NCBI RefSeq assembly: GCF_000747525.1
Contig: NZ_CP009278.1
Span: 4,960,001 to 5,024,000 of the forward strand
DNA length: 64,000 nucleotides
Direction: 5' to 3'
Origin: Sphingobacterium sp. ML3W
GTDB taxonomy: Bacteria > Bacteroidota > Bacteroidia > Sphingobacteriales > Sphingobacteriaceae
A model generated the notes under the pieces. That model ran no database searches and was not told where the DNA came from. It saw only the letters and a program-made list of their open reading frames with translations. Numbering within the stretch: the stretch's first letter is position 1; each line of letters opens with the position of its first letter. Made by a program: the position numbers and the translations under genes. Below are positions 1-64,000 of this stretch, piece by piece.

Positions 1-2300
1 CTTTTGCTTCACTAAATTATATCAAAGATGGCCAACAGAACAGGTTTGAAAAAAATCAATACATAAAGGGTTATATCAAATCGACACAGGTACTCAATGA
101 ATGGTTTTCATTTGATATAGGGTCGGACATTCAGTATAACGGACGTCAAAACATAAGCAGTGTCTATGGAAATCTGAATCTACTCGAACCCTATACAGCT
201 ATATTGGATGAAAATGGAGACAAAATCTACCGTGATTATGTGGATATCATCGGTATGCAGGGAGGTTTACATGTCAATCCTAAGATATTATCAGCCATAA
301 ATGGTCAACCCCAGTTTGAATCCTACCGCTTTAATATTCTAGACGAACTGAAGGACAATCAGACCAATCAAAATAATTATACCATACGGAGTTTTGCCAG
401 ATTAAATTTTAATCTGGGCAAAGGATTTCGCTTCTCTACTAGCGGAGAGTATGAATTTGGCAAAGCAAATATGGAGGAATTCAGATCACGGGATTCGTAC
501 TTTTATCGTTTCTTGCGTAATAAGTTCGCCACGAAAGACCCTGCCAATTCAATTATTCCCATTGGTGGACGGATGCAAATGGAGGAGACTTCCAGAAACA
601 GCTGGGTATGGCGTAATCAGTTAGATTATAACCGTAGTTTTGGAAACGATCACCAAGTAACGGCAACAGGTGGACTTGAGCTACGTGAAATCAATATCAA
701 TATTCCTACAAATGCACTATACTATGGATATGATCCCATTGCACTGACCTACACGCAACTCAACAACTACGACATATACCATGTGGGGTACCGCAATTCC
801 TATATCTATAACAATGCAACTGGTCTACCAGATGCAGTCCTCGACGGAAATAATATCAAGATCGCTGACTCCGATATGTATCCAAGCCTGAGTGCGGTGA
901 AAAATCGATATGTAGGTCTATATGCGGTGTCTGGCTATACATATAAAGGGAAATATAGTGCAACAGGGAGTGTACGCGTAGACCAGACCAATCTTTTTGG
1001 TACCGATCCAAAATACCGTTACCGTTCTTTATGGTCTGCGGGCCTCAAATGGAACATAGCCAAAGAGGGTTTTATGCACGCATTGAACTGGGTTGACATA
1101 CTCGATTTCAGGGCATCTTATGGTCTGACCGGAAATGTCGATCAGACGACAACACCTTTTCTGGTGGCAAGTTTGAGCAATCAGTCATCCTATACAGCGC
1201 AATCCATTCCTTATGCAAGCATCAGTTCTGCCCCAAATCCGATGCTCCGTTGGGAAAAGACGACATCTTATAATGTAGGCTTCGACTACAGTTTACTGAA
1301 AGGGAAGCTATCCGGTAAACTCGACTTATACTATAAAAATAGCGAAGATCTATTAGGATCCAAAGAAGTCCATTTTACTTCAGGGTATACAACACAACGT
1401 GTCAACTCGGGAGCCATGCGCAATACCGGTTTTGAGATTACGGTCGGTTCGCCGTGGTTCAAGAATAAAGAATGGGTGGTCTCATCCACACTGCTCTTTG
1501 CCTACAATAAAAATAAGATTACCAAGACTTACTACAACCCCACACAAGCATCACATTTGGCCATCAGTGGCTACCTCGTAAATGGTATGCCTTATGACGC
1601 GCTTTATGCCTACCGCTATGGCGGAATCACCAGCGGCGGCACCGAATATCAGAACGGTGTACCGATCATTGAACGTGCTGACGGTACGACCATGCATCAT
1701 TTTCAGGAAGACGGCACCTTGCTCCTAGATGGCTCTTCTTCCATGTCTCCACAGGATCTGACCTATATGGGTACCAAAACACCATTGGTCAATGCCTCGC
1801 TGATCCAGAACATTCGATACAAAAATTTCGAGCTATCCGCCATGTTCCTCTACTATGGCGGACATAAAATGTATAGACCTAGCTTTGCTTTCAATTCTAC
1901 CGATGGCAACGAAGACTGGGTCGCAAAGAGCTGGACACCTGAAAATACCAGCAGCACGGTACCAAAGGCCCCTATTTATTATGAACCCAATATCAGTGTC
2001 GTTAACCTAGGCTCCTTGGCTGGAATGTATATCCGCTCGACTGAAAATGTTGTCAAGGGTGACTTTATTCGTCTTCGGAATATTTCCCTCAGCTACCACC
2101 TGCCTCAAGTATTTCCTCACTCCCTTAAAATTGAAAGGGTGAAAATTACCGGACAGATCAACAACCCTTGGATATGGAGTGCCGCCGGAAAATCCATTGA
2201 TGCTGAGATACAGTCGTCTGCAAGCAATACGGCTTCACTGAGCAACTGGGCACTACCGACAGCAAAAAGCTACTTCATTAGACTGGATATCATCTTTTAA
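1..2300 (+). CDS. SusC/RagA-family TonB-dependent outer-membrane receptor, 5' part outside the window
   Basis: The frame is open from base 3 through the first in-window ATG (204) to the stop, so the gene begins before the window and the ATG at 204 is internal. What remains is roughly the last 765 residues, covering the beta-barrel but not the signal peptide, carboxypeptidase-like domain or plug. The barrel has the usual SusC traits: many alternating aromatic strands and a C-terminal strand ending in FIRLDIIF. SusC proteins import oligosaccharides or peptides with TonB energy and are capped by SusD. SusD follows after 11 nt. The S9 peptidase and thioredoxin downstream suggest that peptides are the substrate (inference). 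Confidence 0.95.
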   Translation, partial: FASLNYIKDGQQNRFEKNQYIKGYIKSTQVLNEWFSFDIGSDIQYNGRQNISSVYGNLNLLEPYTAILDENGDKIYRDYVDIIGMQGGLHVNPKILSAINGQPQFESYRFNILDELKDNQTNQNNYTIRSFARLNFNLGKGFRFSTSGEYEFGKANMEEFRSRDSYFYRFLRNKFATKDPANSIIPIGGRMQMEETSRNSWVWRNQLDYNRSFGNDHQVTATGGLELREININIPTNALYYGYDPIALTYTQLNNYDIYHVGYRNSYIYNNATGLPDAVLDGNNIKIADSDMYPSLSAVKNRYVGLYAVSGYTYKGKYSATGSVRVDQTNLFGTDPKYRYRSLWSAGLKWNIAKEGFMHALNWVDILDFRASYGLTGNVDQTTTPFLVASLSNQSSYTAQSIPYASISSAPNPMLRWEKTTSYNVGFDYSLLKGKLSGKLDLYYKNSEDLLGSKEVHFTSGYTTQRVNSGAMRNTGFEITVGSPWFKNKEWVVSSTLLFAYNKNKITKTYYNPTQASHLAISGYLVNGMPYDALYAYRYGGITSGGTEYQNGVPIIERADGTTMHHFQEDGTLLLDGSSSMSPQDLTYMGTKTPLVNASLIQNIRYKNFELSAMFLYYGGHKMYRPSFAFNSTDGNEDWVAKSWTPENTSSTVPKAPIYYEPNISVVNLGSLAGMYIRSTENVVKGDFIRLRNISLSYHLPQVFPHSLKIERVKITGQINNPWIWSAAGKSIDAEIQSSASNTASLSNWALPTAKSYFIRLDIIF

Positions 2301-2311
2301 AGACAAAACAC

Positions 2312-3772
2312 ATGAAATTAAAAAATAGTATTTATAGTTGCATCGTCGTCGTCTTATTGACATCATGCAATAAATGGCTTGATCTGCAGCCTACCGGAAA
2401 AATCCTGCTGGATTCTGCCGAAGAATACGGCATGCTTTTCGACAATATTACCACATATGACATTGCCGATATTGCGTACATCAGTGACGAAAACTGGCTC
2501 AATGCCCAGAACGTTTCGAGCGTATGGGGCGCTCCGAATCTGGCTACTGCAAACTTTCTTTTTCTGACCGAATATGACCGTAGCCTAAATGCAAGTGGAA
2601 ATTCAGGAACAAATGGGACATCCATGTACCAAACTCTTTATCAACGGATCACAAAAATAGCCAATACCATTATCTACGAAAAGGATAATATGTCGGGAAC
2701 AACCGCAGAAAAAGCCAGTGTCATAGCGGAATCCAAGATGTTACGCGCATTTGCTTATTTTATTTTGATCAATACCTATGCGAAACCATACGACAAAGCG
2801 ACCGCAGCTACTGATGGTGGCGTAGCATTGAAACTGGATCCCCTCATCGAAACACAACCTAGTCTGGCCAAATCAACTGTTGCTGAGGTGTATCAGCAAA
2901 TTGAGACGGATATCAACGACGCGATCCCCGAGCTGAACATAAATGCCAAAACACCGTATCGTTTCAATAAAGCGGCTGCATATGCATTGAAAGCCAAGGT
3001 ACATCTCTTTAAAAAAGAATACGATGCATGTATTGCTGCAGCGCTTCAATCTTATAAGCTCAACCACCAAACATATGATCTTGTCAATCTGATCGATGCT
3101 TCCAACAATAAACCTAGCACACCGATATATGCTACAGGTGAGGAAAATCTCTTTTTTGCCACAACTGGAACCAGCTATACCTATATCGGAGAAGAAATGA
3201 TCTATCTTTATCGCAATGGTTTACTGGCTAATGGACAGTCAAATGCAGTAAAAGATGTTCGATTGGACCTTTATAAACAACCTGCATCTACGATCAAAGA
3301 CTATAAACATATGCGCGCATGGGAACCAAATGCAAAAGAGTTTTCGGTCAACAATGTCGGATTGACTACGACCGAAGTGATGCTCATGCTTGCTGAATGT
3401 TATGCGCGCAAAGGAGAATATGAACGCACCAAGCAATATCTCAAACCTTACTTACAGAGTCGTTATAAAAACTACGACCACAACAGTTTCACCTTGCCTA
3501 GCAGCGAAGAGAACGTCGTAAATTTTGTCTTAGCAGAACGTCGTAAAGAACTCGTAAGGGGTATCAATCGCTTTTTGGACCTCCGTCGGTTGAATACCGA
3601 AGTGGCTTATCAAAAAACAGTTAGCAGACGCTTCCCTGCAGATCCAGTTGCAACACCGAATGTTCCGCAGCAAGACTTTGTCCTACCGGTAAAATCTCCT
3701 TTATACATTTTACCATTTCCAAGCAAAGTACTCGAAAATGATCCACGATTAACCTCAAACTCATGGCAATAA
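2312..3772 (+). CDS. SusD/RagB-family nutrient-binding lipoprotein
   Basis: This 486-residue protein has a signal peptide ending in an LTSC lipobox (Cys19), so it is predicted to be an outer-membrane surface lipoprotein. The SusD fold is indicated by helical TPR-like segments, the conserved AERRKELVRGINRFLDLRR block near residues 410-430 and a typical C-terminus with LPFPSKVLENDPRL. It is the binding partner of the SusC encoded 11 nt upstream. Its 3' end overlaps the start of the S9 peptidase gene by 10 nt, so the two are very probably co-transcribed and translationally coupled. The ligand cannot be read from the sequence. Confidence 0.93.
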   Translation: MKLKNSIYSCIVVVLLTSCNKWLDLQPTGKILLDSAEEYGMLFDNITTYDIADIAYISDENWLNAQNVSSVWGAPNLATANFLFLTEYDRSLNASGNSGTNGTSMYQTLYQRITKIANTIIYEKDNMSGTTAEKASVIAESKMLRAFAYFILINTYAKPYDKATAATDGGVALKLDPLIETQPSLAKSTVAEVYQQIETDINDAIPELNINAKTPYRFNKAAAYALKAKVHLFKKEYDACIAAALQSYKLNHQTYDLVNLIDASNNKPSTPIYATGEENLFFATTGTSYTYIGEEMIYLYRNGLLANGQSNAVKDVRLDLYKQPASTIKDYKHMRAWEPNAKEFSVNNVGLTTTEVMLMLAECYARKGEYERTKQYLKPYLQSRYKNYDHNSFTLPSSEENVVNFVLAERRKELVRGINRFLDLRRLNTEVAYQKTVSRRFPADPVATPNVPQQDFVLPVKSPLYILPFPSKVLENDPRLTSNSWQ

Positions 3773-5808
3773 AACACATTAGATCCCGTTTTGGCCTGTG
3801 TCTTTGCTTGGTACTGTTTGGGATGTTCGCAAAGGGACAGATCCGTTTGGATACCACAGTAGTAAAAGCACTACCGCATATCCTAGGCTGGAAAGATAAC
3901 GAGCATTATATCCAATCAAAATACATAGGAAAACAACAACATTTGACAGTCATTGCTAGTAAAACTGGAAAAGTAACTGCGGAAGATTCCACAACAAATA
4001 GCAACACACGGAGCACTGCAGAACCTGAACCCCTAAAGATAAAAGGTGCTATCCTGCCGCTGCTATCACCAGATAAAAAATGGATAGCTTATCTGAAGAA
4101 TAATAACCTGTATGCTCGAAATGTGGAAACGGATCAGGAGATTCAGTTTACCAACGACGGTACAAGCACATGGATGAATGGCTATGCCTCTTGGGTGTAT
4201 TACGAAGAAATTCTGAAACGAGATAGTCATTACCGTTCATTTTGGTGGTCGCCTGATAGCAGGTATATTGCATTCTACCGTTTTGATGATAGCAAAGTGC
4301 CAACCATGCTGCTCCACAATCCAATTGGACAGCATGGCAGAACTGAAATAACACATTATCCGAAAGCTGGAGATCCCAACCCAACTGTCACCTTGGGAAT
4401 AGCATCACTTGAAGAACAATGCGTACGTTGGTCAGATCTTGAGAGTGCAAAAGACCATTACCTTGGGACACCCTTTTGGCGACCTGACAGCAAAGGTTTA
4501 TTGGTGCAGTGGATGCCTCGTCGACAAAATCAATTGCGATTACTTGACGTCAATCCTACTACGGGCGACTATACTTCAATCTACCAAGAGCAACAGGAAA
4601 CCTGGGTGGACTGGATAAAAAAAATCTATTGGACCAATGAGGGCTTTTTTCTTATTCGAGATTTTTCAGGATGGGAACAGATTTATCAGTACGCACACGA
4701 TGGACGTTTGAAAAATATCGTCACAAGTGGGAAAAACTGGGATACCCAAATCTTACGGATCGATTCGGGAGAAAAAGTAATTTATTTTACGTCCAGTGCT
4801 GAGAATGCTATCCGTACATATCTTTATAAAGTGCGGTGGGATAGTCGGGAACAAAAGCGACTTACATTTGGCGATTATACACATAATAAAATCTTACTCT
4901 CACCAAAGGGAGATAAATTCATCACGCAATATTCCAATGCTTCAACACCCACTCGCATCGGATTGGTTGACAGTAGATCTGGAAAAGTGATCGATATAGC
5001 CGATTCTAAAGCAGCTCAATTTGATACGACCCGTATTCGAAAAAAAGAAATTCTCTGGTTAAGGACGGAAGAGGGCATGATGCTACCAGCAAGTGTATCT
5101 TGGCCAAAACAGATGGTAAAGGGCAGAAAATATCCCGTCACGATCCGTATTTATGGTGGCCCTAAATATTCAACGGTAACAGATAGCTGGAGCACTCCTA
5201 TGATCAATAGCAACGATGACCAGGCCATTCGGGTAGTTTTTGAACATCGGGGTTCGGGACATAACGGTAAATCAGGGCTCAACTATCTCTATGGTAACCT
5301 TGGCAAATGGGAAATTCAGGATTACATCAGCTGGGTAAAAAAACTCAAGGAAAATCCATTTGTAGATCCGGACCGAATTTTCATCAATGGTGGTAGTTAT
5401 GGCGGGTATCTAACAGCATTGGCGTTAACCCTTGGTGCCGAGCATTTTAATTATGGTATTGCGGACTATCCGGTCACGGACTGGAAACTTTACGACAGTC
5501 ATTATACAGAACGGTATATGGGCCTTCCAAAAGACAATCCTGATGGTTACCGATATGGGTCGGTAATGACCCATGTAGACCGATACCAAAGTTATGGTCC
5601 AGCCATGTTATTGATTGAGCATGGTGTTATGGATGACAATGTCCATATCCAACAATCCTATCAACTGGTGGACCTATTGCAACGAAAAAATAAAAAATTC
5701 GAATTGATGATCTATCCAACTGAAAGACATGGCTGGAAAGGTCCGAAGATACCATTCACGGGGTCGGTAAAAGAAGCATTTCAACAAAAATATATATTCA
5801 ACAAATAA
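3763..5808 (+). CDS. S9 family serine peptidase (dipeptidyl peptidase IV type)
   Basis: This 681-residue protein has an N-terminal signal peptide (residues 1-25), so it is periplasmic. A DPP4-type beta-propeller occupies about 30-430 and contains the paired glutamates E148-E149 in the WVYYEEI motif that grip the substrate amino terminus. The C-terminal alpha/beta-hydrolase domain carries the nucleophile Ser545 in GGSYGG, an acid in VMDDN (about 624-625) and His656 in RHGW, so the triad is intact. The family removes X-Pro or X-Ala dipeptides from peptides. It overlaps susD by 10 nt and precedes a thioredoxin gene. It probably trims peptides imported by the adjacent SusCD; that role is inferred from context. 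Confidence 0.92.
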   Translation: MAIKHIRSRFGLCLCLVLFGMFAKGQIRLDTTVVKALPHILGWKDNEHYIQSKYIGKQQHLTVIASKTGKVTAEDSTTNSNTRSTAEPEPLKIKGAILPLLSPDKKWIAYLKNNNLYARNVETDQEIQFTNDGTSTWMNGYASWVYYEEILKRDSHYRSFWWSPDSRYIAFYRFDDSKVPTMLLHNPIGQHGRTEITHYPKAGDPNPTVTLGIASLEEQCVRWSDLESAKDHYLGTPFWRPDSKGLLVQWMPRRQNQLRLLDVNPTTGDYTSIYQEQQETWVDWIKKIYWTNEGFFLIRDFSGWEQIYQYAHDGRLKNIVTSGKNWDTQILRIDSGEKVIYFTSSAENAIRTYLYKVRWDSREQKRLTFGDYTHNKILLSPKGDKFITQYSNASTPTRIGLVDSRSGKVIDIADSKAAQFDTTRIRKKEILWLRTEEGMMLPASVSWPKQMVKGRKYPVTIRIYGGPKYSTVTDSWSTPMINSNDDQAIRVVFEHRGSGHNGKSGLNYLYGNLGKWEIQDYISWVKKLKENPFVDPDRIFINGGSYGGYLTALALTLGAEHFNYGIADYPVTDWKLYDSHYTERYMGLPKDNPDGYRYGSVMTHVDRYQSYGPAMLLIEHGVMDDNVHIQQSYQLVDLLQRKNKKFELMIYPTERHGWKGPKIPFTGSVKEAFQQKYIFNK

Positions 5809-5818
5809 AAAAAACCAA

Positions 5819-6976
5819 ATGAAATTTTTAAGCAGCATATTACTTTTAGTTTTCAGTATAACAATAGCTTATGGACAGGATTCGGCTGTTATAAAAGGCC
5901 ATATCTCAAGACTCAACGACCATAACATTTCAATACAGTATAAAGAAGATGGAAAAAGGAAGAAAATCGTCGTACCCTGTACAGCTGGAGAGTTTGAAGT
6001 TACATTGTCCGTGGCACATGCCCTCGAGGTTAACATTTATCCGGAAAAGTATTTCGACAATGCGGTGCAGATCAAGGGGAGCAAGAGCTATCTGATAGCT
6101 CCCCCACTCTTATTATTTGTTGCACCCGGGGATGTTATAACCGTGGAGGGAGACGCCATGCAATTATGGACAGCAACCACCACCGGTGGACAGTTTAGCA
6201 AGCAGTTAGCGCAGTTCAATAAGTCTTTTGTTCCGCTTACCACTGCAATATTCAATTTGAGTTCCAAACAACAAAATTGGAAAAATCAAGATTTACAAGA
6301 CTCAATAAAAAAGGTCAGGGAAGAAATAAGAGGGCTTGCTAGTGACAAAAAACGTATCGTTATGGATTATATTACCGCATATCCTGACAATCTTTTCTCT
6401 CTAAATTTATTTACACAGCGGATGGGCGGTTTATCTACCGATAAAGTCAACGACATTTACAATCAGTTTCCTGTAGATTTACAACAGTCTTTCTATGGAA
6501 CTGCTGTAAAAGACTTTATGACCAAGAACGAGAATGCAGCACTGGGTAAGGAAATGATTCCATTTTCTGGAAAATCATTGACAGGAGAAGCTATCCATAG
6601 TTCGGATTTCCGAGGTAAATACCTACTGCTGGATTTTTGGGGGAGCTGGTGTCAGCCATGTCGTAAAAGCCATCCTCATCTGCTGGCACTATACAACAAA
6701 TATAAATCCCAGGGATTTGAAATCGTAGGTATCGCTCAAGAGCGGGGATCCGATCCGATTAGTTCTTGGAAAAAAGCGATTAAGGAAGATGATATCAATT
6801 GGATACATCTATTGAATAACCAACAGAAGGAAAAACAGGATCTAGTATCAGAGTACCATGTTAGTGCTTTTCCAACTAAGATCTTAATCGATCCGACCGG
6901 AAAGATTATCTGGAAAGGGATAGGCAATGCTGGTAACGAATTGGATTCCAAACTCGCTGAACTTTTCGGTGAATAA
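5819..6976 (+). CDS. TlpA-like thioredoxin-fold protein with N-terminal DUF4369-type domain
   Basis: This 385-residue protein has a signal peptide (about 1-19), a beta-rich N-terminal region of the DUF4369 type (about 20-140), a helical linker, and a C-terminal AhpC/TSA-thioredoxin domain (about 240-385). The redox motif is Cys278-Gln-Pro-Cys281 (WCQPC), and a cis-proline motif lies near AFPT. Such proteins are periplasmic thiol-disulfide oxidoreductases common in Bacteroidota nutrient-uptake operons. It starts 10 nt after the S9 peptidase and is the last gene of the operon; a strong hairpin follows. The physiological target is not evident. Confidence 0.9.
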   Translation: MKFLSSILLLVFSITIAYGQDSAVIKGHISRLNDHNISIQYKEDGKRKKIVVPCTAGEFEVTLSVAHALEVNIYPEKYFDNAVQIKGSKSYLIAPPLLLFVAPGDVITVEGDAMQLWTATTTGGQFSKQLAQFNKSFVPLTTAIFNLSSKQQNWKNQDLQDSIKKVREEIRGLASDKKRIVMDYITAYPDNLFSLNLFTQRMGGLSTDKVNDIYNQFPVDLQQSFYGTAVKDFMTKNENAALGKEMIPFSGKSLTGEAIHSSDFRGKYLLLDFWGSWCQPCRKSHPHLLALYNKYKSQGFEIVGIAQERGSDPISSWKKAIKEDDINWIHLLNNQQKEKQDLVSEYHVSAFPTKILIDPTGKIIWKGIGNAGNELDSKLAELFGE

Positions 6977-7031
6977 TGTTAACCTGCTTCAATAGCATTT
7001 TCAAAATCAACTCCATAATTAATTATAAAAC

Positions 7032-7067
7032 ATTGAGTTCTTTGGTATGACTTCCAAAGAACTCAAT
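7032..7067 (+). terminator. Strong hairpin after the SusCD-peptidase operon
   Basis: A perfect 14-bp stem (ATTGAGTTCTTTGG with its complement) and an 8-nt loop lie 55 nt after the thioredoxin stop. The tail is only moderately T-rich, so it may act as an imperfect terminator or an mRNA-end stabiliser. Confidence 0.6.
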
Positions 7068-7150
7068 CAATTAATAGCAATTTCATTAAATGACACGAAA
7101 TTACTCATTATTACAACAAAGCTTTTACTATAATTTTTCACTGAATAAGA

Positions 7151-7535
7151 TACGCTCTTTATCTGAATCATGGATTATCCGCTGATTTGAGGTCCTAACT
7201 TTAAACAAGTAACACAGTGACGAGTAACGCAGTAACGATCAGTCTAACTTACTCACCAAATAACCTGACGAGTAACACAGTGACGATTAGTCTAACTTAC
7301 TCACCTGATAACGCTAAAAAACGATGAACGTCCAGTAATAGGATTACCTAAGCCAGCTGACAAGGACAAAGGTGAGGGATAGAGGTTATCGGCATCATGG
7401 ATTATCCACAGGCTTTAGGTTCTAACTTACTCACCTCATAACATGATAACCTTAAAAAAATGGTGAGCGTCCAGTAATAGGATTACCTAAGCCTGCTGAT
7501 GGAGATGCAAGTGAGGGATAAGGTGATTACCGATG
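7151..7535. repeat. Intergenic repeat family, copies 1 and 2 (tandem)
   Basis: Two adjacent copies of a family found five times between 7.1 and 10.5 kb. A copy begins with a CTCTTTATC..ATCATGGATTATCC block, continues through iterations of GAGTAACACAGTGACG and GTCTAACTTACTCACC, and ends with a conserved core, CGTCCAGTAATAGGATTACC, then TAAGCC(A/T)GCTGA. Copy 1 is about 7151-7385; copy 2 (about 7386-7535) lacks the GTAAC iterations. No consistent reading frame is kept between copies, so it is non-coding. Its function is unknown. Confidence 0.8.
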
Positions 7536-7563
7536 ATAGTAAGGCAGATTGACCTATAACAGA

Positions 7564-7593
7564 CATAGCCGAGTGGTCATCCAATCGGCTATG
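7564..7593 (-). terminator. Hairpin terminator of the Rpn nuclease gene
   Basis: The inverted repeat CATAGCCGA / TCGGCTATG, with extra TGG/CCA pairing in the loop, lies 25 nt past the stop of the minus-strand nuclease gene. The tail in that orientation is TCTGTTAT, so termination is probable but not strong. Confidence 0.5.
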
Positions 7594-7617
7594 CATATTT
7601 TATGGTAATAAATTTTA

Positions 7618-8651
7618 TTATAACTTTTCAATTTCAGCTAAAGAAAGACCTAAAATTTCACTAATCTCTTCTTTTCCGGTACCTCTAGCGAGCATTTTAC
7701 GAGCAGACTCGCATGCTTGTTCATGAGCTTCTTCCAATAAGGTTTGAAGCTTCAATTCTAATGCATGTTTTTCAGCTGCAATCCTTTTCTTTTCAGCGGC
7801 AATCTTAGCGCGCTCTTCGAGCCCTTTCTCAATTCCAGCAGCTAATCCTGCAGACATTCCAGCTTCTCTTTCTTGTTTTTTAATTATTTCTATTACTCCC
7901 ATGTTGATAGCGCCTCCAGACACTTCGTAAATATATGAATCAAAATTAGTGTTTATTGTTTCATCTTGTATAAAGATAAAGCTTTTTAAGAAAAATAAAA
8001 AATGCATAATCCGCTCTTTATCATATTTCTTAGTGCCCAAAAGTGCGCGAACGATCGTACTTCGATCTGCCGCCAACTCCTCTTGTGCAACCTTACCTTC
8101 TAGTAAGGCCTTTTGACAGGCTACAACAATATAAGCAAAGATATTGTCACAATCGAGAAGTTCGGTCGCCGAGTTGTCAAAAATTTGATACGACAGATAC
8201 TTGAATGTATGGAGGTGTGTATCCCCAGCTCCAAATATTCGCAAGGCCTACGTTGCTTGCGATCGCCAGTAAAGACTGCAATGGTCTCTACAGGTACATC
8301 AAACTTATCACGTATACGATAGTGATATTGATAAATACGATGTGCGAAATCGGAACTATTACCGCCTTCAATCTCGGTATGCACCATAATCCACTTCTCC
8401 GTGCCATCTTTCAGGTAAACTTTCGCAAGTAAATCTGCGATACGCTTACCATCTGAACGCTCACGGTCAGGGATAATTTTAAATAGCTCCTTATTCTTAA
8501 AGGAGAATCCACGATCAAAATCAAAAATCTCTTTTGCATTGGGATACATAAACTGTAGAAAATCTTGAAAATTTTCCTCGAATACACCTTTCAGCAACTC
8601 ATCGTTCTGCTTGCGTGGAAGGCCACCTAAATTTGTCTGTCCTGAATTCAT
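7618..8651 (-). pseudogene. Rpn-family PD-(D/E)XK nuclease/transposase-like protein, frameshifted
   Basis: Two overlapping frames, 8121-8651 and 7618-8244, together give a complete protein of about 320 residues. The first supplies the N-terminal PD-(D/E)XK domain (ADLLAKVYLKDG followed by HTEIEGG, holding the D and E of the nuclease core). The second supplies the rest (FKYLSYQIFDNSATELLD onward) and an Ala/Lys/Glu-rich C-terminal coiled coil with 'AGLAAGIEKGLEE'. The frame must change near 8215-8230. The family (Rpn, PDDEXK_2) includes recombination-promoting nucleases that spread in genomes. The gene lies between copies of the intergenic repeat. It could be a natural pseudogene, a sequencing error or, less likely, programmed frameshifting. 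Confidence 0.8.
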
Positions 8652-8684
8652 AAATTCATGGTATTGGTTAGTTCTCTAAAGATG

Positions 8685-8692
8685 CAAAACTA
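8685..8692 (-). promoter_or_regulatory. Possible -7 promoter element for the Rpn gene
   Basis: On the minus strand the sequence reads TAGTTTTG, matching the Bacteroidota -7 consensus TAnnTTTG, 34 nt before the ATG at 8651. No clear -33 TTTG is seen at the expected distance. Confidence 0.35.
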
Positions 8693-8765
8693 ATTAAATT
8701 AGCTTAAAATACTAAATTTTATATCAAACATGATTCACTACTTCGAATAGTTCATGATAAGTAGG

Positions 8766-9005
8766 CTTTGTTCTTTATCGGTATCATGGAATACCCGCAG
8801 ACTTTAGGTTTAAACAAGTAACACAGTGACGAGTAACGATCAGTCTAACGTTTTAACCTAACAAGTAACACAGTGACGAGTAACGAAGTAACGATTAGTT
8901 TAACTTACTCACCTAACAACCTGATAAAATTAAAAAAATGGCGAACGTCCAGTAATAGGATTACCTAAGCCAGCTGATGGAGATGCAAGTAAGCGGGTAA
9001 AGCGC
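8766..9005. repeat. Intergenic repeat family, copy 3
   Basis: This copy contains the block TCTTTATCGGTATCATGGA, two runs of AAGTAACACAGTGACGAGTAACG and the conserved 3' core CGTCCAGTAATAGGATTACC, then TAAGCCAGCTGATGGAGATGC. It lies upstream of the Rpn gene, on the other side from copies 1 and 2. From about 9005 to 9226 I see no further structure, only AT-rich sequence before the Fic remnant. Confidence 0.8.
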
Positions 9006-9226
9006 TTTGAGAATAAGTAGAATAGAGGAAAATTAAGTCTATAAAAAACGAAACCCGCTAATTTGAATATGAATTCAGGGACCAACGGGAATAAGGTAAT
9101 ACAAAGATACCTTAATTAACTGAAATATAAACAAGGGTAAATATTACCTGCATTAGATAAACGAGAGTAAATTTTCACTATTTTTACTCTTATAAAGAGT
9201 ACACAAGTAAAACTTACCTTTAAGTT

Positions 9227-9568
9227 ATGAGCACATTCGATGTCAAAAAACCTTATAATGCATTACCTCTATTACCACCAAATGTTGATATAGAAACTAA
9301 AATAGTTCTACGTAAAACAATTACTGCTGGTAGAGCTCTAGCACAATTAAATGGAACATTATTAAATTTACCAAATCCCACACTTTTTTTAGACACAATT
9401 TATCTGCAAGAAGCCAAAGCAAGTTCAGAAGTCGAAAAGATTATAACAACAAATGATCAATTATACAAATCATTTGTCTCTGACAAAAAGAACGAAGATC
9501 TAGCAACTAAAGAGGTTTTAAGCTATAAGGAGGCATTATGGCTTGGATTAGAAGAACACTCTACCTAA
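9227..9568 (+). pseudogene. Fic/DOC family protein, N-terminal fragment only
   Basis: The 113 residues match the N-terminal domain of class II Fic proteins (Fic_N): KPYNALPLLPP near residues 8-18, then an (S/T)xxxE-type inhibitory helix at residues 66-71 (ASSEVEK; the usual Gly or Asn after Glu is Lys here), then ITTNDQLYK. The catalytic Fic domain with its HPFxxGNGR loop is absent: the frame stops after YKEALWLGLEE, where the catalytic domain should begin. A full protein is about 370 residues, so this piece cannot AMPylate. It stops about 70 nt before repeat copy 4, so repeat-associated rearrangement is a plausible cause. Confidence 0.75.
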
Positions 9569-9639
9569 ATAAAAAATTGATAACAATTCTTGAAGATAAA
9601 AAAGTACAGTAAGTCTTTGTGCGATGAGGAATATGTTGT

Positions 9640-9790
9640 TGCGCTTGAATCTTTGCGCGACAAATCCTCTGCCTACAAACTTTAGGGTCTAACCTACTCA
9701 CTAAATAACCTATTAACTTTTACAAACGATGAGCGCCCAGTTATTGGCTTGTTACCGAAAGCAGCTGATGGAGATAAAGGTTAATGGGGC
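9640..9790. repeat. Intergenic repeat family, copy 4 (diverged)
   Basis: A diverged copy: GCCTACAAACTTTAGGGTCT, AACCTACTCACTAAATAACC, GATGAGCGCCCAGTTATTGG and AGCAGCTGATGGAGATAAAG follow in the same order as in copies 1-3. The GTAACACAGTGACG iterations are missing. Confidence 0.65.
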
Positions 9791-9843
9791 TTAAAACTTG
9801 AATTTGAAAAAAAGCAATGTTGTCGAATTAATAAGACAACAAA

Positions 9844-9867
9844 AAAGGGATCCTTACGAATCCCTTT
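9844..9867 (+). terminator. Rho-independent-like hairpin
   Basis: The stem AAAGGGAT / ATCCCTTT encloses an 8-nt loop and is followed by TATATCTTATAT. It lies between the Fic remnant and the small membrane-protein gene and may end transcription from either side. Confidence 0.5.
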
Positions 9868-9977
9868 ATATCTTATATTTGGTTACATTTCAGAAATGAA
9901 AGAGGCTTGACCAAGTCTTGCAATGTAAATATAGTAATTAAGACAAATCAAATACATATCATATAAAATAAAGAAAT

Positions 9978-10388
9978 TTGTTTATAATTGATATCCGTTG
10001 GATCTTCAAAATACTTTTTAACTTGGCGATTATTATTATTATCGGCAGGTTATTTTATGCACCGTACGAACCCAAGTTACAGGGTACCAACCTGGTATAT
10101 ATACTACCATGCATTGGTCTGCTGAGCAGTTACCTCTACCTCGCGGTTTGGTTTGGCTGGAAAAAAGGATTTAAAATATTATGCTATGTCGCTGGATATT
10201 TCTTATTTACAGGTTATTTTGCCTTGAGAGACTCCTTACCGAAGTGGCTTGATTACACCATAACAGTGGCAATACTCTCCTTAATAGGTTATGGTTGTTA
10301 CCGCATCATTAAATTCCTGATCAACCTAGTGAAAAACCTAAAAATGAGATTTGAAGCTTACAGGATGCGCAATAAAAATAGAAGATAA
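9978..10388 (+). CDS. Small four-helix membrane protein of unknown function
   Basis: This 136-residue protein opens with TTG, since no in-frame ATG exists near the N-terminus. Four hydrophobic segments are visible, at about residues 8-24, 37-58, 63-82 and 92-115, followed by a strongly basic C-terminal tail (NLKMRFEAYRMRNKNRR) that should stay in the cytoplasm by the positive-inside rule. I recognise no family. It is a single gene between repeat copies 4 and 5, with a hairpin about 110 nt upstream. It could be a real orphan gene or the remnant of a longer one. Confidence 0.55.
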   Translation: MFIIDIRWIFKILFNLAIIIIIGRLFYAPYEPKLQGTNLVYILPCIGLLSSYLYLAVWFGWKKGFKILCYVAGYFLFTGYFALRDSLPKWLDYTITVAILSLIGYGCYRIIKFLINLVKNLKMRFEAYRMRNKNRR

Positions 10389-10389
10389 T

Positions 10390-10547
10390 CATGGACTGTC
10401 TACAGGACTTTGCTTCAAACTTTTAGAAAAGTAACTCAATAACGAGTAACGCAGTAATAATCAGTCTAACTTACTCACCTAATAACATTAAGAAATGGCG
10501 ACCATCCTATAATAGTGCTATTACCTTAAGATAAAAGTGAGAGGTAT
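10390..10547. repeat. Intergenic repeat family, copy 5 (diverged)
   Basis: Elements in the same order: ATCATGGACTGTCTACAGGA, AAGTAACTCAATAACGAGTAACGC, CAGTCTAACTTACTCACC, then a degenerate CATCCTATAATAGTGCTATTACC core. The copy ends exactly where the IS3 element begins (10548), so the IS may have inserted at or in the repeat. Confidence 0.65.
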
Positions 10548-10554
10548 GGAGTTG

Positions 10555-11703
10555 CTACATTTGAACAGACATAAAGTTAAGGGAAATTAATAACTTTAAA
10601 CTAAGTACATGACAATTTTGTATAGTACAGAAATCCAATTTATTATATCCAGACAGGAGTGTTTCAGCGAGATAATCGAGTCCATATTTGAATACAGATT
10701 TTGCTTTTCTGCCGTGTTTCTTGATCGTTATCGGTTTTATTTCCCGATCAATGTAGTCTCCGATAAGATAGCACCAGATAAACGCCAACATAGTAAGCAT
10801 CATTAATTTTTCAAGTCTGTCGAGTGCCGTTACATGTGTATCTTCGATATTGAACCCACTGGATTTCATTCCTTTGAAAAGGGTTTCGACTTGCCAACGT
10901 TCTTTGTAATACCTCAATGCTTCATCAGGCTTATTAAAAGAGACCAGTATAAGCAATTCGATCTTTCCTTGCGCACTAGATTTTGTGGCCGATAGATAGC
11001 AAAGTTCTCCGCCTAGCTGTACAATATGCTGATAATGTTGATATTGCTTAACCTTTATCGAATTGAACAGATAGGAAGCTTTGATAAAAGATTGTTTTCT
11101 TGGTAAGAAGACCTTAAAGTTATTACGTATCCTGATATGATAACGAATATTATTGAGGTTTAAGAAGTTGAGCCAGAGATCTCCCACAAACTCCCTGTCG
11201 GCCAATAGGCAATCAATCTGATCCAGGCCAAACCAATCGATGAAGTTCTGCATCAGATCGATCCGTTCCTGTGTGTTGGAGTTTCCTCTTTTGTCAAGCA
11301 TCTTAAATAGAAGGGGAATAGCCACACCTTTGTATATCACGCCCAACATCAAGATATTGATATTACTGCTCCCGAACTTCCAATTTGTTCGGTCCATGAC
11401 CAATATTAGCTTTCCTTTTACAGGTAGCATACTGAATATCAAAGAACTGATAAGCTTCATCGGCAATTCTGCCTCCGCCATAAAGCGCTGTATGCGCCGC
11501 ATGCAGCTCGAGGCTAGGCTTGCAGAGTCAAATCCTGCAGACACTTTCACAAAGTTCACAGACTTTGTTTTGCATAGCGCTGTTACGAATAGGCAAACAA
11601 GTCGGATCCTGGCTAGGTGAAGATCTTTGCTCATATGAGCTTTAAATAGTGTCAATAAGTCTGTATCTTTAGCCCTAAGGCTGGAGTTCTTTTTTAAAGG
11701 CAT
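10555..11703 (-). CDS. IS4-family DDE transposase
   Basis: This 382-residue transposase catalyses cut-and-paste movement of the 10601-11811 element. The DDE residues are in MDRTNWKFG (first Asp, about residue 105), LLADREFVGD (second Asp, about 165) and the Y-(2)-R-(3)-E motif YKERWQVETLFKGMK (Glu about 270). The coding frame runs through the right inverted repeat (the residues NCHVLSL are encoded there) and about 45 nt into the flanking IS3 element before stopping. The last 15 or so residues are therefore host-derived. The core looks intact, so the element may be active. Confidence 0.92.
   Translation of the reverse strand: MPLKKNSSLRAKDTDLLTLFKAHMSKDLHLARIRLVCLFVTALCKTKSVNFVKVSAGFDSASLASSCMRRIQRFMAEAELPMKLISSLIFSMLPVKGKLILVMDRTNWKFGSSNINILMLGVIYKGVAIPLLFKMLDKRGNSNTQERIDLMQNFIDWFGLDQIDCLLADREFVGDLWLNFLNLNNIRYHIRIRNNFKVFLPRKQSFIKASYLFNSIKVKQYQHYQHIVQLGGELCYLSATKSSAQGKIELLILVSFNKPDEALRYYKERWQVETLFKGMKSSGFNIEDTHVTALDRLEKLMMLTMLAFIWCYLIGDYIDREIKPITIKKHGRKAKSVFKYGLDYLAETLLSGYNKLDFCTIQNCHVLSLKLLISLNFMSVQM
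10592..10600. repeat. Target-site duplication, left copy (AACTTTAAA)
   Basis: The 9-mer AACTTTAAA lies directly before the IS4-family left end (CTAAGTACATGACAA). It is repeated at 11812-11820, directly after the right end. A 9-12 bp duplication is typical of IS4-family insertion. Confidence 0.8.
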
Positions 11704-11811
11704 TACCTGAATAATAATCCTTTAATTTACTGAATTTCAGCCTTTTAACCAAATTAACAGGAGATTATTTTATTGGTTTTTAGATACTTGTGAGTTTTGT
11801 CATGTACTAAA
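10601..11811 (-). mobile_element. IS4-family insertion sequence, complete (about 1211 bp)
   Basis: The imperfect terminal inverted repeats are CTAAGTACATGACAA (left) and, on the complement, TTTAGTACATGACAA (right). The ends are flanked by the direct repeat AACTTTAAA. The element carries one transposase and has jumped into the 5' leader of IS3 copy A. The host leader in undisturbed copies reads GGGAATTTGATAACTTAACA, close to the interrupted sequence here. Confidence 0.88.
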
Positions 11812-11820
11812 AACTTTAAA
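11812..11820. repeat. Target-site duplication, right copy (AACTTTAAA)
   Basis: Second copy of the 9-bp duplication that flanks the IS4-family element. It lies immediately before the ATG of IS3 orfA at 11823. Confidence 0.8.
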
Positions 11821-11822
11821 AC

Positions 11823-12137
11823 ATGTCAAGAGAGAGAAAAGTGTACACCAAGGAATTCAAGCTAATGAGCGTTGAATTGAGTAATACCAGAAATGATTTG
11901 ACAGCTCTGTCCAAAGAATTGGATATCACACCCTCGTTGCTTTATCGGTGGCGTAAGGAGTATTCGAGTAAACCAGATACTAGTTTCCCTGGTAATGGGA
12001 AAGTAATATTGACAGAAGCTGAGCAGGAAGTAGCTAGGCTAAAGAAAGAACTACGTGAAACGCAGATGGAGCGTGACATCTTAAAAAAGGCTGTCAGCAT
12101 CTTCTCCAAGAGCTATGGCAAATATTCGGGTTCATAA
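11823..12137 (+). CDS. IS3-family transposase OrfA (copy A)
   Basis: These 104 residues form the helix-turn-helix (about 10-45, ending in LLYRWRKEY) and leucine-zipper (about 60-95, VARLKKELRETQMERDILKK) part of an IS3-family transposase. OrfA binds the terminal repeats and joins OrfB through a -1 ribosomal frameshift at A6G (12083-12089). The IS4 insertion has replaced its original leader, leaving the ATG just after the duplicated target. The orfB partner is truncated, so this copy cannot make a full transposase. Confidence 0.88.
   Translation: MSRERKVYTKEFKLMSVELSNTRNDLTALSKELDITPSLLYRWRKEYSSKPDTSFPGNGKVILTEAEQEVARLKKELRETQMERDILKKAVSIFSKSYGKYSGS
12083..12089 (+). promoter_or_regulatory. 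Programmed -1 frameshift slippery site AAAAAAG
   Basis: The heptamer A-AAA-AAG is in the correct phase of orfA (TTA AAA AAG). The -1 frame is open from here through GFIKNHSRIF into orfB, as expected for an IS3-family OrfAB fusion. Confidence 0.7.
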
Positions 12138-12169
12138 AGAATCACAGTAGAATATTTTCTATCGGGAAG

Positions 12170-12646
12170 ATGTGTTCGGTATTTAATGTAAGCAGAGGCG
12201 GTTATTATACCTGGTTGAAGCGTGTTCCTTCACGCCGTAGTATAGAAAACCAAATGCTTGAGCAAGAAATACTGGAAGCTTTTCAGAACAGCAAATACAG
12301 ATATGGAAGTCCCCGAATTACCAGGGCTTTGAACAAAAAAAGGATTAAAGTGTCTAGACCCCGTGTGGCCAAGATAATGAAGAGAAATCATTTACGAAGT
12401 ATTGTAAAGAAAAAGTTCAAGGTTACGACAGACTCTAGTCATAAGTTTACGGTGCCTGCAAACAAGTTGGACCGGAATTTCAAACCAGATACGTTAGGAG
12501 CTGCCTGGGTATCGGATATAACATATATAAGAACAAAACAAGGGTGGTTATACCTGACAACAGTTATAGATCTTGGTGACAGAAAAGTAATCGGTTGGGC
12601 ACTGAGCGCAACTGGAAGTGCTACATTTGAGTGGACATCAAGTTAA
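12170..12646 (+). pseudogene. IS3-family transposase OrfB, truncated (copy A)
   Basis: The frame carries the HTH_21 region (about residues 1-75, YGSPRITRALNKK) and the start of the rve integrase core, with the first catalytic Asp in WVSDITYI. It keeps DLGDRKVIGWALS and then runs into the left end of IS3 copy B. The remaining two DDE residues are lost. The final residues, GSATFEWTSS, are translated from the terminus of copy B. Confidence 0.85.
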
Positions 12647-12673
12647 GTGAATTTGGTAACTTAACAGAAATTA

Positions 12674-13044
12674 TGTCACAAGAAAGAAAAACCTATCCAA
12701 AAGAGTTCAAGTTAATGAGTGTTGAACTGAGTAATACCCGTACAGACCTGAGTGCCCTTGCGAAAGAACTAGATATTAGTCCAGCGATGTTGTATCGCTG
12801 TGGGAAAGTCATACTCAGCGCAGCGGAGCAAGAGCTTTCTTTATTGAAGAAGGAATTGCGTGAAACACAGATGGAGCACGGTATCTTAAACTATCTCGAT
12901 ACGGGATATACGGGGGGATGTGGGACGTCTCAAAAAAGGTTATCAGCATTTTCTGCAAGGGAGACAACAAATATTCGGGTTCATAAAGGATCACTGCAGA
13001 ATATTTTTAGTTGTGAAGATGTGTTCAGTATTAAAAGTGAGTAG
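12674..13044 (+). pseudogene. IS3-family OrfA, degenerate (copy B)
   Basis: The sequence starts as MSQERKTYPKEFKLMSVELS, very close to the OrfA of copies A and C. About 15 residues are missing between LLYR and GKVILS (copy C has WRKEFSIKQSSSFPGN there). After HGILN a foreign block of about 43 nt (12890-12932) interrupts the region that should hold the slippery site. The downstream reading frame is therefore unrelated to OrfA. Confidence 0.8.
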
Positions 13045-13639
13045 GGCTGGATTTTACAAGTGGACGGTCAGCAGTCCATCAAACAGAAGTGTTGAAAATC
13101 AGATGATTGAAGCCGAGATTTTTACAAGCCTTTGAGAATAGTAAAAAGAAATATGGCAGTCCCAGGATTACCTTGGAACTGCATAAAAAAGCTATTAGCG
13201 TATCCCGACCGAGAGTTACAAGAATCATGAAGAAAGCAAAATTGAGAAGCATTGAGAAGTATAGTGAAGAAAAAATTTAAAGTTACTACAGATTCAAGCT
13301 GTAAATTTCCTGTACCAGAAAATGTACTGGAACGCGATTTTAAGCCTGGAATATTGGGTGCTGTCTGGGTGTCCGATATTACTTACATTAGAACCAGGCA
13401 AGCTGTATTTAACAACGTTGATTGATCTAGGTGATAGAAAAATCATTGGCTGGGCAAAGCAAACGACACCGTGCTTCCTGCTTTCAAAATGGCGCAAGCA
13501 AGACGACCAGTCACTCAGCAGCTCATTTTTCATTTTGATCGTGGGGTCCAGTATGCCTGTAATAAATTTCGATGGGAACTGGAGAAAAATCCTTTGATCA
13601 TCAGAAGCATGAGCCGAAAAGGTAATTGCTGGGACAACG
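12920..13639 (+). pseudogene. IS3-family OrfB, 5' part with several frameshifts (copy B)
   Basis: OrfB homology is spread over different frames: GFIKDHCRIFLVVKMCSVLKV (from 12975), then a shift near 13120, the VSDITYIRT region near 13370, and FHFDRGVQYACNKF, SMSRKGNCWDN to 13639. The catalytic Asp residues are still recognisable, but no continuous frame exists. The exon ends in the codons for CWDN plus the first base of the next codon, where the intron begins. Confidence 0.8.
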
Positions 13640-13893
13640 GTGTGCCACGAAGACTTACGATCGTCAGTTAAAGACAATTGACAAAGTCATACTGCACTAA
13701 AGATGAGGGTCGGTCCCTCGAAATCTGAGTACAGGCTCTGGTTTCAAACCACCACGAGCTGCCAAGTTCAAAAGGCTTGGTGATGAGCGTCGTTGGAAAA
13801 GGCATACTAGTTAAAATGTCAGGTAAGAATTAAGAAGATAAGCAATTACAGTTTGTAGAAAGAAATCTGAAAGACCGCCTGGCCACATGTAAA

Positions 13894-14244
13894 TTGGAGC
13901 TATGCTCGGAAAAGACAAAAATTGTCTATTGCAAGGATTCAAATCAGCCAGAAACCTATAATACCTATAGTTTTGACTTTTTAGGCTTCACATTTAGGCC
14001 AAGAAGCCGTCGCTGTAAAAATGGAAGTTTTTTCGTGAGTTTTTCTCCAGCCGTTTCTCAAAAGAAATTAACTTTAATGCGGACGAAGCTAAAGAACCAT
14101 CCTGTAATTAAAGGGTGCTATAGTGTTAGTTTAGAGGAATATGCGAAAAATATCAATCCAGTCATTCAAGGTTGGATAAACTATTATGGAAAATTCAGAA
14201 AGTCGTCATTAAATTCTTTTATCGGTATATCAATGATAAGCTGA
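13894..14244 (+). pseudogene. Group II intron reverse transcriptase/maturase, C-terminal fragment
   Basis: The recognisable segments are LELCSEKTKIVYCKDSNQ, YSFDFLGFTFRPRSRRCKNG (end of the RT domain) and the maturase domain X part (INPVIQGWINYYGKF). Homology extends upstream to about 13838 (VERNLKDRLATCK). It continues downstream in other frames (YINDKLTNWLMRKYKSLQRR, RQLYLKDPRLFAHWKHFKWVTE, to about 14380), so at least two frameshifts are present. The YADD active site lay in the deleted part. Confidence 0.85.
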
Positions 14245-14383
14245 CAAATTGGTTAATGAGGAAGTACAAATCTTTACAAAGACGTGTTACTGGTGCTGGG
14301 AAGTTTTTTTAAGACAACTGTATCTTAAAGACCCAAGATTATTTGCTCATTGGAAACATTTTAAATGGGTGACTGAATAACAA

Positions 14384-14419
14384 GAGCCGTATGAGTCGAG
14401 AGGCTCACATACGGTTCTG
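14384..14419 (+). ncRNA. Group II intron domain V
   Basis: The hairpin GAGCCGTATGAG..CTCACATACGGTTCTG with a GAGA-type loop is the conserved catalytic domain V, including the AGC triad near its 5' end. The next 40 nt contain a domain VI-like stem (AGGGGTGAGACTCCCCT). Confidence 0.85.
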
Positions 14420-14459
14420 TGAGAGATTTAGGGGTGAGACTCCCCTTTATCTACTCGAC

Positions 14460-14659
14460 CAGTAGCTGAGAGCTTCTTTAAAACACTTAAAGCCGAATGT
14501 GTCTATCAACACAAGTTCATCGACAAAGAGCACGCAGTACGCATTGTATTCGAGCATATTGAAACTTGGTACAATCGTAAAAGGCTACATTCTGCACTTG
14601 GATACGTATCCCCAGAGGAATTCGGAAGAAATTTAAACAAACAAAATATTGCAGCTTAA
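14460..14659 (+). pseudogene. IS3-family OrfB, 3' part (copy B)
   Basis: The exon after the intron encodes AVAESFFKTLKAECVYQ (holding the DDE glutamate), then TWYNRKRLHSALGYVSPEEF, and stops at 14657-14659. It is the intact C-terminal end of IS3 OrfB and joins the 13639 exon in frame when the intron is removed. Confidence 0.82.
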
Positions 14660-15049
14660 CCGAATGTCTACTTTATTGTTGCAATTCCAACTTGGACATA
14701 TACCTGACAAAGTAAAATTTAATTTCTGTACCTGATATTGGGCTGGCATCTTATAAATTGGTTCTACTTTTTCAAGACAGGTTACGGTACCACATTCGAC
14801 ACAACTGAAATGTGCATGATTATGATGAAGATGGTCCTTACAATTACGACAGTCTGCAAATTTAAGATGCCCATCTATATTGATAAATTTATGGATATGT
14901 CCCTCTTCTTCAAGCCGCTCCAATACTCTGTAAATAGTAACCCTATTACATAACCCCACCAAGCTCTTTTCTATTTCCGAATGGGATAAAGCAACCGATG
15001 CATTGCTTATAAGATTGAATATTTCTGTTTTTGCAAGTGTATTTTTCAT
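14633..15049 (-). CDS. Fur/Zur-family metal-responsive repressor with IS-altered C-terminus
   Basis: The 138-residue reading has the Fur winged helix (about 8-62: LSHSEIEKSL, VTIYRVLERLEEEGHIHK), a His/Cys metal region (CRNC-KDHLHHNHAHF, 67-81) and the first structural-zinc pair Cys83-x-x-Cys86. The second pair should be C-x-x-C at residues 118-121, but the fourth position is Trp: the T of the codon is host sequence and GG comes from the end of IS3 copy B. The last 18 residues are IS-encoded, including a Cys at 123. The gene is divergent from the COG0523 operon and has two palindromes in its promoter, so it is probably an autoregulated zinc (or other metal) repressor. Whether it still folds is open. 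Confidence 0.88.
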   Translation of the reverse strand: MKNTLAKTEIFNLISNASVALSHSEIEKSLVGLCNRVTIYRVLERLEEEGHIHKFINIDGHLKFADCRNCKDHLHHNHAHFSCVECGTVTCLEKVEPIYKMPAQYQVQKLNFTLSGICPSWNCNNKVDIRLSCNILFV

Positions 15050-15070
15050 AATTTTTATACTTTATCTAAC

Positions 15071-15083
15071 GCAACTTTGTTGC
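15071..15083. promoter_or_regulatory. Palindromic operator 1 (GCAAC-TTT-GTTGC), probable Fur/Zur site
   Basis: A perfect 5-bp inverted repeat with 3-bp spacer, 22 nt before the repressor ATG. The central TTTG (15076-15079) is also the -33 element of the plus-strand promoter. The same palindrome recurs at 15106-15118, 30702-30714 and 30740-30752. Confidence 0.75.
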
Positions 15084-15106
15084 CTTAGATTTTTTTCGTA
15101 TGTTTG
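15076..15106 (+). promoter_or_regulatory. Bacteroidota-type promoter of the metal operon (TTTG-N19-TATGTTTG)
   Basis: The -33 element TTTG (15076-15079) is exactly 19 nt from the -7 element TATGTTTG (15099-15106), an exact match to TTTG-N19-TAnnTTTG. The -33 box lies inside operator 1 and the -7 box runs into operator 2, so bound repressor should block RNA polymerase. Transcription should start near 15113, giving a leader of about 350 nt to the GTPase gene. Confidence 0.72.
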
Positions 15107-15120
15107 CAACTATGTTGCAA
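15104..15120. promoter_or_regulatory. Palindromic operator 2 (TTGCAAC-TAT-GTTGCAA)
   Basis: A 7-bp perfect inverted repeat around a 3-bp spacer, centred 35 bp from operator 1. It overlaps the last bases of the -7 element of the plus-strand promoter. Confidence 0.75.
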
Positions 15121-15138
15121 TAAAAGCGCGAATAATAT

Positions 15139-15369
15139 ATGATTCCTCAAGCATTTGAGTATTGGAAAAACCACATAATAATTGATTCCAACATTAACCT
15201 GATCAAATAATCTGCATGGATAAGATTTGGCGTATATAGCGATCTGGGAAATCTGGAAACACAAAAATTCGCTAACTTCCATGGGATCCAATACCTTCAG
15301 AACGTCATTCATTGGTTAAAAAAACTTGTGATAGTATCTAGGCAGGGGTCAGAAATAATGGACGGTTGA
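15139..15369 (+). pseudogene. Relic of a small leader gene in the metal operon
   Basis: Two coding-like pieces lie in different frames: MIPQAFEYWKNHIIIDSNIN from the ATG at 15139, ended by TAA, and SDLGNLETQKFANFHGIQ followed by YLQNVIHWLKKL, open to a TGA at 15367-15369. Together they look like one protein of about 75 residues broken by a frameshift and a stop. The family is not known to me. It would be the first gene after the metal-regulated promoter. The alternative is meaningless leader sequence. Confidence 0.4.
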
Positions 15370-15460
15370 TCGCTACTGATATATGCTGCACAATAGGAGG
15401 CAATTGTACCCATAAGAAGAATAAAAATACAAACGATAAAATCTCAAAAGAATTATATAA

Positions 15461-16705
15461 ATGCAAGGACAATCATTAATACCAAAAAGCGAACAGTTTG
15501 TTGGCAATAGGAAACTACCCGTTACAGTTTTAAGTGGTTTTCTTGGTGCAGGTAAAACTACGCTGCTTAACCATATTCTACATAACAAAGATGGACTAAA
15601 GGTCGCTGTCATAGTCAATGACATGAGTGAGGTAAACGTTGACGTAAGATTGGTGGAAAACGAAAACACATTATCTCGTACGGAAGAGAAATTAGTGGAA
15701 ATGAGTAATGGTTGCATCTGCTGTACGCTTCGTGAAGATTTGATGGTTGAAGTGGAAAAACTGGCAGAAGAAGGGCGGTTCGATTACCTTTTAATTGAAA
15801 GTACGGGTATCAGTGAGCCAATCCCTATAGCCCAGACATTTTCGTACGTCGATGAAGAAAATGGCATAGACTTGTCTCGCTTCTCCTATATAGATACGAT
15901 GGTAACCGTGGTGGATTGTTTCAACTTTTTTAAAGATTTTGGAACAAATCAATTATTACAGGATCGTGATCTCACAGATATAGAAGGTGATTACCGAACC
16001 ATTGTCAACTTGCTCATCGATCAGATTGAATTTGCCAATGTCATTATCCTGAATAAAACAGATTTGGTTGATAAGGATACTTTAGGTGTTTTAAAAGCAT
16101 CTATTCGTAAATTAAATCCTGAAGCAAAACTCATTAACTCAGAATTTAGTAAAGTAGATCCGAAAGAAATTTTGAATACAAAATTATTCAACTTTGAAGA
16201 TGCTCAAACATCAGCTGGCTGGCAGAAAGAATTGGAAGCAGAAAGTCATACACCCGAAACTGAAGAATACGGTATTACTTCCTTTGTATTTCGCAATCAG
16301 AAACCTTTTCACCCTGAACGCTTTTGGAGTTACCTCAATACAGATTACCCGAATGGAATTATCCGGGCAAAGGGTCTGTTTTGGCTGGCGTCACGCCCAA
16401 ATAACGCACTAAACTTCTCACAATCAGGAGGTTCTTCCCGACTAGAAAGTGCTGGTGTATGGTGGTGTAGCATGCCTTATTCTGAAAGAATAAATTATAC
16501 GCCGTTTTTGGAGAACGAAGACATAATAGAAGAGCGCTGGAGTAAACAATGGGGCGACCGCCTGAATGAATTGGTTTTCATCGGGCAGCATATTGACAAA
16601 GAAACGGTAATTGTCGATCTCGAGAAATGCTTGCTACAGATCGACGAACAATATTTGTTTGATGAGAACTTTAAGTTTGAAGATCCATTTCCAAAGGATA
16701 TTTAA
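15461..16705 (+). CDS. COG0523 (CobW/ZNG/YciC-type) metal-chaperone GTPase
   Basis: This 414-residue cytoplasmic G3E GTPase has a Walker A ([10 protein letters not shown], about 25-34), the metal-binding CxCC motif Cys85-Ile-Cys87-Cys88 in NGCICCTLR, a Walker B-like [10 protein letters not shown] and the guanine-specificity NKTD at 198-201. A CobW C-terminal domain occupies about 270-400. Family members move zinc, cobalt or other metals to client enzymes, and many are induced by zinc starvation under Zur. Here it is the first intact gene after the palindrome-overlapped promoter and divergent from the Fur-family repressor, which supports a zinc-limitation role. Two receptor genes follow in the same direction. 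Confidence 0.93.
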
Positions 16706-16768
16706 TAATGAAATACAAATTAACAAAGCATACTACATAAGTGTAAAACATAGGAGTACTGAAACTAG

Positions 16769-19129
16769 ATGAAAATATTAAGCAGCATATTAACTTTTAT
16801 TTTAATAGCAATCCCAACTTGGGTTTTAGCACAGAATATAGAAATTAAAGGAAAAGTAACAGATTCCGAAAATATTGCTTTACCCGGAGTTAACATTCAG
16901 GTAAAAGGAACAGATGCAGGAACCCTCTCCGATTTGGAAGGCAACTATTCCGTTAATACTCTAAAAGGAGCCGTACTTATTTTTTTACTTGTTGGTATGG
17001 CAACACAGGAAAAAGAAGTGAGCGAATCAGCAATTCTGAATGTGTCCCTGAAAGATGATGCGACTGAATTAGAAGAAGTTACCATTACATTAAAAAAGCC
17101 AGTTATTGTGGCTGATAAAGGAAAATTAACCTTTAATGTTTCTAATAATGCTGCAAATAGTGGTGTTTCCGCATTCGATTTGTTGAAAAAAATTCCTGGA
17201 ATAGGAGTCAGTCAGAACGATGACATTTCACTGCGAGGTTCTGGTGTTAATGTCATGATAGACGGTAAGATGAGTTTCATTTCTGGCAATCAACTCGGCA
17301 TTTATCTCAAAGGTTTAAATGCGGATGATATCAGAAAAATCGAATTGATAACTAATCCTTCCGCAGCATTTGATGCTTCAGGAAATACTGGCCTTATTAA
17401 CATTGTAACCAAAAAAAATAAAAGTAAAGGTTATGCACTTAGTTTACGCAGTGGTATTTCCAAAGGTACTTTTTGGATGAATAATCAAAATATATCAGCA
17501 AGTATCAATGAAGAAAAATGGAGTGTTTATGGTTCATTTGATTACAATACACCACATCGAGAAAGAAATAGCACAAGTGGCAACAGCATAATTGAAAATG
17601 GAGAACGTATTAATTTGGAAAGAAGCAACACTATCCCTTTCCAAATATATTATTATACCTATAAAGTAGGTGGTAATTGGAACTTCTCACCTAGGCACAC
17701 CTTGGGAATGCACTATCATGGATATCTTGATGATTTCTCTGGAACAAAAACTTCAGATATTTTAAAGAAAAAAGAAGATGGTACATTGCTTTCAAAAGTA
17801 TATTCTACTTATGAATTAAAAGAACCCTATCATTATGATGCCTATAATTTAGATTATCAGTTTCTCATCGATTCAATGGGAAAAAAAATAACTGCTGATG
17901 CCCGATATATTTCTTATAGAAATTACTCTGATGCAGTGATGATTGGAACGCATACAGGAGCAAATGGAAACACACTTTTTATCAATAATATCCGTACCCA
18001 TCAACCAGGGTCTATTAAAATAAAATCAGCTCAGATAGATGCAGAATTGCCTTTTGAAGGAATTAACATGAAAACAGGATTAAAGTTTGCTGAAGTGACC
18101 AATGACAATAATTTTCATTCAGAAGAGTTGATCAATGGCGAGTATTTACCAATTCCTTCAATGAACGATCATTTCAAATACAAAGAACAAATAAGTGCTG
18201 TTTATGGTTCAGCCTCAAAATCTTTTGGTAAAACGTCTATTGATCTTGGTTTAAGAGTTGAACACACTTCATCAAATTCCAGTTTAATTGATACCCAATT
18301 TAATCGGAAGAATGAATATACTCGATTTTTCCCTAATTTATCGGTCGGTCATCAATTTGAAAATGACAACAAACTTAACGTATCTATAAGTAGAAGGATT
18401 AATCGTCCTGCCTATTCTGAGTTGAATCCCGTAAGATGGTATAATGACGAATATTTTTATTTTGATGGGAATCCCGATTTAGTCCCAGAGATGGCTTGGT
18501 TGTCATCGGCTTCTTATGTGATAGCAAATAAATATATTTTTACGGCGGAATATGGTAAACGAAGCAATTACATTTCTCGCAGCCTTTCTTACGATCCCAA
18601 TGGCGTAACCATACGGTCGCAAAGTACCAACTTTGAAAATTTTGAAAGATTGGACCTCACTGTAATAACACCGTTGAAAGTAATTACTAATTGGGACATT
18701 CAATTGATGACGGGTGCAAATTATACAAAATATCCAATTTCAGAATCTGGTGTTGAAAATAATATTAAAAGATGGGCAGCCTTAGTATCTCTACAGCAAC
18801 AAATAAAATTTCTGAAACATTATTCGGCAGACATTTCACTTAAATACACCTCTCAGGAGCTTAGAGGTGTCTACCTAACGAATGATATCTTTTTTATGGA
18901 TTTTGGCGTTAAGCGTTCGTTTTTTAATAATAAGCTAGACGTAGCTATTTCCCTTAATGATGCTTTTAATACGTATCGGGAAAAGGGATATTCAAAAAGT
19001 CACCTCACAAATTATCATTATAATGATAAACCTGATTCAAGACGGTTCGGGATAACGTTGAGGTATAATTTTGGGGGAGATCTGATCAATAACAACAAAA
19101 AGAAAAGTGAAGAACAAGAGAGACTTTAA
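16769..19129 (+). CDS. TonB-dependent receptor, outer-membrane beta-barrel family (OMP_b-brl_3 type)
   Basis: This 786-residue protein has a signal peptide (1-21), a carboxypeptidase-regulatory-like domain (about 22-105: IKGKVTDSENIALPGVNIQV), a plug (about 125-215: VSAFDLLKKIPGIGV, VMIDGKMSFISG, IELITNPSAAFDASG) and a long barrel of the OMP_b-brl_3 kind. It lies 63 nt after the GTPase gene. The substrate is unknown; context suggests a metal, a metallophore or a metal-bearing protein. Its DNA looks more AT-rich than the next receptor gene, suggesting that the operon was assembled from different sources. Confidence 0.9.
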   Translation: MKILSSILTFILIAIPTWVLAQNIEIKGKVTDSENIALPGVNIQVKGTDAGTLSDLEGNYSVNTLKGAVLIFLLVGMATQEKEVSESAILNVSLKDDATELEEVTITLKKPVIVADKGKLTFNVSNNAANSGVSAFDLLKKIPGIGVSQNDDISLRGSGVNVMIDGKMSFISGNQLGIYLKGLNADDIRKIELITNPSAAFDASGNTGLINIVTKKNKSKGYALSLRSGISKGTFWMNNQNISASINEEKWSVYGSFDYNTPHRERNSTSGNSIIENGERINLERSNTIPFQIYYYTYKVGGNWNFSPRHTLGMHYHGYLDDFSGTKTSDILKKKEDGTLLSKVYSTYELKEPYHYDAYNLDYQFLIDSMGKKITADARYISYRNYSDAVMIGTHTGANGNTLFINNIRTHQPGSIKIKSAQIDAELPFEGINMKTGLKFAEVTNDNNFHSEELINGEYLPIPSMNDHFKYKEQISAVYGSASKSFGKTSIDLGLRVEHTSSNSSLIDTQFNRKNEYTRFFPNLSVGHQFENDNKLNVSISRRINRPAYSELNPVRWYNDEYFYFDGNPDLVPEMAWLSSASYVIANKYIFTAEYGKRSNYISRSLSYDPNGVTIRSQSTNFENFERLDLTVITPLKVITNWDIQLMTGANYTKYPISESGVENNIKRWAALVSLQQQIKFLKHYSADISLKYTSQELRGVYLTNDIFFMDFGVKRSFFNNKLDVAISLNDAFNTYREKGYSKSHLTNYHYNDKPDSRRFGITLRYNFGGDLINNNKKKSEEQERL

Positions 19130-19154
19130 AACGAATTGAAAACAAGAAATAAAT

Positions 19155-21371
19155 ATGACCAAATACAAGATTAACACAGATCCTGGGCTTTTAGATGATG
19201 CCAGAGGGAATTTTGAACATAGAATAATTGGGAATTGTCCCTTTAAGAAAATACTATATGGACTGGGCATCGCTGTGCTGTGCAGTAATGCAGTGCATGC
19301 CCAACAGGTGCAGAAAGATACCCTAACCACTTTGGACGAAGTAGTAATATTAGCACCGCTAAACAGGTCGTACGAAGTCAATGTCGGTGCTTTTGGAGCC
19401 AAGCATGTGATGGAAGTGCCGCTTTCCATTCAGAGCTATGGAGCAAGGCGTATTCGTGAGATGTCCGCACGGACGGTTCGTGACGTGCTGATCGCTGATC
19501 CTTCAGTACAGAGTTCCTCTTATGGAGGTGGTTTTGATAACTTTCGTTTGCGCGGTTTTGCGATGGATAACTTTAATACCATCCGCCGTGATGGGCTTGC
19601 ACTTGCGCCCCATTATGATGTACCATTGGAACTGGTAGAACGGGTTGACGTACTCAAAGGCCCGTCTGGATTCCTGTACGGATTTAATTCCCCCGGAGGC
19701 ACCATCAACTATATTCCCAAGCGGCCTAACCTTGAACCCTACACCAGTCTTACACTTCAGGGCTCTTCTTTGGGAGGATATTATGCTGCCTTGGACCAGA
19801 GCATGGTGTTAATGAAAGGTAAGATCGGTTACCGTCTTAATACAGGCTATGAGAAAGTCGGTAATTTCAACCATATGGGGGATCTGGAACGGAAGTTTGT
19901 CGGGCTGGCTACTGACTTGCGCATCAGTAAACGTGCCTTGCTACAATTGAATGCAGATTGGGTGTCTAAAAGTGCCATGTCCGATCCCTTATTACGTGCC
20001 GACCAAAGTGGTCGCACCGATTTGCTCGATCCTTCCACCTATATTCTTCCTCCAAAGGTAGACCGTAGGGATGCACTCTCGCCATCCTGGTATAAACATA
20101 AGACTCAAGCGTTTAACATAGAAGCCAAGTTCAATTATACCCTGAATGAGCGCTGGACTTCCATTACACAGGCAAACTACTCCCAGGTGACCCGTCATGG
20201 CGGTTATGTGGATCTGTTCAATATCCAACCCAATGGCGATATAGGCTATGCTGATTTGTACCAGTCCCGTGGTGAAGTATTCAGTACCTGGTCGATACAA
20301 AGTTATCTGGCAGGAAAGTTCTCCACCGCAGCGGTATCCCATGATCTGTTCACTGGCGTATCCCACCGGCAGTTCAAGGATAAAAGCCCTTTCTGGGATT
20401 TTGTGGAAAGTGCTGATGGCATCACAGTTAGTGATATATCTGTGGGTAATATCCTGAACCCGGTACAGCCTGACCGTTGGGATTTCGGTGTTGAAAAAGA
20501 AATTGATTTCAAATCCAGTATCCAGGAAAGTTCAGTTTTCGCAAGTGACCTGATTACATTGAACAAAAAGTTTCAGGTATTATTGGGCGGACGGTACATC
20601 TGGTACAAGGCCCGTAACTTGTCGACCGACGCCTTACCGCAGGATAGAAACGTATTTGTTCCTACCGGAGCCTTCATTTACCGCCCGCTCGGCAGCATGA
20701 TGACCTATCTAAGTTATTCCCGAGGATTTGAAAAAGGTGAAAATGCCCCCTTTAATGCCAACAATGCAAACCAGCCTACCGATGCCATTGAATCCGTACA
20801 GTATGAATTGGGACTGAAGCTAGACCTCAATAAAAGCATTAACATGGGTATTGCCCTGTTCGATGTGAGGCGAGATGCTACCTATCTCAACACGGCCAAT
20901 GATTTTGTCAGCGACGGGAGGTTCCACCACCGTGGAATTGAACTTAATGCTGCTGCCAGAGCGATTCGTAATCTGACGCTGCTAGGCAATATTGCCTATT
21001 TGGATACCGAACTTAAAGACGTGACCGATGAGGCTACAAGCGGTAAACGTACCGAAGGGACGCCACGTTGGAAAGGTACGTTTGGAGCACGCTACGCATT
21101 CACGAGTTTACCAAAACTTTCATTGGATGCGAACCTGAACCATACGGGAAGTCGTCCCGTAGACGCTCAGAACAGTGGTTTTATTCCAAGTTATACACTC
21201 CTGGATGCAGGGGTCAGCTACAATACCAAATTCGGTAAAACAACTACTTTATTGCGCTTACATGCCAGAAACCTAACCAATGAATATTATTATGCTGGGG
21301 TCTATTACAGCGGTGGTCTGGAGGTTGGACGTAGCCGAGAGGTTTTCTTGTCGGCACAGTTCAAATTTTGA
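19155..21371 (+). CDS. TonB-dependent siderophore/metallophore receptor
   Basis: This 738-residue protein has an unusual N-terminal extension of about 28 residues before the signal peptide (KKILYGLGIAVLCSNAVHAQ). The plug (about 75-205) carries SIQSYGARRIREMSARTVRD and VERVDVLKGPSGFLYG, followed by GGTINYIPKRP, typical of ferrisiderophore receptors. The barrel ends in a terminal Phe (REVFLSAQFKF). It lies 25 nt after the previous receptor gene. A collapsed paralogue with the same kind of N-terminal extension is at 30050-30664 under the second palindrome pair, which links this receptor type to the regulon. The ligand could be a siderophore or a zincophore. Confidence 0.92.
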   Translation: MTKYKINTDPGLLDDARGNFEHRIIGNCPFKKILYGLGIAVLCSNAVHAQQVQKDTLTTLDEVVILAPLNRSYEVNVGAFGAKHVMEVPLSIQSYGARRIREMSARTVRDVLIADPSVQSSSYGGGFDNFRLRGFAMDNFNTIRRDGLALAPHYDVPLELVERVDVLKGPSGFLYGFNSPGGTINYIPKRPNLEPYTSLTLQGSSLGGYYAALDQSMVLMKGKIGYRLNTGYEKVGNFNHMGDLERKFVGLATDLRISKRALLQLNADWVSKSAMSDPLLRADQSGRTDLLDPSTYILPPKVDRRDALSPSWYKHKTQAFNIEAKFNYTLNERWTSITQANYSQVTRHGGYVDLFNIQPNGDIGYADLYQSRGEVFSTWSIQSYLAGKFSTAAVSHDLFTGVSHRQFKDKSPFWDFVESADGITVSDISVGNILNPVQPDRWDFGVEKEIDFKSSIQESSVFASDLITLNKKFQVLLGGRYIWYKARNLSTDALPQDRNVFVPTGAFIYRPLGSMMTYLSYSRGFEKGENAPFNANNANQPTDAIESVQYELGLKLDLNKSINMGIALFDVRRDATYLNTANDFVSDGRFHHRGIELNAAARAIRNLTLLGNIAYLDTELKDVTDEATSGKRTEGTPRWKGTFGARYAFTSLPKLSLDANLNHTGSRPVDAQNSGFIPSYTLLDAGVSYNTKFGKTTTLLRLHARNLTNEYYYAGVYYSGGLEVGRSREVFLSAQFKF

Positions 21372-21479
21372 TTGCTGAACGGGAAAAATAATGGATAGAG
21401 AAAGTAAACCTATTGAATCGTTAATTGATTACAGCTTTAAACCTATTAACACAATCACTTGCACTAAAAAAATAAAAAT

Positions 21480-22181
21480 ATGATAACGATAGAAAATACA
21501 AAGAAGTCTTTCAAAGGCAAAATGGCGGTTCAGGGGCTTTCATTATCCGTGAAAGAGGGTCAGATATACGGCTTGCTTGGACCGAACGGGGCAGGAAAAT
21601 CGACTACCCTGAATATGCTGCTTGGATTTTTGCAGCCCGATAGTGGCACTACACACATCAATGGAATAGATGTTGGGCAAAATGCAACTGAAAGCCGAAA
21701 ACAGATCGGTTACATTCCCGAAAATGTCAATCTGTACCCGTATCTCTCAGGAATGGAGAACCTGGATTATTTCTGCAAACTTTCAGGCTTAACCTATAGC
21801 AATGACGAACTTTCTGGTTTTTTATCAGATTGTGGACTTCAGCCAGAAGCCCATCATAAGCGGACAGAAACTTACTCCAAAGGTATGCGCCAGAAAGTAG
21901 GGATTGCTATTGCTTACGCAAAAAAAGCTAAAGTATATCTGTTGGACGAACCAGCGAGCGGCCTAGATCCTATGGCAAGTAATGAGCTGTCGGCTATCCT
22001 AAAAAAACTTGCAGATGACGGTGCGGCAGTCCTGATGGCTTCACATGATATTTTCAGGGTTAGGGAAACTTGCCATAAAATCGGGATCCTAAAAAATGGC
22101 ATCCTAGTGAAGGAACTTGAAACTAAAACCGTTACTGCTGAAGAACTGGAGCAGATCTACCTTGATTATATGAACAATTAA
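21480..22181 (+). CDS. ABC transporter ATP-binding protein (ABC-2 type)
   Basis: This 233-residue ATPase has a Walker A GPNGAGKST (34-42), a Q-loop near IGYIPENVNLYP, the signature YSKGMRQKVGIA in place of LSGGQ (usual for ABC-2 exporters), a Walker B YLLDEPASGLDP and a His switch in MASHDIF. It would power the two permeases that follow directly. It starts 108 nt after the siderophore-type receptor. The combination of receptor, ATPase and two large-loop permeases recurs in Gram-negative metal loci as I recall it, but the transported molecule is not known to me. Confidence 0.93.
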   Translation: MITIENTKKSFKGKMAVQGLSLSVKEGQIYGLLGPNGAGKSTTLNMLLGFLQPDSGTTHINGIDVGQNATESRKQIGYIPENVNLYPYLSGMENLDYFCKLSGLTYSNDELSGFLSDCGLQPEAHHKRTETYSKGMRQKVGIAIAYAKKAKVYLLDEPASGLDPMASNELSAILKKLADDGAAVLMASHDIFRVRETCHKIGILKNGILVKELETKTVTAEELEQIYLDYMNN

Positions 22182-22189
22182 ATAGTAAA

Positions 22190-23602
22190 ATGATGAAACA
22201 GATCATATCAAACGAATGGAAATCGTTGCTCAGGGTGAAGGCTTTTTCTTATCTGACCTATTTCTTTATCATGAGCTTAGGAGTTGTTTCCTGGCTGGGA
22301 ACAGTACAGAACAAGGAGCAAGATGTACAGCAAAAAAAAGCTACTGAACATGTTCGTGCGCAATGGGAAAACATTAAACAAATGAACACACATAGTGCAG
22401 CTCATTTTGGTTCGTATGCGTTTAAACCTGTTACTCCTTTGAGTAGTATGGATGATGGTGTAAGTGCGAGTACAGGAAATGTAATTCGTTTGGAAGCTCA
22501 TGTCCAGAATGAAACTGCATATTCGGAGGCTTCACAATCTCTCAGCATTTCAAAATTCGGAAAGCTTAAACCATCACTAATTCTGCAATTTGTCATCCCC
22601 TTATTTCTGATCTTTCTAGCCTTTAATTCAGTAAGCAAAGAAAAAGAACAGGGAAGATTGAAACTGCTGGTCTTACAGGGAGCCAGCCTGCCCAAATTGG
22701 TTGTAGCAAAAACCATCGGCGTCTGGACGTATGGAGTTTTATTACTGCTGTTTACCCTGGTGGTCCAGATCCTGCTGAACCTCCAAAGTATTTCGGTAGA
22801 CTATTTTTGGAGATTATCTTTATTGTTCTTCTCCTACTGCGCCTACTATTATGTGGTTACGGCATTAACCGTTTATTTTTCGGCCAGATTAGCAAATAAT
22901 ACAGCTGCTCTTTCTTCCATGATTGCCGTATGGCTGCTATGGACCATCTTCCTGCCTAAAATATGGGGTAATTCGGTAGAGAAAATATATCCCCTGCCCA
23001 GCCGTGAGGAGTTTAAAGCTTTAATGGCTCAAGATCGTTCCCAAGGCATTGACGGTCATAATCCTTCCGATAAAAGAGGAAAGGCATTCGAGGAAAAAAT
23101 ACTGGCGCAGTACAAGATGGATAGTTTATCCCAACTTCCCGTCAACTTCGATGGCATGCGCATGCAACAGGACGAGGAATACGGAAATATGGTATGGGAC
23201 AGGCATTTTGGGAACAAATATAAGGTGCTGGAAAAACAAAAAAAAACCTATCAATATTCCGGTATTATCAATCCCTTTGCCTCTTTACAGGATGCCAGTA
23301 TGGGATTCAGCGGCAGTGACATGTTACATTTTGTGAATTTCCAATTGCAGGCAGAACACTACCGTAGGATTCTGATCAAAACCCTCAATGACAAACAGAC
23401 TTATGGAGGTTCAAAAACCGGGGACTGGGGCTGGAAAGAAAACAATGATTTTTACCGGTCGGTAAAGGATTTTGAATATCGGACGCCGGTATTAAAGGAG
23501 GTTTGGTCCAGCTATAGTCTTAATCTTCTGACATTGGCACTATGGGTCGTTTTTACCACCATATTGATCATTTTTGGTTCTAAAAAAACAACTATATTAT
23601 GA
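22190..23602 (+). CDS. ABC-2 permease with large periplasmic domain (DUF3526-related), subunit 1
   Basis: This 470-residue protein has a first transmembrane helix at about 20-40 and then an extracytoplasmic region (about 45-120) with HSAAHFGSYAFKPVTPLSSMDDGV and EAHVQNETAYS. Helices follow between about 125 and 260, a second large periplasmic region spans 265-440, and a final helix lies near 445-465. This arrangement is typical of permeases paired with DUF3526 proteins. The next gene starts 4 nt before this one ends (ATGA overlap), so the two are translationally coupled. It forms a heterodimer with the next protein, by inference. Confidence 0.88.
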   Translation: MMKQIISNEWKSLLRVKAFSYLTYFFIMSLGVVSWLGTVQNKEQDVQQKKATEHVRAQWENIKQMNTHSAAHFGSYAFKPVTPLSSMDDGVSASTGNVIRLEAHVQNETAYSEASQSLSISKFGKLKPSLILQFVIPLFLIFLAFNSVSKEKEQGRLKLLVLQGASLPKLVVAKTIGVWTYGVLLLLFTLVVQILLNLQSISVDYFWRLSLLFFSYCAYYYVVTALTVYFSARLANNTAALSSMIAVWLLWTIFLPKIWGNSVEKIYPLPSREEFKALMAQDRSQGIDGHNPSDKRGKAFEEKILAQYKMDSLSQLPVNFDGMRMQQDEEYGNMVWDRHFGNKYKVLEKQKKTYQYSGIINPFASLQDASMGFSGSDMLHFVNFQLQAEHYRRILIKTLNDKQTYGGSKTGDWGWKENNDFYRSVKDFEYRTPVLKEVWSSYSLNLLTLALWVVFTTILIIFGSKKTTIL

Positions 23603-24912
23603 AAATCAGTCAGCACATAAAATTCGAAATTTTACATTTTTCAAGAAGCAGATTCAAGGTTATCTCATTGTTTCTGTTTCTTATTGCCGCCGTTTACGGG
23701 TTGCAGAGCGGATGGGAACTGTTTCAAAAACAGACACGGCAAATAACAGCCATTGAAAGCAAAAATGCCCAGAGCGTGCGTGATGTTCTAAACTGGTACG
23801 ATACCCAAAAGAAAGGTCCGGAGGAAAAATACTGGATCGATATTACAACGCCTTATTGGGCAAGTATGTACGCACCGATTACTGTTTTGAAGAAACCTTC
23901 CACGTTATTGCCCTTCAGTATAGGCCAGACAGAACAGTACGGATATTACAAGAATGTCAACATCAGAAGCTCGGTATTTGATGCAGACCTGGCCGAAGAA
24001 ATTTCCAATCCTGAACGATTGAGTGTAGGGACATTGGATTTCGGTTTTGTAGTGATTTATTTATTACCGTTATTGATTATCATCTTATTATTTAATGTTG
24101 GTGGACTGGAGAAAGATCTTGATTTTTACCGTTTGATAGAGGTGCAGCAGGGAGCTTCGTCCCGATGGCTTATCGCTCGATATGCATTTTATTACGGTTT
24201 ATTAGGATTGTTGCTATTACTGGTAGCACTTCCTTATGCATATATGAGTGGAGCATTGTACCAACAAGCTTTTCAGTTTTTTTTATTACCTATTTTGCTG
24301 TACGGATATATGTTGCTTTGGTTTGTTATTTACTATCTAGTGAATAGAGAAGGTAAAGGAAGTGCGAGCCAAGCGATAAAGATGGTTTCTGTATGGGTGA
24401 TGCTGAGTGTCATTCTTCCTGGTTCTATTCACCAATTTGCTTCATTGAAGTATCCTATGACTTACCTTACCGATTTTTTAGAAGCCAATAGGGATGAACT
24501 ATACAAACTGCAGGACACACCACCGGAAAAAGTTACCCAAAATCTTTTTACAGCATATCCAGAATTGGCAAAAACAAAATCTGCAATGGAAGACAGTATC
24601 CCAGATAAAAATATCATTGGAAATTCATTGGATGCTTTGATCAATATATCAAGTAAACAAGCTGCAAAACGGGAAGAAAAATATAATGAAACCAAGAACG
24701 GTTTTATTAAAAGCACCTATTTGATAAACCCTGTGTTATTTTTTCAAAATACGCTTAATGCCCTATGTGGTACAGATTATTATGCATATCAACAGTTCAG
24801 AAGTGAAATCCAAACCGCTATCGATAAAAAAGCAGGTACTCTTTTATTCGATACCTGGAATAAGGAGGTCATAAATAAAGAAAATTACCTGAAATATCTG
24901 AGCGTGGAATAA
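23599..24912 (+). CDS. ABC-2 permease, DUF3526-type, subunit 2
   Basis: This 437-residue membrane protein has the same plan as the preceding permease: one N-terminal helix (about 18-36), a periplasmic region, a helix cluster (about 140-290, including VVIYLLPLLIIILLFNVGGLEKD) and a second periplasmic region (about 290-430). It overlaps the first permease gene by 4 nt. With the ATPase these genes form a complete heterodimeric ABC system, probably acting on a ligand linked to the neighbouring receptor, for example exporting a metallophore or handling it in the envelope (inference). Confidence 0.88.
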   Translation: MKISQHIKFEILHFSRSRFKVISLFLFLIAAVYGLQSGWELFQKQTRQITAIESKNAQSVRDVLNWYDTQKKGPEEKYWIDITTPYWASMYAPITVLKKPSTLLPFSIGQTEQYGYYKNVNIRSSVFDADLAEEISNPERLSVGTLDFGFVVIYLLPLLIIILLFNVGGLEKDLDFYRLIEVQQGASSRWLIARYAFYYGLLGLLLLLVALPYAYMSGALYQQAFQFFLLPILLYGYMLLWFVIYYLVNREGKGSASQAIKMVSVWVMLSVILPGSIHQFASLKYPMTYLTDFLEANRDELYKLQDTPPEKVTQNLFTAYPELAKTKSAMEDSIPDKNIIGNSLDALINISSKQAAKREEKYNETKNGFIKSTYLINPVLFFQNTLNALCGTDYYAYQQFRSEIQTAIDKKAGTLLFDTWNKEVINKENYLKYLSVE

Positions 24913-25476
24913 TTATCTGAATAATATTAAACTGCATTATGTACGGATGATTCAACTTGATAATTCTTGATGAAAGTTGCTTTATGAAAAGAAAATAGGC
25001 CAGATGAATTTATAAAATAGGAAAAGTCTGTCGTATCGGTGATAGCCATGCTTTTCCTTTGCATCATTTGAAATTTAATTTTATTCCAAGGAGCTAAAAT
25101 TTTGCTGTAATCCTCATTGTTAATAAAGAATAAACGCGTCCTCTTGATTTATCCTTTAACAGTGAGTGTTTTTTACTTCCGGTGAGTAATGACTTTTTGC
25201 TTCAGCTGGGGTAATGTTTTAGTTGAAAAATTTGTATTAATATGCTATTATTGCTTTTCAATTCCGATTTGTTTTTGTAATTTGACTTCATTGAAAAAGC
25301 ATCGGCTACGTTTGGTCGAAAATTGAACTAAAGTAAAGTTCCCTTTAGCCCGTGTTTCGCCAATACTTTTCCCTTTGCAGTTATTTTTTGGATACAGTCC
25401 AACAGATAAACCACAATAGCGGAACCATTAAGGCTTATGTATAGCGAAAGAATAATAATTAAATAAATATAAAGAA
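24913..25476. other. Intergenic region after the ABC operon
   Basis: About 560 nt of AT-rich sequence without a convincing gene. It has a terminator-like hairpin near 25020-25057. The minus strand has a short open frame ending in VYLLDCIQKITAKGKVLAKHG, which I could not link to any family. I see no palindromic metal operator here. Confidence 0.5.
25020..25057 (+). terminator. Possible terminator of the metal/ABC operon
   Basis: GGAAAAG (25020-25026) pairs with CTTTTCC (25051-25057) across a 24-nt loop that has weak internal pairing. It lies 108 nt after the last permease stop. The stem is short, so this is only a candidate. Confidence 0.35.
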
Positions 25477-26055
25477 ATGACAAGTAAATTTTTGACAATT
25501 GCAATGGTGATTTCAGTTTTATTAACTGCCTGTAAACAAGGATCAAAGGAAGAAAAAACGGGTAGCACAAAAACAGAACAAGTGACAGCTACGCCTAATG
25601 ACATCGCTACCCAATCACTAGCTGACAAAGAAGGCAATAAACTTGCAATGTCTTTTGACAATGTCAAAGACATTGCAACAATAACAATTAATGGAGAAAC
25701 AGCGGAACTTGTTAGCCAAAAACCTGCATCTGGCATTTGGTATAAGAATGACCACTATGAATTGAGAGGTAAAGGGAACGACATCCAGCTAGTGAAAGAC
25801 GGAAAGGTAATTTTTGAACATCAGGACGATAAGGTCGAAATTGAAGTAAAGAATGACAGAGGCGATGTTTTAAATATGACCTTCAACAACACAGACGGAA
25901 CTGTTAAAACCTATCTGAACGGAGGGGAACAAATTGATTTAGTAGCGCAAAAAGCTGCTTCCGGAATATGGTATAAAAACGACGATTACGAATTATCTGG
26001 CAAGGGTGATAAGTATGAATTATTAAAAGATGGAAAAACAGTATTCAAAAATTAA
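25477..26055 (+). CDS. Lipoprotein with two MliC-like domains (putative C-type lysozyme inhibitor)
   Basis: This 192-residue protein has a signal peptide with an LTAC lipobox (Cys19) and a low-complexity linker to about residue 45. Two repeated beta-domains follow (about 50-112 and 115-190), each with an AMSFDN/MTFNN start, an ASGIWYKND(H/D)YEL core and GKG..LxKDGK(V/T). The core resembles the MliC/PliC family, periplasmic or membrane-bound inhibitors of host lysozyme. Usual members have one domain, so the tandem form is notable. It has its own terminator. The resemblance is from motif recognition and needs a profile search. Confidence 0.72.
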   Translation: MTSKFLTIAMVISVLLTACKQGSKEEKTGSTKTEQVTATPNDIATQSLADKEGNKLAMSFDNVKDIATITINGETAELVSQKPASGIWYKNDHYELRGKGNDIQLVKDGKVIFEHQDDKVEIEVKNDRGDVLNMTFNNTDGTVKTYLNGGEQIDLVAQKAASGIWYKNDDYELSGKGDKYELLKDGKTVFKN

Positions 26056-26188
26056 AACTACTTCGAATAACCAAGCTTTAGTTTTGTTCGCAGAACAAGA
26101 TAATAAAACCTGTTGAACAAAACCTTCGAGAACTTTTCTTCTATTTTTTTTGCGAAGGAGTTGTCAGTTTTAGAGTTTAGTAGAGCAA

Positions 26189-26218
26189 AGCAGTATTTTT
26201 GAAATACTGCTTTTTTTG
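26189..26218 (+). terminator. Rho-independent terminator
   Basis: A perfect 10-bp stem (AGCAGTATTT / AAATACTGCT), a 3-nt loop and a run of seven or eight T follow the MliC-like gene by about 130 nt. From here to about 26445 I see no gene. Confidence 0.85.
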
Positions 26219-26445
26219 TCGTGGTAACGTGATTTTTAAGGCATCAACAACTCTTCTTTTTGCTCATAGAATACAAAAACCCCTACCTGCAAACTTATTT
26301 AATAGGGGAATTTTAGAATAAGGCTAAAAATCCTGCGACGTTTCACGCTATCAGAAATGAGGGCTGCCGTTGCAGTTTTTTACCATCTACTCTAAATAAA
26401 CTGACAGTCATTGGATTTAGTATCGATTAATTTCTTTTAAAAAAG

Positions 26446-26476
26446 AAGGGAACTAGGTTGTCATCCTAGTTCCCTT
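26446..26476 (-). terminator. Rho-independent terminator for minus-strand transcription
   Basis: A perfect 12-bp stem (AAGGGAACTAGG and its complement) with a 7-nt loop is followed on the minus strand by CTTTTTTAAAAG. It would end transcripts from the small open frame at 26520-26774 or read-through from further right. Confidence 0.75.
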
Positions 26477-26519
26477 AGCTACTAATTAGGAGACTCTTTT
26501 TCAAACCATCTTTGAAGTT

Positions 26520-26774
26520 TTACGTGTTGATAAACGCTATTGCCTCGCAAGGGACAATCTTGCATAGTAACTTCATTATGGAACCGTGAGCAGCTAATAT
26601 TAGATTACTAAGTTCTTTAGGAACAATATTGCGCTCTTCAAAATAAAGATGTATGATTTCATTTTGTTCAGTGGTTTTTACTTGAAATATCAAAAAATAA
26701 CTATATAGAAGTTTATGAGGCGTAAGTTCCATAAAAGATGACGATTTAGCAATAGTGCTAATTCCATTTAGCAT
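26520..26774 (-). CDS. Small hypothetical protein (uncertain)
   Basis: An 84-residue open frame between the terminator of the receptor operon (26981-27022) and the terminator at 26446-26476, so its position is that of a real small gene. The sequence (ELTPHKLLYSYFLIF, NEIIHLYFEERNIVPKELSN) is plausible for a soluble helical protein but matches no family I recognise. A TAG stop lies directly upstream of the ATG. Another frame there reads LQEKIVDAKWN, so the gene may be the end of a longer broken one. Confidence 0.35.
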   Translation of the reverse strand: MLNGISTIAKSSSFMELTPHKLLYSYFLIFQVKTTEQNEIIHLYFEERNIVPKELSNLILAAHGSIMKLLCKIVPCEAIAFINT

Positions 26775-26980
26775 CCACTATTTTTTCTTGTAAAGTGAAA
26801 AACAAATCGAATAAACTTTTGAGTCTGTACTCCTTTTACTTATCAGGTTTATTTCAATGAAACTGGTGGGACTTTCATCATTTATATCAATTATTTTTTC
26901 TATTATACCTAATTTGATTCAAGAAACATAATAAATGCCTAACTCAACAGTCCTTTTAACAATAAACTTAAAAACAAGAA

Positions 26981-27022
26981 CAAAAAAAATGATATTGAGA
27001 AGTTATTCTCTCAATATCATTT
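26981..27022 (-). terminator. Rho-independent terminator of the receptor/lipoprotein operon
   Basis: The 14-bp stem AAATGATATTGAGA / TCTCAATATCATTT with an 8-nt loop is followed on the minus strand by a T8 run. It lies 45 nt after the His-rich lipoprotein gene. Confidence 0.85.
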
Positions 27023-27067
27023 AATTTCTTTATATCTGTAATATATTTTAAAACAGAATAATGAAAT

Positions 27068-27952
27068 TTACATCCAATAACTTCCACTTTCAAAGGGAGT
27101 ATCTACCGCCTCTTCCCAATCAGCTTCAGCTTCTTCAACAGAGACATTAAATTCATTCGCTATATCGGAAATAAATTGATCAAAATCATCACCAGAAGGA
27201 CGTTCAGCAAATACTCTAACAGGAATTTTAAGATTTAAATCTTGGGTGGCTAAAAAGGCATTACTTGGTGCATTAAATGGAGATGGATTTCCGTTTTGAT
27301 CTAACTTATTGCCTTTCATTATATGAACCAAAATAACATTCAAATCAAATTGGGTGTAAGATTGATTAACAAAAAAGTAACCTTTTAAACCTATTGGATC
27401 CTTGCTGCCCCGTAAGACAACACCGTTATGTGTGAACATACCATCCTCAGGATTAGTATCACGATATACATAGTCTAAAATTGTACTGGCAGCAGGAAAA
27501 TCAATATCCGTATCGATTTTCTTGGCATTTTTTGATAGAAAAAAATGTTGATGAATCGGTGCATTTTTCTCGGTTGTGAATTCAGAATTCATACGTTCTC
27601 CTTTTTTATTAAAATAAATAATTTCCAAAGCATAGATTTCATCTTTAATTAACCGAATAGGCACATCTGGCTTAATTAAATTTCCGGTTTCATCGTACTC
27701 ATAACTGATTTCCTGAACGGATTTGAAATATTTAACGTTGTCATTAATGGGATTTCCATGAAAAGTTGCACCATGCAGATGTCCACGGTGAAATTTAAAT
27801 GTTACTTTAGCCCAATCATCATGTCCTAAATCTGAGGTTTCATCAGTGGGGGTTACAGGCATATCGTCATCTTTACTGCAAGAGGTTAATCCTAACATAA
27901 TCATGACTGAGAATGCAAATAAAACGGTTTTAAACAATTGTCGTGTTTTCAT
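27068..27952 (-). CDS. His-rich lipoprotein, putative metal-binding partner of the adjacent receptor
   Basis: This 294-residue protein has an LTSC lipobox (Cys25), an acidic linker (KDDDMPVTPTDETSD) and a histidine cluster at residues 44-65 (GHDDWAKVTFKFHRGHLHG..FHG). A second His pair occurs in NAPIHQHFF (about 130). The rest looks like a beta-sandwich that may bind a ligand, with an acidic C-terminal tail (VSVEEAEADWEEAVD). It lies 10 nt after the receptor gene and before a strong terminator, so it is the last gene of that operon. By inference it captures zinc or another metal at the cell surface and passes it to the receptor. I do not recognise the family by name. Confidence 0.75.
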   Translation of the reverse strand: MKTRQLFKTVLFAFSVMIMLGLTSCSKDDDMPVTPTDETSDLGHDDWAKVTFKFHRGHLHGATFHGNPINDNVKYFKSVQEISYEYDETGNLIKPDVPIRLIKDEIYALEIIYFNKKGERMNSEFTTEKNAPIHQHFFLSKNAKKIDTDIDFPAASTILDYVYRDTNPEDGMFTHNGVVLRGSKDPIGLKGYFFVNQSYTQFDLNVILVHIMKGNKLDQNGNPSPFNAPSNAFLATQDLNLKIPVRVFAERPSGDDFDQFISDIANEFNVSVEEAEADWEEAVDTPFESGSYWM

Positions 27953-27962
27953 AAAAAAAAAA

Positions 27963-30032
27963 TTAAAAATTAAATTGAATGTTCACATTAATACTACGAC
28001 CTCTATCGTGAACAAAATAGCGGTGTAAATTTAAATAGTCTTTATAAAGGGTATTAAATAGATTATCTATGCTACCAGTAAATCTTAAATTTAGATTTTT
28101 GTCAAATGAATATTGTGAGCTAATCGCAATATTAAATATGTTATATGCACTAGGTGTTTGGGTCGATAATTCATAATCGGGATTAAAATTCCTTTTCTTT
28201 CCTACCCAATCATGACTAATCTGTATGCTGTTATCATCGAATCTGGCAAAAAATGGAAATTGATAACTTAAGTGATTATGCAATCTTATTGGTGAAATGT
28301 TGGGCAGTGAATTTTTAGATTTAACTTCTTCTCCTTGAATCCAAGATAATTTATTTGTGAATTCTAATTTGGGAGTAATGTCTGTAATATGAATTAGATC
28401 CAATCCATATATTAAAGCATCTTGTTGCTTGAATTGGAAAATGGCCGCTGGTCCAGAAAAAAGTTGCTTGTATTGATGGGTAGGAATAGCGTAGATGTAA
28501 TCATTTAGCCTATTGACGAAACCTTGAAGTTCTAAGGTTGTTTCTTTGATTTTATATTTAATGGTATTCATCCATTTTAACCCCTTTTCCGCTTTCATTT
28601 TCTTATCACCAACAAAATAAATAGGAATTCCGTGTTGCTTTCCATTAGCATACAATTCATAAGATTCGGGAACGCGCCATCCATAACTTAAAGAAGAATT
28701 AAAATCCCACTTTCCAGTAGATAATTTGGTGGCTAACTGAGTAGATAGGGAAGAAAAGTCTTTATTCTCGCCATATGTTTGCCCCAAAAAGTTAATTCCT
28801 CGAGCGTTCATTAGTGCCCAATCATAACGTAAGCCAGCGTTTAAGATCCAATGGTTAAGCAGTAAAGTATGATGTGTGTAAATTGATTTTTCTTTGTAAA
28901 TATAATTAGGCAAAGCAGGCGTTACACCGGTTCCGGGTTGATTGAAATTTTCTTTGTTTCTGATTTGAAAACCAAGCGCTGAATGAAGAAAATTTTTTCT
29001 GAATTCTATTTCTGAATTGATATGAGTAGAACTCAATATCATTTCTTGAACAGGAACTGAATTTGATGTACTCCGTCTTATATCAAATTCTTCTCTATGA
29101 TTTTTTTGATAGGTATATTGCGCTTTTGCAAACCAATGTGGTGCAAGTGTCCATTTGGCAGTTGCATTTGCAATTTGGTGCACACTCTTCTGATAAGGCG
29201 CTTGAATATTAAATGAATAAGGATAAGTTAGCAATGGTCTGCCCAACTCAATACGCTCTTCAAATTCTTCAATATTTCCTGTTAGCGCACCAAAATAATT
29301 ACCTTGTTTGGAATTATAATTAGAATAAAAAGTTTTAATTACTACCTTATTGAGTTCGTATTCTATCTCCGCTTGATAGCTCTCTAGTCTTGTTCCGGAA
29401 TTGGTTACATTATATTCTGCTGTGTGATAATCCCCATTTTGTGTATTATTACCACTTAAACGCCAACGTAGCCCCTTTATCTGGCTCAAATTTTGGTAAA
29501 CTTTAAAGTTCCCTCCCCAGCCACCTGTATTACCTAAATAATGGGTTGTTACGGAACCGCTAACCTCTTTGTTAATAGGAATTCTACCTGCATTTACATT
29601 TACAACACCTCCCAGTGCATTTGAACCATATTTTACTGTTTCTGCGCCACGTAAAATACTTAAATTATTGGCTAAATCTGCATCAATTTCAGGCGAATGT
29701 GCGTCTGCCCAGTCCTGATTTTCTAATTTCACACCATTAATCATATATACTAATCGACTACTGGATAAACCATCTATTATTGGTTTAGAAACATTCGTCC
29801 CAGACTTACGAATTTGAACTCCAGATAAGGATTCCAAATGATGTGCTAAATCTTTGCCTGTATTGGTACGATGTATGAAATCACTAACTTTCTGAGGTTG
29901 ATAAATAGATTTATGCGGATTGATATATTTTAATATAACCTCATCTAATTGTACTACTGTACTATCACTTTGCCCAAATACTGATATATTAACCAATAGT
30001 AAAGCAAGGAATAGTATTTTATGATAATGCAT
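27963..30032 (-). CDS. TonB-dependent receptor, ZnuD-like (putative metal receptor)
   Basis: This 689-residue protein has a signal peptide (1-20) and no carboxypeptidase-like domain. The plug (about 55-150) reads DLAHHLESLSGVQIRKSGTN, PIIDGLSSSRLVYMINGVKL, DAHSPEIDADLANNLSILRG and then AETVKYGSNALGGVVNV. The His-x-PEID element and the overall plug are like receptors for free metals (ZnuD type) rather than siderophores. The barrel ends with a terminal Phe (INVNIQFNF). It lies in an operon behind a relic receptor gene, under the promoter with two GCAAC-N3-GTTGC palindromes, and is followed by the His-rich lipoprotein. Zinc import is the best inference; copper or manganese cannot be excluded. 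Confidence 0.85.
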   Translation of the reverse strand: MHYHKILFLALLLVNISVFGQSDSTVVQLDEVILKYINPHKSIYQPQKVSDFIHRTNTGKDLAHHLESLSGVQIRKSGTNVSKPIIDGLSSSRLVYMINGVKLENQDWADAHSPEIDADLANNLSILRGAETVKYGSNALGGVVNVNAGRIPINKEVSGSVTTHYLGNTGGWGGNFKVYQNLSQIKGLRWRLSGNNTQNGDYHTAEYNVTNSGTRLESYQAEIEYELNKVVIKTFYSNYNSKQGNYFGALTGNIEEFEERIELGRPLLTYPYSFNIQAPYQKSVHQIANATAKWTLAPHWFAKAQYTYQKNHREEFDIRRSTSNSVPVQEMILSSTHINSEIEFRKNFLHSALGFQIRNKENFNQPGTGVTPALPNYIYKEKSIYTHHTLLLNHWILNAGLRYDWALMNARGINFLGQTYGENKDFSSLSTQLATKLSTGKWDFNSSLSYGWRVPESYELYANGKQHGIPIYFVGDKKMKAEKGLKWMNTIKYKIKETTLELQGFVNRLNDYIYAIPTHQYKQLFSGPAAIFQFKQQDALIYGLDLIHITDITPKLEFTNKLSWIQGEEVKSKNSLPNISPIRLHNHLSYQFPFFARFDDNSIQISHDWVGKKRNFNPDYELSTQTPSAYNIFNIAISSQYSFDKNLNLRFTGSIDNLFNTLYKDYLNLHRYFVHDRGRSINVNIQFNF

Positions 30033-30049
30033 TTTTTTTTGTTTTAATT

Positions 30050-30664
30050 TTAAAGAAGGTTACGGGCTTTGCTGTCAGTAAGATCATTCTCAGCAATTGA
30101 TATACGCGTATTATGATTATGCTCATTTAAACCATAATTAAATTTGGTCTCGCTTTTGTACAGGTACTGCCCTGGCGAAAATGCGCCCCTTCGATCCATC
30201 AATTCCAACGTAACATCATAATGAGACGCTAAAGTAAGCCCACCAAGACGAAGGGTAGTAATATTGTCCATTGCAAATCCAAGCAGACAAAAATTGTCGA
30301 ACCCTACTCCATAAGAAGAACTTTGTACGGAAGGATCTGACATCAAAATATCGTGAACAGTTATGGCTGATATTCCCCGTATGTTCTTTGCCCCAAAAGT
30401 TTGTATTGTCAGCGGTACGTCCATTATATCCTTGCTCTCAAATCCTCCCACGTTTACTTCAAAGGATTCTCTTAGAAGTGCGGTAATAATTACTTCCTGT
30501 AATAAGGTTGTTGTATCTTTCGGAATTCCTTGACCGAAAAGAGAAGAGGAGAACGTTGCACTAAAAAAAATGTAGGAGGAAAGAACCACTACCTTTTTTC
30601 GTATTGATTTGCGAGGTAAAATATTCTCAAATTCACAAAAACGCTTATTAATAGATTTATTCAT
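30050..30664 (-). pseudogene. Collapsed TonB-dependent siderophore-type receptor (paralogue of 19155-21371)
   Basis: The 204-residue frame begins like the receptor at 19155: an N-terminal extension, signal peptide, then SFEVNVGGFESKDIMDVPLT, DPSVQSSSYGVGFDNFCLLG and SHYDVTLELMDR. It then jumps to KSETKFNYGLNEHNHN, which corresponds to about residue 320 of the paralogue, and ends with DLTDSKARNLL. About 85 per cent of the barrel is missing, although the frame stays open. It is the first gene after the palindrome-controlled promoter and lies 17 nt before the ZnuD-like receptor gene, so it now serves at most as a leader cistron. Confidence 0.8.
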
Positions 30665-30685
30665 ATATTTTATGGGCTAATTATT

Positions 30686-30721
30686 TATATTTGCAATCAA
30701 TGCAACATTGTTGCAAATATA
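30686..30721. promoter_or_regulatory. Divergent promoter elements overlapping operator 3
   Basis: TATATTTG on the plus strand (30686-30693) faces the repressor relic. TATATTTG on the minus strand (30714-30721) faces the receptor operon, and its last bases run into the palindrome at 30701-30715, exactly as the -7 box TATGTTTG runs into operator 2 at 15099-15120. Confidence 0.6.
30701..30715. promoter_or_regulatory. Palindromic operator 3 (TGCAAC-ATT-GTTGCA)
   Basis: A perfect 6-bp inverted repeat with a 3-bp spacer, adjoining the minus-strand -7 element of the receptor operon. Confidence 0.75.
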
Positions 30722-30739
30722 ACGATTATATCCACAAAC

Positions 30740-30752
30740 GCAACATTGTTGC
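30740..30752. promoter_or_regulatory. Palindromic operator 4 (GCAAC-ATT-GTTGC)
   Basis: A second perfect palindrome, centred 38 bp from operator 3 and about 20 nt before the repressor relic's ATG. The pair repeats the arrangement at 15071-15120 (centres 35 bp apart). Confidence 0.75.
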
Positions 30753-30772
30753 TGTAATAAAATAATAGAAAG

Positions 30773-30916
30773 ATGAAACAAACAAGAAATACAGTAGCTA
30801 AGGCGGAAATATTAAGATTTATCAGCCAATCTGAAATTGCTCTATCTCATTCTGAAATACAACATACTCTGAATGGCTTGCGTGATAGGGTTACTACTTA
30901 CAGAATATTAGATTGA
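30773..30916 (+). pseudogene. Fur/Zur-family repressor, N-terminal fragment cut by an IS element
   Basis: The 47 codons read AKAEILRFISQSEIALSHSE and GLRDRVTTYRILD, aligning with residues 4-44 of the repressor at 14633-15049 (LSHSEIEKSL, CNRVTIYRVLE). The frame ends at the TGA that is the first three bases of the IS407-like element. The recognition-helix region is present but the metal-binding half is gone. The remainder of the gene is not found on the other side of the IS, so sequence was deleted there. Confidence 0.85.
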
Positions 30917-30994
30917 CCTCCTCCCAAAAAACTGGAGCATTTAAAAGTAGAGAATTCGGATTTGAATTACTAATTTTAAATAGGAGGAAAAACG

Positions 30995-31273
30995 ATGAAA
31001 AGATCGAAGTTTACCGAAGCTCAGATCGCCTTTGCGATCAAGCAGTCTGAGACGGGTACCCGGGTGGAGGAAGTCTGCCGTAAAATGGGTATCAGCGAGG
31101 CGACATTCTACAATTGGAAGAAAAAATACGGAGGTCTGGGTATCTCCGAACTTCGAAAACTGCGCCAGCTTGAAGAAGAAAATGCTCAGCTGAAGAAGTT
31201 TGTTGCCGATCTGAGTTTGGATAAACAGATGTTGCAGGATGTGTTAAAAAAAACTAAGCATAGCGTCTCATGA
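30995..31273 (+). CDS. IS407-like transposase OrfA
   Basis: The 92 residues contain the helix-turn-helix (KFTEAQIAFAIKQSETGTRV, CRKMGISEATFYNWKKKYGG) and a leucine-zipper segment (LRQLEEENAQLKKFVADLSL). The length is normal for OrfA of this group. An A-rich slippery run (TTAAAAAAAACT) near 31247 would shift ribosomes into the -1 frame of orfB. OrfB is broken, so this protein alone is unlikely to mobilise the element. Confidence 0.85.
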   Translation: MKRSKFTEAQIAFAIKQSETGTRVEEVCRKMGISEATFYNWKKKYGGLGISELRKLRQLEEENAQLKKFVADLSLDKQMLQDVLKKTKHSVS

Positions 31274-31308
31274 ATTCCATAGGAAATATACAATAATGAA
31301 TAAAAGTA

Positions 31309-32236
31309 TTGAGACCTTCTCAACGTAGAAAAATACTGAAGGGATTAGTTGCGGACTATCGGGTTTCATTGCGGAAAGCATGCAAGGTATCACTACTAAG
31401 TACTTCTGTTTGGTACTATAAAGCCCACCGTCGCAAAAATCTTCCATTACGCTTAAGGTTACGTAATATAGCCGAAACATGGGTACGTTATGGACTCTGG
31501 CGAGTCTATATTCTTTTACGTCGTGAAGGTTGGTCTGACAACCATAAACGTGTATATCGGATCTATAAAGAAGAAGGTCTAGAACTTAAGGAGTAAACGC
31601 CCTCGATGCGACAGAGCAGCCTCTCATCGTTCTGAAAGACCTTCGTTTTCCAATTTACATGACTGCTGGAGCATGGAGTTAGCTTCGCTGCTACTTCGTG
31701 GTTGTGGCAGACGCACTGTTTGACGGGAAGAAAATCCGTTGCTTAACTATAGTGGATAATTATAGTCGTAAATGCATGGCGATCCATGTTGGACAGGGTA
31801 TAAAAGGCTATCAGGTTGTAGAAGTTCTGGAAGAATTGAGGTTGTTTAAAGGAGCCAAAACAAAGAAAATTCAAGTGGATAATGGCTCTGAATTGCAAAG
31901 CAATCATGAACTCCGAGAAAAACAGACACGAGTGAATAATTTATCTCAAAGGAAATGGATAGGTGGGACTACGAACAAAAAGTTGAACTTGTCTTTTCAA
32001 GACCTGGAAAACCTACGGATAATGCGTATATTGAGTCGTTCAATGGGAGCTTTCGTGATGAATGCTTAAACACCAATTGGTTCCTTTCGTTGGAGGTTGC
32101 TAAGCAGAAAATTGAAGACTGGAGAGACGAATATAACACTTTCAGACCCCATAGCTGTTTAGGGGATTTAACACCTGAAATGTTTATTGAAAATCAGGTC
32201 AAAACAGCAAATTTTTCTACTTTAGAATACTCCTGA
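31309..32236 (+). pseudogene. IS407-like transposase OrfB, broken into three frames
   Basis: Homology runs RRKILKGLVADYRVSLRKAC and YGLWRVYILLRREGW (31309-31596), then VADALFDGKKIRCLTIVDNY with VDNGSE (31698-31900), then FSRPGKPTDNAYIESFNGSF and YNTFRPHSCLGDLTPEMF (from about 31990). A stop and frameshift lie near 31594, an extra block of about 22 nt near 31678-31699, and another shift near 31900-31990. The DDE residues are visible but not in one frame, so it is inactive. Confidence 0.82.
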
Positions 32237-32252
32237 AATTGGAATGACGTCA

Positions 32253-32747
32253 TCGTCCTGATGGTCAATACTTCTGTTTGATGGACGACTGATGGACCAT
32301 TTGTAAAATCCAGCTCTACTCACTTTAAATACTGAACACATCTTCCCAACTAAAAATATACTGCTATGATTCTTTATGAACATGAATATTTGTTGTCGCC
32401 CTTGGAGAAGACGCTGATAGCCTTTTTTAAAATGTCGCGCTCCATCTGCGTTTCTCGCAGTTCTTTCTTCAATAATGCCAGCTCTTGTTCAGCTGCACTG
32501 AGGATAACTTTACCATTCCCAGGGAAGCTACTGCTTTGTTTAATCGAAAACTCTTTCCGCCAACGGTACAACAATGCAGGACTGACATCTAGTTCTTTGG
32601 CCAGTGCACTCAAATCTGTACGGGTATTACTCAGTTCAACACTCATGATCTTGAACTCTTTAGGGTATGCTTTTCTTTCTCGTGACATAATTTCTGTTAA
32701 GTTATCAAATTCCCTTAACTTACTGTCTACTCAAAGATAGCAACTCC
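32253..32747 (-). mobile_element. IS3-family element, copy C (truncated)
   Basis: The left terminus (minus strand GGAGTTGCTATCTTTGAGTAGAC, ending at 32747), leader and complete orfA are the least altered of the three copies. OrfB homology (CSVFKVSRAGFYKW) starts near 32340 and breaks off within about 100 nt, where the IS407-like element begins. It has inserted into a Fic gene. Confidence 0.85.
32374..32688 (-). CDS. IS3-family transposase OrfA (copy C)
   Basis: The 104-residue OrfA (MSRERKAYPKEFKIMSVELS) has an HTH ending in LLYRWRKEF and a zipper LLKKELRETQMERDILKKA, full length and colinear with copy A. The slippery TTAAAAAAGG motif is preserved. Its OrfB partner is truncated after about 30 residues, so the element is not autonomous. 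Confidence 0.85.
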   Translation of the reverse strand: MSRERKAYPKEFKIMSVELSNTRTDLSALAKELDVSPALLYRWRKEFSIKQSSSFPGNGKVILSAAEQELALLKKELRETQMERDILKKAISVFSKGDNKYSCS

Positions 32748-32917
32748 AAAGTAAGTGTACTCAAATTCGTTTCTTCCTGAATGGAGAAACCTAAAAAGCT
32801 CATTTGTCCAGTAATTTTTCCTTGCAAATGGCGCACTTCACCAAAAGCAACATTTATTGCTTTATTATTCCAAGTAAAATTTGTCCAGTTTTTATGTTGA
32901 TAGATGTATTTTGCCAT
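32748..32917 (-). pseudogene. Fic family protein with DUF4172 N-terminus, truncated by IS3 copy C
   Basis: From the ATG at 32917 the residues MAKYIYQHKNWTNFTWNNKA, GEVRHLQGKITGQMSFLGFS and IQEETNLSTLTLE match the start of DUF4172-Fic proteins. The left end of IS3 copy C follows directly after STLTL. The catalytic Fic domain is not found on the other side. An upstream in-frame extension exists to 32962 but adds no recognised motif. This is the second beheaded Fic gene in the window. Confidence 0.78.
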
Positions 32918-33133
32918 TGCTTTTTTTATTCTTACGGTGAATAATACAATTAATCTCCGCAATCAAATTGAACACCTTAGATAAATATTATCTTTTTACG
33001 TCTAAAAATTGGATTTAGTACGAATACATAATGTCCAGACACTGTCTGGACACCTGACTTGGTTATTTATTTGTAAACTTTTAATCATTGGTGATAAAAA
33101 CAAAAAAAGCTTTTTGGAACTGAAAATAAAGCG

Positions 33134-33355
33134 ATGAATTTCATTAAATTCAATCATGCAGATATACTTAAGGAATCTGGATTTGCACCAACGCGATGGT
33201 ACCATTGCGAAGTATGTGACGGGTGGCATATCAGCAGCAGCAAAAAATTGAATTTTGCACCTCCCGAATTACCTGAAATAGCTACTGCCCCAACGATACT
33301 ACACTTGCCTAATCAATACAAAGGATTGAGAGCTAGAGATAGAAAACCACTCTAA
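33134..33355 (+). CDS. Small putative zinc-ribbon protein
   Basis: The 73-residue frame contains WYHCEVCDGWHISSSKK (about residues 22-38), a CxxC-xx-WH arrangement like half of a zinc ribbon. The rest is proline-rich. It may be a free-standing small protein or a remnant. It lies between the Fic relic and a gene-free stretch. No function can be given. Confidence 0.4.
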   Translation: MNFIKFNHADILKESGFAPTRWYHCEVCDGWHISSSKKLNFAPPELPEIATAPTILHLPNQYKGLRARDRKPL

Positions 33356-33728
33356 AACCGTCCTAGTTAGCAGCAAGCTTTACCTCTCGACCAAGCAGAT
33401 TCATCAAAAGCTCTTGGAGCATTTTTTTTGAAACAATATTTCCATCCTGCTTATTATAGCAGATTACAAAAGCTACAAGAAGAAGAGAAAATAGAATACC
33501 GTGGCGAAGGTAAATCTGGAGGCTACTGGGTTGTTGATTAAGGAGCATGCTAAATGAAACTATCGGTAGCCGAATATGGGGCTTGAACTTTCCCACAGAA
33601 AACAGCTGGAAGAGATGATAAATGCGATCTTAATGAAAGAAAGAAAATAATAATCGGTTGGAATAACCCAAATTATTGACCATATCTTTACAAAAGTCAA
33701 TAAGCTGAGCTCTTAAGAAAAGCTACTT
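33356..33728. other. Gene-poor stretch with coding relics
   Basis: The plus strand near 33440-33540 reads QYFHPAYYSRLQKLQEEEKI and YRGEGKSGGYWVVD before a stop, which looks like the end of a protein. No start or upstream domain is found, so I treat it as a relic of unknown origin. Confidence 0.3.
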
Positions 33729-33734
33729 TTGTAC

Positions 33735-34313
33735 ATGTTTAAAAATACTCGATCTGCAATAGTGGTTTTGTTGTTTCTTTTAATACCCGTGAGCAAGAGC
33801 TTTTCTCAAATCGGAGTTGGAATAAAATTTGGTGGAAATTTATCCCATGCTGATGGATTATCATTCCACTCATCGAATCGCGTCGGTTTTCAAGCCGGAG
33901 GAATAATTAGCTATCATTTTAGACCTAATATGGCTATTCAAGTAGAACCTACATATAACATCAGCCGCATAAGGGCAAATTCTGAAACTGTCGATTACCT
34001 TAACGGGATTGCTAAAGGAAACAAGGCACTCCAATTTTTTGATTTCCTTATATTGTTTAAATTGAACGTTACCTCAGGTTTTGCATTGTTGGGTGGTATA
34101 GAATTCAATGAACTTCTAAATGAGGATAAATATCATCTGAATAATGGAGAGAGGGCATTTAATAGCGGCTCTCAATTAGGTTACACTTTTGGATTAGAAT
34201 TGGGAAAATTATATTTTCGATATCGAGCTGTAGAAAGAAAAACCGTGGTATACCGCAATTGGAACACGCTTATTGAGCAATATCAAATTGGCGTAAAATG
34301 GATTGTTTTTTAA
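33735..34313 (+). CDS. Outer-membrane beta-barrel (porin-like, PorT-type) protein
   Basis: The protein of about 192 residues has a signal peptide (MFKNTRSAIVVLLFLLIPVS..SFSQ) and a barrel beginning IGVGIKFGGNLSHADG, with repeated alternating strands (VGFQAGGIISYHF, MAIQVEPTYNIS, LGYTFGLELGKLYFRYRAV) and an aromatic end (YQIGVKWIVF). This fits the small eight-stranded OMP_b-brl_2 family of Bacteroidota. I chose ATG 33735; a TTG at 33729 would add two residues. It is monocistronic, with a hairpin over its stop codon. The function is unknown. Confidence 0.82.
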   Translation: MFKNTRSAIVVLLFLLIPVSKSFSQIGVGIKFGGNLSHADGLSFHSSNRVGFQAGGIISYHFRPNMAIQVEPTYNISRIRANSETVDYLNGIAKGNKALQFFDFLILFKLNVTSGFALLGGIEFNELLNEDKYHLNNGERAFNSGSQLGYTFGLELGKLYFRYRAVERKTVVYRNWNTLIEQYQIGVKWIVF

Positions 34314-34325
34314 ACAATCCATTTT
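34295..34325 (+). terminator. Hairpin spanning the stop codon of the barrel gene
   Basis: AAAATGGATTGTTT (34295-34308) pairs perfectly with AAACAATCCATTTT (34312-34325), with a 3-nt loop. The stem includes the last codons. From here to 34630 no gene is seen. Confidence 0.55.
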
Positions 34326-34630
34326 AGTTAAAATACAGTTTATTATATCGACAAAAGATATTCCTAGAAAAAATTAATGAAGCCAAAAGCGGAATTTGGA
34401 TAGACTCCTGATTTAAAAAATAAACCTCTTTAACAACAGCATCTCTCGCTGACTTCAAAATACCAACCAACAGCTCAAATTCCTACGGAAGACAATCATT
34501 AACTCCATATTTTTTAAATAGCCTTTCAGGTATAGTTTCAGTGGTAAATTTACCTGTACATAGTAAACATGCACAGATTCATAATTGAAATGAGGCCTAT
34601 GGTCATCTCATTAAGATATAAAAGCAGTAG

Positions 34631-35967
34631 CGTCCTAAACGTTGAAAAAAGTGGCGGTGTTTTGCTATAGCAAAGTTGCTATATTTAAATCGTCAAATTT
34701 TAACACACCGCCATGGTAAATTTAAACGTTTTTAGTCAGATTTTATCACTTATCGACCGCGAATTATTCAAGGTTTTGGTTGCTAAGCACAAGAGTGACA
34801 AACATTGTAAAGGGATCAACAGCTGGACGCATCTTGCTAGCATGTTGTTTTGCCATTTTTCTTCTGCAGATTCAGTTCGTGATATCAGTAATGGCTTACG
34901 TAGTACGACTGGTAATTTGAACCATTTAGGTGTTGGTAGAGCACCCAGCAAGTCCAATATTTCCTATATCAACAAGCACCGCACCCATGAACTCTTTAAA
35001 GATCTGTACTTTTCGCTATTAGATAAGCTATGGCAAAAGGATACCCATTTGCGCAAAGATCTAACGCAATTAAAGCGCAAGGTTTATCTGATGGATGCCA
35101 GTATCATCCCTTTATGTTTATCTGTATTTGACTGGGCTAAATTTAGAAGCACCAAAGGTGCTGTAAAACTGCACACTGTGCTGGATTATGATGGATGTCT
35201 TCCTGTTTTCATGCAGATTACAGACGGGAAAGTTCATGAAAGCCAGCGTGCGGGTAGCTATAGTTTTTCCAAAGGAAGCGTTGTAGTGGTGGATAGAGGT
35301 TATGTGGATTACAACTGGCTCGGGGATTTGGACAGCAGAGGTTGTTATTTTGTTACCAGGAGTAAAACTAACATGAAGTACAACGTTATCAAGTCATACC
35401 AGAGTGAAGCACTCCTTGAAAAGGGAATCATTAAAGATGAGATCATTGAGCTTTCTGGTCCATCAGCAGATAGATACAACTCTAAACCATTACGCTTGAT
35501 TCACTTTTGGGACAGCAGCACAGACAACCAGTACCACTTTCTGACAAATAATATCCAATGGAAGGCATCACTAGTAGCTAACATTTATAAACAGCGATGG
35601 CAGATCGAGATTTTCTTCAAGCATCTGAAGCAACGCTTAAAAATATCATCTTTTGTGGGTACTTCTGAAAATGCGGTCATGATCCAAATATGGACTTCGT
35701 TGATTGGAATATTACTGCTCAAATACCTTCAGAAGAAGGCTAAATACGATTGGAATCTGTCTAACTTGGTCGGGTTTATCAGGATGAATATATTCGTGAA
35801 AATAAATATATGGCAATGGATAGATGATCCTTTTATCAGGCCACCAGTTAAGGGTAAAAATGGACAGCTACAGATATTCTCAGACTAAAAAATAGGGTCA
35901 AAATTGAAATTATCTAAAAATAGATACTGTTTCAAGGGAAACACGCGCCTAAAATTTATTTAGGACG
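34631..35967 (+). mobile_element. IS4-family insertion sequence with DUF4372-type transposase (about 1.34 kb)
   Basis: CGTCCTAAA at the left (34631-34639) and its complement TTTAGGACG at the right (35959-35967) are the likely terminal inverted repeats around one intact transposase gene. I do not see a convincing target-site duplication, so the precise ends are approximate. Confidence 0.75.
34713..35888 (+). CDS. IS4-family transposase with DUF4372 N-terminal domain
   Basis: This 391-residue transposase has an N-terminal DUF4372-like region (about 5-75: FSQILSLIDRELFKVLVAKH, SWTHLASMLFCHFSSADSVR) and a DDE core. The acids are in YLMDASIIPLCL (about 128), VVVDRGYVDYNWL (about 195) and the YKQRWQIEIFFKHLKQ motif (Glu about 300). 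It is full length and uninterrupted, so probably active. It differs from the IS4-type transposase at 10555 and belongs to another subgroup. Confidence 0.92.
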   Translation: MVNLNVFSQILSLIDRELFKVLVAKHKSDKHCKGINSWTHLASMLFCHFSSADSVRDISNGLRSTTGNLNHLGVGRAPSKSNISYINKHRTHELFKDLYFSLLDKLWQKDTHLRKDLTQLKRKVYLMDASIIPLCLSVFDWAKFRSTKGAVKLHTVLDYDGCLPVFMQITDGKVHESQRAGSYSFSKGSVVVVDRGYVDYNWLGDLDSRGCYFVTRSKTNMKYNVIKSYQSEALLEKGIIKDEIIELSGPSADRYNSKPLRLIHFWDSSTDNQYHFLTNNIQWKASLVANIYKQRWQIEIFFKHLKQRLKISSFVGTSENAVMIQIWTSLIGILLLKYLQKKAKYDWNLSNLVGFIRMNIFVKINIWQWIDDPFIRPPVKGKNGQLQIFSD

Positions 35968-36196
35968 GAAGTGATATAAAAGATTTTAAACAATAAAAAG
36001 GTTTCAATGTGAAAGAATGTCCACTTTCTATTTAACAAAATGTTAATTAAATTATCTTAAAAAAGCCTTCAACACATCTTATCTAATAGGTTTAACAAAT
36101 TCATTACGTTTTGATAATAAGCAGTTAATTGAAAGAAAAAACGGATATCGTAACATTGCTCTATCTAAATAATATTGAATTAAAAACCATTCCACA
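35968..36196. other. Upstream region of the second SusCD locus
   Basis: Strongly AT-rich sequence with no gene. It should contain the promoter for 36197-43659, but I could not pick a pair of elements with correct spacing. Confidence 0.4.
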
Positions 36197-37534
36197 ATGA
36201 ATCGCTACCTATTGTTAGCCAAATTTTTAGGAGCCTTATTTTGTTTAACAAGTTGTGATAGCAAAAGTGAGCTTACTGAAAAAAAACATGACCCTAGTAA
36301 ACCGGTCATGCTTACATCTTTTTACCCAAATGAAGGCGGAGCACGAGACAAAATCCTGTTAGACGGTGAAAATTTCGGAACTGACCCGAGCAAAATCAAC
36401 GTTTATTTCAACCGTGCCAAAGCCTCTGTAATCGCAGCCAGTGGCAATCGTATCTATGCCATTGTTCCACGTCTTCCAGGCGATAACCCCAGCATCTCTG
36501 TTGTTGTAAACGGAGATTCGGTGGTTTACAACGACCCTTTTATTTACCATATACAGGCACAGGTAAGCACCGTGACGGGCAACGGGCAAAAAAACTTTAA
36601 GCCTGGTGTCCTTTCTGAGGCTGAAGTGTATGGCAAATACCTAGAACTTGATGCCGAGGGCAACATCTTTATGTCATGGCGCGATGGGGGCACCCCAGCC
36701 ACTTTTGGAGTAGCCCGGATTAACGAGCGACAGAACATCGTTACGCCATTGATAGAATCTGTCGCGACCGGACGTATCCTCTATGCCAATGGCTTGACCG
36801 TAGACCGCGCTACGGGAATGCTAACTGTTGCGCATGAATCGGTCAAGGAAGTCATATTTACATTCGACCCACGAGAAGCTTGGTATCCGCGCCAACGAAA
36901 CGTTAAGTACTCAACGGCAGATTATAATTCGATTGTAGCTGCCGATTTGTACAAAAATTTTGTCACTTTCTGCCCGTATGATGGGTATCTATACACACGA
37001 TACCGCGATGGAAAGATTGCCAAAATACATCCCGAGACCCTTGAAGCAACCATTGTACACCAAGGCCCCTATGGATCCCAGTACGGTCAGGCAATCAATC
37101 CGGCCAAACCTTGGTTGCTGTACATTACCCTACATTCGAATGCCACACCCACCGAATTCAAACAAGGCATTTCGGTACTCGACCTACGCGACCCCAACGG
37201 AACCGGAGGATTTAAACGCCTCAATGCACCTGGTGGCAGAGGTTTTAAAGATGGTCCAATTGCCGATGCCCTTTTCAACTACCCTAAAGACATTAAGTTT
37301 GACAACAGCGGCAATATGTTTGTTGCCGATTATGGCAACCATTGTATCCGTATGGTATCTGCCGACAATATTGTGACCACAGTAGCTGGGCAGCCAGGTA
37401 CTCCAGGATATAAAGATGGAGGTCCTGTAGAATCGCAATTCAATCAACCTTGGGGAGTAGCAGTCAACGAGCAGGGAGATATCTACATCGCAGATTGGAG
37501 CAATGCACGCATACGTAAATTAGTTATCGAGTAA
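36197..37534 (+). CDS. IPT/TIG and NHL-repeat surface lipoprotein
   Basis: This 445-residue protein has an LTSC lipobox (Cys20), an IPT/TIG immunoglobulin-like domain (about 36-115: PVMLTSFYPNEGGARDKILL, GENFGT) and a beta-propeller of NHL repeats (about 120-445), seen in FDNSGNMFVADYGNHCIRMV and NEQGDIYIADWSNARIRKL. Such proteins are common first or accessory genes in SusCD loci and probably bind glycan at the cell surface. It is 118 nt upstream of the broken susC in the same direction, so it likely belongs to the same locus. Confidence 0.88.
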   Translation: MNRYLLLAKFLGALFCLTSCDSKSELTEKKHDPSKPVMLTSFYPNEGGARDKILLDGENFGTDPSKINVYFNRAKASVIAASGNRIYAIVPRLPGDNPSISVVVNGDSVVYNDPFIYHIQAQVSTVTGNGQKNFKPGVLSEAEVYGKYLELDAEGNIFMSWRDGGTPATFGVARINERQNIVTPLIESVATGRILYANGLTVDRATGMLTVAHESVKEVIFTFDPREAWYPRQRNVKYSTADYNSIVAADLYKNFVTFCPYDGYLYTRYRDGKIAKIHPETLEATIVHQGPYGSQYGQAINPAKPWLLYITLHSNATPTEFKQGISVLDLRDPNGTGGFKRLNAPGGRGFKDGPIADALFNYPKDIKFDNSGNMFVADYGNHCIRMVSADNIVTTVAGQPGTPGYKDGGPVESQFNQPWGVAVNEQGDIYIADWSNARIRKLVIE

Positions 37535-37652
37535 CGAATCCAAGCATACCTTTAAATGGAGTAGAATCAGCACTTACTGTTTTTAGGAAAGCCGCAAGCT
37601 TTGAAAAACACCTTATCCAACAGAAGATAATAACATATATAGCTAACAAAAA

Positions 37653-40600
37653 ATGAAGTTCATTCAGATTATGTGCCTACTGTGCTGTTGCATTGCACAC
37701 ACTACAACCTTTGCACAACAAGTGAAAGAGTTACTAATTGCAGGTACCATTGTCGATAAAAATAGAGAGCCAATTTCCAACGTATCCGTATATATCAAGG
37801 ACAAACCATCAGTCGGTACATCTACTAGCCAAGCGGGTAAATTTAGTATTAGAGCTAACTATGGCGATAAAATCGTGTTCAGTTATGTTGGTTACAACGC
37901 GGTAGAGCATCTCGCTGTAGAAACTAACGATCAACTGAGAATCTCCCTCATGGACAACAGTACCACTATGGACGAAGTTATGGTCGTAGGTCTGGGCAAT
38001 GTGCAACGGAAGATCAGCTGGTGTCATATCCAGACTGAGCAGTGGTGAACCGGGGAAAAACATTTCCGAGTTTTGGGTACGTGGTATCGGAACATTTGGT
38101 GCCAACAGCAGTGCTTTGGTGCTTATTGACGGTTTAGAGGGTGATCTCAACACGATCGATGCGGCAGATGTAGAAAGTTTCTCAATCTTAAAAGATGCTT
38201 CGGCCACTGCCGTATACGGTGTTCGCGGTGCCAACGGTGTGGTACTGGTTACGACCAAACGAGGTATCGTCGATCGGATTCAACTGACGGCAAGAGCAAA
38301 TACAACGCTTTCCCTCCTTAACCGTTTACCAGAATATTTACAGGCCTACGATTATGCAAAATTAGCAAATGAAGCTAGTATGCTCCGTGGACAAAGCCCT
38401 CTATACGACCAAACAGAAATGGGCATCATCCGTGATGGTCTAGACTTGGATATGTATCCCGACGTAAACTGGCAAGATGAAATTCTTAATAAAAATTTCT
38501 GGCGCCACAGTTATTATGTAAGTGGTAGAGGAGGATCTGAAGTGGCCCGCTACTTCTTGAGTCTAGGCGGAAAAAGCGAAACTGCGGCATATAAAGTGGA
38601 TAAAAATAGCGTATACAGCTCCAACGTAGGCTTCAACACCTACAACTACCGCATCAATCTGGATATCAACTTGACCAAAACAACGAAAGTATTTTTGGGT
38701 TCTGACGGTTTTTTATCCAAATTAGACCAGCCCGGCTTAGCCAATACGGACTACATCTGGGGCGCACAATCGCGCCTTACTCCCTTATCTATTCCAGTAC
38801 AGTATTCAAACGGCCACCTACCCGGTCTTGGTGGCGAAGACCAATCGTCGCCATATACCATGATTAATCGTACGGGGAAAGCCTCGGACCAGGTGTTCAA
38901 AGGAAAAACAACCTTAGCACTCAACCAAGACTTATCCTCAATATTAGATGGTCTTAAGTTTCGTGCACAAGGTGCTTACGACATCAACAGCTATTTTGAA
39001 GAACGCAGACGCGTACAGCCGGCACTTTACAGAGCCCTGGGCCGTGCATACGACGGCTCACTTATTATGCAAGAAACCGTGCAAGAAAAAAAAGCATCTT
39101 ACAGCAAATCTACACGTCAGTACCGTAAATATCATTTTGAGTCTGTTATCAATTACGATCAACTATTTGGAACCGACCATCGCACATCAGCATTGGTATA
39201 TTATTATCTGAGCGATGCCAAAGATACCGACGATGCCAATAGTAACCTCAATGCCATACCGCTACGTTACCAGGGTGTATCCAGTAGACTTACCTACGGT
39301 TTCCGAGACACTTATTTGTTAGATGTCAACTTTGGATATACAGGTTCCGAAAACTTCCAGCCTGGTAAGCAGTATGGTTTTTTCCCATCCGTAGCTGTAG
39401 GTTGGGTGCCTACTGGCTACCAATTTGTGAAAGAGGTAGCTCCTTGGCTTAATTACTTTAAGATCAGGGCTTCCTATGGTACTGTCGGCAACGACCGTAT
39501 TTCCAATATCAGATTCCCCTACCTAACTAAAGTAAACCAAGGCAATAACGATGTATGGGGAATCCCAGATATAGAAACCATCCATGAGACACGCATTGGC
39601 GCCGACAATCTAGCCTGGGAGAAAGCCATTAAATCAAATCTGGGTATTGAAGGCAAGCTTTTTAACAACAAACTGGATTTTGTAGTCGACTTTTTCAAAG
39701 ATCAGCGTAATGGCATCTTCCAGCAACGCGTACAGATTCCAGAATATGTAGGCGTCATATCCAACCCTTTTGCCAATGTAGGTCGTATGAAAAGTTCGGG
39801 TGTTGACGGAAACATCAGCTATACTCACAACATTTCTAAAGATTTAGGCTTCACGTTGCGAGGAAATTTCACTTACTCGAAAAACCTGGTACAGAACTGG
39901 GAGCAATCTTATTTGGAGTACCCTTACTTGGAGTACAATGGATTTCCGTACAATTCCATCCGTGGCTATCAATCCATAGGGCTATTTAAAGATCAGGACG
40001 ATATCAAATATAGTCCTAAACAATCCTTCGGAGAAGTATTACCTGGTGATATCAAATATAAAGATGTAAATGGTGACGGCACGATTGACAAACTCGATAT
40101 GGTACCGCTCACCCATAGCAATTACCCAGCAGCAATGTACGGTTTCGGTGGCGAATTTCGCTACAAGAAACTAACCTTGGGTATGCTGTTTAAAGGAACC
40201 GGAAAAACATCCTTTTTCTACGTTGGCCAATCGACGAAGATCGGTACTACCTCGACATTGAACGGTATGGGCTACATGCCATTTTTTGAGGGCAACTTGG
40301 GTAATGTACTCACCATGGCGGCAGACCCGAGCAACCGTTGGATCCCGAGGGACTATGCAATAGCCAATGGCATAGATCCAGCATTGGCGGAAAACCCCAA
40401 TGCTAGATTTCCACGCTTGCAATACGGCAACAATAGCAACAACAGTCAATTGTCAACCTACTGGCAAGGCGATGCGCGCTATGTAAGATTGGAAGAACTG
40501 ACGCTAAGCTACAATATCAATCCAGCGTTTCTGAAACGTATCGGAGTTTCTTCAATGGACCTGCAGTTTGTAGGTAACAACCTTTACATCTGGGACAATG

Positions 40601-40692
40601 TCAAAATATTTGATCCAGAACAAGCTGCTTGGAATGGTCGTAAATACCCGATACCGTCTACTTATTCCTTTCAGATATACGTCAATTTTTAA
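37653..40692 (+). pseudogene. SusC-family TonB-dependent receptor broken by an internal deletion with frameshift
   Basis: The first frame (37653-38048) supplies a signal peptide (1-21), the carboxypeptidase-like domain (about 28-105) and the TonB-box region DEVMVVGLGNVQRK. The second (37999-40692) resumes with GRSAGVISRLSSGEPGKN, the rest of the plug (VLIDGLEGDLNTIDAADVES, VYGVRGANGVVLVTTKRG) and a full barrel. Between QRK and GRSAG about 30 residues present in other SusC proteins are missing and the frame changes, so a deletion of roughly 100 nt (not a multiple of three) occurred near 38015. Everything downstream is well preserved, suggesting the damage is recent. Confidence 0.85.
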
Positions 40693-42743
40693 TGCAAATA
40701 CAGTTAAATACTATGAGAACATCTATTATAAAAAGAATCATATTTGTCGCTACGGCAGTCCAAATGCTATTCATGACAACTTCCTGCAAGGATTACCTCA
40801 ATATCGACGAATATTTCGACGATGAATTTAACATCGACTCGGCCTTTTCCAATGTTCGCAATATGGAGGCTTATATGTGGGGTGCAGCCGCGATGTTTCC
40901 CGACGAGTCCAACACGGTTCGATATGGCTACACCCCGGGCCCTATGGCAACCGATGAAGGCCTCAACGGATTGACCGGTGCTGGTTCGACAAATGTCTAT
41001 TACGGCATGGATTTCGTAACTGGAAATATATCGCCTGATTTTTTCGGAGGTGGATCTTCAACAAAGTACAACCTCAACGAATGGGGGCGATACTACAAAA
41101 TCATCCGTAAGTGTAACAACATCCTCCAGAACTTAGACCGTCCGAGCGATCTAAATAATATGGATCGCCTACGGATCGAGGGGTATACCCGTTTTATCCG
41201 TGCCTATGCTTATTACAACATCTTGGTAGACTACGGACCAGCCATCCTAGTGGGCGATGAAGTGGTGAATACTAATGAACCCATCACTTATTACGACAGA
41301 CCGAGAGCAACCTACGATGAGACCATGGACTATACCTGTTCGGAATTTGAAAAAGCGGCACAATTCATGCCCCTAGATGTGTCGTTATTGGATTTTGGAC
41401 GTCCGTCTAAAGGTGCAGCCTACGCTTTGGTTGCCCGTCTACGTCTCATTCATGCTAGTCCGTTGTTCAACGGTGGACCAGTGGCCAACGCATATTATGG
41501 CAACTGGACGCGCAAAACCGACAATGTACACTACGTGTCGCAACAATACAGTGAAGCAAAATGGGCTGTAGCGGCCGCTGCGGCAAAACGTGTCATAGAT
41601 CTTGGACAGTACCAATTATACACAGTAGTTAGTGATAACAAAACGCCCGCACTTCCAAAAGGAGTGATGTCCGACCCTAATTTCTATGAAGAGTTCCCGA
41701 ATGGAGCAGCAGGCATCGATCCTTTAAGATCCTACTCTGATATTTTTACAGGAGAAGCAGTTGCTTCTATTAACAAAGAAATCATCTGGGGCAGAAATAC
41801 CGAATACCTAAAGACCACTATTAGTCAAGGGGCAATGCCCCCTTCATTGGGTGGCTGGGGACGTTTCTGTGTCACACAGAAAGTAGTCGATGCCTATTTG
41901 ATGGACGACGGACGAACCAAAGAAGAGGCATCATCAGACAATTATTATTCGGAAACGGGTTTTACAACCCAGCCTCGCAATTTCTCGGGATATCCGCTCA
42001 ATTCAGGAGTATATAATATGTATGCGAATCGTGAGATGCGCTTCTACGCCTCTATTGGGTTTAACGAAGCTGTATGGCAAGCACTTTCCAGTACTTCGAT
42101 CAATAATTATACAGCAAAATACTATTATCAGGATGCCGATGGTCGCGGTGGTGTAACCGCTATTTCGCCCAATTACCCCATCACAGGATATGTTATCAAG
42201 AAATATAACCACCCTATGGATGCCTTTCAAGGTACTGGTGCTCGTCACATGAAAAAATCGTACTCCATCATCCGCTATGCCGAGATTTTGTTGTCTTACG
42301 CGGAAGCACTCAACAACCTCACTGGAAGTCACTCAATACAGCTCGGAGACCAGAATTACACCATATCTCGTGATTTGGAAGCGATAAAAAATACTTTTAA
42401 CCTGGTTCGATACCGTGCTGGACTTCCGGGACTTAGTGCCAACCAACTCAGCAGTTCCGTAACAATTCAAAAACAGATCGAGCGTGAACGTATGGTAGAG
42501 TTTCTGTGGGAAAACAGACGCTTCTATGATGTGCGTCGCTGGGGAATTTACGAAGAAACTGAACGCGAACCTATACGTGGTATGAATCCCGATGGCGCTA
42601 CCAAAGAAACCTATTACCAACGCGTCATTCCAGGGACATCGTCATTCCTGACCCGCGTCGTTGACAAAAAATTGATTTGGATACCTATACCACGTGCCGA
42701 AATGAGAAGGCTTCCTTCTGTCGATCAAAATCCCGGTTATTAA
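40692..42743 (+). CDS. SusD/RagB-family lipoprotein (large)
   Basis: This protein is up to 683 residues, longer than the usual 500-600. The ATG at 40692 overlaps the susC stop (TAATG); an ATG at 40713 (MRTSIIKRIIFVATA) would give a more typical signal peptide. The lipobox is TTSC. SusD landmarks are YTRFIRAYAYYNILVDYGPA, IIRYAEILLSYAEALNNLTG, ERERMVEFLWENRRFYDVRR, IPIPRAEMRR and the end VDQNPGY. It should bind glycan or another nutrient for the upstream SusC, which is now broken. The ligand is unknown. Confidence 0.92.
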   Translation: MQIQLNTMRTSIIKRIIFVATAVQMLFMTTSCKDYLNIDEYFDDEFNIDSAFSNVRNMEAYMWGAAAMFPDESNTVRYGYTPGPMATDEGLNGLTGAGSTNVYYGMDFVTGNISPDFFGGGSSTKYNLNEWGRYYKIIRKCNNILQNLDRPSDLNNMDRLRIEGYTRFIRAYAYYNILVDYGPAILVGDEVVNTNEPITYYDRPRATYDETMDYTCSEFEKAAQFMPLDVSLLDFGRPSKGAAYALVARLRLIHASPLFNGGPVANAYYGNWTRKTDNVHYVSQQYSEAKWAVAAAAAKRVIDLGQYQLYTVVSDNKTPALPKGVMSDPNFYEEFPNGAAGIDPLRSYSDIFTGEAVASINKEIIWGRNTEYLKTTISQGAMPPSLGGWGRFCVTQKVVDAYLMDDGRTKEEASSDNYYSETGFTTQPRNFSGYPLNSGVYNMYANREMRFYASIGFNEAVWQALSSTSINNYTAKYYYQDADGRGGVTAISPNYPITGYVIKKYNHPMDAFQGTGARHMKKSYSIIRYAEILLSYAEALNNLTGSHSIQLGDQNYTISRDLEAIKNTFNLVRYRAGLPGLSANQLSSSVTIQKQIERERMVEFLWENRRFYDVRRWGIYEETEREPIRGMNPDGATKETYYQRVIPGTSSFLTRVVDKKLIWIPIPRAEMRRLPSVDQNPGY

Positions 42744-42762
42744 GCTCATAAAAAAGAAAGAG

Positions 42763-43659
42763 ATGAAAGTAAGATATATAAAGATATTGGCAGTAAGCAT
42801 GCTGCTGTCAGCATGCAAAGACAACGAATTGTTTGAAAAGGAAATGTATCGAAATGAAGTCGCATTAATCAGTAATAACTATTATAACACATTTCAGGAA
42901 GTAGTTGATCTGACGAATGAAGAGGTAACCGGATATATAACTGCTTCTACTGGAGGCACACACGCCCCCACGATTAATCTTGCCATTCAATTGGAAGAAG
43001 ACCAAACCCAATTCGATATATACAACCGGTCTCTTTTTGACAACGATGAAAAGTTATACGCGAAACTATTGCCTAGGGATAAATATGAAATTGTAAATAA
43101 TTACATCAGCATTGAGGCTGGCACACGTACAGGACGTACGAGCGTCAAGATTCGTCCAGCTGGACTTTCTCCAGATTCGACCTATTTAATTGGGTTGCAG
43201 GCTACAGCTGCACCTGGTATAGACATCAATCCAAAGAAAAAAAACATACTATATCAAGTACTGATCAAGAATGCTTATGCTTCACAAGCAGAAAACGCGT
43301 TTTACGCCATGTCTGGTCTAGTAAACGGCATGGTCACTGCGGGCAATAAGAAGTTGTTTCCATTAACAGGTAACAGTGTTCGCGTGATTGCTGGAATAGA
43401 ATCATTTGAAAGCAAAGCGGATCTTATCAACGCAACTTCCATTTTACTCGAAGTGGGTACGGACAACCATGTAACCATCAAGCCCTACCGCAATATCAAG
43501 GTAACCCAAATAGATGGCGATAGCCGATACCCCAATGAATTCAGGATAGAAGAATATTTTGGACGCCAGTTCAATGTATTTCTACTTTCATATAGCTACG
43601 AACTTAAAGGCGTGACACGTCAGATGCAAGAAGAACTGCGCATCGAGATCAAGCGCTAA
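42763..43659 (+). CDS. Surface lipoprotein of the DUF1735/DUF4361 (BT_3044-like) type
   Basis: This 298-residue protein has an LSAC lipobox (Cys18). The N-terminal half (about 30-150) fits the DUF1735 adhesin-like domain, with APTINLAIQLEEDQTQF and GRTSVKIRPAGLSPDSTYLI. The C-terminal half (about 155-298) resembles DUF4361 with FYAMSGLVNGM. Proteins of this kind are third genes of SusCD loci and bind glycans at the surface. It starts 20 nt after susD and is followed by a very strong terminator. The domain calls are from motif memory, so the subfamily is uncertain. Confidence 0.72.
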   Translation: MKVRYIKILAVSMLLSACKDNELFEKEMYRNEVALISNNYYNTFQEVVDLTNEEVTGYITASTGGTHAPTINLAIQLEEDQTQFDIYNRSLFDNDEKLYAKLLPRDKYEIVNNYISIEAGTRTGRTSVKIRPAGLSPDSTYLIGLQATAAPGIDINPKKKNILYQVLIKNAYASQAENAFYAMSGLVNGMVTAGNKKLFPLTGNSVRVIAGIESFESKADLINATSILLEVGTDNHVTIKPYRNIKVTQIDGDSRYPNEFRIEEYFGRQFNVFLLSYSYELKGVTRQMQEELRIEIKR

Positions 43660-43703
43660 TCGGGTCGCTCTTACAGTTTAAAAACTGGGCACAACCTTTC
43701 TTC

Positions 43704-43756
43704 ATTCAATTAAAATGCCTTCTTCTAGCAAATGGAAGAAGGCATTTTAATTGAAT
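43704..43756. terminator. Very strong bidirectional hairpin terminator
   Basis: A perfect 22-bp stem (43704-43725 with 43735-43756) and a 9-nt loop, flanked by A- and T-rich arms (AATTAAAATGCC / GGCATTTTAATT). It separates the SusCD locus from the convergent hemerythrin gene. Confidence 0.9.
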
Positions 43757-43851
43757 CTTGAGGTTAAAATCCCATATTCTCGATTACGATATAATGGGTG
43801 ACAGGATTATTATTTTTACCTTTACTAAAACCAATTGGTTTCCTTCCCCTC

Positions 43852-44361
43852 TTACTTCCAGAATTCATCTTTCCAGATAATTTCAACTACATCATCATTG
43901 TGGACCGATTCGAGCTTTTGCCAATCTTCCAAACTTGCCGTTTCTTGAACTAAAGGAAATAGTTCCCTTTCTTCAAAACGAATATGTTTTTCTAATGTTT
44001 CCTCTATTCGATTAATCGTTTTATAAGTATAAACTGGAGTAAGAAAAAGTCTCCTTAATAAGCGATGTTCTTTCCGTGCCCGTATGACCCCCACATGTTC
44101 CTCTCCTAGAATTGGTAAAATCAAACGCTCTTCTATATCGAAATGCTCGGCAATCTGATTTTCCCATAAATATATAATGTAATCTTGCAATCGTTTTACT
44201 TCAATAGCTTGTTCCAATCCCTTCCTAATTTTCCAACACAACAGTAACGAGAAATGATGTTCTCGGCTTAGTGGTTGTAAAGATGGGTGCCTACCCAAAG
44301 GACGTATACTGTTGGTTTCCATAACGATAATAATTATTATAACATTGAAATAGATGATCAA
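43852..44361 (-). CDS. Hemerythrin HHE-domain protein
   Basis: The likely start is the ATG at 44322 (METNSIRPLGRHPSL), giving 156 residues; the longer frame adds an odd Ile-rich leader. Iron-ligand residues sit in four helices: LSREHHFSLLL (His pair), AEHFDIEERLILPIL, RKEHRLLRRLF and LEKHIRFEERELFPLV. Such cytoplasmic di-iron proteins sense or bind oxygen or nitric oxide, or take part in iron-sulfur repair. It is a single gene, convergent with the SusCD locus. There are no regulator neighbours that would specify the signal. Confidence 0.88.
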   Translation of the reverse strand: MIIYFNVIIIIIVMETNSIRPLGRHPSLQPLSREHHFSLLLCWKIRKGLEQAIEVKRLQDYIIYLWENQIAEHFDIEERLILPILGEEHVGVIRARKEHRLLRRLFLTPVYTYKTINRIEETLEKHIRFEERELFPLVQETASLEDWQKLESVHNDDVVEIIWKDEFWK

Positions 44362-44669
44362 TCTTTTAGAGATCTAAAAGATTAATATAAAGCATGAGGT
44401 TACATTTAGGCAAGCGTACATAAATGAATCACAATAGTCTTTGTATTATTGCCTAAAATGAGGACTATTTTATAGGATAGATCAACTTTGAGCATCAATA
44501 ACTAAGGTAATAAAATACTTTATATAAAAAGATACAAAGGTATTTTATTAACCACAATGCTATCTTAAATAGTAAATAACTGTTTTTAATGCTATAAGAA
44601 ATCGTCATGCAAATAAAGGTATTGAAGTGAAAAAATATAACTTCAATACAAATGTTCATTATGTCTTGA
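44362..44669. other. AT-rich intergenic stretch
   Basis: No gene is supported. A minus-strand open frame of 69 residues (44495-44704) is rich in Ile, Phe and Tyr, as expected of random AT-rich DNA, and runs into the tolC-like relic. Confidence 0.5.
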
Positions 44670-44925
44670 ATCAATAAAAACATGTCTTTTATAGGATAGC
44701 CCAAAATAATTCTTATCCCTAATTTTGTCCCAATGAAAAAAGAAGTATAGTTTAAATAAAAAATATGTTTTTTAATTGTTTATAAATAATTTGTCTTTGC
44801 AACTCTCGCTTAATCAGAGTCCGATACGCTTATTCTCGCTCCAGAATACATACCTTATCCCATGTATAATAGCGCGTTGGATGAAAGCGGAGTTGCTCAG
44901 CAAATTAATTACTGCAAAAAGCACA
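44670..44925 (+). pseudogene. Decayed duplicate of the tolC promoter and 5' coding region
   Basis: The stretch matches 46324-46590 in order: CAATAAAAACATGTCT then TATA-GATA; TAATTTTGTCCC; AAT(A)ATTTG(T/C)CTTTGCAAC; GGAGTTGCTCAGCAAATTAAT against AGAATTGCACAGCAAATTAAT. The copy has lost its reading frame (no usable ATG, several stops) but keeps the -7 element TAATTTTG (44720-44727). It ends near 44925. The live tolC gene lies 1.7 kb downstream in the same orientation, with the XRE and AraC genes between. Confidence 0.7.
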
Positions 44926-45053
44926 TCCAACTTTAAAAAATAAATCGATTCTTTTAAACATACACAGTCTTATAATGACTCTTGTGCTATCATGCGCCGC
45001 AGATTACGAGGTAAGTTAATCGCATAGTCAAGTCTAATTAATAATTATTGAAT

Positions 45054-45338
45054 ATGGTCACACTTGGAGAAAAGCTCAAAGAATTGAGAGAAGCCAATAA
45101 TTTAATGCAAAAAGAAATTGGTATTTTAATTCATGTAGGAGGTGCATTTATTAGCAAAATCGAAAGAAATGAAACCTTAGTCAGTAAAAGTCACTTGAAA
45201 ACTCTGAGCGGTTTTTTCAGTGTAAAAGAAGAGGAATTAATGACTTTATGGCTTGCTGAGAAAATCAGAGAGCTCATTCGAAATGAATATGTTGGAAAAA
45301 ATGCACTGGAAACCGTATTAAAAGATTTTGAAATCTAA
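45054..45338 (+). CDS. XRE-family transcriptional regulator, orphan
   Basis: About 94 residues: an N-terminal helix-turn-helix (about 5-60: LGEKLKELREANNLMQKEIG, GGAFISKIERNETLVSKS) and a C-terminal helix LMTLWLAEKIRELIRNEY. The LxTLWLA element is typical of XRE regulators encoded beside DNA methyltransferases in Bacteroidota, but no methyltransferase is present here. The start is the ATG at 45054; a TTG at 45048 is also possible. It lies between the tolC-like relic and the AraC gene. The target is unknown. Confidence 0.8.
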   Translation: MVTLGEKLKELREANNLMQKEIGILIHVGGAFISKIERNETLVSKSHLKTLSGFFSVKEEELMTLWLAEKIRELIRNEYVGKNALETVLKDFEI

Positions 45339-45417
45339 CATAGATCGCAAACATGCCCCACACGAGTTCTGCCATAGACCAACGCAACCTTGTGCTCGCT
45401 TTATGCAACCACAGCAC

Positions 45418-46245
45418 CTAGGATTTATTAAAAAATAAAGCATTATTTTTCCTCAGATCTGATGGTCTTGAGTGTGTAAAGGTTTGAAAAGTATTACTGA
45501 AAGACCCCACTGTATCATAGCCTACCGCAAATGCAATCTCCGTAATGGACACATTGCTTTGTAATAGCATCTCTATTGCCTTAATCATGCGCAGTGTTTT
45601 AAAATACTGTAAAAAAGAGACATGCAACTGCGTCTGAAATATGCGGGACATCGACCGTTCACTCATATAAAAGCGGTCACTGATGTGTTTCAAAGTGATT
45701 TGTTCTGCCAGATTATCTTCCAGGTAACGAATAACCTCTAGCATTCTTTGATCTGTACTCGTTGGTAAAACAATGGGAAGTGCGCTACTATTAAGTTGAG
45801 GCAAGAGTTTCTTGATCGATACTAAAAAATCAAAATAATAATCTGTAGGTATCACATGCCGCTCATCCCAACGCTCGGTATGATTGATCATCTGGATCAA
45901 AAGCTCTGTGGCAGGATAAATACCCAGTTTACCGTAAAAAGTATCCACATCATCGTCATCAGTATAAAAATAGATCGACCGTAATACGGTGCCGGAATGA
46001 CCAATCCGTAAAATATGAGGAATACCAAACGGAATCCAAAAGTAATGACGAGCCGGTACGACATAGGTTTTACCTTGAATGGTAATATAAGCTATCCCTC
46101 CTTCCACAAAGCCTAATTGACCTTTCTTGTGTGTATGTAAAGGAATGAGTTTTTCTGATCTTTCATGCATCACAAAAGCTGATTCTGCATGTTCATCTAT
46201 CTCAGGCAATAAAGCAATAAGTCCCATATCATTATTTGTTGTCAA
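45418..46245 (-). CDS. AraC-family regulator with cupin sensor domain, probable efflux regulator
   Basis: This 275-residue protein has an N-terminal cupin (about 30-125: KLIPLHTHKKGQLGFVEGGI, VPARHYFWIPFGIPHILRIG) and a C-terminal pair of AraC helix-turn-helix motifs (about 170-265: LKHISDRFYMSERSMSRIFQ, VSITEIAFAVGYDTVGSFSN with FQTFTHSRPSDLR). It is divergent from the tolC-hlyD-MFS operon, so it probably controls that operon in response to a small molecule sensed by the cupin. The 165-nt shared region holds a good promoter for tolC. Confidence 0.92.
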   Translation of the reverse strand: MTTNNDMGLIALLPEIDEHAESAFVMHERSEKLIPLHTHKKGQLGFVEGGIAYITIQGKTYVVPARHYFWIPFGIPHILRIGHSGTVLRSIYFYTDDDDVDTFYGKLGIYPATELLIQMINHTERWDERHVIPTDYYFDFLVSIKKLLPQLNSSALPIVLPTSTDQRMLEVIRYLEDNLAEQITLKHISDRFYMSERSMSRIFQTQLHVSFLQYFKTLRMIKAIEMLLQSNVSITEIAFAVGYDTVGSFSNTFQTFTHSRPSDLRKNNALFFNKS

Positions 46246-46344
46246 AAATACAGGATATGCTAGAAGAATGAAATTTATTATGCTGATTTAGTGAAAATAT
46301 TTTGAGATTTACATTATGGCTTGATTCAATAAAAACATGTCTAT

Positions 46345-46382
46345 TATAAGATATTTCAGAAGGGCGCTTACCTCTAATTTTG
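46345..46382 (+). promoter_or_regulatory. Promoter of the efflux operon
   Basis: TAATTTTG (46375-46382) matches the -7 consensus TAnnTTTG and lies 29 nt before the tolC ATG. TTTC near 46354 is a weak -33 at about 17 nt spacing. The element and its surroundings are conserved in the relic at 44670-44730, which supports a functional role. Confidence 0.6.
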
Positions 46383-46410
46383 TCCCGATCAAAAAATAGA
46401 TATATTTCAA

Positions 46411-47757
46411 ATGCAAAAAACCCTAACCCTGTTGTTTTTCTTCGTTTTTAAACAATTTGCCTTTGCAACGCCTCCTTCTCAAAATCCCCTAGCGCCACAT
46501 GTCGTTCCAATAGATACGGTTTACCTGACATTACCAGAAGCCTGGGAAAAAGCAGAATTGCACAGCAAATTAATCATTATTCAGAGGAAAAACACCGCAA
46601 TAGCACTGGCGGAATACAAGGATGCTAAAATCGAATTATTTCCAGAGATTTCTGTAAAAGGAACAGCAGAAAAGGCGTCCAATATCCCAATTTATGAGAA
46701 TGGACTATTTTCAAAACCCACACAACACGAAGTCATCCATACCCTATATCATATGGGAGCCGAGTTTTATCAAGTACTGTATCATGGTAACAAATTCAGA
46801 TTAAAGATCAAAGAGGACAAAACATTGCATCAACTCAGTATGGTGCAGGAGAATAAGATGATTTCAGATATTCGATACAGAACAGCTTCACTATATCTCG
46901 ATTTACAACGTTGTCTACTTTTCAAAGACCTGATCATACAAGACATTGCCGACCAAGAAAAACAATTGATCGAAATCAAGCATTTTCACGAAAATGGAAC
47001 GGTATTAAAGAGCGATGTTTTACGTGTTGAACTTGATCTTTCCAAAAGAAGAATGACCTTGATCACCATCGAAAATGATATCCTTATTGCCACTCAAAAG
47101 CTGAACATCATCTTTGGCGAACCGGATGATAAGGTCATCACACCTAAACCATTAGACCAAAAAAAGGGAGAGAATACGTCCTATGAGCAATATTTGGAAC
47201 AAGCTTTGAAACACTCATTTTCGTATCATATATCAGAAAAGCAAACCGAATTGAGCGCTATTAATCTGAAACAGGTCAAGGCCAATGTTCGTCCAAACAT
47301 CGGTATATATGGTGATTTCTACTACGCAAATCCTCAAATATTCTTAGCTCCATATAATCCGGATTGGTACTCTTTGGGCGTCATTGGGGTGAAAGCAACT
47401 TTTCCCATTTCATCCATATATCATAATATCCACAAAGTAAAGGCTGCCAAATTAGAATTGGAGAAAGAAGAAGAAGCGCACCACAACATCGGAGATATAG
47501 TACGGCAGAACGTAAAAGAAGCCTACTTACGTTATCAAGAAGCGCTAAAACAGATTGCGGTGGCTGAAGTGGATGTACTGCAAGCTAAGGAGAACGCGCG
47601 TATCATTAAAAACACGTATTTCAACCAAACTTCCTTGATAACCGATCTACTTGACGCAGATATTCAACTGCTACAAACCCATTTTGAGTTAGCATCTGCA
47701 CGTATCCTAGCACAAGACAAATATTACTTACTACAAAACATTATAGGTGTCCTGTAA
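46411..47757 (+). CDS. TolC-family outer-membrane efflux channel
   Basis: This 448-residue protein has a signal peptide (1-18) and two TolC repeats: the first covers about 35-240 (LPEAWEKAELHSKLIIIQRK, LKSDVLRVELDLSKRRM) and the second about 245-448 (NVRPNIGIYGDFYYANPQ, ARIIKNTYFNQTSLITDLLD). Long coiled coils form the periplasmic tunnel. It is the outer-membrane part of a tripartite pump with the HlyD and MFS proteins encoded next, all in one operon under the divergent AraC regulator. A truncated, decayed copy of its start lies at 44670-44925. Confidence 0.92.
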   Translation: MQKTLTLLFFFVFKQFAFATPPSQNPLAPHVVPIDTVYLTLPEAWEKAELHSKLIIIQRKNTAIALAEYKDAKIELFPEISVKGTAEKASNIPIYENGLFSKPTQHEVIHTLYHMGAEFYQVLYHGNKFRLKIKEDKTLHQLSMVQENKMISDIRYRTASLYLDLQRCLLFKDLIIQDIADQEKQLIEIKHFHENGTVLKSDVLRVELDLSKRRMTLITIENDILIATQKLNIIFGEPDDKVITPKPLDQKKGENTSYEQYLEQALKHSFSYHISEKQTELSAINLKQVKANVRPNIGIYGDFYYANPQIFLAPYNPDWYSLGVIGVKATFPISSIYHNIHKVKAAKLELEKEEEAHHNIGDIVRQNVKEAYLRYQEALKQIAVAEVDVLQAKENARIIKNTYFNQTSLITDLLDADIQLLQTHFELASARILAQDKYYLLQNIIGVL

Positions 47758-47866
47758 ACTTTATTATCAATGATTGTGATGATAATAAAGCTTTAATCAT
47801 CTTTTAACCGAGTGAAACGATCTCATGTAGACCATGGAGAGCGAACACGACTAAATAACGAAAGAA

Positions 47867-48931
47867 ATGAAAAACAAATACACAGTTACCGACCGTTTGA
47901 TTACTCGAATAACAGGCTTTATTGCAGGCCTTATTGTTATCGTCATGATGGTATGGGGAGGCTATACACTATGGGGGTATTTTATTTACGAACAGACCAA
48001 TGATGCACAAGTACAAGAATACGTTAATCCCATTATTTCAAGAGCCGGTGGCTTTGTCGAAACCGTTCAATTTGAAGAAAACCAACACGTAACAAAGGGA
48101 GATACACTTTTTATCATTGACAGTCGAGAATATATTTTACAACAAAAACAAACCGAAGCATCGCTACAAAAAGAACAAGCACAACTGCGCGTATTGGATA
48201 GTAAGATCGAAACGCTAACGAAAACAGCAAGCGCATATGGAGCACAAGTAAACAGCAATAAAGCAAAATTATGGAAAGAGCAATTGGATTTTGATCGTTA
48301 CGAAAAACTCTTTCAGGAAGAATCTGCTACAAAACAAAAAGTGGAAGAAATGCAAGCTATTCTCGATGTGAACAGCAACAATTATCAAGCCGCTAGAGAC
48401 AACCACGATGCCTCACTTTTAAGCATAGAAGATATTAAGGTAGAGCGATCTGTAGTCCTTTCAGAAATCTCTCGTTTAAAATCGTTATTGGACCGCCATA
48501 AACTGGATGTAAGCTACACCGTCATTGTAGCTCCCTACAATGGCCGGATGGGAAGACGGACCATCGAAGCTGGACAAATGATCGATGTAGGCGAACCATT
48601 GGCATTCATCGTAAATGATGATACCGATAAATGGGTCGTCGCTAATTATAAAGAAACACAAGTGGCCAACATGCGTATCGGTGATACCGTCAAAGTATTC
48701 GCTGACGCTTATCCCAGTCAAGAATTTAAAGGAACTATTATTTCGCTATCACCAGCTACAGGGTCTAGTTTCTCGCTCTTACCTCCAGATAACTCGACGG
48801 GTAATTACGTTAAGATTGTACAAAGAATTCCAGTGCGTATACGCATAGATGGAAAGCGTAGTGAAATCGACATTTTAAAAGTGGGTATGAATGTCAATGT
48901 CTTTACATCAAAAAAACAAAACCGTGGTTAA
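47867..48931 (+). CDS. HlyD/EmrA-type membrane-fusion protein
   Basis: This 354-residue protein has one N-terminal membrane helix (about 17-39), a half lipoyl motif (about 50-90: RAGGFVETVQFEENQHVTKG), a long coiled coil (about 95-200), the second lipoyl half (VSYTVIVAPYNGRMGRRTIE, about 205-225) and a beta-barrel (VANYKETQVANMRIGDTVKV). It links the inner-membrane MFS to the TolC channel. It starts 109 nt after tolC and overlaps the MFS gene by 41 nt. Confidence 0.93.
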   Translation: MKNKYTVTDRLITRITGFIAGLIVIVMMVWGGYTLWGYFIYEQTNDAQVQEYVNPIISRAGGFVETVQFEENQHVTKGDTLFIIDSREYILQQKQTEASLQKEQAQLRVLDSKIETLTKTASAYGAQVNSNKAKLWKEQLDFDRYEKLFQEESATKQKVEEMQAILDVNSNNYQAARDNHDASLLSIEDIKVERSVVLSEISRLKSLLDRHKLDVSYTVIVAPYNGRMGRRTIEAGQMIDVGEPLAFIVNDDTDKWVVANYKETQVANMRIGDTVKVFADAYPSQEFKGTIISLSPATGSSFSLLPPDNSTGNYVKIVQRIPVRIRIDGKRSEIDILKVGMNVNVFTSKKQNRG

Positions 48932-50513
48932 TACGATTCCTATTTTCAAGTCCTGGGTACCAGAATGGATGATAAAAGCAATCTTATTTATCTTATTATT
49001 GCCCAGTATCGTTTTATTTTTCATCCCTATAACAAATATTCCCGCTGCAGCAGGATATTATGGAAGTGAGCCGGCAGACATGCAGTTTTCGGTAGCCTTA
49101 TTTTATGCTGGCTATGTTGGATTTTACAGTTTGGAACGTCGTTTCTTTAATTATTTGGCCGCGCGGGAATATTTTATACTATTCACATTCTTACTCATGC
49201 TCACCACATGGGTATGTTATTATACCCATGAAGTGTATATCTTCTTCCCCATCAGATTTGTACAGGGCTTATTATTTGCAAGCACGGTCAACCTCGCACT
49301 CTCCCTGATGTTTACACGATTAAAAAATGAAAGAGCAAGGGAAATAAGCTTTTCTGTTTTCTTTGGACTATTGATATGCGCACTCCCTTTCAATAATCTA
49401 GTAACTGCCAATCTCATTGATTCTTTTAATTTTAATATCATCTATAAAGGAGCACTGTACTCCTATCTTCCTAGTCTTATCTTACTCCCCTTAACGATGA
49501 ATCGTATCCGATTGAACGTACGTTTCCCATTATACAAATTGGATTGGCAAAGCTTCTCACTCTACAGTATTGGCCTCGTACTGATTGGATACATCTTTAT
49601 TTTCGGACAAGAATACTACTGGTTGACGGATAAAAGAATTCGCTATTCATGTATGGGTTTACTATTTCTATCCATCCTATTCATACTCAGACAACGGGCC
49701 ATGAAACATCCTTATATTGACCTTCGTATATTTAGATCCCGTAGTTTCAAAGCCGGTCTTATGATACTTTTCGTCATGTACATATGTCGCTTCGTATCGG
49801 GAATAACCAATACCTATTTCACTGCTATATTAGGCTTTGATCCTATACATGTTTCATACATCAATTTATTTAATTTGGGTGGTTTAATACTTGGAACCAT
49901 CATTTCTTGTTGGATGGTTATACAAAAAAGGAATATCAGGTTTATCTGGAGCATTGGATTTATCTTTTTACTGATTTTCCATATCATCCTATTTTTTCAT
50001 ACAGATGCCCAAGCAGATGAATTCAACTATTTTATTCCGCTATTTATACAAGGTTTTGGTGTTGGTCTTATCATGGTTCCAACGATCATATACAGCATAT
50101 CGTCTGTCGCTACTTCTCGTAGCACCTCAGCAGCAGCGGTAAGTTTAGCAATCCGTTATCTTGGTTTCTGCAGCAGCATTGCTTTGATAAATTATTTTGA
50201 GCTATATGGAAAAAGCCAGCATTACAACACTTTTCAAGATCATTTAACCGTATTGGACAGTCCGGTTAAAGCACATCTTCAACATCAATCCAATATGCTC
50301 ATCGAAAATGGATTGCACGCCGAATTATCATCAAAGGCAGCACACAAGTTATTGATCAATAGTCTGCATAAACAAGATCAATTGCGTTTTGCAATGGATT
50401 ATTATGAATTAATAGCATGGATCATTGTCGGCATATTGCTCTTAATTGCATTATCACCCTATTTGAGCAAGACAATAATACGGTTAAGATCAAAAAATCT
50501 CTCTCCTGCTTAA
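48891..50513 (+). CDS. MFS drug efflux transporter, DHA2/EmrB-like
   Basis: This 540-residue protein has about 14 hydrophobic segments between residues 28 and 530, the number expected for DHA2-type proton antiporters. Recognisable parts are AILFILLLPSIVLFFIP (TM1), FVQGLLFASTVNLALS (motif-C-like region), LIMVPTIIYSISSVATSRST and a final helix YYELIAWIIVGILLLIALSP. It overlaps the hlyD gene by 41 nt, so translation is coupled; a later start would shorten the overlap but lose the N-terminal basic segment. The exported compounds are unknown. Confidence 0.9.
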   Translation: MSMSLHQKNKTVVNTIPIFKSWVPEWMIKAILFILLLPSIVLFFIPITNIPAAAGYYGSEPADMQFSVALFYAGYVGFYSLERRFFNYLAAREYFILFTFLLMLTTWVCYYTHEVYIFFPIRFVQGLLFASTVNLALSLMFTRLKNERAREISFSVFFGLLICALPFNNLVTANLIDSFNFNIIYKGALYSYLPSLILLPLTMNRIRLNVRFPLYKLDWQSFSLYSIGLVLIGYIFIFGQEYYWLTDKRIRYSCMGLLFLSILFILRQRAMKHPYIDLRIFRSRSFKAGLMILFVMYICRFVSGITNTYFTAILGFDPIHVSYINLFNLGGLILGTIISCWMVIQKRNIRFIWSIGFIFLLIFHIILFFHTDAQADEFNYFIPLFIQGFGVGLIMVPTIIYSISSVATSRSTSAAAVSLAIRYLGFCSSIALINYFELYGKSQHYNTFQDHLTVLDSPVKAHLQHQSNMLIENGLHAELSSKAAHKLLINSLHKQDQLRFAMDYYELIAWIIVGILLLIALSPYLSKTIIRLRSKNLSPA

Positions 50514-50532
50514 AAACAATTTTACAATCGAT

Positions 50533-50937
50533 ATGAAAAAAATATTATTTATTACCCTATTATTCTTGAGCCTATCATGCAAAAAAGAAGACAAGATTTT
50601 TATATTAAAGACTATTCAGTTGAATCATTATAAAATACATGCAGATACGAGTAAACAAAATCTTTTTTTCAAAATTCTTAACCCGCGGGGGTCCATTCTT
50701 CTTGCTGAAACAGGTAGCTACCCGAGTGCATATACGCTCCCTGCCCAATTTGGAGTTTACCCTCATGTATCATTACCCATATATGCCCAGAACTATATCG
50801 TACAATTGTGGAGTGATCGCTCCGGACTTCTTGGGGAATGTGAAGTAGACATGCAGGCATACAAAATTATATTTCCAATAGAAATGGAAGTCGAAAGTGA
50901 AAATCTTGAAATATCCATTGCTGGAAGTTGGAAATAG
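50533..50937 (+). CDS. Small lipoprotein at the end of the efflux operon
   Basis: This 134-residue protein has a short signal and an LSLSC lipobox (Cys16), followed by a beta-rich domain (KTIQLNHYKIHADTSKQNLF, YIVQLWSDRSGLLGECEVDM). It starts 19 nt after the MFS gene in the same direction and ends before a strong terminator, so it is the fourth gene of the operon. I do not recognise the family. A role as pump accessory or envelope sensor is only suggested by position. Confidence 0.72.
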   Translation: MKKILFITLLFLSLSCKKEDKIFILKTIQLNHYKIHADTSKQNLFFKILNPRGSILLAETGSYPSAYTLPAQFGVYPHVSLPIYAQNYIVQLWSDRSGLLGECEVDMQAYKIIFPIEMEVESENLEISIAGSWK

Positions 50938-51033
50938 GTTTAACAATCTTACGGAGATGGCGAGAAGAAAAATTGCACGATAACCTGAAAAGACCAGAAT
51001 ATGCCAAACAGCGATAACCTAGTAGAATATAAA

Positions 51034-51065
51034 AAAAGCATGCTCAATGTCTTGAGCATGCTTTT
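51034..51065. terminator. Bidirectional terminator between efflux operon and sulfatase
   Basis: A perfect 14-bp stem (AAAAGCATGCTCAA / TTGAGCATGCTTTT) with loop TGTC, flanked by A and T runs. It serves the convergent efflux and sulfatase transcription units. Confidence 0.9.
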
Positions 51066-51091
51066 CCTATTAAAAAGGTAAGAAATCAATC

Positions 51092-52621
51092 TTATTTTGA
51101 TTTAGCTAAAGCTTCATCTGGATACTTCGCCGGTAGACCTGTATTTTTATAAACCGGCATAATTGCTTTCCAGTGGCGCAGTTGCTGACTTAGCAAGCCC
51201 GCCAGTTCGTCCACCTTTGCAGGCTGCTCAGCAGCGACATCATATTGCTCACCGATATCCTGCTCCAAATTATACAATTCAATCTTACCTGTTTTCTGCG
51301 CATAGACCAATTTCCAGTCCCCCTTGCGAATAGCCGAATAATAATTTATTCCAGGACCATCTTGAGGAACCCACTTATTGGGCGTATGCCAAATGAATAC
51401 GTGTTCTTTTAATTTTCTACCCGATAAAAGCGGATAGATATTACGTCCGTCCAGTTCCTGGACAATATCCTTCTTGAGTGTCGCACCTGCAATATGTAAA
51501 AGTGTCGGAAAAAAATCGGTTATAGCTATAGGCTCTTCTACTTTTCTAGCAGTTCGTTGATCGACAGCTTTAATCAAGAGCGGTACTCGGATTCCACCTT
51601 CATAGACAGAGCCTTTTCCAGCTCTTAGAGGTAGATTTTGTGTATGTTGCTCACCACTACGCATTGGCGGTAAGCTTAGTCCACCATTATCAGATAGGAA
51701 AACAACCACCGTATTGTCATACACCTGTTTCGATTTTAAATAAGCCACCAGCTCACCCACACTTTTATCCATCCCTTCGATCAAAGAAGCATAAGCCGCT
51801 TCTTTCGTATCAAGACCAGCATCGATATAGTGCTGAAAAAACCGTTTATCCGCTTGCAACGGCGTGTGAACAGCATAATGTCCCAGGTTAAGAAAGAAAG
51901 GCTGCCCCCGATCGATCGGTGTTTCAAGAGTTTTGATCGCCTCCAACGTAAGTGCATCCGTTAGAAAAGTATCTGTCTGATGGTATTTACTCAGATCCGG
52001 AACAGCCTGTAGTCCGGCCTTGCCCGGTATATTGCCATAATTTTCTTCCCCATAATAACTTTGCGGATGTCCGGCAGCATGTCCCGCAATATTGACCATA
52101 AACCCCAAATTATAAGGATTTGCCCCAGGTGTACCTGCCGCTCCCCAATGCGCCTTGCCTACATGGATCGTCACGTAACCATTGTCCTTTAATAGCTGTG
52201 GGAATGGTGTTGCAAATACTGTATTCGGAATATTTGGAATGGGGCTCATCCCATTAAAATTCCAATCCGCACGTTCAAAAACACTGTCCGTCACATCAGT
52301 AGGCTGATCCCTAACCGGAGATGTCCAGTTCGTCACCTTATGGTGCGCAGCATTCATCCCTGTCAGAAAACTCACACGCGAAGGCGTGCAAACAGGAGTA
52401 GCATAGGCATTGGTAAATTTGGTACTTCCCTTTGCCAAGGCCTCGATATTTGGTGTCTTATAGATTCGGTTGTTCTTCGATAATTTGTGATCAAAAGGTT
52501 CGGACAAATCCTGCCAGCCCAGATCATCGATCATGATCACTACAATATTAGGTTGCTGCTGCTGCGCAAATAATAGTACAGGAGCAAACAAACAAATCAG
52601 TAAACTAATGCTTTTTCTCAT
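51092..52621 (-). CDS. S1-type (arylsulfatase-like) sulfatase
   Basis: This 509-residue protein has a signal peptide (1-19) and the formylglycine signature C78-T-P-S-R82 (VCTPSRVSFLTGM), so an anaerobic sulfatase-maturing enzyme or a formylglycine-generating enzyme is needed elsewhere in the genome. Metal ligands are seen at Asp32-Asp33 (MIDDLGW) and SDNGG (about 313). The enzyme removes sulfate esters, probably from a host or algal glycan. Its ATG overlaps the stop of the upstream sulfatase relic by 4 nt (ATGA). The fucosidase gene nearby suggests sulfated fucose-containing glycans as possible substrates (inference). Confidence 0.93.
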   Translation of the reverse strand: MRKSISLLICLFAPVLLFAQQQQPNIVVIMIDDLGWQDLSEPFDHKLSKNNRIYKTPNIEALAKGSTKFTNAYATPVCTPSRVSFLTGMNAAHHKVTNWTSPVRDQPTDVTDSVFERADWNFNGMSPIPNIPNTVFATPFPQLLKDNGYVTIHVGKAHWGAAGTPGANPYNLGFMVNIAGHAAGHPQSYYGEENYGNIPGKAGLQAVPDLSKYHQTDTFLTDALTLEAIKTLETPIDRGQPFFLNLGHYAVHTPLQADKRFFQHYIDAGLDTKEAAYASLIEGMDKSVGELVAYLKSKQVYDNTVVVFLSDNGGLSLPPMRSGEQHTQNLPLRAGKGSVYEGGIRVPLLIKAVDQRTARKVEEPIAITDFFPTLLHIAGATLKKDIVQELDGRNIYPLLSGRKLKEHVFIWHTPNKWVPQDGPGINYYSAIRKGDWKLVYAQKTGKIELYNLEQDIGEQYDVAAEQPAKVDELAGLLSQQLRHWKAIMPVYKNTGLPAKYPDEALAKSK

Positions 52622-52902
52622 TTCTTTTTTTCTTGACGTAACACTTCCGCAGCTTCAGTATCTTCATATTGATCAATAAGCTCATTTAAGCGAAGTTTCA
52701 GTTTCTTAATTTCAGGTTGCAAAGCCTCCACTTGAATGCGTGGCGTATTGACCAACTGCGAGCCATAAGCTGAAATCGCTTGATAAGCATGATCATCCGA
52801 TAGGATAAAAATAATATTGGGTTTTTCCTGGGTCTGTGCCTCCGAATTAAACTTGCCTAAACCTAGTAATAGACAAGTCAGTATCACATAATTTCTTTTC
52901 AT
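52618..52902 (-). pseudogene. Sulfatase collapsed to head and tail (internal deletion)
   Basis: The first half (signal peptide, then KPNIIFILSDDHAYQAISAY and GSQLVNTPRI) is the start of an S1 sulfatase with its metal-binding DD. From about residue 57 it continues as ALQPEIKKLKLRLNELIDQY, EDTEAAEVLRQEKKK, a typical sulfatase C-terminal tail. About 400 residues, including the CxPSR site, are absent but the frame is kept. The next sulfatase overlaps its stop by 4 nt. As it stands it encodes a 94-residue exported product of doubtful function. Confidence 0.78.
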
Positions 52903-53030
52903 TTAGTAGCCTGGATTTTGAGTTAGATTACTATTTCTATCAATCTCACTTTGTGGAATAGGATATAATTGTTGATAATCAGCAGCACTTTTACCACGAG
53001 CATAAAGTTTTATATCATATCCATTTTACT
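52903..53030 (-). pseudogene. C-terminal tail of a deleted SusD gene
   Basis: Read on the minus strand, NGYDIKLYARGKSAADYQQL and YPIPQSEIDRNSNLTQNPGY end in a TAA that abuts the ATG of the sulfatase relic. This is the standard SusD end. The upstream part of the gene is missing: the sequence runs directly into the 3' end of the peptidase gene, whose last codons lie in the relic. Confidence 0.8.
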
Positions 53031-54185
53031 TTTAAGCGCCGCATTTAGCGCATCTTTGTGCAGCATCAGCGTGACCGTTTTGTAACGGACAAATTCCTTC
53101 GATACATAAAGAAGTCCCTTATATGCATTGGCTTTGCCCCACGAATTTTTAGCCATATAATAAGCTTTTCCATTTTGGTCTTTTGCGGTTCCTATAATGT
53201 GCATAGCATGGTCGTCCGTTGTTTGCCAATTGTCAAAATCTTTTTGCCTTTGTGCAGCCGTAACCTTCATCTCTGGTTGAGGGCGCACAAACATGGTTTC
53301 TTGTTCCTGACGGGTCATATCTTCATATGGTTTCTCTGGTACATATGCGATACCATGCTGCCACGAAAATCCCTTTTCAGAAATATCTGAAGTCCAAGCT
53401 ACCGTATATCCCTTCAGCAATGCTTCATCAATGACATCCGTTAAGTCATTCATTTGCACATTATAAAAGCGATCAAACGACCAATTGTCGGGCACTAGCA
53501 GCACAAAGGGACTATAATAGGGTTGGTCGGATACAGAAGCGAGACCAATGTAATCATCCGGATTGATGCCAATGACCTGATCAGCGAACGTACGTGCTGT
53601 GTAAGTTTTTCCCTCATAATCAAATTGTTGCGGCACCTCGCCTAAATACTCGTCTAGCGTCGATGCATATCCCACTTCCCAATCCGGTTTCAGGGGTTTA
53701 TTCTTTACCAAAACCTGCAACATCGTATTCAACCGCTGCGTCATTTTACCAAAATCGTTGTACTGATTTTTCCCCACAAGACCTGTATAAGCAGCCCGTG
53801 GCATTGCTCCGTATTTACGAAATACATGCAATACATCAAGCAATTGACCACCCTCTCCCATATGAAGCTCCCCGTGCAGACGCACAAAACTACGCGCCTT
53901 GTCCAAGTAGACCTTGCGTGCCGTATAAATTGGTGAAATGGGCACAGGTTTTTTACCCATACGAATCATCTCGGATTCCAAAAATGAGTTTCCAGTATAT
54001 GACCAGCACGTATTGGAAATGCCCTGATGCTTTACCGATGTGCGACCCAAATGAATAACATCGGTAAATACATACTCAGATTGAATAGCATCAGTCCGGT
54101 TTTTATGATAAAATTTAAATCCATATCGAACCAAAAACACAACCACAAGAAGTCCGGCAGCAATCCACCATTTATATTTTTTCAT
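53010..54185 (-). CDS. Papain-like (C1 family) cysteine peptidase, bleomycin-hydrolase type
   Basis: This 391-residue protein has an N-terminal hydrophobic signal or anchor (about 5-22). The catalytic set is Gln54, Cys60 (HQGISNTCWSYTG), His326 (DDHAMHIIG) and Asn347 (AKNSWG). These match Bacteroidota C1 peptidases related to bleomycin hydrolase, which degrade peptides in the periplasm or act as aminopeptidases. The last seven residues (KSKMDMI) overlap the SusD relic, so the original C-terminus may have been replaced in the deletion. It lies 10 nt after the acyltransferase gene on the same strand. Confidence 0.88.
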   Translation of the reverse strand: MKKYKWWIAAGLLVVVFLVRYGFKFYHKNRTDAIQSEYVFTDVIHLGRTSVKHQGISNTCWSYTGNSFLESEMIRMGKKPVPISPIYTARKVYLDKARSFVRLHGELHMGEGGQLLDVLHVFRKYGAMPRAAYTGLVGKNQYNDFGKMTQRLNTMLQVLVKNKPLKPDWEVGYASTLDEYLGEVPQQFDYEGKTYTARTFADQVIGINPDDYIGLASVSDQPYYSPFVLLVPDNWSFDRFYNVQMNDLTDVIDEALLKGYTVAWTSDISEKGFSWQHGIAYVPEKPYEDMTRQEQETMFVRPQPEMKVTAAQRQKDFDNWQTTDDHAMHIIGTAKDQNGKAYYMAKNSWGKANAYKGLLYVSKEFVRYKTVTLMLHKDALNAALKSKMDMI

Positions 54186-54195
54186 ATCATTTTAG

Positions 54196-55323
54196 CTATC
54201 GCCCTCCACTAATAAGCGAAGTAAAACGTGGTAAATATTTTTTCAATACGTTATAAATTAGTAAGCCCAGTAGGATTGTAATCGCTGGACAAACAATATA
54301 TAAAAGCAATAATTCAATCTCGGAATTCGGATGAATAATCTTAAATAAAAATTTAATGACAAACACCAGTGGTAGGCGATGGTACGCGAAGATAAAGAAA
54401 CTGCTATTGCCCAATGATGTACTATCACTCCAAGTACCTTTTGCTATAAAATGGGCAGACAGTCCTATGGCAAGCACAAGACCAATGATAATTCCCCCAC
54501 CATGCAAATAAGCATTCCATTGCGGCCCCCACAAATATAGATCCGTTAGAGCCATAATGGGATAAAACAATATAGCCATCGATAGTCTGGGTTTCAGCAC
54601 TTCTACAAAGTTTTTATTATGAATACTAAAATAAGCTCCTGCGGCAAAGAAGAATAATGACGCGAAGCTAAATCCAGGCAAATACATCCACTGATTTGTT
54701 ATCCACAATATCCCCAACAAAATCACCGCAATACCCTTGAGTTTTTTCAAGACAATGTAGATTAGCGGAGAAAAAAGCACGACAACCATCAGGTCACGGA
54801 TAAACCAGAAAGGAGAATTGATGGGTAAAGATTTGTCCAAATGTGAACTTATCATCGAGGTATCCCAGAAAGCCCATAGCCAATCCAACATACTGTAATC
54901 GGTTATCAATTTACTCTTTCCAGAAATCAAACTACCCCCCAAAAAGGTTTGTGCAAGATATAAGAGTAGCAAGACAACGAGATTCCAAAAAACATAGGGA
55001 ATCAGTAAGGAACGAGCACGTTTCTTTAACTTTCCAAGATAAGTATGGGTGTTAAAAACCGGTGTTTTATAAAAGAATAAAAAACCCGAGATAAAATAGA
55101 AAAGGGGAACACAGATCTCGAGGATGATTTTAGAAAATAGTGTGAAAATAGAGGAGAAAATAGGATAATTCGCAAAATCTATTTGTTTTACTCCCTGCAT
55201 CACAACATTAGAAAAATCCGTATGGATAAATACAACACCCACAATAAGTGGAAAGCGAAGAAAGTTGATCGTCTTGGACTGCAGTTCTTCGCTAAACATA
55301 TTTGAATTATTATCTTTATCCAT
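54196..55323 (-). CDS. Acyltransferase 3 family membrane protein
   Basis: This 375-residue protein has about ten transmembrane segments and the family start NFLRFPLIVGVVFIHTDFSN (acyl-acceptor His in FIHTDF). Further landmarks are FFYFISGFLFFYK-like segments around 55-75, FWFIRDLMVVVLFSPLIYIV and the final helix ITILLGLLIYNVLKKYLP. Relatives acetylate or otherwise O-acylate surface polysaccharide or peptidoglycan. The active-site Arg and His arrangement fits the inner-membrane family. It is followed after 10 nt by the C1 peptidase, but a shared role is not obvious. Confidence 0.85.
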   Translation of the reverse strand: MDKDNNSNMFSEELQSKTINFLRFPLIVGVVFIHTDFSNVVMQGVKQIDFANYPIFSSIFTLFSKIILEICVPLFYFISGFLFFYKTPVFNTHTYLGKLKKRARSLLIPYVFWNLVVLLLLYLAQTFLGGSLISGKSKLITDYSMLDWLWAFWDTSMISSHLDKSLPINSPFWFIRDLMVVVLFSPLIYIVLKKLKGIAVILLGILWITNQWMYLPGFSFASLFFFAAGAYFSIHNKNFVEVLKPRLSMAILFYPIMALTDLYLWGPQWNAYLHGGGIIIGLVLAIGLSAHFIAKGTWSDSTSLGNSSFFIFAYHRLPLVFVIKFLFKIIHPNSEIELLLLYIVCPAITILLGLLIYNVLKKYLPRFTSLISGGR

Positions 55324-55475
55324 AAGCCCCTATGTTACAAACCTTTTATCAGCTGTATTTCAGGATGTTAAATTAGATAATTTTAGTCAAAAAATAACAA
55401 TGAATATGGAAAGATGCTTGAAGCAGGTTATTATTGATAGGTATAATTCATGTAAAATGATATAAACTACAGCAG

Positions 55476-56549
55476 ATGAAAAAAACAATCCTTCCCTCCT
55501 TAAATACACTAATTACGGTCCTTTTAGTGTTCTGTTTTTCTTCCTGTGATGGTATAGTGGAACATAACAAAAAACCATTGGCTTCAGAATATGAAAATTT
55601 TCAAGAAATCAATGAGCATTACCATTCCGACAACTTCGAGGTCAAGTTGTTTTGTGAGACCCAGGTCTCCAGTTCAAGTTCACCAAATCCCATTCGTATT
55701 TTTCCATCGGTCAACAACCAATTGATTGTATCTTGTGATGCAGAAAAAAATGAGGCAACCCAAGGCGATATGCTTTACTATAAGATAAAAAGCAATGGAA
55801 CTGTGGAAGATACTTTACACTTATCTCAAAATGAATATTGGCCGGAATTTATCGACGGTTTTATGGTTTTCACCAATAACGACAAAGCCTTTTATACCAC
55901 TTGGCCACAAAACGGCGATACCACCAGACTTATGGTCAATGTTTTGAATGCCGATCTAAGCTGGTCCGAAGAGCAAGTATATCAGAAAATTGAAACGGTA
56001 AAAAAGGACTGTACATATTGGTTTTTTGAAAATGTGACCAATAATGAGCATTACTATAGGCAGTTCTTCTTTTATCAAGACAAACAATGGCAGATGGTAT
56101 GGCAAAAATTGCCAGAATACCGGAGTCTCGATAGTAGCGAAACCGCCAACCGCTACCGTAATAATGTTTTTCGGACTGGCGAAGAAGATCCCTACCTACC
56201 CGAAAACGTTACTTTTTTACACTTTCATCCTGAAGAAAAATTAAAATATAGCCACAATATTGGCGGAGGTAACCCTGGATTTAGTGTGACAAACTGGCGA
56301 GGAAAGGCTTTCTTTAAAACAAAAATCGGAGATCGTGATTTTAATTTTTTTGTGCCCCATATCGCTGTAGAAAAAGAAAAATTTGACGGTTTTAAAGATC
56401 GATTTTATACGGTCTTAGCAGCATCTTATCCAGCAAGAACTTTCAGACCGTCGTTTTATATTTCACCCAATGGTTTTGCATTTTATTCTTCCAACAGCCA
56501 AAACATGTATATAATCCGTAAAAAAGAATCCGCAAAAACAGATCATTGA
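55476..56549 (+). CDS. Lipoprotein of unknown function (possible DUF4221-type)
   Basis: This 357-residue protein has a signal and an FSSC lipobox (Cys24). The body contains repeated beta-strand segments with Trp/Tyr/Asp-rich loops (WPEFIDGFMVFTNNDKAFYT, LNADLSWSEEQVYQKIE, FFKTKIGDRDFNFFVPHI), which suggests a beta-propeller exposed at the surface. I do not recognise it firmly; DUF4221-like proteins of Bacteroidota have this size and plan. It is monocistronic, divergent from the acyltransferase and convergent with the fucosidase operon, with a terminator between. Confidence 0.65.
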   Translation: MKKTILPSLNTLITVLLVFCFSSCDGIVEHNKKPLASEYENFQEINEHYHSDNFEVKLFCETQVSSSSSPNPIRIFPSVNNQLIVSCDAEKNEATQGDMLYYKIKSNGTVEDTLHLSQNEYWPEFIDGFMVFTNNDKAFYTTWPQNGDTTRLMVNVLNADLSWSEEQVYQKIETVKKDCTYWFFENVTNNEHYYRQFFFYQDKQWQMVWQKLPEYRSLDSSETANRYRNNVFRTGEEDPYLPENVTFLHFHPEEKLKYSHNIGGGNPGFSVTNWRGKAFFKTKIGDRDFNFFVPHIAVEKEKFDGFKDRFYTVLAASYPARTFRPSFYISPNGFAFYSSNSQNMYIIRKKESAKTDH

Positions 56550-56594
56550 AACCATCCGTACCAAAGTAGCACCTACCCCTAACAATTTTCAAAA

Positions 56595-56621
56595 AAGGCC
56601 AGCAATAAAATTGCTGGCCTT
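56595..56621. terminator. Bidirectional hairpin terminator
   Basis: AAGGCCAGCAAT (56595-56606) pairs perfectly with ATTGCTGGCCTT (56610-56621). An A6 run is on the left. It ends the fucosidase operon on the minus strand and the lipoprotein gene on the plus strand. Confidence 0.85.
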
Positions 56622-56641
56622 AGACATTTAATACCAAGTAA

Positions 56642-58711
56642 CTAGTCTACAATGACACCGATTTCATTTATTTTCATCCCATTTTGATCAGCACCGATTA
56701 CAGAAAGTGCTTCAAACTTGATAAAACGTGCTTGTTCTTTCGCCGGGAACTTAACCTGCTGTTTGATTGGATTATTTTTGATATTGCCAAACGTCTTATT
56801 ATGGAGAACACGTTCCCATTTCTGACCGTCCTTGCTCACATAAAAGTTATATTTATCCACAATCCCATTCGTGTTACCATTGGTAGCCGGGGTATAAGTA
56901 AACCCATCGATTTCCAATTCTCCTCCCATATCAAGAGTTATTTCATAACTCGCCGAAGCCCCTGCATATTCAGCTTCCCAGCCTGTTCTATAATCACCGT
57001 CAAAAGCCCTATTCACTTGCGATCCTTTTCGGGATTCGCTAGCATTTATCACTTTCCAATCTGCTGTCGAAAGATCATAATCAGCCATCACAATATCACT
57101 AAATTCCTTTCCACCATTGATGAAGGCCCTAGCTTTGATCATACCGCCTTTTTTCAATTCAAAAGACCCATCATAAGGCGTACTCTTTACCTGTGGGTCA
57201 CCACCATCTAAAGTATACGTTATAAGCGGATCTGGGCTATTCGTCTTGATAGAAACCACTCCCTCCTTGGTTCTATAAATTAGCGGGATATCCAATACCT
57301 CCGGAGCTAAGTAAGCTTGTATTTCTGAAAGAACGGGCGATGCATTAGCCTCCACAGTAATCCGAATCCGACTCGTTTGTATCGTCGGAAAACTTAAGAT
57401 CCTTTTATAGCCGATCGTACTTTGTTTATCCAACACAACAAACTTACTTCCATCCCAGTAGGCTACTTCAAACGATTTGACACGTTGGCCAAGTGGAATA
57501 TATTCCTGCAGAAGTAAGCGATTAAGCTTTGTTTTTGCACCAAGATCTACTGTTACTGTTGCATTTTTAACCCCATTTTCTACAGCAAAATAGGTGTCAA
57601 AATTACCGTCCGAGAGCTGAGTTGCTTGCGTTGCGTTTACCAGTACTTTTTTTCCTTTGGCTAAATTTGTCTTAAAAGTCGCATCGACCACTTTCCGCAA
57701 CTCCATTAATCGGGTAGAGTCTGTCGGATGAATCTGTCCTGTACGACTTACGGGAACGTTTAATAATAAATTAGCGTTACTCCCCACTGAGGTATAATAG
57801 ATCCCCAATAATTGGCTTAATGTCTTGACTTTATCATCGGTAGCTGGGCTGTAGAACCATCCTGGTCTAATCGATACATCGACCTCACCAGGTATCCAGT
57901 ACTTTCCATTTTCGTCACCTGTATTTAAGACTTCTTGTTTTGGAGCATCCTTTCCCATTCCAAAGCCATCAGTATTTAGCGTGCTCCAATTGGTTTCACC
58001 AGCAAAACCAGACTCATTCCCAATCCAGCGTGCTCCAGGGCCAATGTCGCTAAATATAACTGCATGAGGCTGATGCTTGTACACGACACTGCGAAACAAT
58101 GGCCAGTCATAAACTTGTTTTTTACCATTCGGTCCCTCTCCATTTGCACCATCAAACCACATCTCATAGATATCACCATAATTAGTCAACACTTCTTCCA
58201 GCGTTTTGGCAAAGATATCGTTGTATTCAGGAGTCCCATATGAAGGGTGATTTTGGTCCCAGGGCGATAAATATACCCCGAACTTCAAGCCATATTCCTT
58301 ACAAGCTTCAGAAAGGTCTTTTAACACATCCCCTTTTCCACCTTTCCATGGGCTTTCACGTACCGTGTGCGTACTGTATTTACTCGGCCATAAACAAAAA
58401 CCATCGTGATGCTTAGCTGTAATAATAATAGCTTTCATTCCAGCATCTTTAGCTGTTTTAGCCCATTGTCGTGCATCGAGATTTGTTGGATTAAAGACAC
58501 CCGGATTCTCTTTTCCATCGCCCCATTCCTTATCCGTAAATGTATTCGGACCGAAATGGATAAACATATAGTAACCTAGTTTCTGCCATGAAATCTGGTC
58601 TGCCCTCGGCAGCGCCCCATAGGGCGCTGGAGCAGCTTGCTGGGCATTTACATGCCACGTTGTAAAAAGAGTCATCACCCCTAACGCTAGACTTTTCTTG
58701 ATATAATTCAT
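56642..58711 (-). CDS. GH29 alpha-L-fucosidase with C-terminal F5/8-type domains
   Basis: This 689-residue protein has a signal peptide (1-23). The GH29 barrel (about 30-340) has the substrate-binding His101-His102 (AKHHDGFCLW) and the nucleophile Asp187 in MWFDGANG. The acid/base is probably Glu233 or Glu239 in GNESGFAGETNW. A first discoidin-like (F5/8C) region lies at about 345-465, a chitobiase/FN3-like linker at about 470-550 (LITYTLDGGDPQ) and a second F5/8C domain at about 560-689 (YRTGWEAEYAGASASYEITL). It removes terminal fucose from glycans in the periplasm. It is the third gene of the operon, 33 nt after susD. Confidence 0.93.
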   Translation of the reverse strand: MNYIKKSLALGVMTLFTTWHVNAQQAAPAPYGALPRADQISWQKLGYYMFIHFGPNTFTDKEWGDGKENPGVFNPTNLDARQWAKTAKDAGMKAIIITAKHHDGFCLWPSKYSTHTVRESPWKGGKGDVLKDLSEACKEYGLKFGVYLSPWDQNHPSYGTPEYNDIFAKTLEEVLTNYGDIYEMWFDGANGEGPNGKKQVYDWPLFRSVVYKHQPHAVIFSDIGPGARWIGNESGFAGETNWSTLNTDGFGMGKDAPKQEVLNTGDENGKYWIPGEVDVSIRPGWFYSPATDDKVKTLSQLLGIYYTSVGSNANLLLNVPVSRTGQIHPTDSTRLMELRKVVDATFKTNLAKGKKVLVNATQATQLSDGNFDTYFAVENGVKNATVTVDLGAKTKLNRLLLQEYIPLGQRVKSFEVAYWDGSKFVVLDKQSTIGYKRILSFPTIQTSRIRITVEANASPVLSEIQAYLAPEVLDIPLIYRTKEGVVSIKTNSPDPLITYTLDGGDPQVKSTPYDGSFELKKGGMIKARAFINGGKEFSDIVMADYDLSTADWKVINASESRKGSQVNRAFDGDYRTGWEAEYAGASASYEITLDMGGELEIDGFTYTPATNGNTNGIVDKYNFYVSKDGQKWERVLHNKTFGNIKNNPIKQQVKFPAKEQARFIKFEALSVIGADQNGMKINEIGVIVD

Positions 58712-58744
58712 TATTTTCTAATCTTTATATAAGTTATTCAATTA

Positions 58745-60451
58745 TTACCATCCCGGATTTTGCACATAGGCTCCTGGTTTGCCCGCAGTAAGACTGATCT
58801 GGTTCAAAGGGATTGGATCAAAATAGTATTTATCGTTCCATTTACGACCGTTCGTATAGTTGGTGTTCACAATAATTAGGGCGTTATTATCAGTCGCAAT
58901 CTTACTCACATCATAACTATATTTTTTTCTCAATTCCGCAACTAGCTTCATCCCCCTCACCGTTTTTATACCTTCGATAAGTTTTCCAGCCTTCCATCTT
59001 TTGATATCATTAAATCGAAATCCCTCTCCCATCAATTCGATGCGTCGCTCTCTACGAATTTCGTAAAGTAAAGGCGTAATCGCATACCCATAATCAACCG
59101 CATGTGGATCCGCTGCAACCGTTGTTGTTAAATGAGGCATGCCTACGCGGTCACGAAGTAAATTAACACTTTTATCCAGATCCGTTTGACTTAATGTTTT
59201 ATTGATTTCATACTTCGCCTCAGCATAATTCAGCAATACCTCCGCATATCTAAAAATAAAAGCATCAATATCCGATTGATTCGCGATCTCTTGAACAGGA
59301 TCACTTGACCGTCCTTTGATTAACCAATATCCACTAGATGTCTGAGAAGTTCCGATCAAAGGAAGTCCATAAACAAGCGGTGCAACAGCACTCGTACCGA
59401 TCCGGTAGATAAAGCCAGGACTTGCGACCGTTTGTTTATACCGCGGATCTCTGTTATCCGCTTCTTTAGCAGGTTCGGTATCATCAGTTGAATAAGAAGT
59501 CAACCCACTAGGTTTTCCGTCCTTATACAAATAAGAATCCATCAGATCCTTACTGACACCTGTATTATTTTCGTTTGCTGTACGGGTATAGCCTTGTGTC
59601 AATGTACCGATAATATAAGCCCAGTGCATGATAGACTCGGGGTTTGGTTTCAGATCTGTCTGCGTAAATAGATCTTGATAATCTTTATCGACGTTCCCCG
59701 TAGTATATAAACGGTACTTTCCATCGCTCATCAATGCCTCAGAAGCTGTTAACGATACCTGCAAGACAGGTAATGGATCGCCCAGACCATGATATTTACG
59801 AAAAGTACCTTCCCATAAGGCGATTCGTGACAATAAAGCATTCGCAATGTCCTTATTTAATCGACCGGTTTCTTCAGAACCTTTTTCAGGTAAGTTACTC
59901 ACGGCATATGTTAAGTCCAATAACACTTGATCCATCACTTCGTTACGATTGTTACGAGGGCCATACAACTCAACCGAAGTATCGTCCATATCCGAAAGTA
60001 CCAACGGTACATCACCAAAAGCACTTACCTTTTGCCAATAGAATAATGCTCGAAAAAAACGTACTTCCGCAGCATAGCGCTCCTTATTTGTTGATGGCAC
60101 TTGCTCATAACGTTTGAGAAAATAGTTACATCTTCGAATTGGAAGCCAATCATCAGTTGCCCATCCACCTCCAGTAGAAGGGACAGAGACTGTGCCTCCC
60201 AATAAAGCATTCGAGGTAGCAGGGAGCATATTATCCGAATTATTATCGACCGAATAATTGTTCACAAATGGTAGATTATTATAAAATAAATTGGCAAACA
60301 ATTTCAAATCGTTCTCCGTTTTAAAATAAGTAGGTTCACTAAACTGATTCTTAGGTAAACGATCTAAAAACCCATCATCTTTACAGCTATTCAGACTAAG
60401 CAAAAGACCTGAAGCTAGCAATATGTTCAAATATTTAAGGTTGTATTTCAT
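58745..60451 (-). CDS. SusD/RagB-family glycan-binding lipoprotein
   Basis: This 568-residue protein has an LNSC lipobox (Cys23). SusD marks are AEVRFFRALFYWQKVSAFGD with VPLVL, DAFIFRYAEVLLNYAEAKYE, LLRDRVGMPHLT, RRERRIELMGEGFRFNDIKR, DPIPLNQISL and the end VQNPGW. The size is typical. It lies 2 nt after susC and before the fucosidase, so it should bind a fucosylated oligosaccharide at the surface (inferred from context). Confidence 0.95.
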   Translation of the reverse strand: MKYNLKYLNILLASGLLLSLNSCKDDGFLDRLPKNQFSEPTYFKTENDLKLFANLFYNNLPFVNNYSVDNNSDNMLPATSNALLGGTVSVPSTGGGWATDDWLPIRRCNYFLKRYEQVPSTNKERYAAEVRFFRALFYWQKVSAFGDVPLVLSDMDDTSVELYGPRNNRNEVMDQVLLDLTYAVSNLPEKGSEETGRLNKDIANALLSRIALWEGTFRKYHGLGDPLPVLQVSLTASEALMSDGKYRLYTTGNVDKDYQDLFTQTDLKPNPESIMHWAYIIGTLTQGYTRTANENNTGVSKDLMDSYLYKDGKPSGLTSYSTDDTEPAKEADNRDPRYKQTVASPGFIYRIGTSAVAPLVYGLPLIGTSQTSSGYWLIKGRSSDPVQEIANQSDIDAFIFRYAEVLLNYAEAKYEINKTLSQTDLDKSVNLLRDRVGMPHLTTTVAADPHAVDYGYAITPLLYEIRRERRIELMGEGFRFNDIKRWKAGKLIEGIKTVRGMKLVAELRKKYSYDVSKIATDNNALIIVNTNYTNGRKWNDKYYFDPIPLNQISLTAGKPGAYVQNPGW

Positions 60452-60453
60452 GG

Positions 60454-63400
60454 CTAAAATGTGATTTGAGCTCCGAAGGAGATATTTTTACTTAATGGAT
60501 AAGCGGTTCTGTCTAATTGCTCTGGATCAAAATTGTCGAATATCTTGGTAAAAGTGAACAAGTTTTCGCCAGAGAAAAATAAGCGGATCTTTTCGATTTT
60601 AGCCCGTTTTAAAATCAAACTTGGCACAGAATAACCGATAGTGATATTTTTGATGCGCATATAAGAAGCATCCTGCAGATAACGTGTCGAATTTTGGGTA
60701 TTACCATTCCCGCCAAAACGAAGACGCGGAAAATAAGCATCTTGATTTTCTGGCGTCCAATAATCCATTTGATTCTTAGTCGGCACATCCCATTCACCGC
60801 CTCCGAATGCATAAAAATAAGTACCACCAACTACTGCATCACGACGTCCTACACCTTGCAAAAACACCGATAAATCAAAGTTTTTATAATCACCCCCTAA
60901 TCGCATACCATAAGAATAGCGTGCAGTTTTATTACCGATGATACGCATATCACCCGAATTACTTAACGTATTACTACCATTATCAATTTTTTTATCTCCA
61001 TTTACGTCTTCAAAGCGAACATCACCCCCAAGCCATGTACCCGAAAAAAGGCGTTCTTTATTCAATCCATCATTCGCTTCAGCATCACTTTGGTATAGTC
61101 CATTGGAAGTATACCCCCATATTTCATCGATTTGCTCACCGACATAATGCGACGTTAACTCACCTGTTGGGTTGAGGTCATATTTCGTAATCTTAGCTTT
61201 ATTGTCGCTCATGTTAAAACTTACAAAATAGTTGAAGTCGTTGATTTTATTGTTGTATTTCACTTCAAACTCCCAGCCTGTTGTTTTCAGATCTGCCGCA
61301 TTTCTATTGGGAGCACCAACGCCCAAAATCGCTGGCAATGGCTGTCCACCCACCAACATATCTCGGGTATCTCTGCTGTATAAGTCAAATGAACCACTCA
61401 ACTTATTGTCGAGCAGGGCAAAATCTAAACCGATGTTTTTCGAAGTCACCTTTTCCCAGGTAAACAATTGGCTTACAAGTCCAGGAGCCGTAATATACGA
61501 TTGTGTTGCATTACCAAAGATGTAATTGGTCGTACCATAAGGCATCGTCGCAATATAGGGGTATAGTGTACCATTAGTCGGATTGCTGTTCAAGTCAATA
61601 CTTTGATTTGGCAGCGTACCATAAGAAGCCCTGATTTTTAAATCGTTGAAAGTCGGTTTCAAGAAGCTTAAAAACTCTTCATTGGAAAGGCGCCATGCGA
61701 CACTCGCCGAAGGGCTAAAGACATAACGCTTATCGGCCGCAAAACGTGAAGAACCATCATGTCTACCATTAATTTCGATTAAATAACGATTGTCATAGAT
61801 ATAGTTAACGCGGAAGAACTGCCCTAAAAGCGCCCAATCTAACGGCACAGAGCTTACAATAGGCTTATCATCATTATTTAAATTGAGGTATGGAAAATCT
61901 TGATTCAACAGGTTTTTTGCACGTGCGCTAAAACTGCTATAAATCTTCTCTTCTCTATTATATCCAGCCATTGCTTTCAGATAATGCTTTTCAGCAAAGG
62001 TATTTTCATATTCCGCATAGATATTGATTGCTGTATAACGATCCTTTGAGTTGCTTTCCGAAACCCAAGGCACACGGTTATGTGGATAAGGTCCTACAAG
62101 ATAAGCATTGGCAGGATTCGTAGGATCCATACCTGCCGGGACAGCACCATACTCATCAAAAGACTTGATATTGATCTTATTGTTATAATTATAACTGTTC
62201 CAGGTCATATCCCCTATTACCCTAAAGTTTTTAAGCGGGTGTAGGTTAAATCCGCCCGTCAACCAGACATCATCAGATTGGTAGGTTTCACGTCCGTTAT
62301 ACTCATTCATAGCAAAAGGATTGGTCGTATTACCTTGACCGGAATAATGACCATCCGGATGTCTAATCGGGATATTAGGTCTTAAATCTGTCGCAATACG
62401 GTCTCCATAGATACCTTCAATAGCAGCAGATCGTGCCGGTTTGTTATCTTCTTTACGGTTTAAGCGAAACTTAGCGTTCAAATCCAACCAAGAGGTTACT
62501 TTAGTCTCCAGTCCCATATTGGCATTATAGCGCTTGTATTTTTGATTGGCCGCTTTAAACAAACCTCCTTGATTTAAATAACCCAACGAAGTGTGGTATT
62601 TTATTTTCTCACTACCACCAGTCAATCCCAAATTGTGTTCGTTCATCGGGGCCCATCCAGGAAACATCTCCTCCCACCAATCGGTGTTGCCCACATAACG
62701 GTAGCGCGTAGGATTACTTGGATCAATGTATACGGCATTTTCAGGAATTGGGTTGGCCATATATGCTTTCATTTTTTCAATATCGGTATCCGTCCAAACT
62801 TCCGATCCACGAGCACCTCCCGAAAGGTTACCACTCAGATCCGCATATTTATACATATCGACATACTCCAATGAATTGACCGTCTTTGGAATAGTCGTAG
62901 GTCTTGAAAAACCTTGATTAAATGAATAATTAACACGTGTACCTGTATCATACTTCCCATTCTTGGTTGTGATCAAGACAACACCATATGCAGCACGTGC
63001 GCCATATATGGCTGCAGCAGCCGCATCTTTCAAGACAGTTACGTTCTCCACATCTTGAGGATTAAGCTGATTCGGATCCATCTGTACGCCATCTACCAAG
63101 ATGAGTGGTCCACCCCCATTTAAGGAAGTATATCCTCTGATATTAAAACTTGCCCCTTCGCCTGGTCGACCATTAGAGAGGCCTATATTCAGATTGGGTA
63201 CCGCTCCTTGTAAACCGGCACCGAGGTTCGTAACCATACGATTTTCAAGTACCTCTGATCCCACTGAACTGACCGCACCTGTTAAATTTACTTTTTTCTG
63301 TGTACCGTAACCAACGACGACCACTTCGTCCAATGCATCAACCTTCTCGACCATCGTGATCGTGTAGTTGTTATTTGACCCTACCGTCAATGTTTGCGGC

Positions 63401-63969
63401 TCAAAACCTATCAATTCCACCGTCAATACAGTCCCTACTTGAGCCGTTACCTGAAATTCACCATTCTGGTCAGTCGACATACTGCTCCCATTCTTGACCT
63501 TAATGGTCGCTCCCGCTAGTGCCCGACCTTTGCTATCGGTTACTTTTCCTGCTATACTTTTTTGTACTTCGGCAGCGCTGTTCATTTTTACCTTAGACAA
63601 AGAGGTTGCACGTTTAATAACAACAGCATTTTGTTCTATCACAAAGGAAAGTGATAGCGGTGTCAATATACTGGATAACCCCTTTTCTAGCGCTACTTTA
63701 TCCAGGTTAACCTCCGCTACTCGAAGTGTGCCGATTACCCCGGCCTCACTGATCACATCGTATTTTGTTTGTTTCTTGATTTCTTTTAATATATCCGTAA
63801 GCTTCGCATTTTTTCCTTTCAAGGTCAGCAGCTGCGCATAGGTATAGGCATGAGCCTGACTCAAAGCCATGACCATGAATAATGCAATGAGTTTCATCAC
63901 AATAAAAAATTTAAGGCAGGAAGAATATCTAGGATAGTCTCCCTTATCATAATTAGGTGTTAATTTCAT
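60454..63969 (-). CDS. SusC-family TonB-dependent receptor with STN domain
   Basis: This 1171-residue protein has a cytoplasmic leader of about 24 residues, a signal peptide (about 25-42), an STN domain (about 46-118: LTLKGKNAKLTDILKEIKKQ, SLSFVIEQNAVVIKR), a carboxypeptidase-like domain (about 138-210), a TonB box region (DALDEVVVVGYGTQKK), a plug (about 228-340: PLILVDGVQMDPNQLNPQDV, IYGARAAYGVVLITTKNG) and a full barrel. The STN domain implies control by an anti-sigma factor (FecR) and ECF sigma factor pair, which must lie beyond the window edge or elsewhere. It is the first gene of the fucosidase operon. A later Met (residue 25) is possible but would remove the leader usual in STN-SusC proteins. 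Confidence 0.95.
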   Translation of the reverse strand: MKLTPNYDKGDYPRYSSCLKFFIVMKLIALFMVMALSQAHAYTYAQLLTLKGKNAKLTDILKEIKKQTKYDVISEAGVIGTLRVAEVNLDKVALEKGLSSILTPLSLSFVIEQNAVVIKRATSLSKVKMNSAAEVQKSIAGKVTDSKGRALAGATIKVKNGSSMSTDQNGEFQVTAQVGTVLTVELIGFEPQTLTVGSNNNYTITMVEKVDALDEVVVVGYGTQKKVNLTGAVSSVGSEVLENRMVTNLGAGLQGAVPNLNIGLSNGRPGEGASFNIRGYTSLNGGGPLILVDGVQMDPNQLNPQDVENVTVLKDAAAAAIYGARAAYGVVLITTKNGKYDTGTRVNYSFNQGFSRPTTIPKTVNSLEYVDMYKYADLSGNLSGGARGSEVWTDTDIEKMKAYMANPIPENAVYIDPSNPTRYRYVGNTDWWEEMFPGWAPMNEHNLGLTGGSEKIKYHTSLGYLNQGGLFKAANQKYKRYNANMGLETKVTSWLDLNAKFRLNRKEDNKPARSAAIEGIYGDRIATDLRPNIPIRHPDGHYSGQGNTTNPFAMNEYNGRETYQSDDVWLTGGFNLHPLKNFRVIGDMTWNSYNYNNKINIKSFDEYGAVPAGMDPTNPANAYLVGPYPHNRVPWVSESNSKDRYTAINIYAEYENTFAEKHYLKAMAGYNREEKIYSSFSARAKNLLNQDFPYLNLNNDDKPIVSSVPLDWALLGQFFRVNYIYDNRYLIEINGRHDGSSRFAADKRYVFSPSASVAWRLSNEEFLSFLKPTFNDLKIRASYGTLPNQSIDLNSNPTNGTLYPYIATMPYGTTNYIFGNATQSYITAPGLVSQLFTWEKVTSKNIGLDFALLDNKLSGSFDLYSRDTRDMLVGGQPLPAILGVGAPNRNAADLKTTGWEFEVKYNNKINDFNYFVSFNMSDNKAKITKYDLNPTGELTSHYVGEQIDEIWGYTSNGLYQSDAEANDGLNKERLFSGTWLGGDVRFEDVNGDKKIDNGSNTLSNSGDMRIIGNKTARYSYGMRLGGDYKNFDLSVFLQGVGRRDAVVGGTYFYAFGGGEWDVPTKNQMDYWTPENQDAYFPRLRFGGNGNTQNSTRYLQDASYMRIKNITIGYSVPSLILKRAKIEKIRLFFSGENLFTFTKIFDNFDPEQLDRTAYPLSKNISFGAQITF

Positions 63970-64000
63970 TATATTTGATTTGTAATTAGGTTTACATTGG

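Follow-up and report, generated by a model that had tools for sequence, protein, structure and literature searches.

Two palindromes lie between a repressor gene of the Fur family and divergently oriented receptor genes in the window, by which we mean the whole 64,000-nucleotide stretch of Sphingobacterium sp. ML3W DNA analyzed here. A sequence-only reading had taken them for operators in zinc control. This raises the question which protein would read such a pair, how it would act on the promoter nearby, and whether anything useful is still controlled at a locus in which the repressor gene itself is truncated.

Palindromes and genes of the 30.7-kb locus

The locus comprises the following elements:

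30702-30714, putative operator 1 (proximal palindrome), GCAACATTGTTGC, spanning -5 to +8 of the predicted receptor-side promoter
30740-30752, putative operator 2 (distal palindrome), GCAACATTGTTGC, an exact copy of operator 1
30721-30714, minus strand, -7 box TATATTTG of the receptor-side promoter, final G shared with operator 1, predicted start ~30709
30686-30693, plus strand, mirror-image TATATTTG, candidate -7 box of the divergent zur, predicted start ~30698
30773-30916, plus strand, truncated zur, ATG at 30773, TGA at 30914-30916, 47 codons
30050-30664, minus strand, first ORF on this strand, remnant of a siderophore-type TonB receptor, 204 aa
27963-30032, minus strand, full-length frame of a hemin/ZnuD-like TonB-dependent receptor, 689 aa
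27068-27952, minus strand, frame of a His-containing lipoprotein, 294 aa, distantly related to a lipoprotein encoded at 3.54 Mb

Both putative operators match GCAACA-T-TGTTGC exactly and start 38 bp apart, just as originally described. The truncated Fur-family gene was confirmed as well: its 47 codons, counted from 30773, end at the edge of an IS3-type element, and across these 47 aa the product shares 85-89% identity with the intact copies. The proposed minus-strand receptor operon stood in part. Its first ORF is only a remnant, 66% identical to the receptor of locus L021 over the first 170 aa only; whole members of this receptor family are found at 19155-21371 and in L021. The term receptor operon is therefore valid only for the genes behind the remnant, where the frames of a receptor and a lipoprotein are full-length. 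Relatives of this second receptor adjoin zur in L057-L062, L064 and L107 (22-31% identity). The lipoprotein shares 23% identity with the one at 3.54 Mb (E 5e-7), and a Pfam search assigned it to no family; its structure model, built from one sequence, had a mean pLDDT of 38.6 and was set aside. Since both zur and the first receptor are broken, control at 30.7 kb must come from Zur copies elsewhere. The operon remaining behind the remnant is presumably expressed.

Paired sites in the window and the genome

The same architecture is found at a second locus of the window (locus 1):

14633-15049, minus strand, locus 1 zur, end codons replaced by IS sequence
15071-15083, distal palindrome, GCAACTTTGTTGC
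15099-15106, plus strand, -7 box TATGTTTG, last base shared with the proximal palindrome
15106-15118, proximal palindrome, GCAACTATGTTGC
15461-16705, plus strand, ZigA-type COG0523 GTPase, Pfam cobW and CobW_C
16769-24912, plus strand, two TonB-type outer membrane proteins and ABC transporter genes, following ZigA

Here the palindromes are spaced by 35 bp. Together, the 30702/30740 and 15071/15106 pairs account for all four exact GCAACNNNGTTGC sites of the window. The 5.33-Mb genome contains 11 such sites, against 2.6 expected from the base composition of the window and none for the reversed control. Ten of the 11 form five close pairs, against a chance expectation of 0.002 pairs within 100 bp: the two window loci (35 and 38 bp) and the pairs at 37128/37166, 3545546/3545584 and 4066114/4066152, all three spaced by 38 bp. 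Three pairs neighbor a Zur-like gene, one the IS-cut zur of the 30.7-kb locus and one a His-rich lipoprotein gene. The remaining site, at 3964321, is solitary and located within an ORF, and was excluded as a regulon member. A fixed-gap search of the genome at 38 bp, tolerating as many as three mismatches, returned the four known pairs and no further ones. Two-mismatch matches were no more frequent in the window than expected by chance (24 versus a shuffle mean of 19.4, with at least 24 in 19 of 100 shuffles); the signal is thus restricted to exact sites, and these matches were discarded.

The two window loci had been put forward as independent evidence. Their common architecture holds, but they are paralogs, with Zur copies 57% identical and receptors of the same family, and hence not independent of each other; the genome and class comparisons are. 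Across the three paralogous control regions (window, L018, L021) all 20 half-site columns are invariant, compared to 16 of 31 spacer and center columns (Fisher 9e-5).

Conservation in relatives

We searched relatives for two copies of CAACNNNGTTG placed 33-40 bp apart, taking the class as Bacteroidia on the grounds of its gene content and of the named homologs. Such pairs occurred in 10 of 93 genomes of the genus (reversed control 0) and in 27 of 395 genomes of the class, for which the reversed control gave 15 by our own row count. Loss of conservation in relatives, looked for because it would have spoken against the operators, was not found. Outside the source genome, 19 of 26 places in the class carried a -7 box, and by our count these fall into 12 families. 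A spacing control of 41-70 bp yielded 20 of 395 genomes in forward and 38 in reversed orientation (again our row count). These matches were mostly repeats and coding-like sequence, with two (G298 and G477) that resemble real sites.

Upstream regions of homologous genes gave a similar picture. We scanned 1.2 kb upstream of 30 cassette-type Zur homologs on named contigs (Pedobacter, Chryseobacterium, Elizabethkingia and Bacteroidota MAGs), allowing up to two mismatches per site and three in all. A pair with 36-39 bp spacing was present upstream of 20 homologs, many of them each other's close relatives, and in none of 1800 shuffles (60 per homolog). The ten homologs lacking a pair belong to Pedobacter (L035-L037), Chryseobacterium (L039/L040), Elizabethkingia (L052-L054), L055 and L064; L053 and L054 have one near-perfect site each, and L064 two sites at a distance of 29 bp. 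The lipoprotein encoded at 3.54 Mb has homologs in 74 of the 93 genus genomes. For the 30 best, the own genome's included, upstream regions were scored with a matrix built from the own genome alone, and 22 had a pair scoring above all 100 shuffles. All 22 also carried a -7 box within one mismatch (20 perfect), and the proximal palindrome was degenerate in two of these loci (L149 and L151). Five of the eight misses (L160-L164) matched the inner part of a longer frame, whose true upstream region lay outside the scan.

A predicted promoter within the pair

The primary sigma factor of F. psychrophilum uses TAnnTTTG as its -7 box, at -12 to -5 (PMC9723704). With this geometry the predicted receptor-side start at ~30709 falls inside the proximal palindrome. 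In agreement with the sequence-only reading, the minus-strand -7 box runs into the palindrome as it does at locus 1, TATATTTG and TATGTTTG both sharing one base with it. The plus-strand TATATTTG at 30686-30693 is identical in L018 and L021, and the two opposed boxes make up most of the inverted repeat I2.

We counted the -7 box at 40 pair places from the genus and class searches, five of them from Sphingobacterium sp. ML3W itself. TAnnTTTG, the -7 element of primary promoters in Bacteroidota, was found at one palindrome without mismatch in 22 of the 40 places and with at most one mismatch in 33, compared to 0.86 and 6.2 expected from shuffled spacers; the 40 places are partly non-independent, as L065 and L066 are near copies. 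The box was absent from seven. Among the 33 boxed places the spacing was 38 bp in 19, 37 in five and 35 in three, the remainder being 34, 36, 39 or 40, a distribution bounded by the search range of 33-40 bp.

On the minus strand, a TTG in operator 2 (30743-30741) lies 19 bp ahead of the -7 box, at -34 to -32, and this spacing suggests that it may serve as -33 box. The TTG near -33 is contained in the palindrome by construction. For B. fragilis a TTTG near -33 is reported, but for F. johnsoniae PMC7366714 gives no -33 motif as found, and this makes the -33 step of the argument weaker. A palindrome TTG positioned 19 bp before a TAnnTTTG that ends in the other palindrome could account for the preferred spacing of 38 bp.

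Genes on the -7 side

Several genes that follow the -7 box are known zinc-starvation genes. ZigA/COG0523 GTPases occupy this side at locus 1 and in L074, L080, L098 and L100. At a distance of ~430 bp, GTP cyclohydrolase I (FolE) does so in L090, followed there by ZigA, and in L095. DUF1826 lies on this side in L084 and L099, with ZigA next in L099. All three gene types, found here behind the motif in several genomes, are known associates of Zur (PMC2770081). Further genes on the -7 side encode a TonB receptor (L073), ABC ATPases (L079, L089) and lipoproteins with the motif HGDHFHG (L065-L070, L072) or GNHFHG (L075). In eleven places a Zur-like frame adjoins the pair (L071, L074, L076, L077, L082, L088, L089, L090, L095, L098 and L099), and it always lies opposite the -7 box side. 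We infer from this gene content that the -7-side genes constitute a zinc-starvation regulon. No zinc annotation was found for the oxidoreductases of L082 and L092 or for L083, L094 and L096; the scan omitted L088, L091, L097 and L103.

The presence of a pyridine-nucleotide-disulphide oxidoreductase after the pair in L082 and L092 (by Pfam) and L093 (by resemblance) was unexpected for a zinc regulon. The HGDHFHG lipoprotein family (L019 8812-9495, L065-L070, L072, and 27068-27952 of the window) has no Pfam family and is a candidate surface zinc binder.

Candidate repressor proteins

Three copies of the repressor match the FUR domain PF01475 with 35, 29.2 and 26.2 bits (cut-off 23.1), which places them in the Fur superfamily. 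The two intact copies, encoded at 37.2 kb and 4.066 Mb, are 126 aa long and contain both CxxC pairs of a structural zinc site (C87/C90 and C122/C125). The final pair is altered (CPSWNC) in locus 1 zur, and both are missing from the 47-codon copy. Among solved structures E. coli Zur is nearest (4mtd, E 3e-6); a Fur-family regulator (7e-6) and a Fur (9e-6) follow within a factor of three. Residues H56, C70, H80, C87, C90, C122 and C125 align with H77, C88, H96, C103, C106, C143 and C146 of E. coli Zur, so that the intact copies align at seven of its eight zinc ligands. Of the site B ligands H77, C88, H96 and E111, the first three are matched; E111 is placed within an insertion, E97 being close by. 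C88 is described as the most conserved site-B residue across Zur proteins (PMC4219657). The NCBIfam Zur model PRK11639 scored 35.8, 29.5 and 24.9 bits against a cut-off of 167. As this model is of enterobacterial type, the miss bars the equivalog name, though not a Zur-like function. The Fur model outscores Zur for locus 1 zur, and PerR scores slightly higher for the L018 copy.

Cassette-type Zur (E below 1e-50) was present in four of the 93 genus genomes; it is accompanied by pairs in the own genome, G051 and G033 and by one site in G032. Every genome of the genus encodes a more distant Fur-like protein, 36% identical in the own genome. None of the 26 core Fur-like loci inspected had a site scoring above 11, compared to 18.4-23.8 for the own genome's sites. 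Since 21 of the 22 genomes with lipoprotein operators lack cassette-type Zur, another protein would have to read these operators there, and the core Fur-like protein is the simplest, and a likely, candidate.

A probable double operator closing one promoter

We consider it very probable that the two palindromes are operators of a zinc-sensing Zur that would jointly block one uptake promoter. When zinc is plentiful, a Zn-Zur dimer would occupy the proximal palindrome, where the -7 box ends and transcription is predicted to start, and a second dimer the distal palindrome over the -33 region. With both bound, the promoter would be closed to RNA polymerase. A drop in zinc would release Zur and allow expression of the uptake operon. 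The earlier proposal of operators within a divergent repressor/uptake layout is supported here by five genomic loci and many relatives, and target genes and ligand residues speak for zinc as its metal.

That the motif is generally a Zur operator while the 30.7-kb locus is a decaying relic, with nothing useful left to control, appears unlikely to us, though it deserves consideration. It would fit the insertion elements around the locus, the break in zur at codon 47 and the decayed first receptor ORF. Against it stand the undamaged palindromes and -7 boxes, the full-length frames for a receptor and a lipoprotein that come next on this strand, and the intact Zur copies persisting at 37.2 kb and 4.066 Mb. 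We regard it as improbable that a Fur-family regulator sensing another metal or heme (Fur, PerR or Mur-like) acts here and that the operons import iron or heme. This reading draws on the receptors of the window, which match siderophore and hemin receptor models, on the Fur and PerR models, whose scores for these repressors are about level with that of Zur, and on the closeness of the second and third structural matches. It has to face the targets in relatives (ZigA, FolE and DUF1826), the alignment of C70 with C88 of E. coli Zur (PMC4219657), and the likely Fur locus of the genome (L012, the strongest PF01475 match), which has no site. Finally, the region is rich in insertion elements, and the palindromes might have arisen by chance or derive from repeats such as insertion element parts or terminators. 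The 11 sites against none in the reversed control, half-sites that are kept while centers vary, relatives with the same pairs and -7 boxes, and the lack of a T run after the palindromes make such an origin hardly credible.

Beyond the double operator itself, we see about an even chance that Bacteroidota possess a Zur with a promoter-fused double operator, into whose shared circuit mobile zur/receptor cassettes are drawn. If palindrome letters double as -33 and -7 boxes, operator and promoter could not drift apart and their spacing would be held. Arriving cassettes with an extra zur and a receptor would use the same operator code as the zinc genes of the host and thereby join its circuit, and where insertion elements kill the local zur, as at 30.7 kb, the remaining copies would take over the operator.

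Relation to known zinc regulators

Two Zur boxes in one promoter are described for B. subtilis yciC and S. coelicolor znuA, where their significance is unclear (PMC6103462). As in our reading, a zinc-dependent Fur-family repressor has boxes over the -35 and -10 regions, and yciC is, like ZigA, a COG0523 target. However, box sequence and sigma-factor promoter differ, and yciC and znuA are single cases, whereas here pairing occurs in all five genomic loci and operator and promoter share letters. E. coli Zur is the closest solved structure; its site A cysteines and three of its site B ligands have counterparts here, at low overall similarity. At znuABC it binds as adjacent dimers in one box (PMC4219657), in contrast to the separate palindromes 38 bp apart. 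The gene content resembles Zur-linked COG0523 clusters, in which COG0523, GTP cyclohydrolase and DUF1826 are tied to Zur; the Zur sites in that survey are mainly from Firmicutes, proteobacteria and some cyanobacteria, and its main text contains neither the word Bacteroidetes nor Flavobacter (PMC2770081). Within the same phylum, P. gingivalis PgFur is a Fur-superfamily member modelled on E. coli Zur among others; it lacks the histidine-rich metal motif of most members of this superfamily (PMC6613475), whereas the proteins described here have a His-rich stretch.

Our literature search, with subscription papers and RegPrecise outside its scope, yielded no Bacteroidota Zur box, and the words Bacteroid and Flavobacter are missing from the main texts of two reviews (PMC6103462, PMC8000910). 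The operator sequence, its recurrent pairing and the letters common to operator and promoter appear to be new. Operator-level zinc control had no description in the literature searched for the Bacteroidota, a major phylum of gut, soil and water. Motif and preferred spacing would provide a way to list zinc-starvation genes phylum-wide, including functionally unassigned receptors and His-rich lipoproteins, and the motif points to bases worth mutating. The sharing of a regulon by several repressor copies, some apparently mobile, becomes testable.

Cassettes and mobile elements

Within ~10 kb of the intact cassettes we found RteC and DUF3945/DUF4099 genes (L018 10855-19374) and genes for a relaxase, a coupling protein and a ParA-like protein (L021 14915-20000). 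From these neighbors we infer that the intact zur cassettes probably sit on conjugative elements. Plasmid records contained no close relative of cassette-type Zur at E 1e-15. At locus 1, insertion-element sequence has cost zur its tail and changed the final Cys pair, which reads CPSWNC instead of CPxC. The ZigA-type protein at 15461-16705 scored 543 bits against NF038288, under the cut-off of 600.

Some further observations concern these loci. In the ~350 bp between promoter and ZigA at locus 1 (leader 15119-15460) no gene was recognized. ABC ATPase and DUF3526 permease genes follow the siderophore-type receptor in both cassettes (window 21480-24912, L021 4293-7831). A group II intron at 13705-14459 of the window, identified by two Rfam matches and a maturase fragment, apparently interrupts an IS3-type transposase, and the far end of this transposase is the sequence now found in place of the final codons of locus 1 zur.
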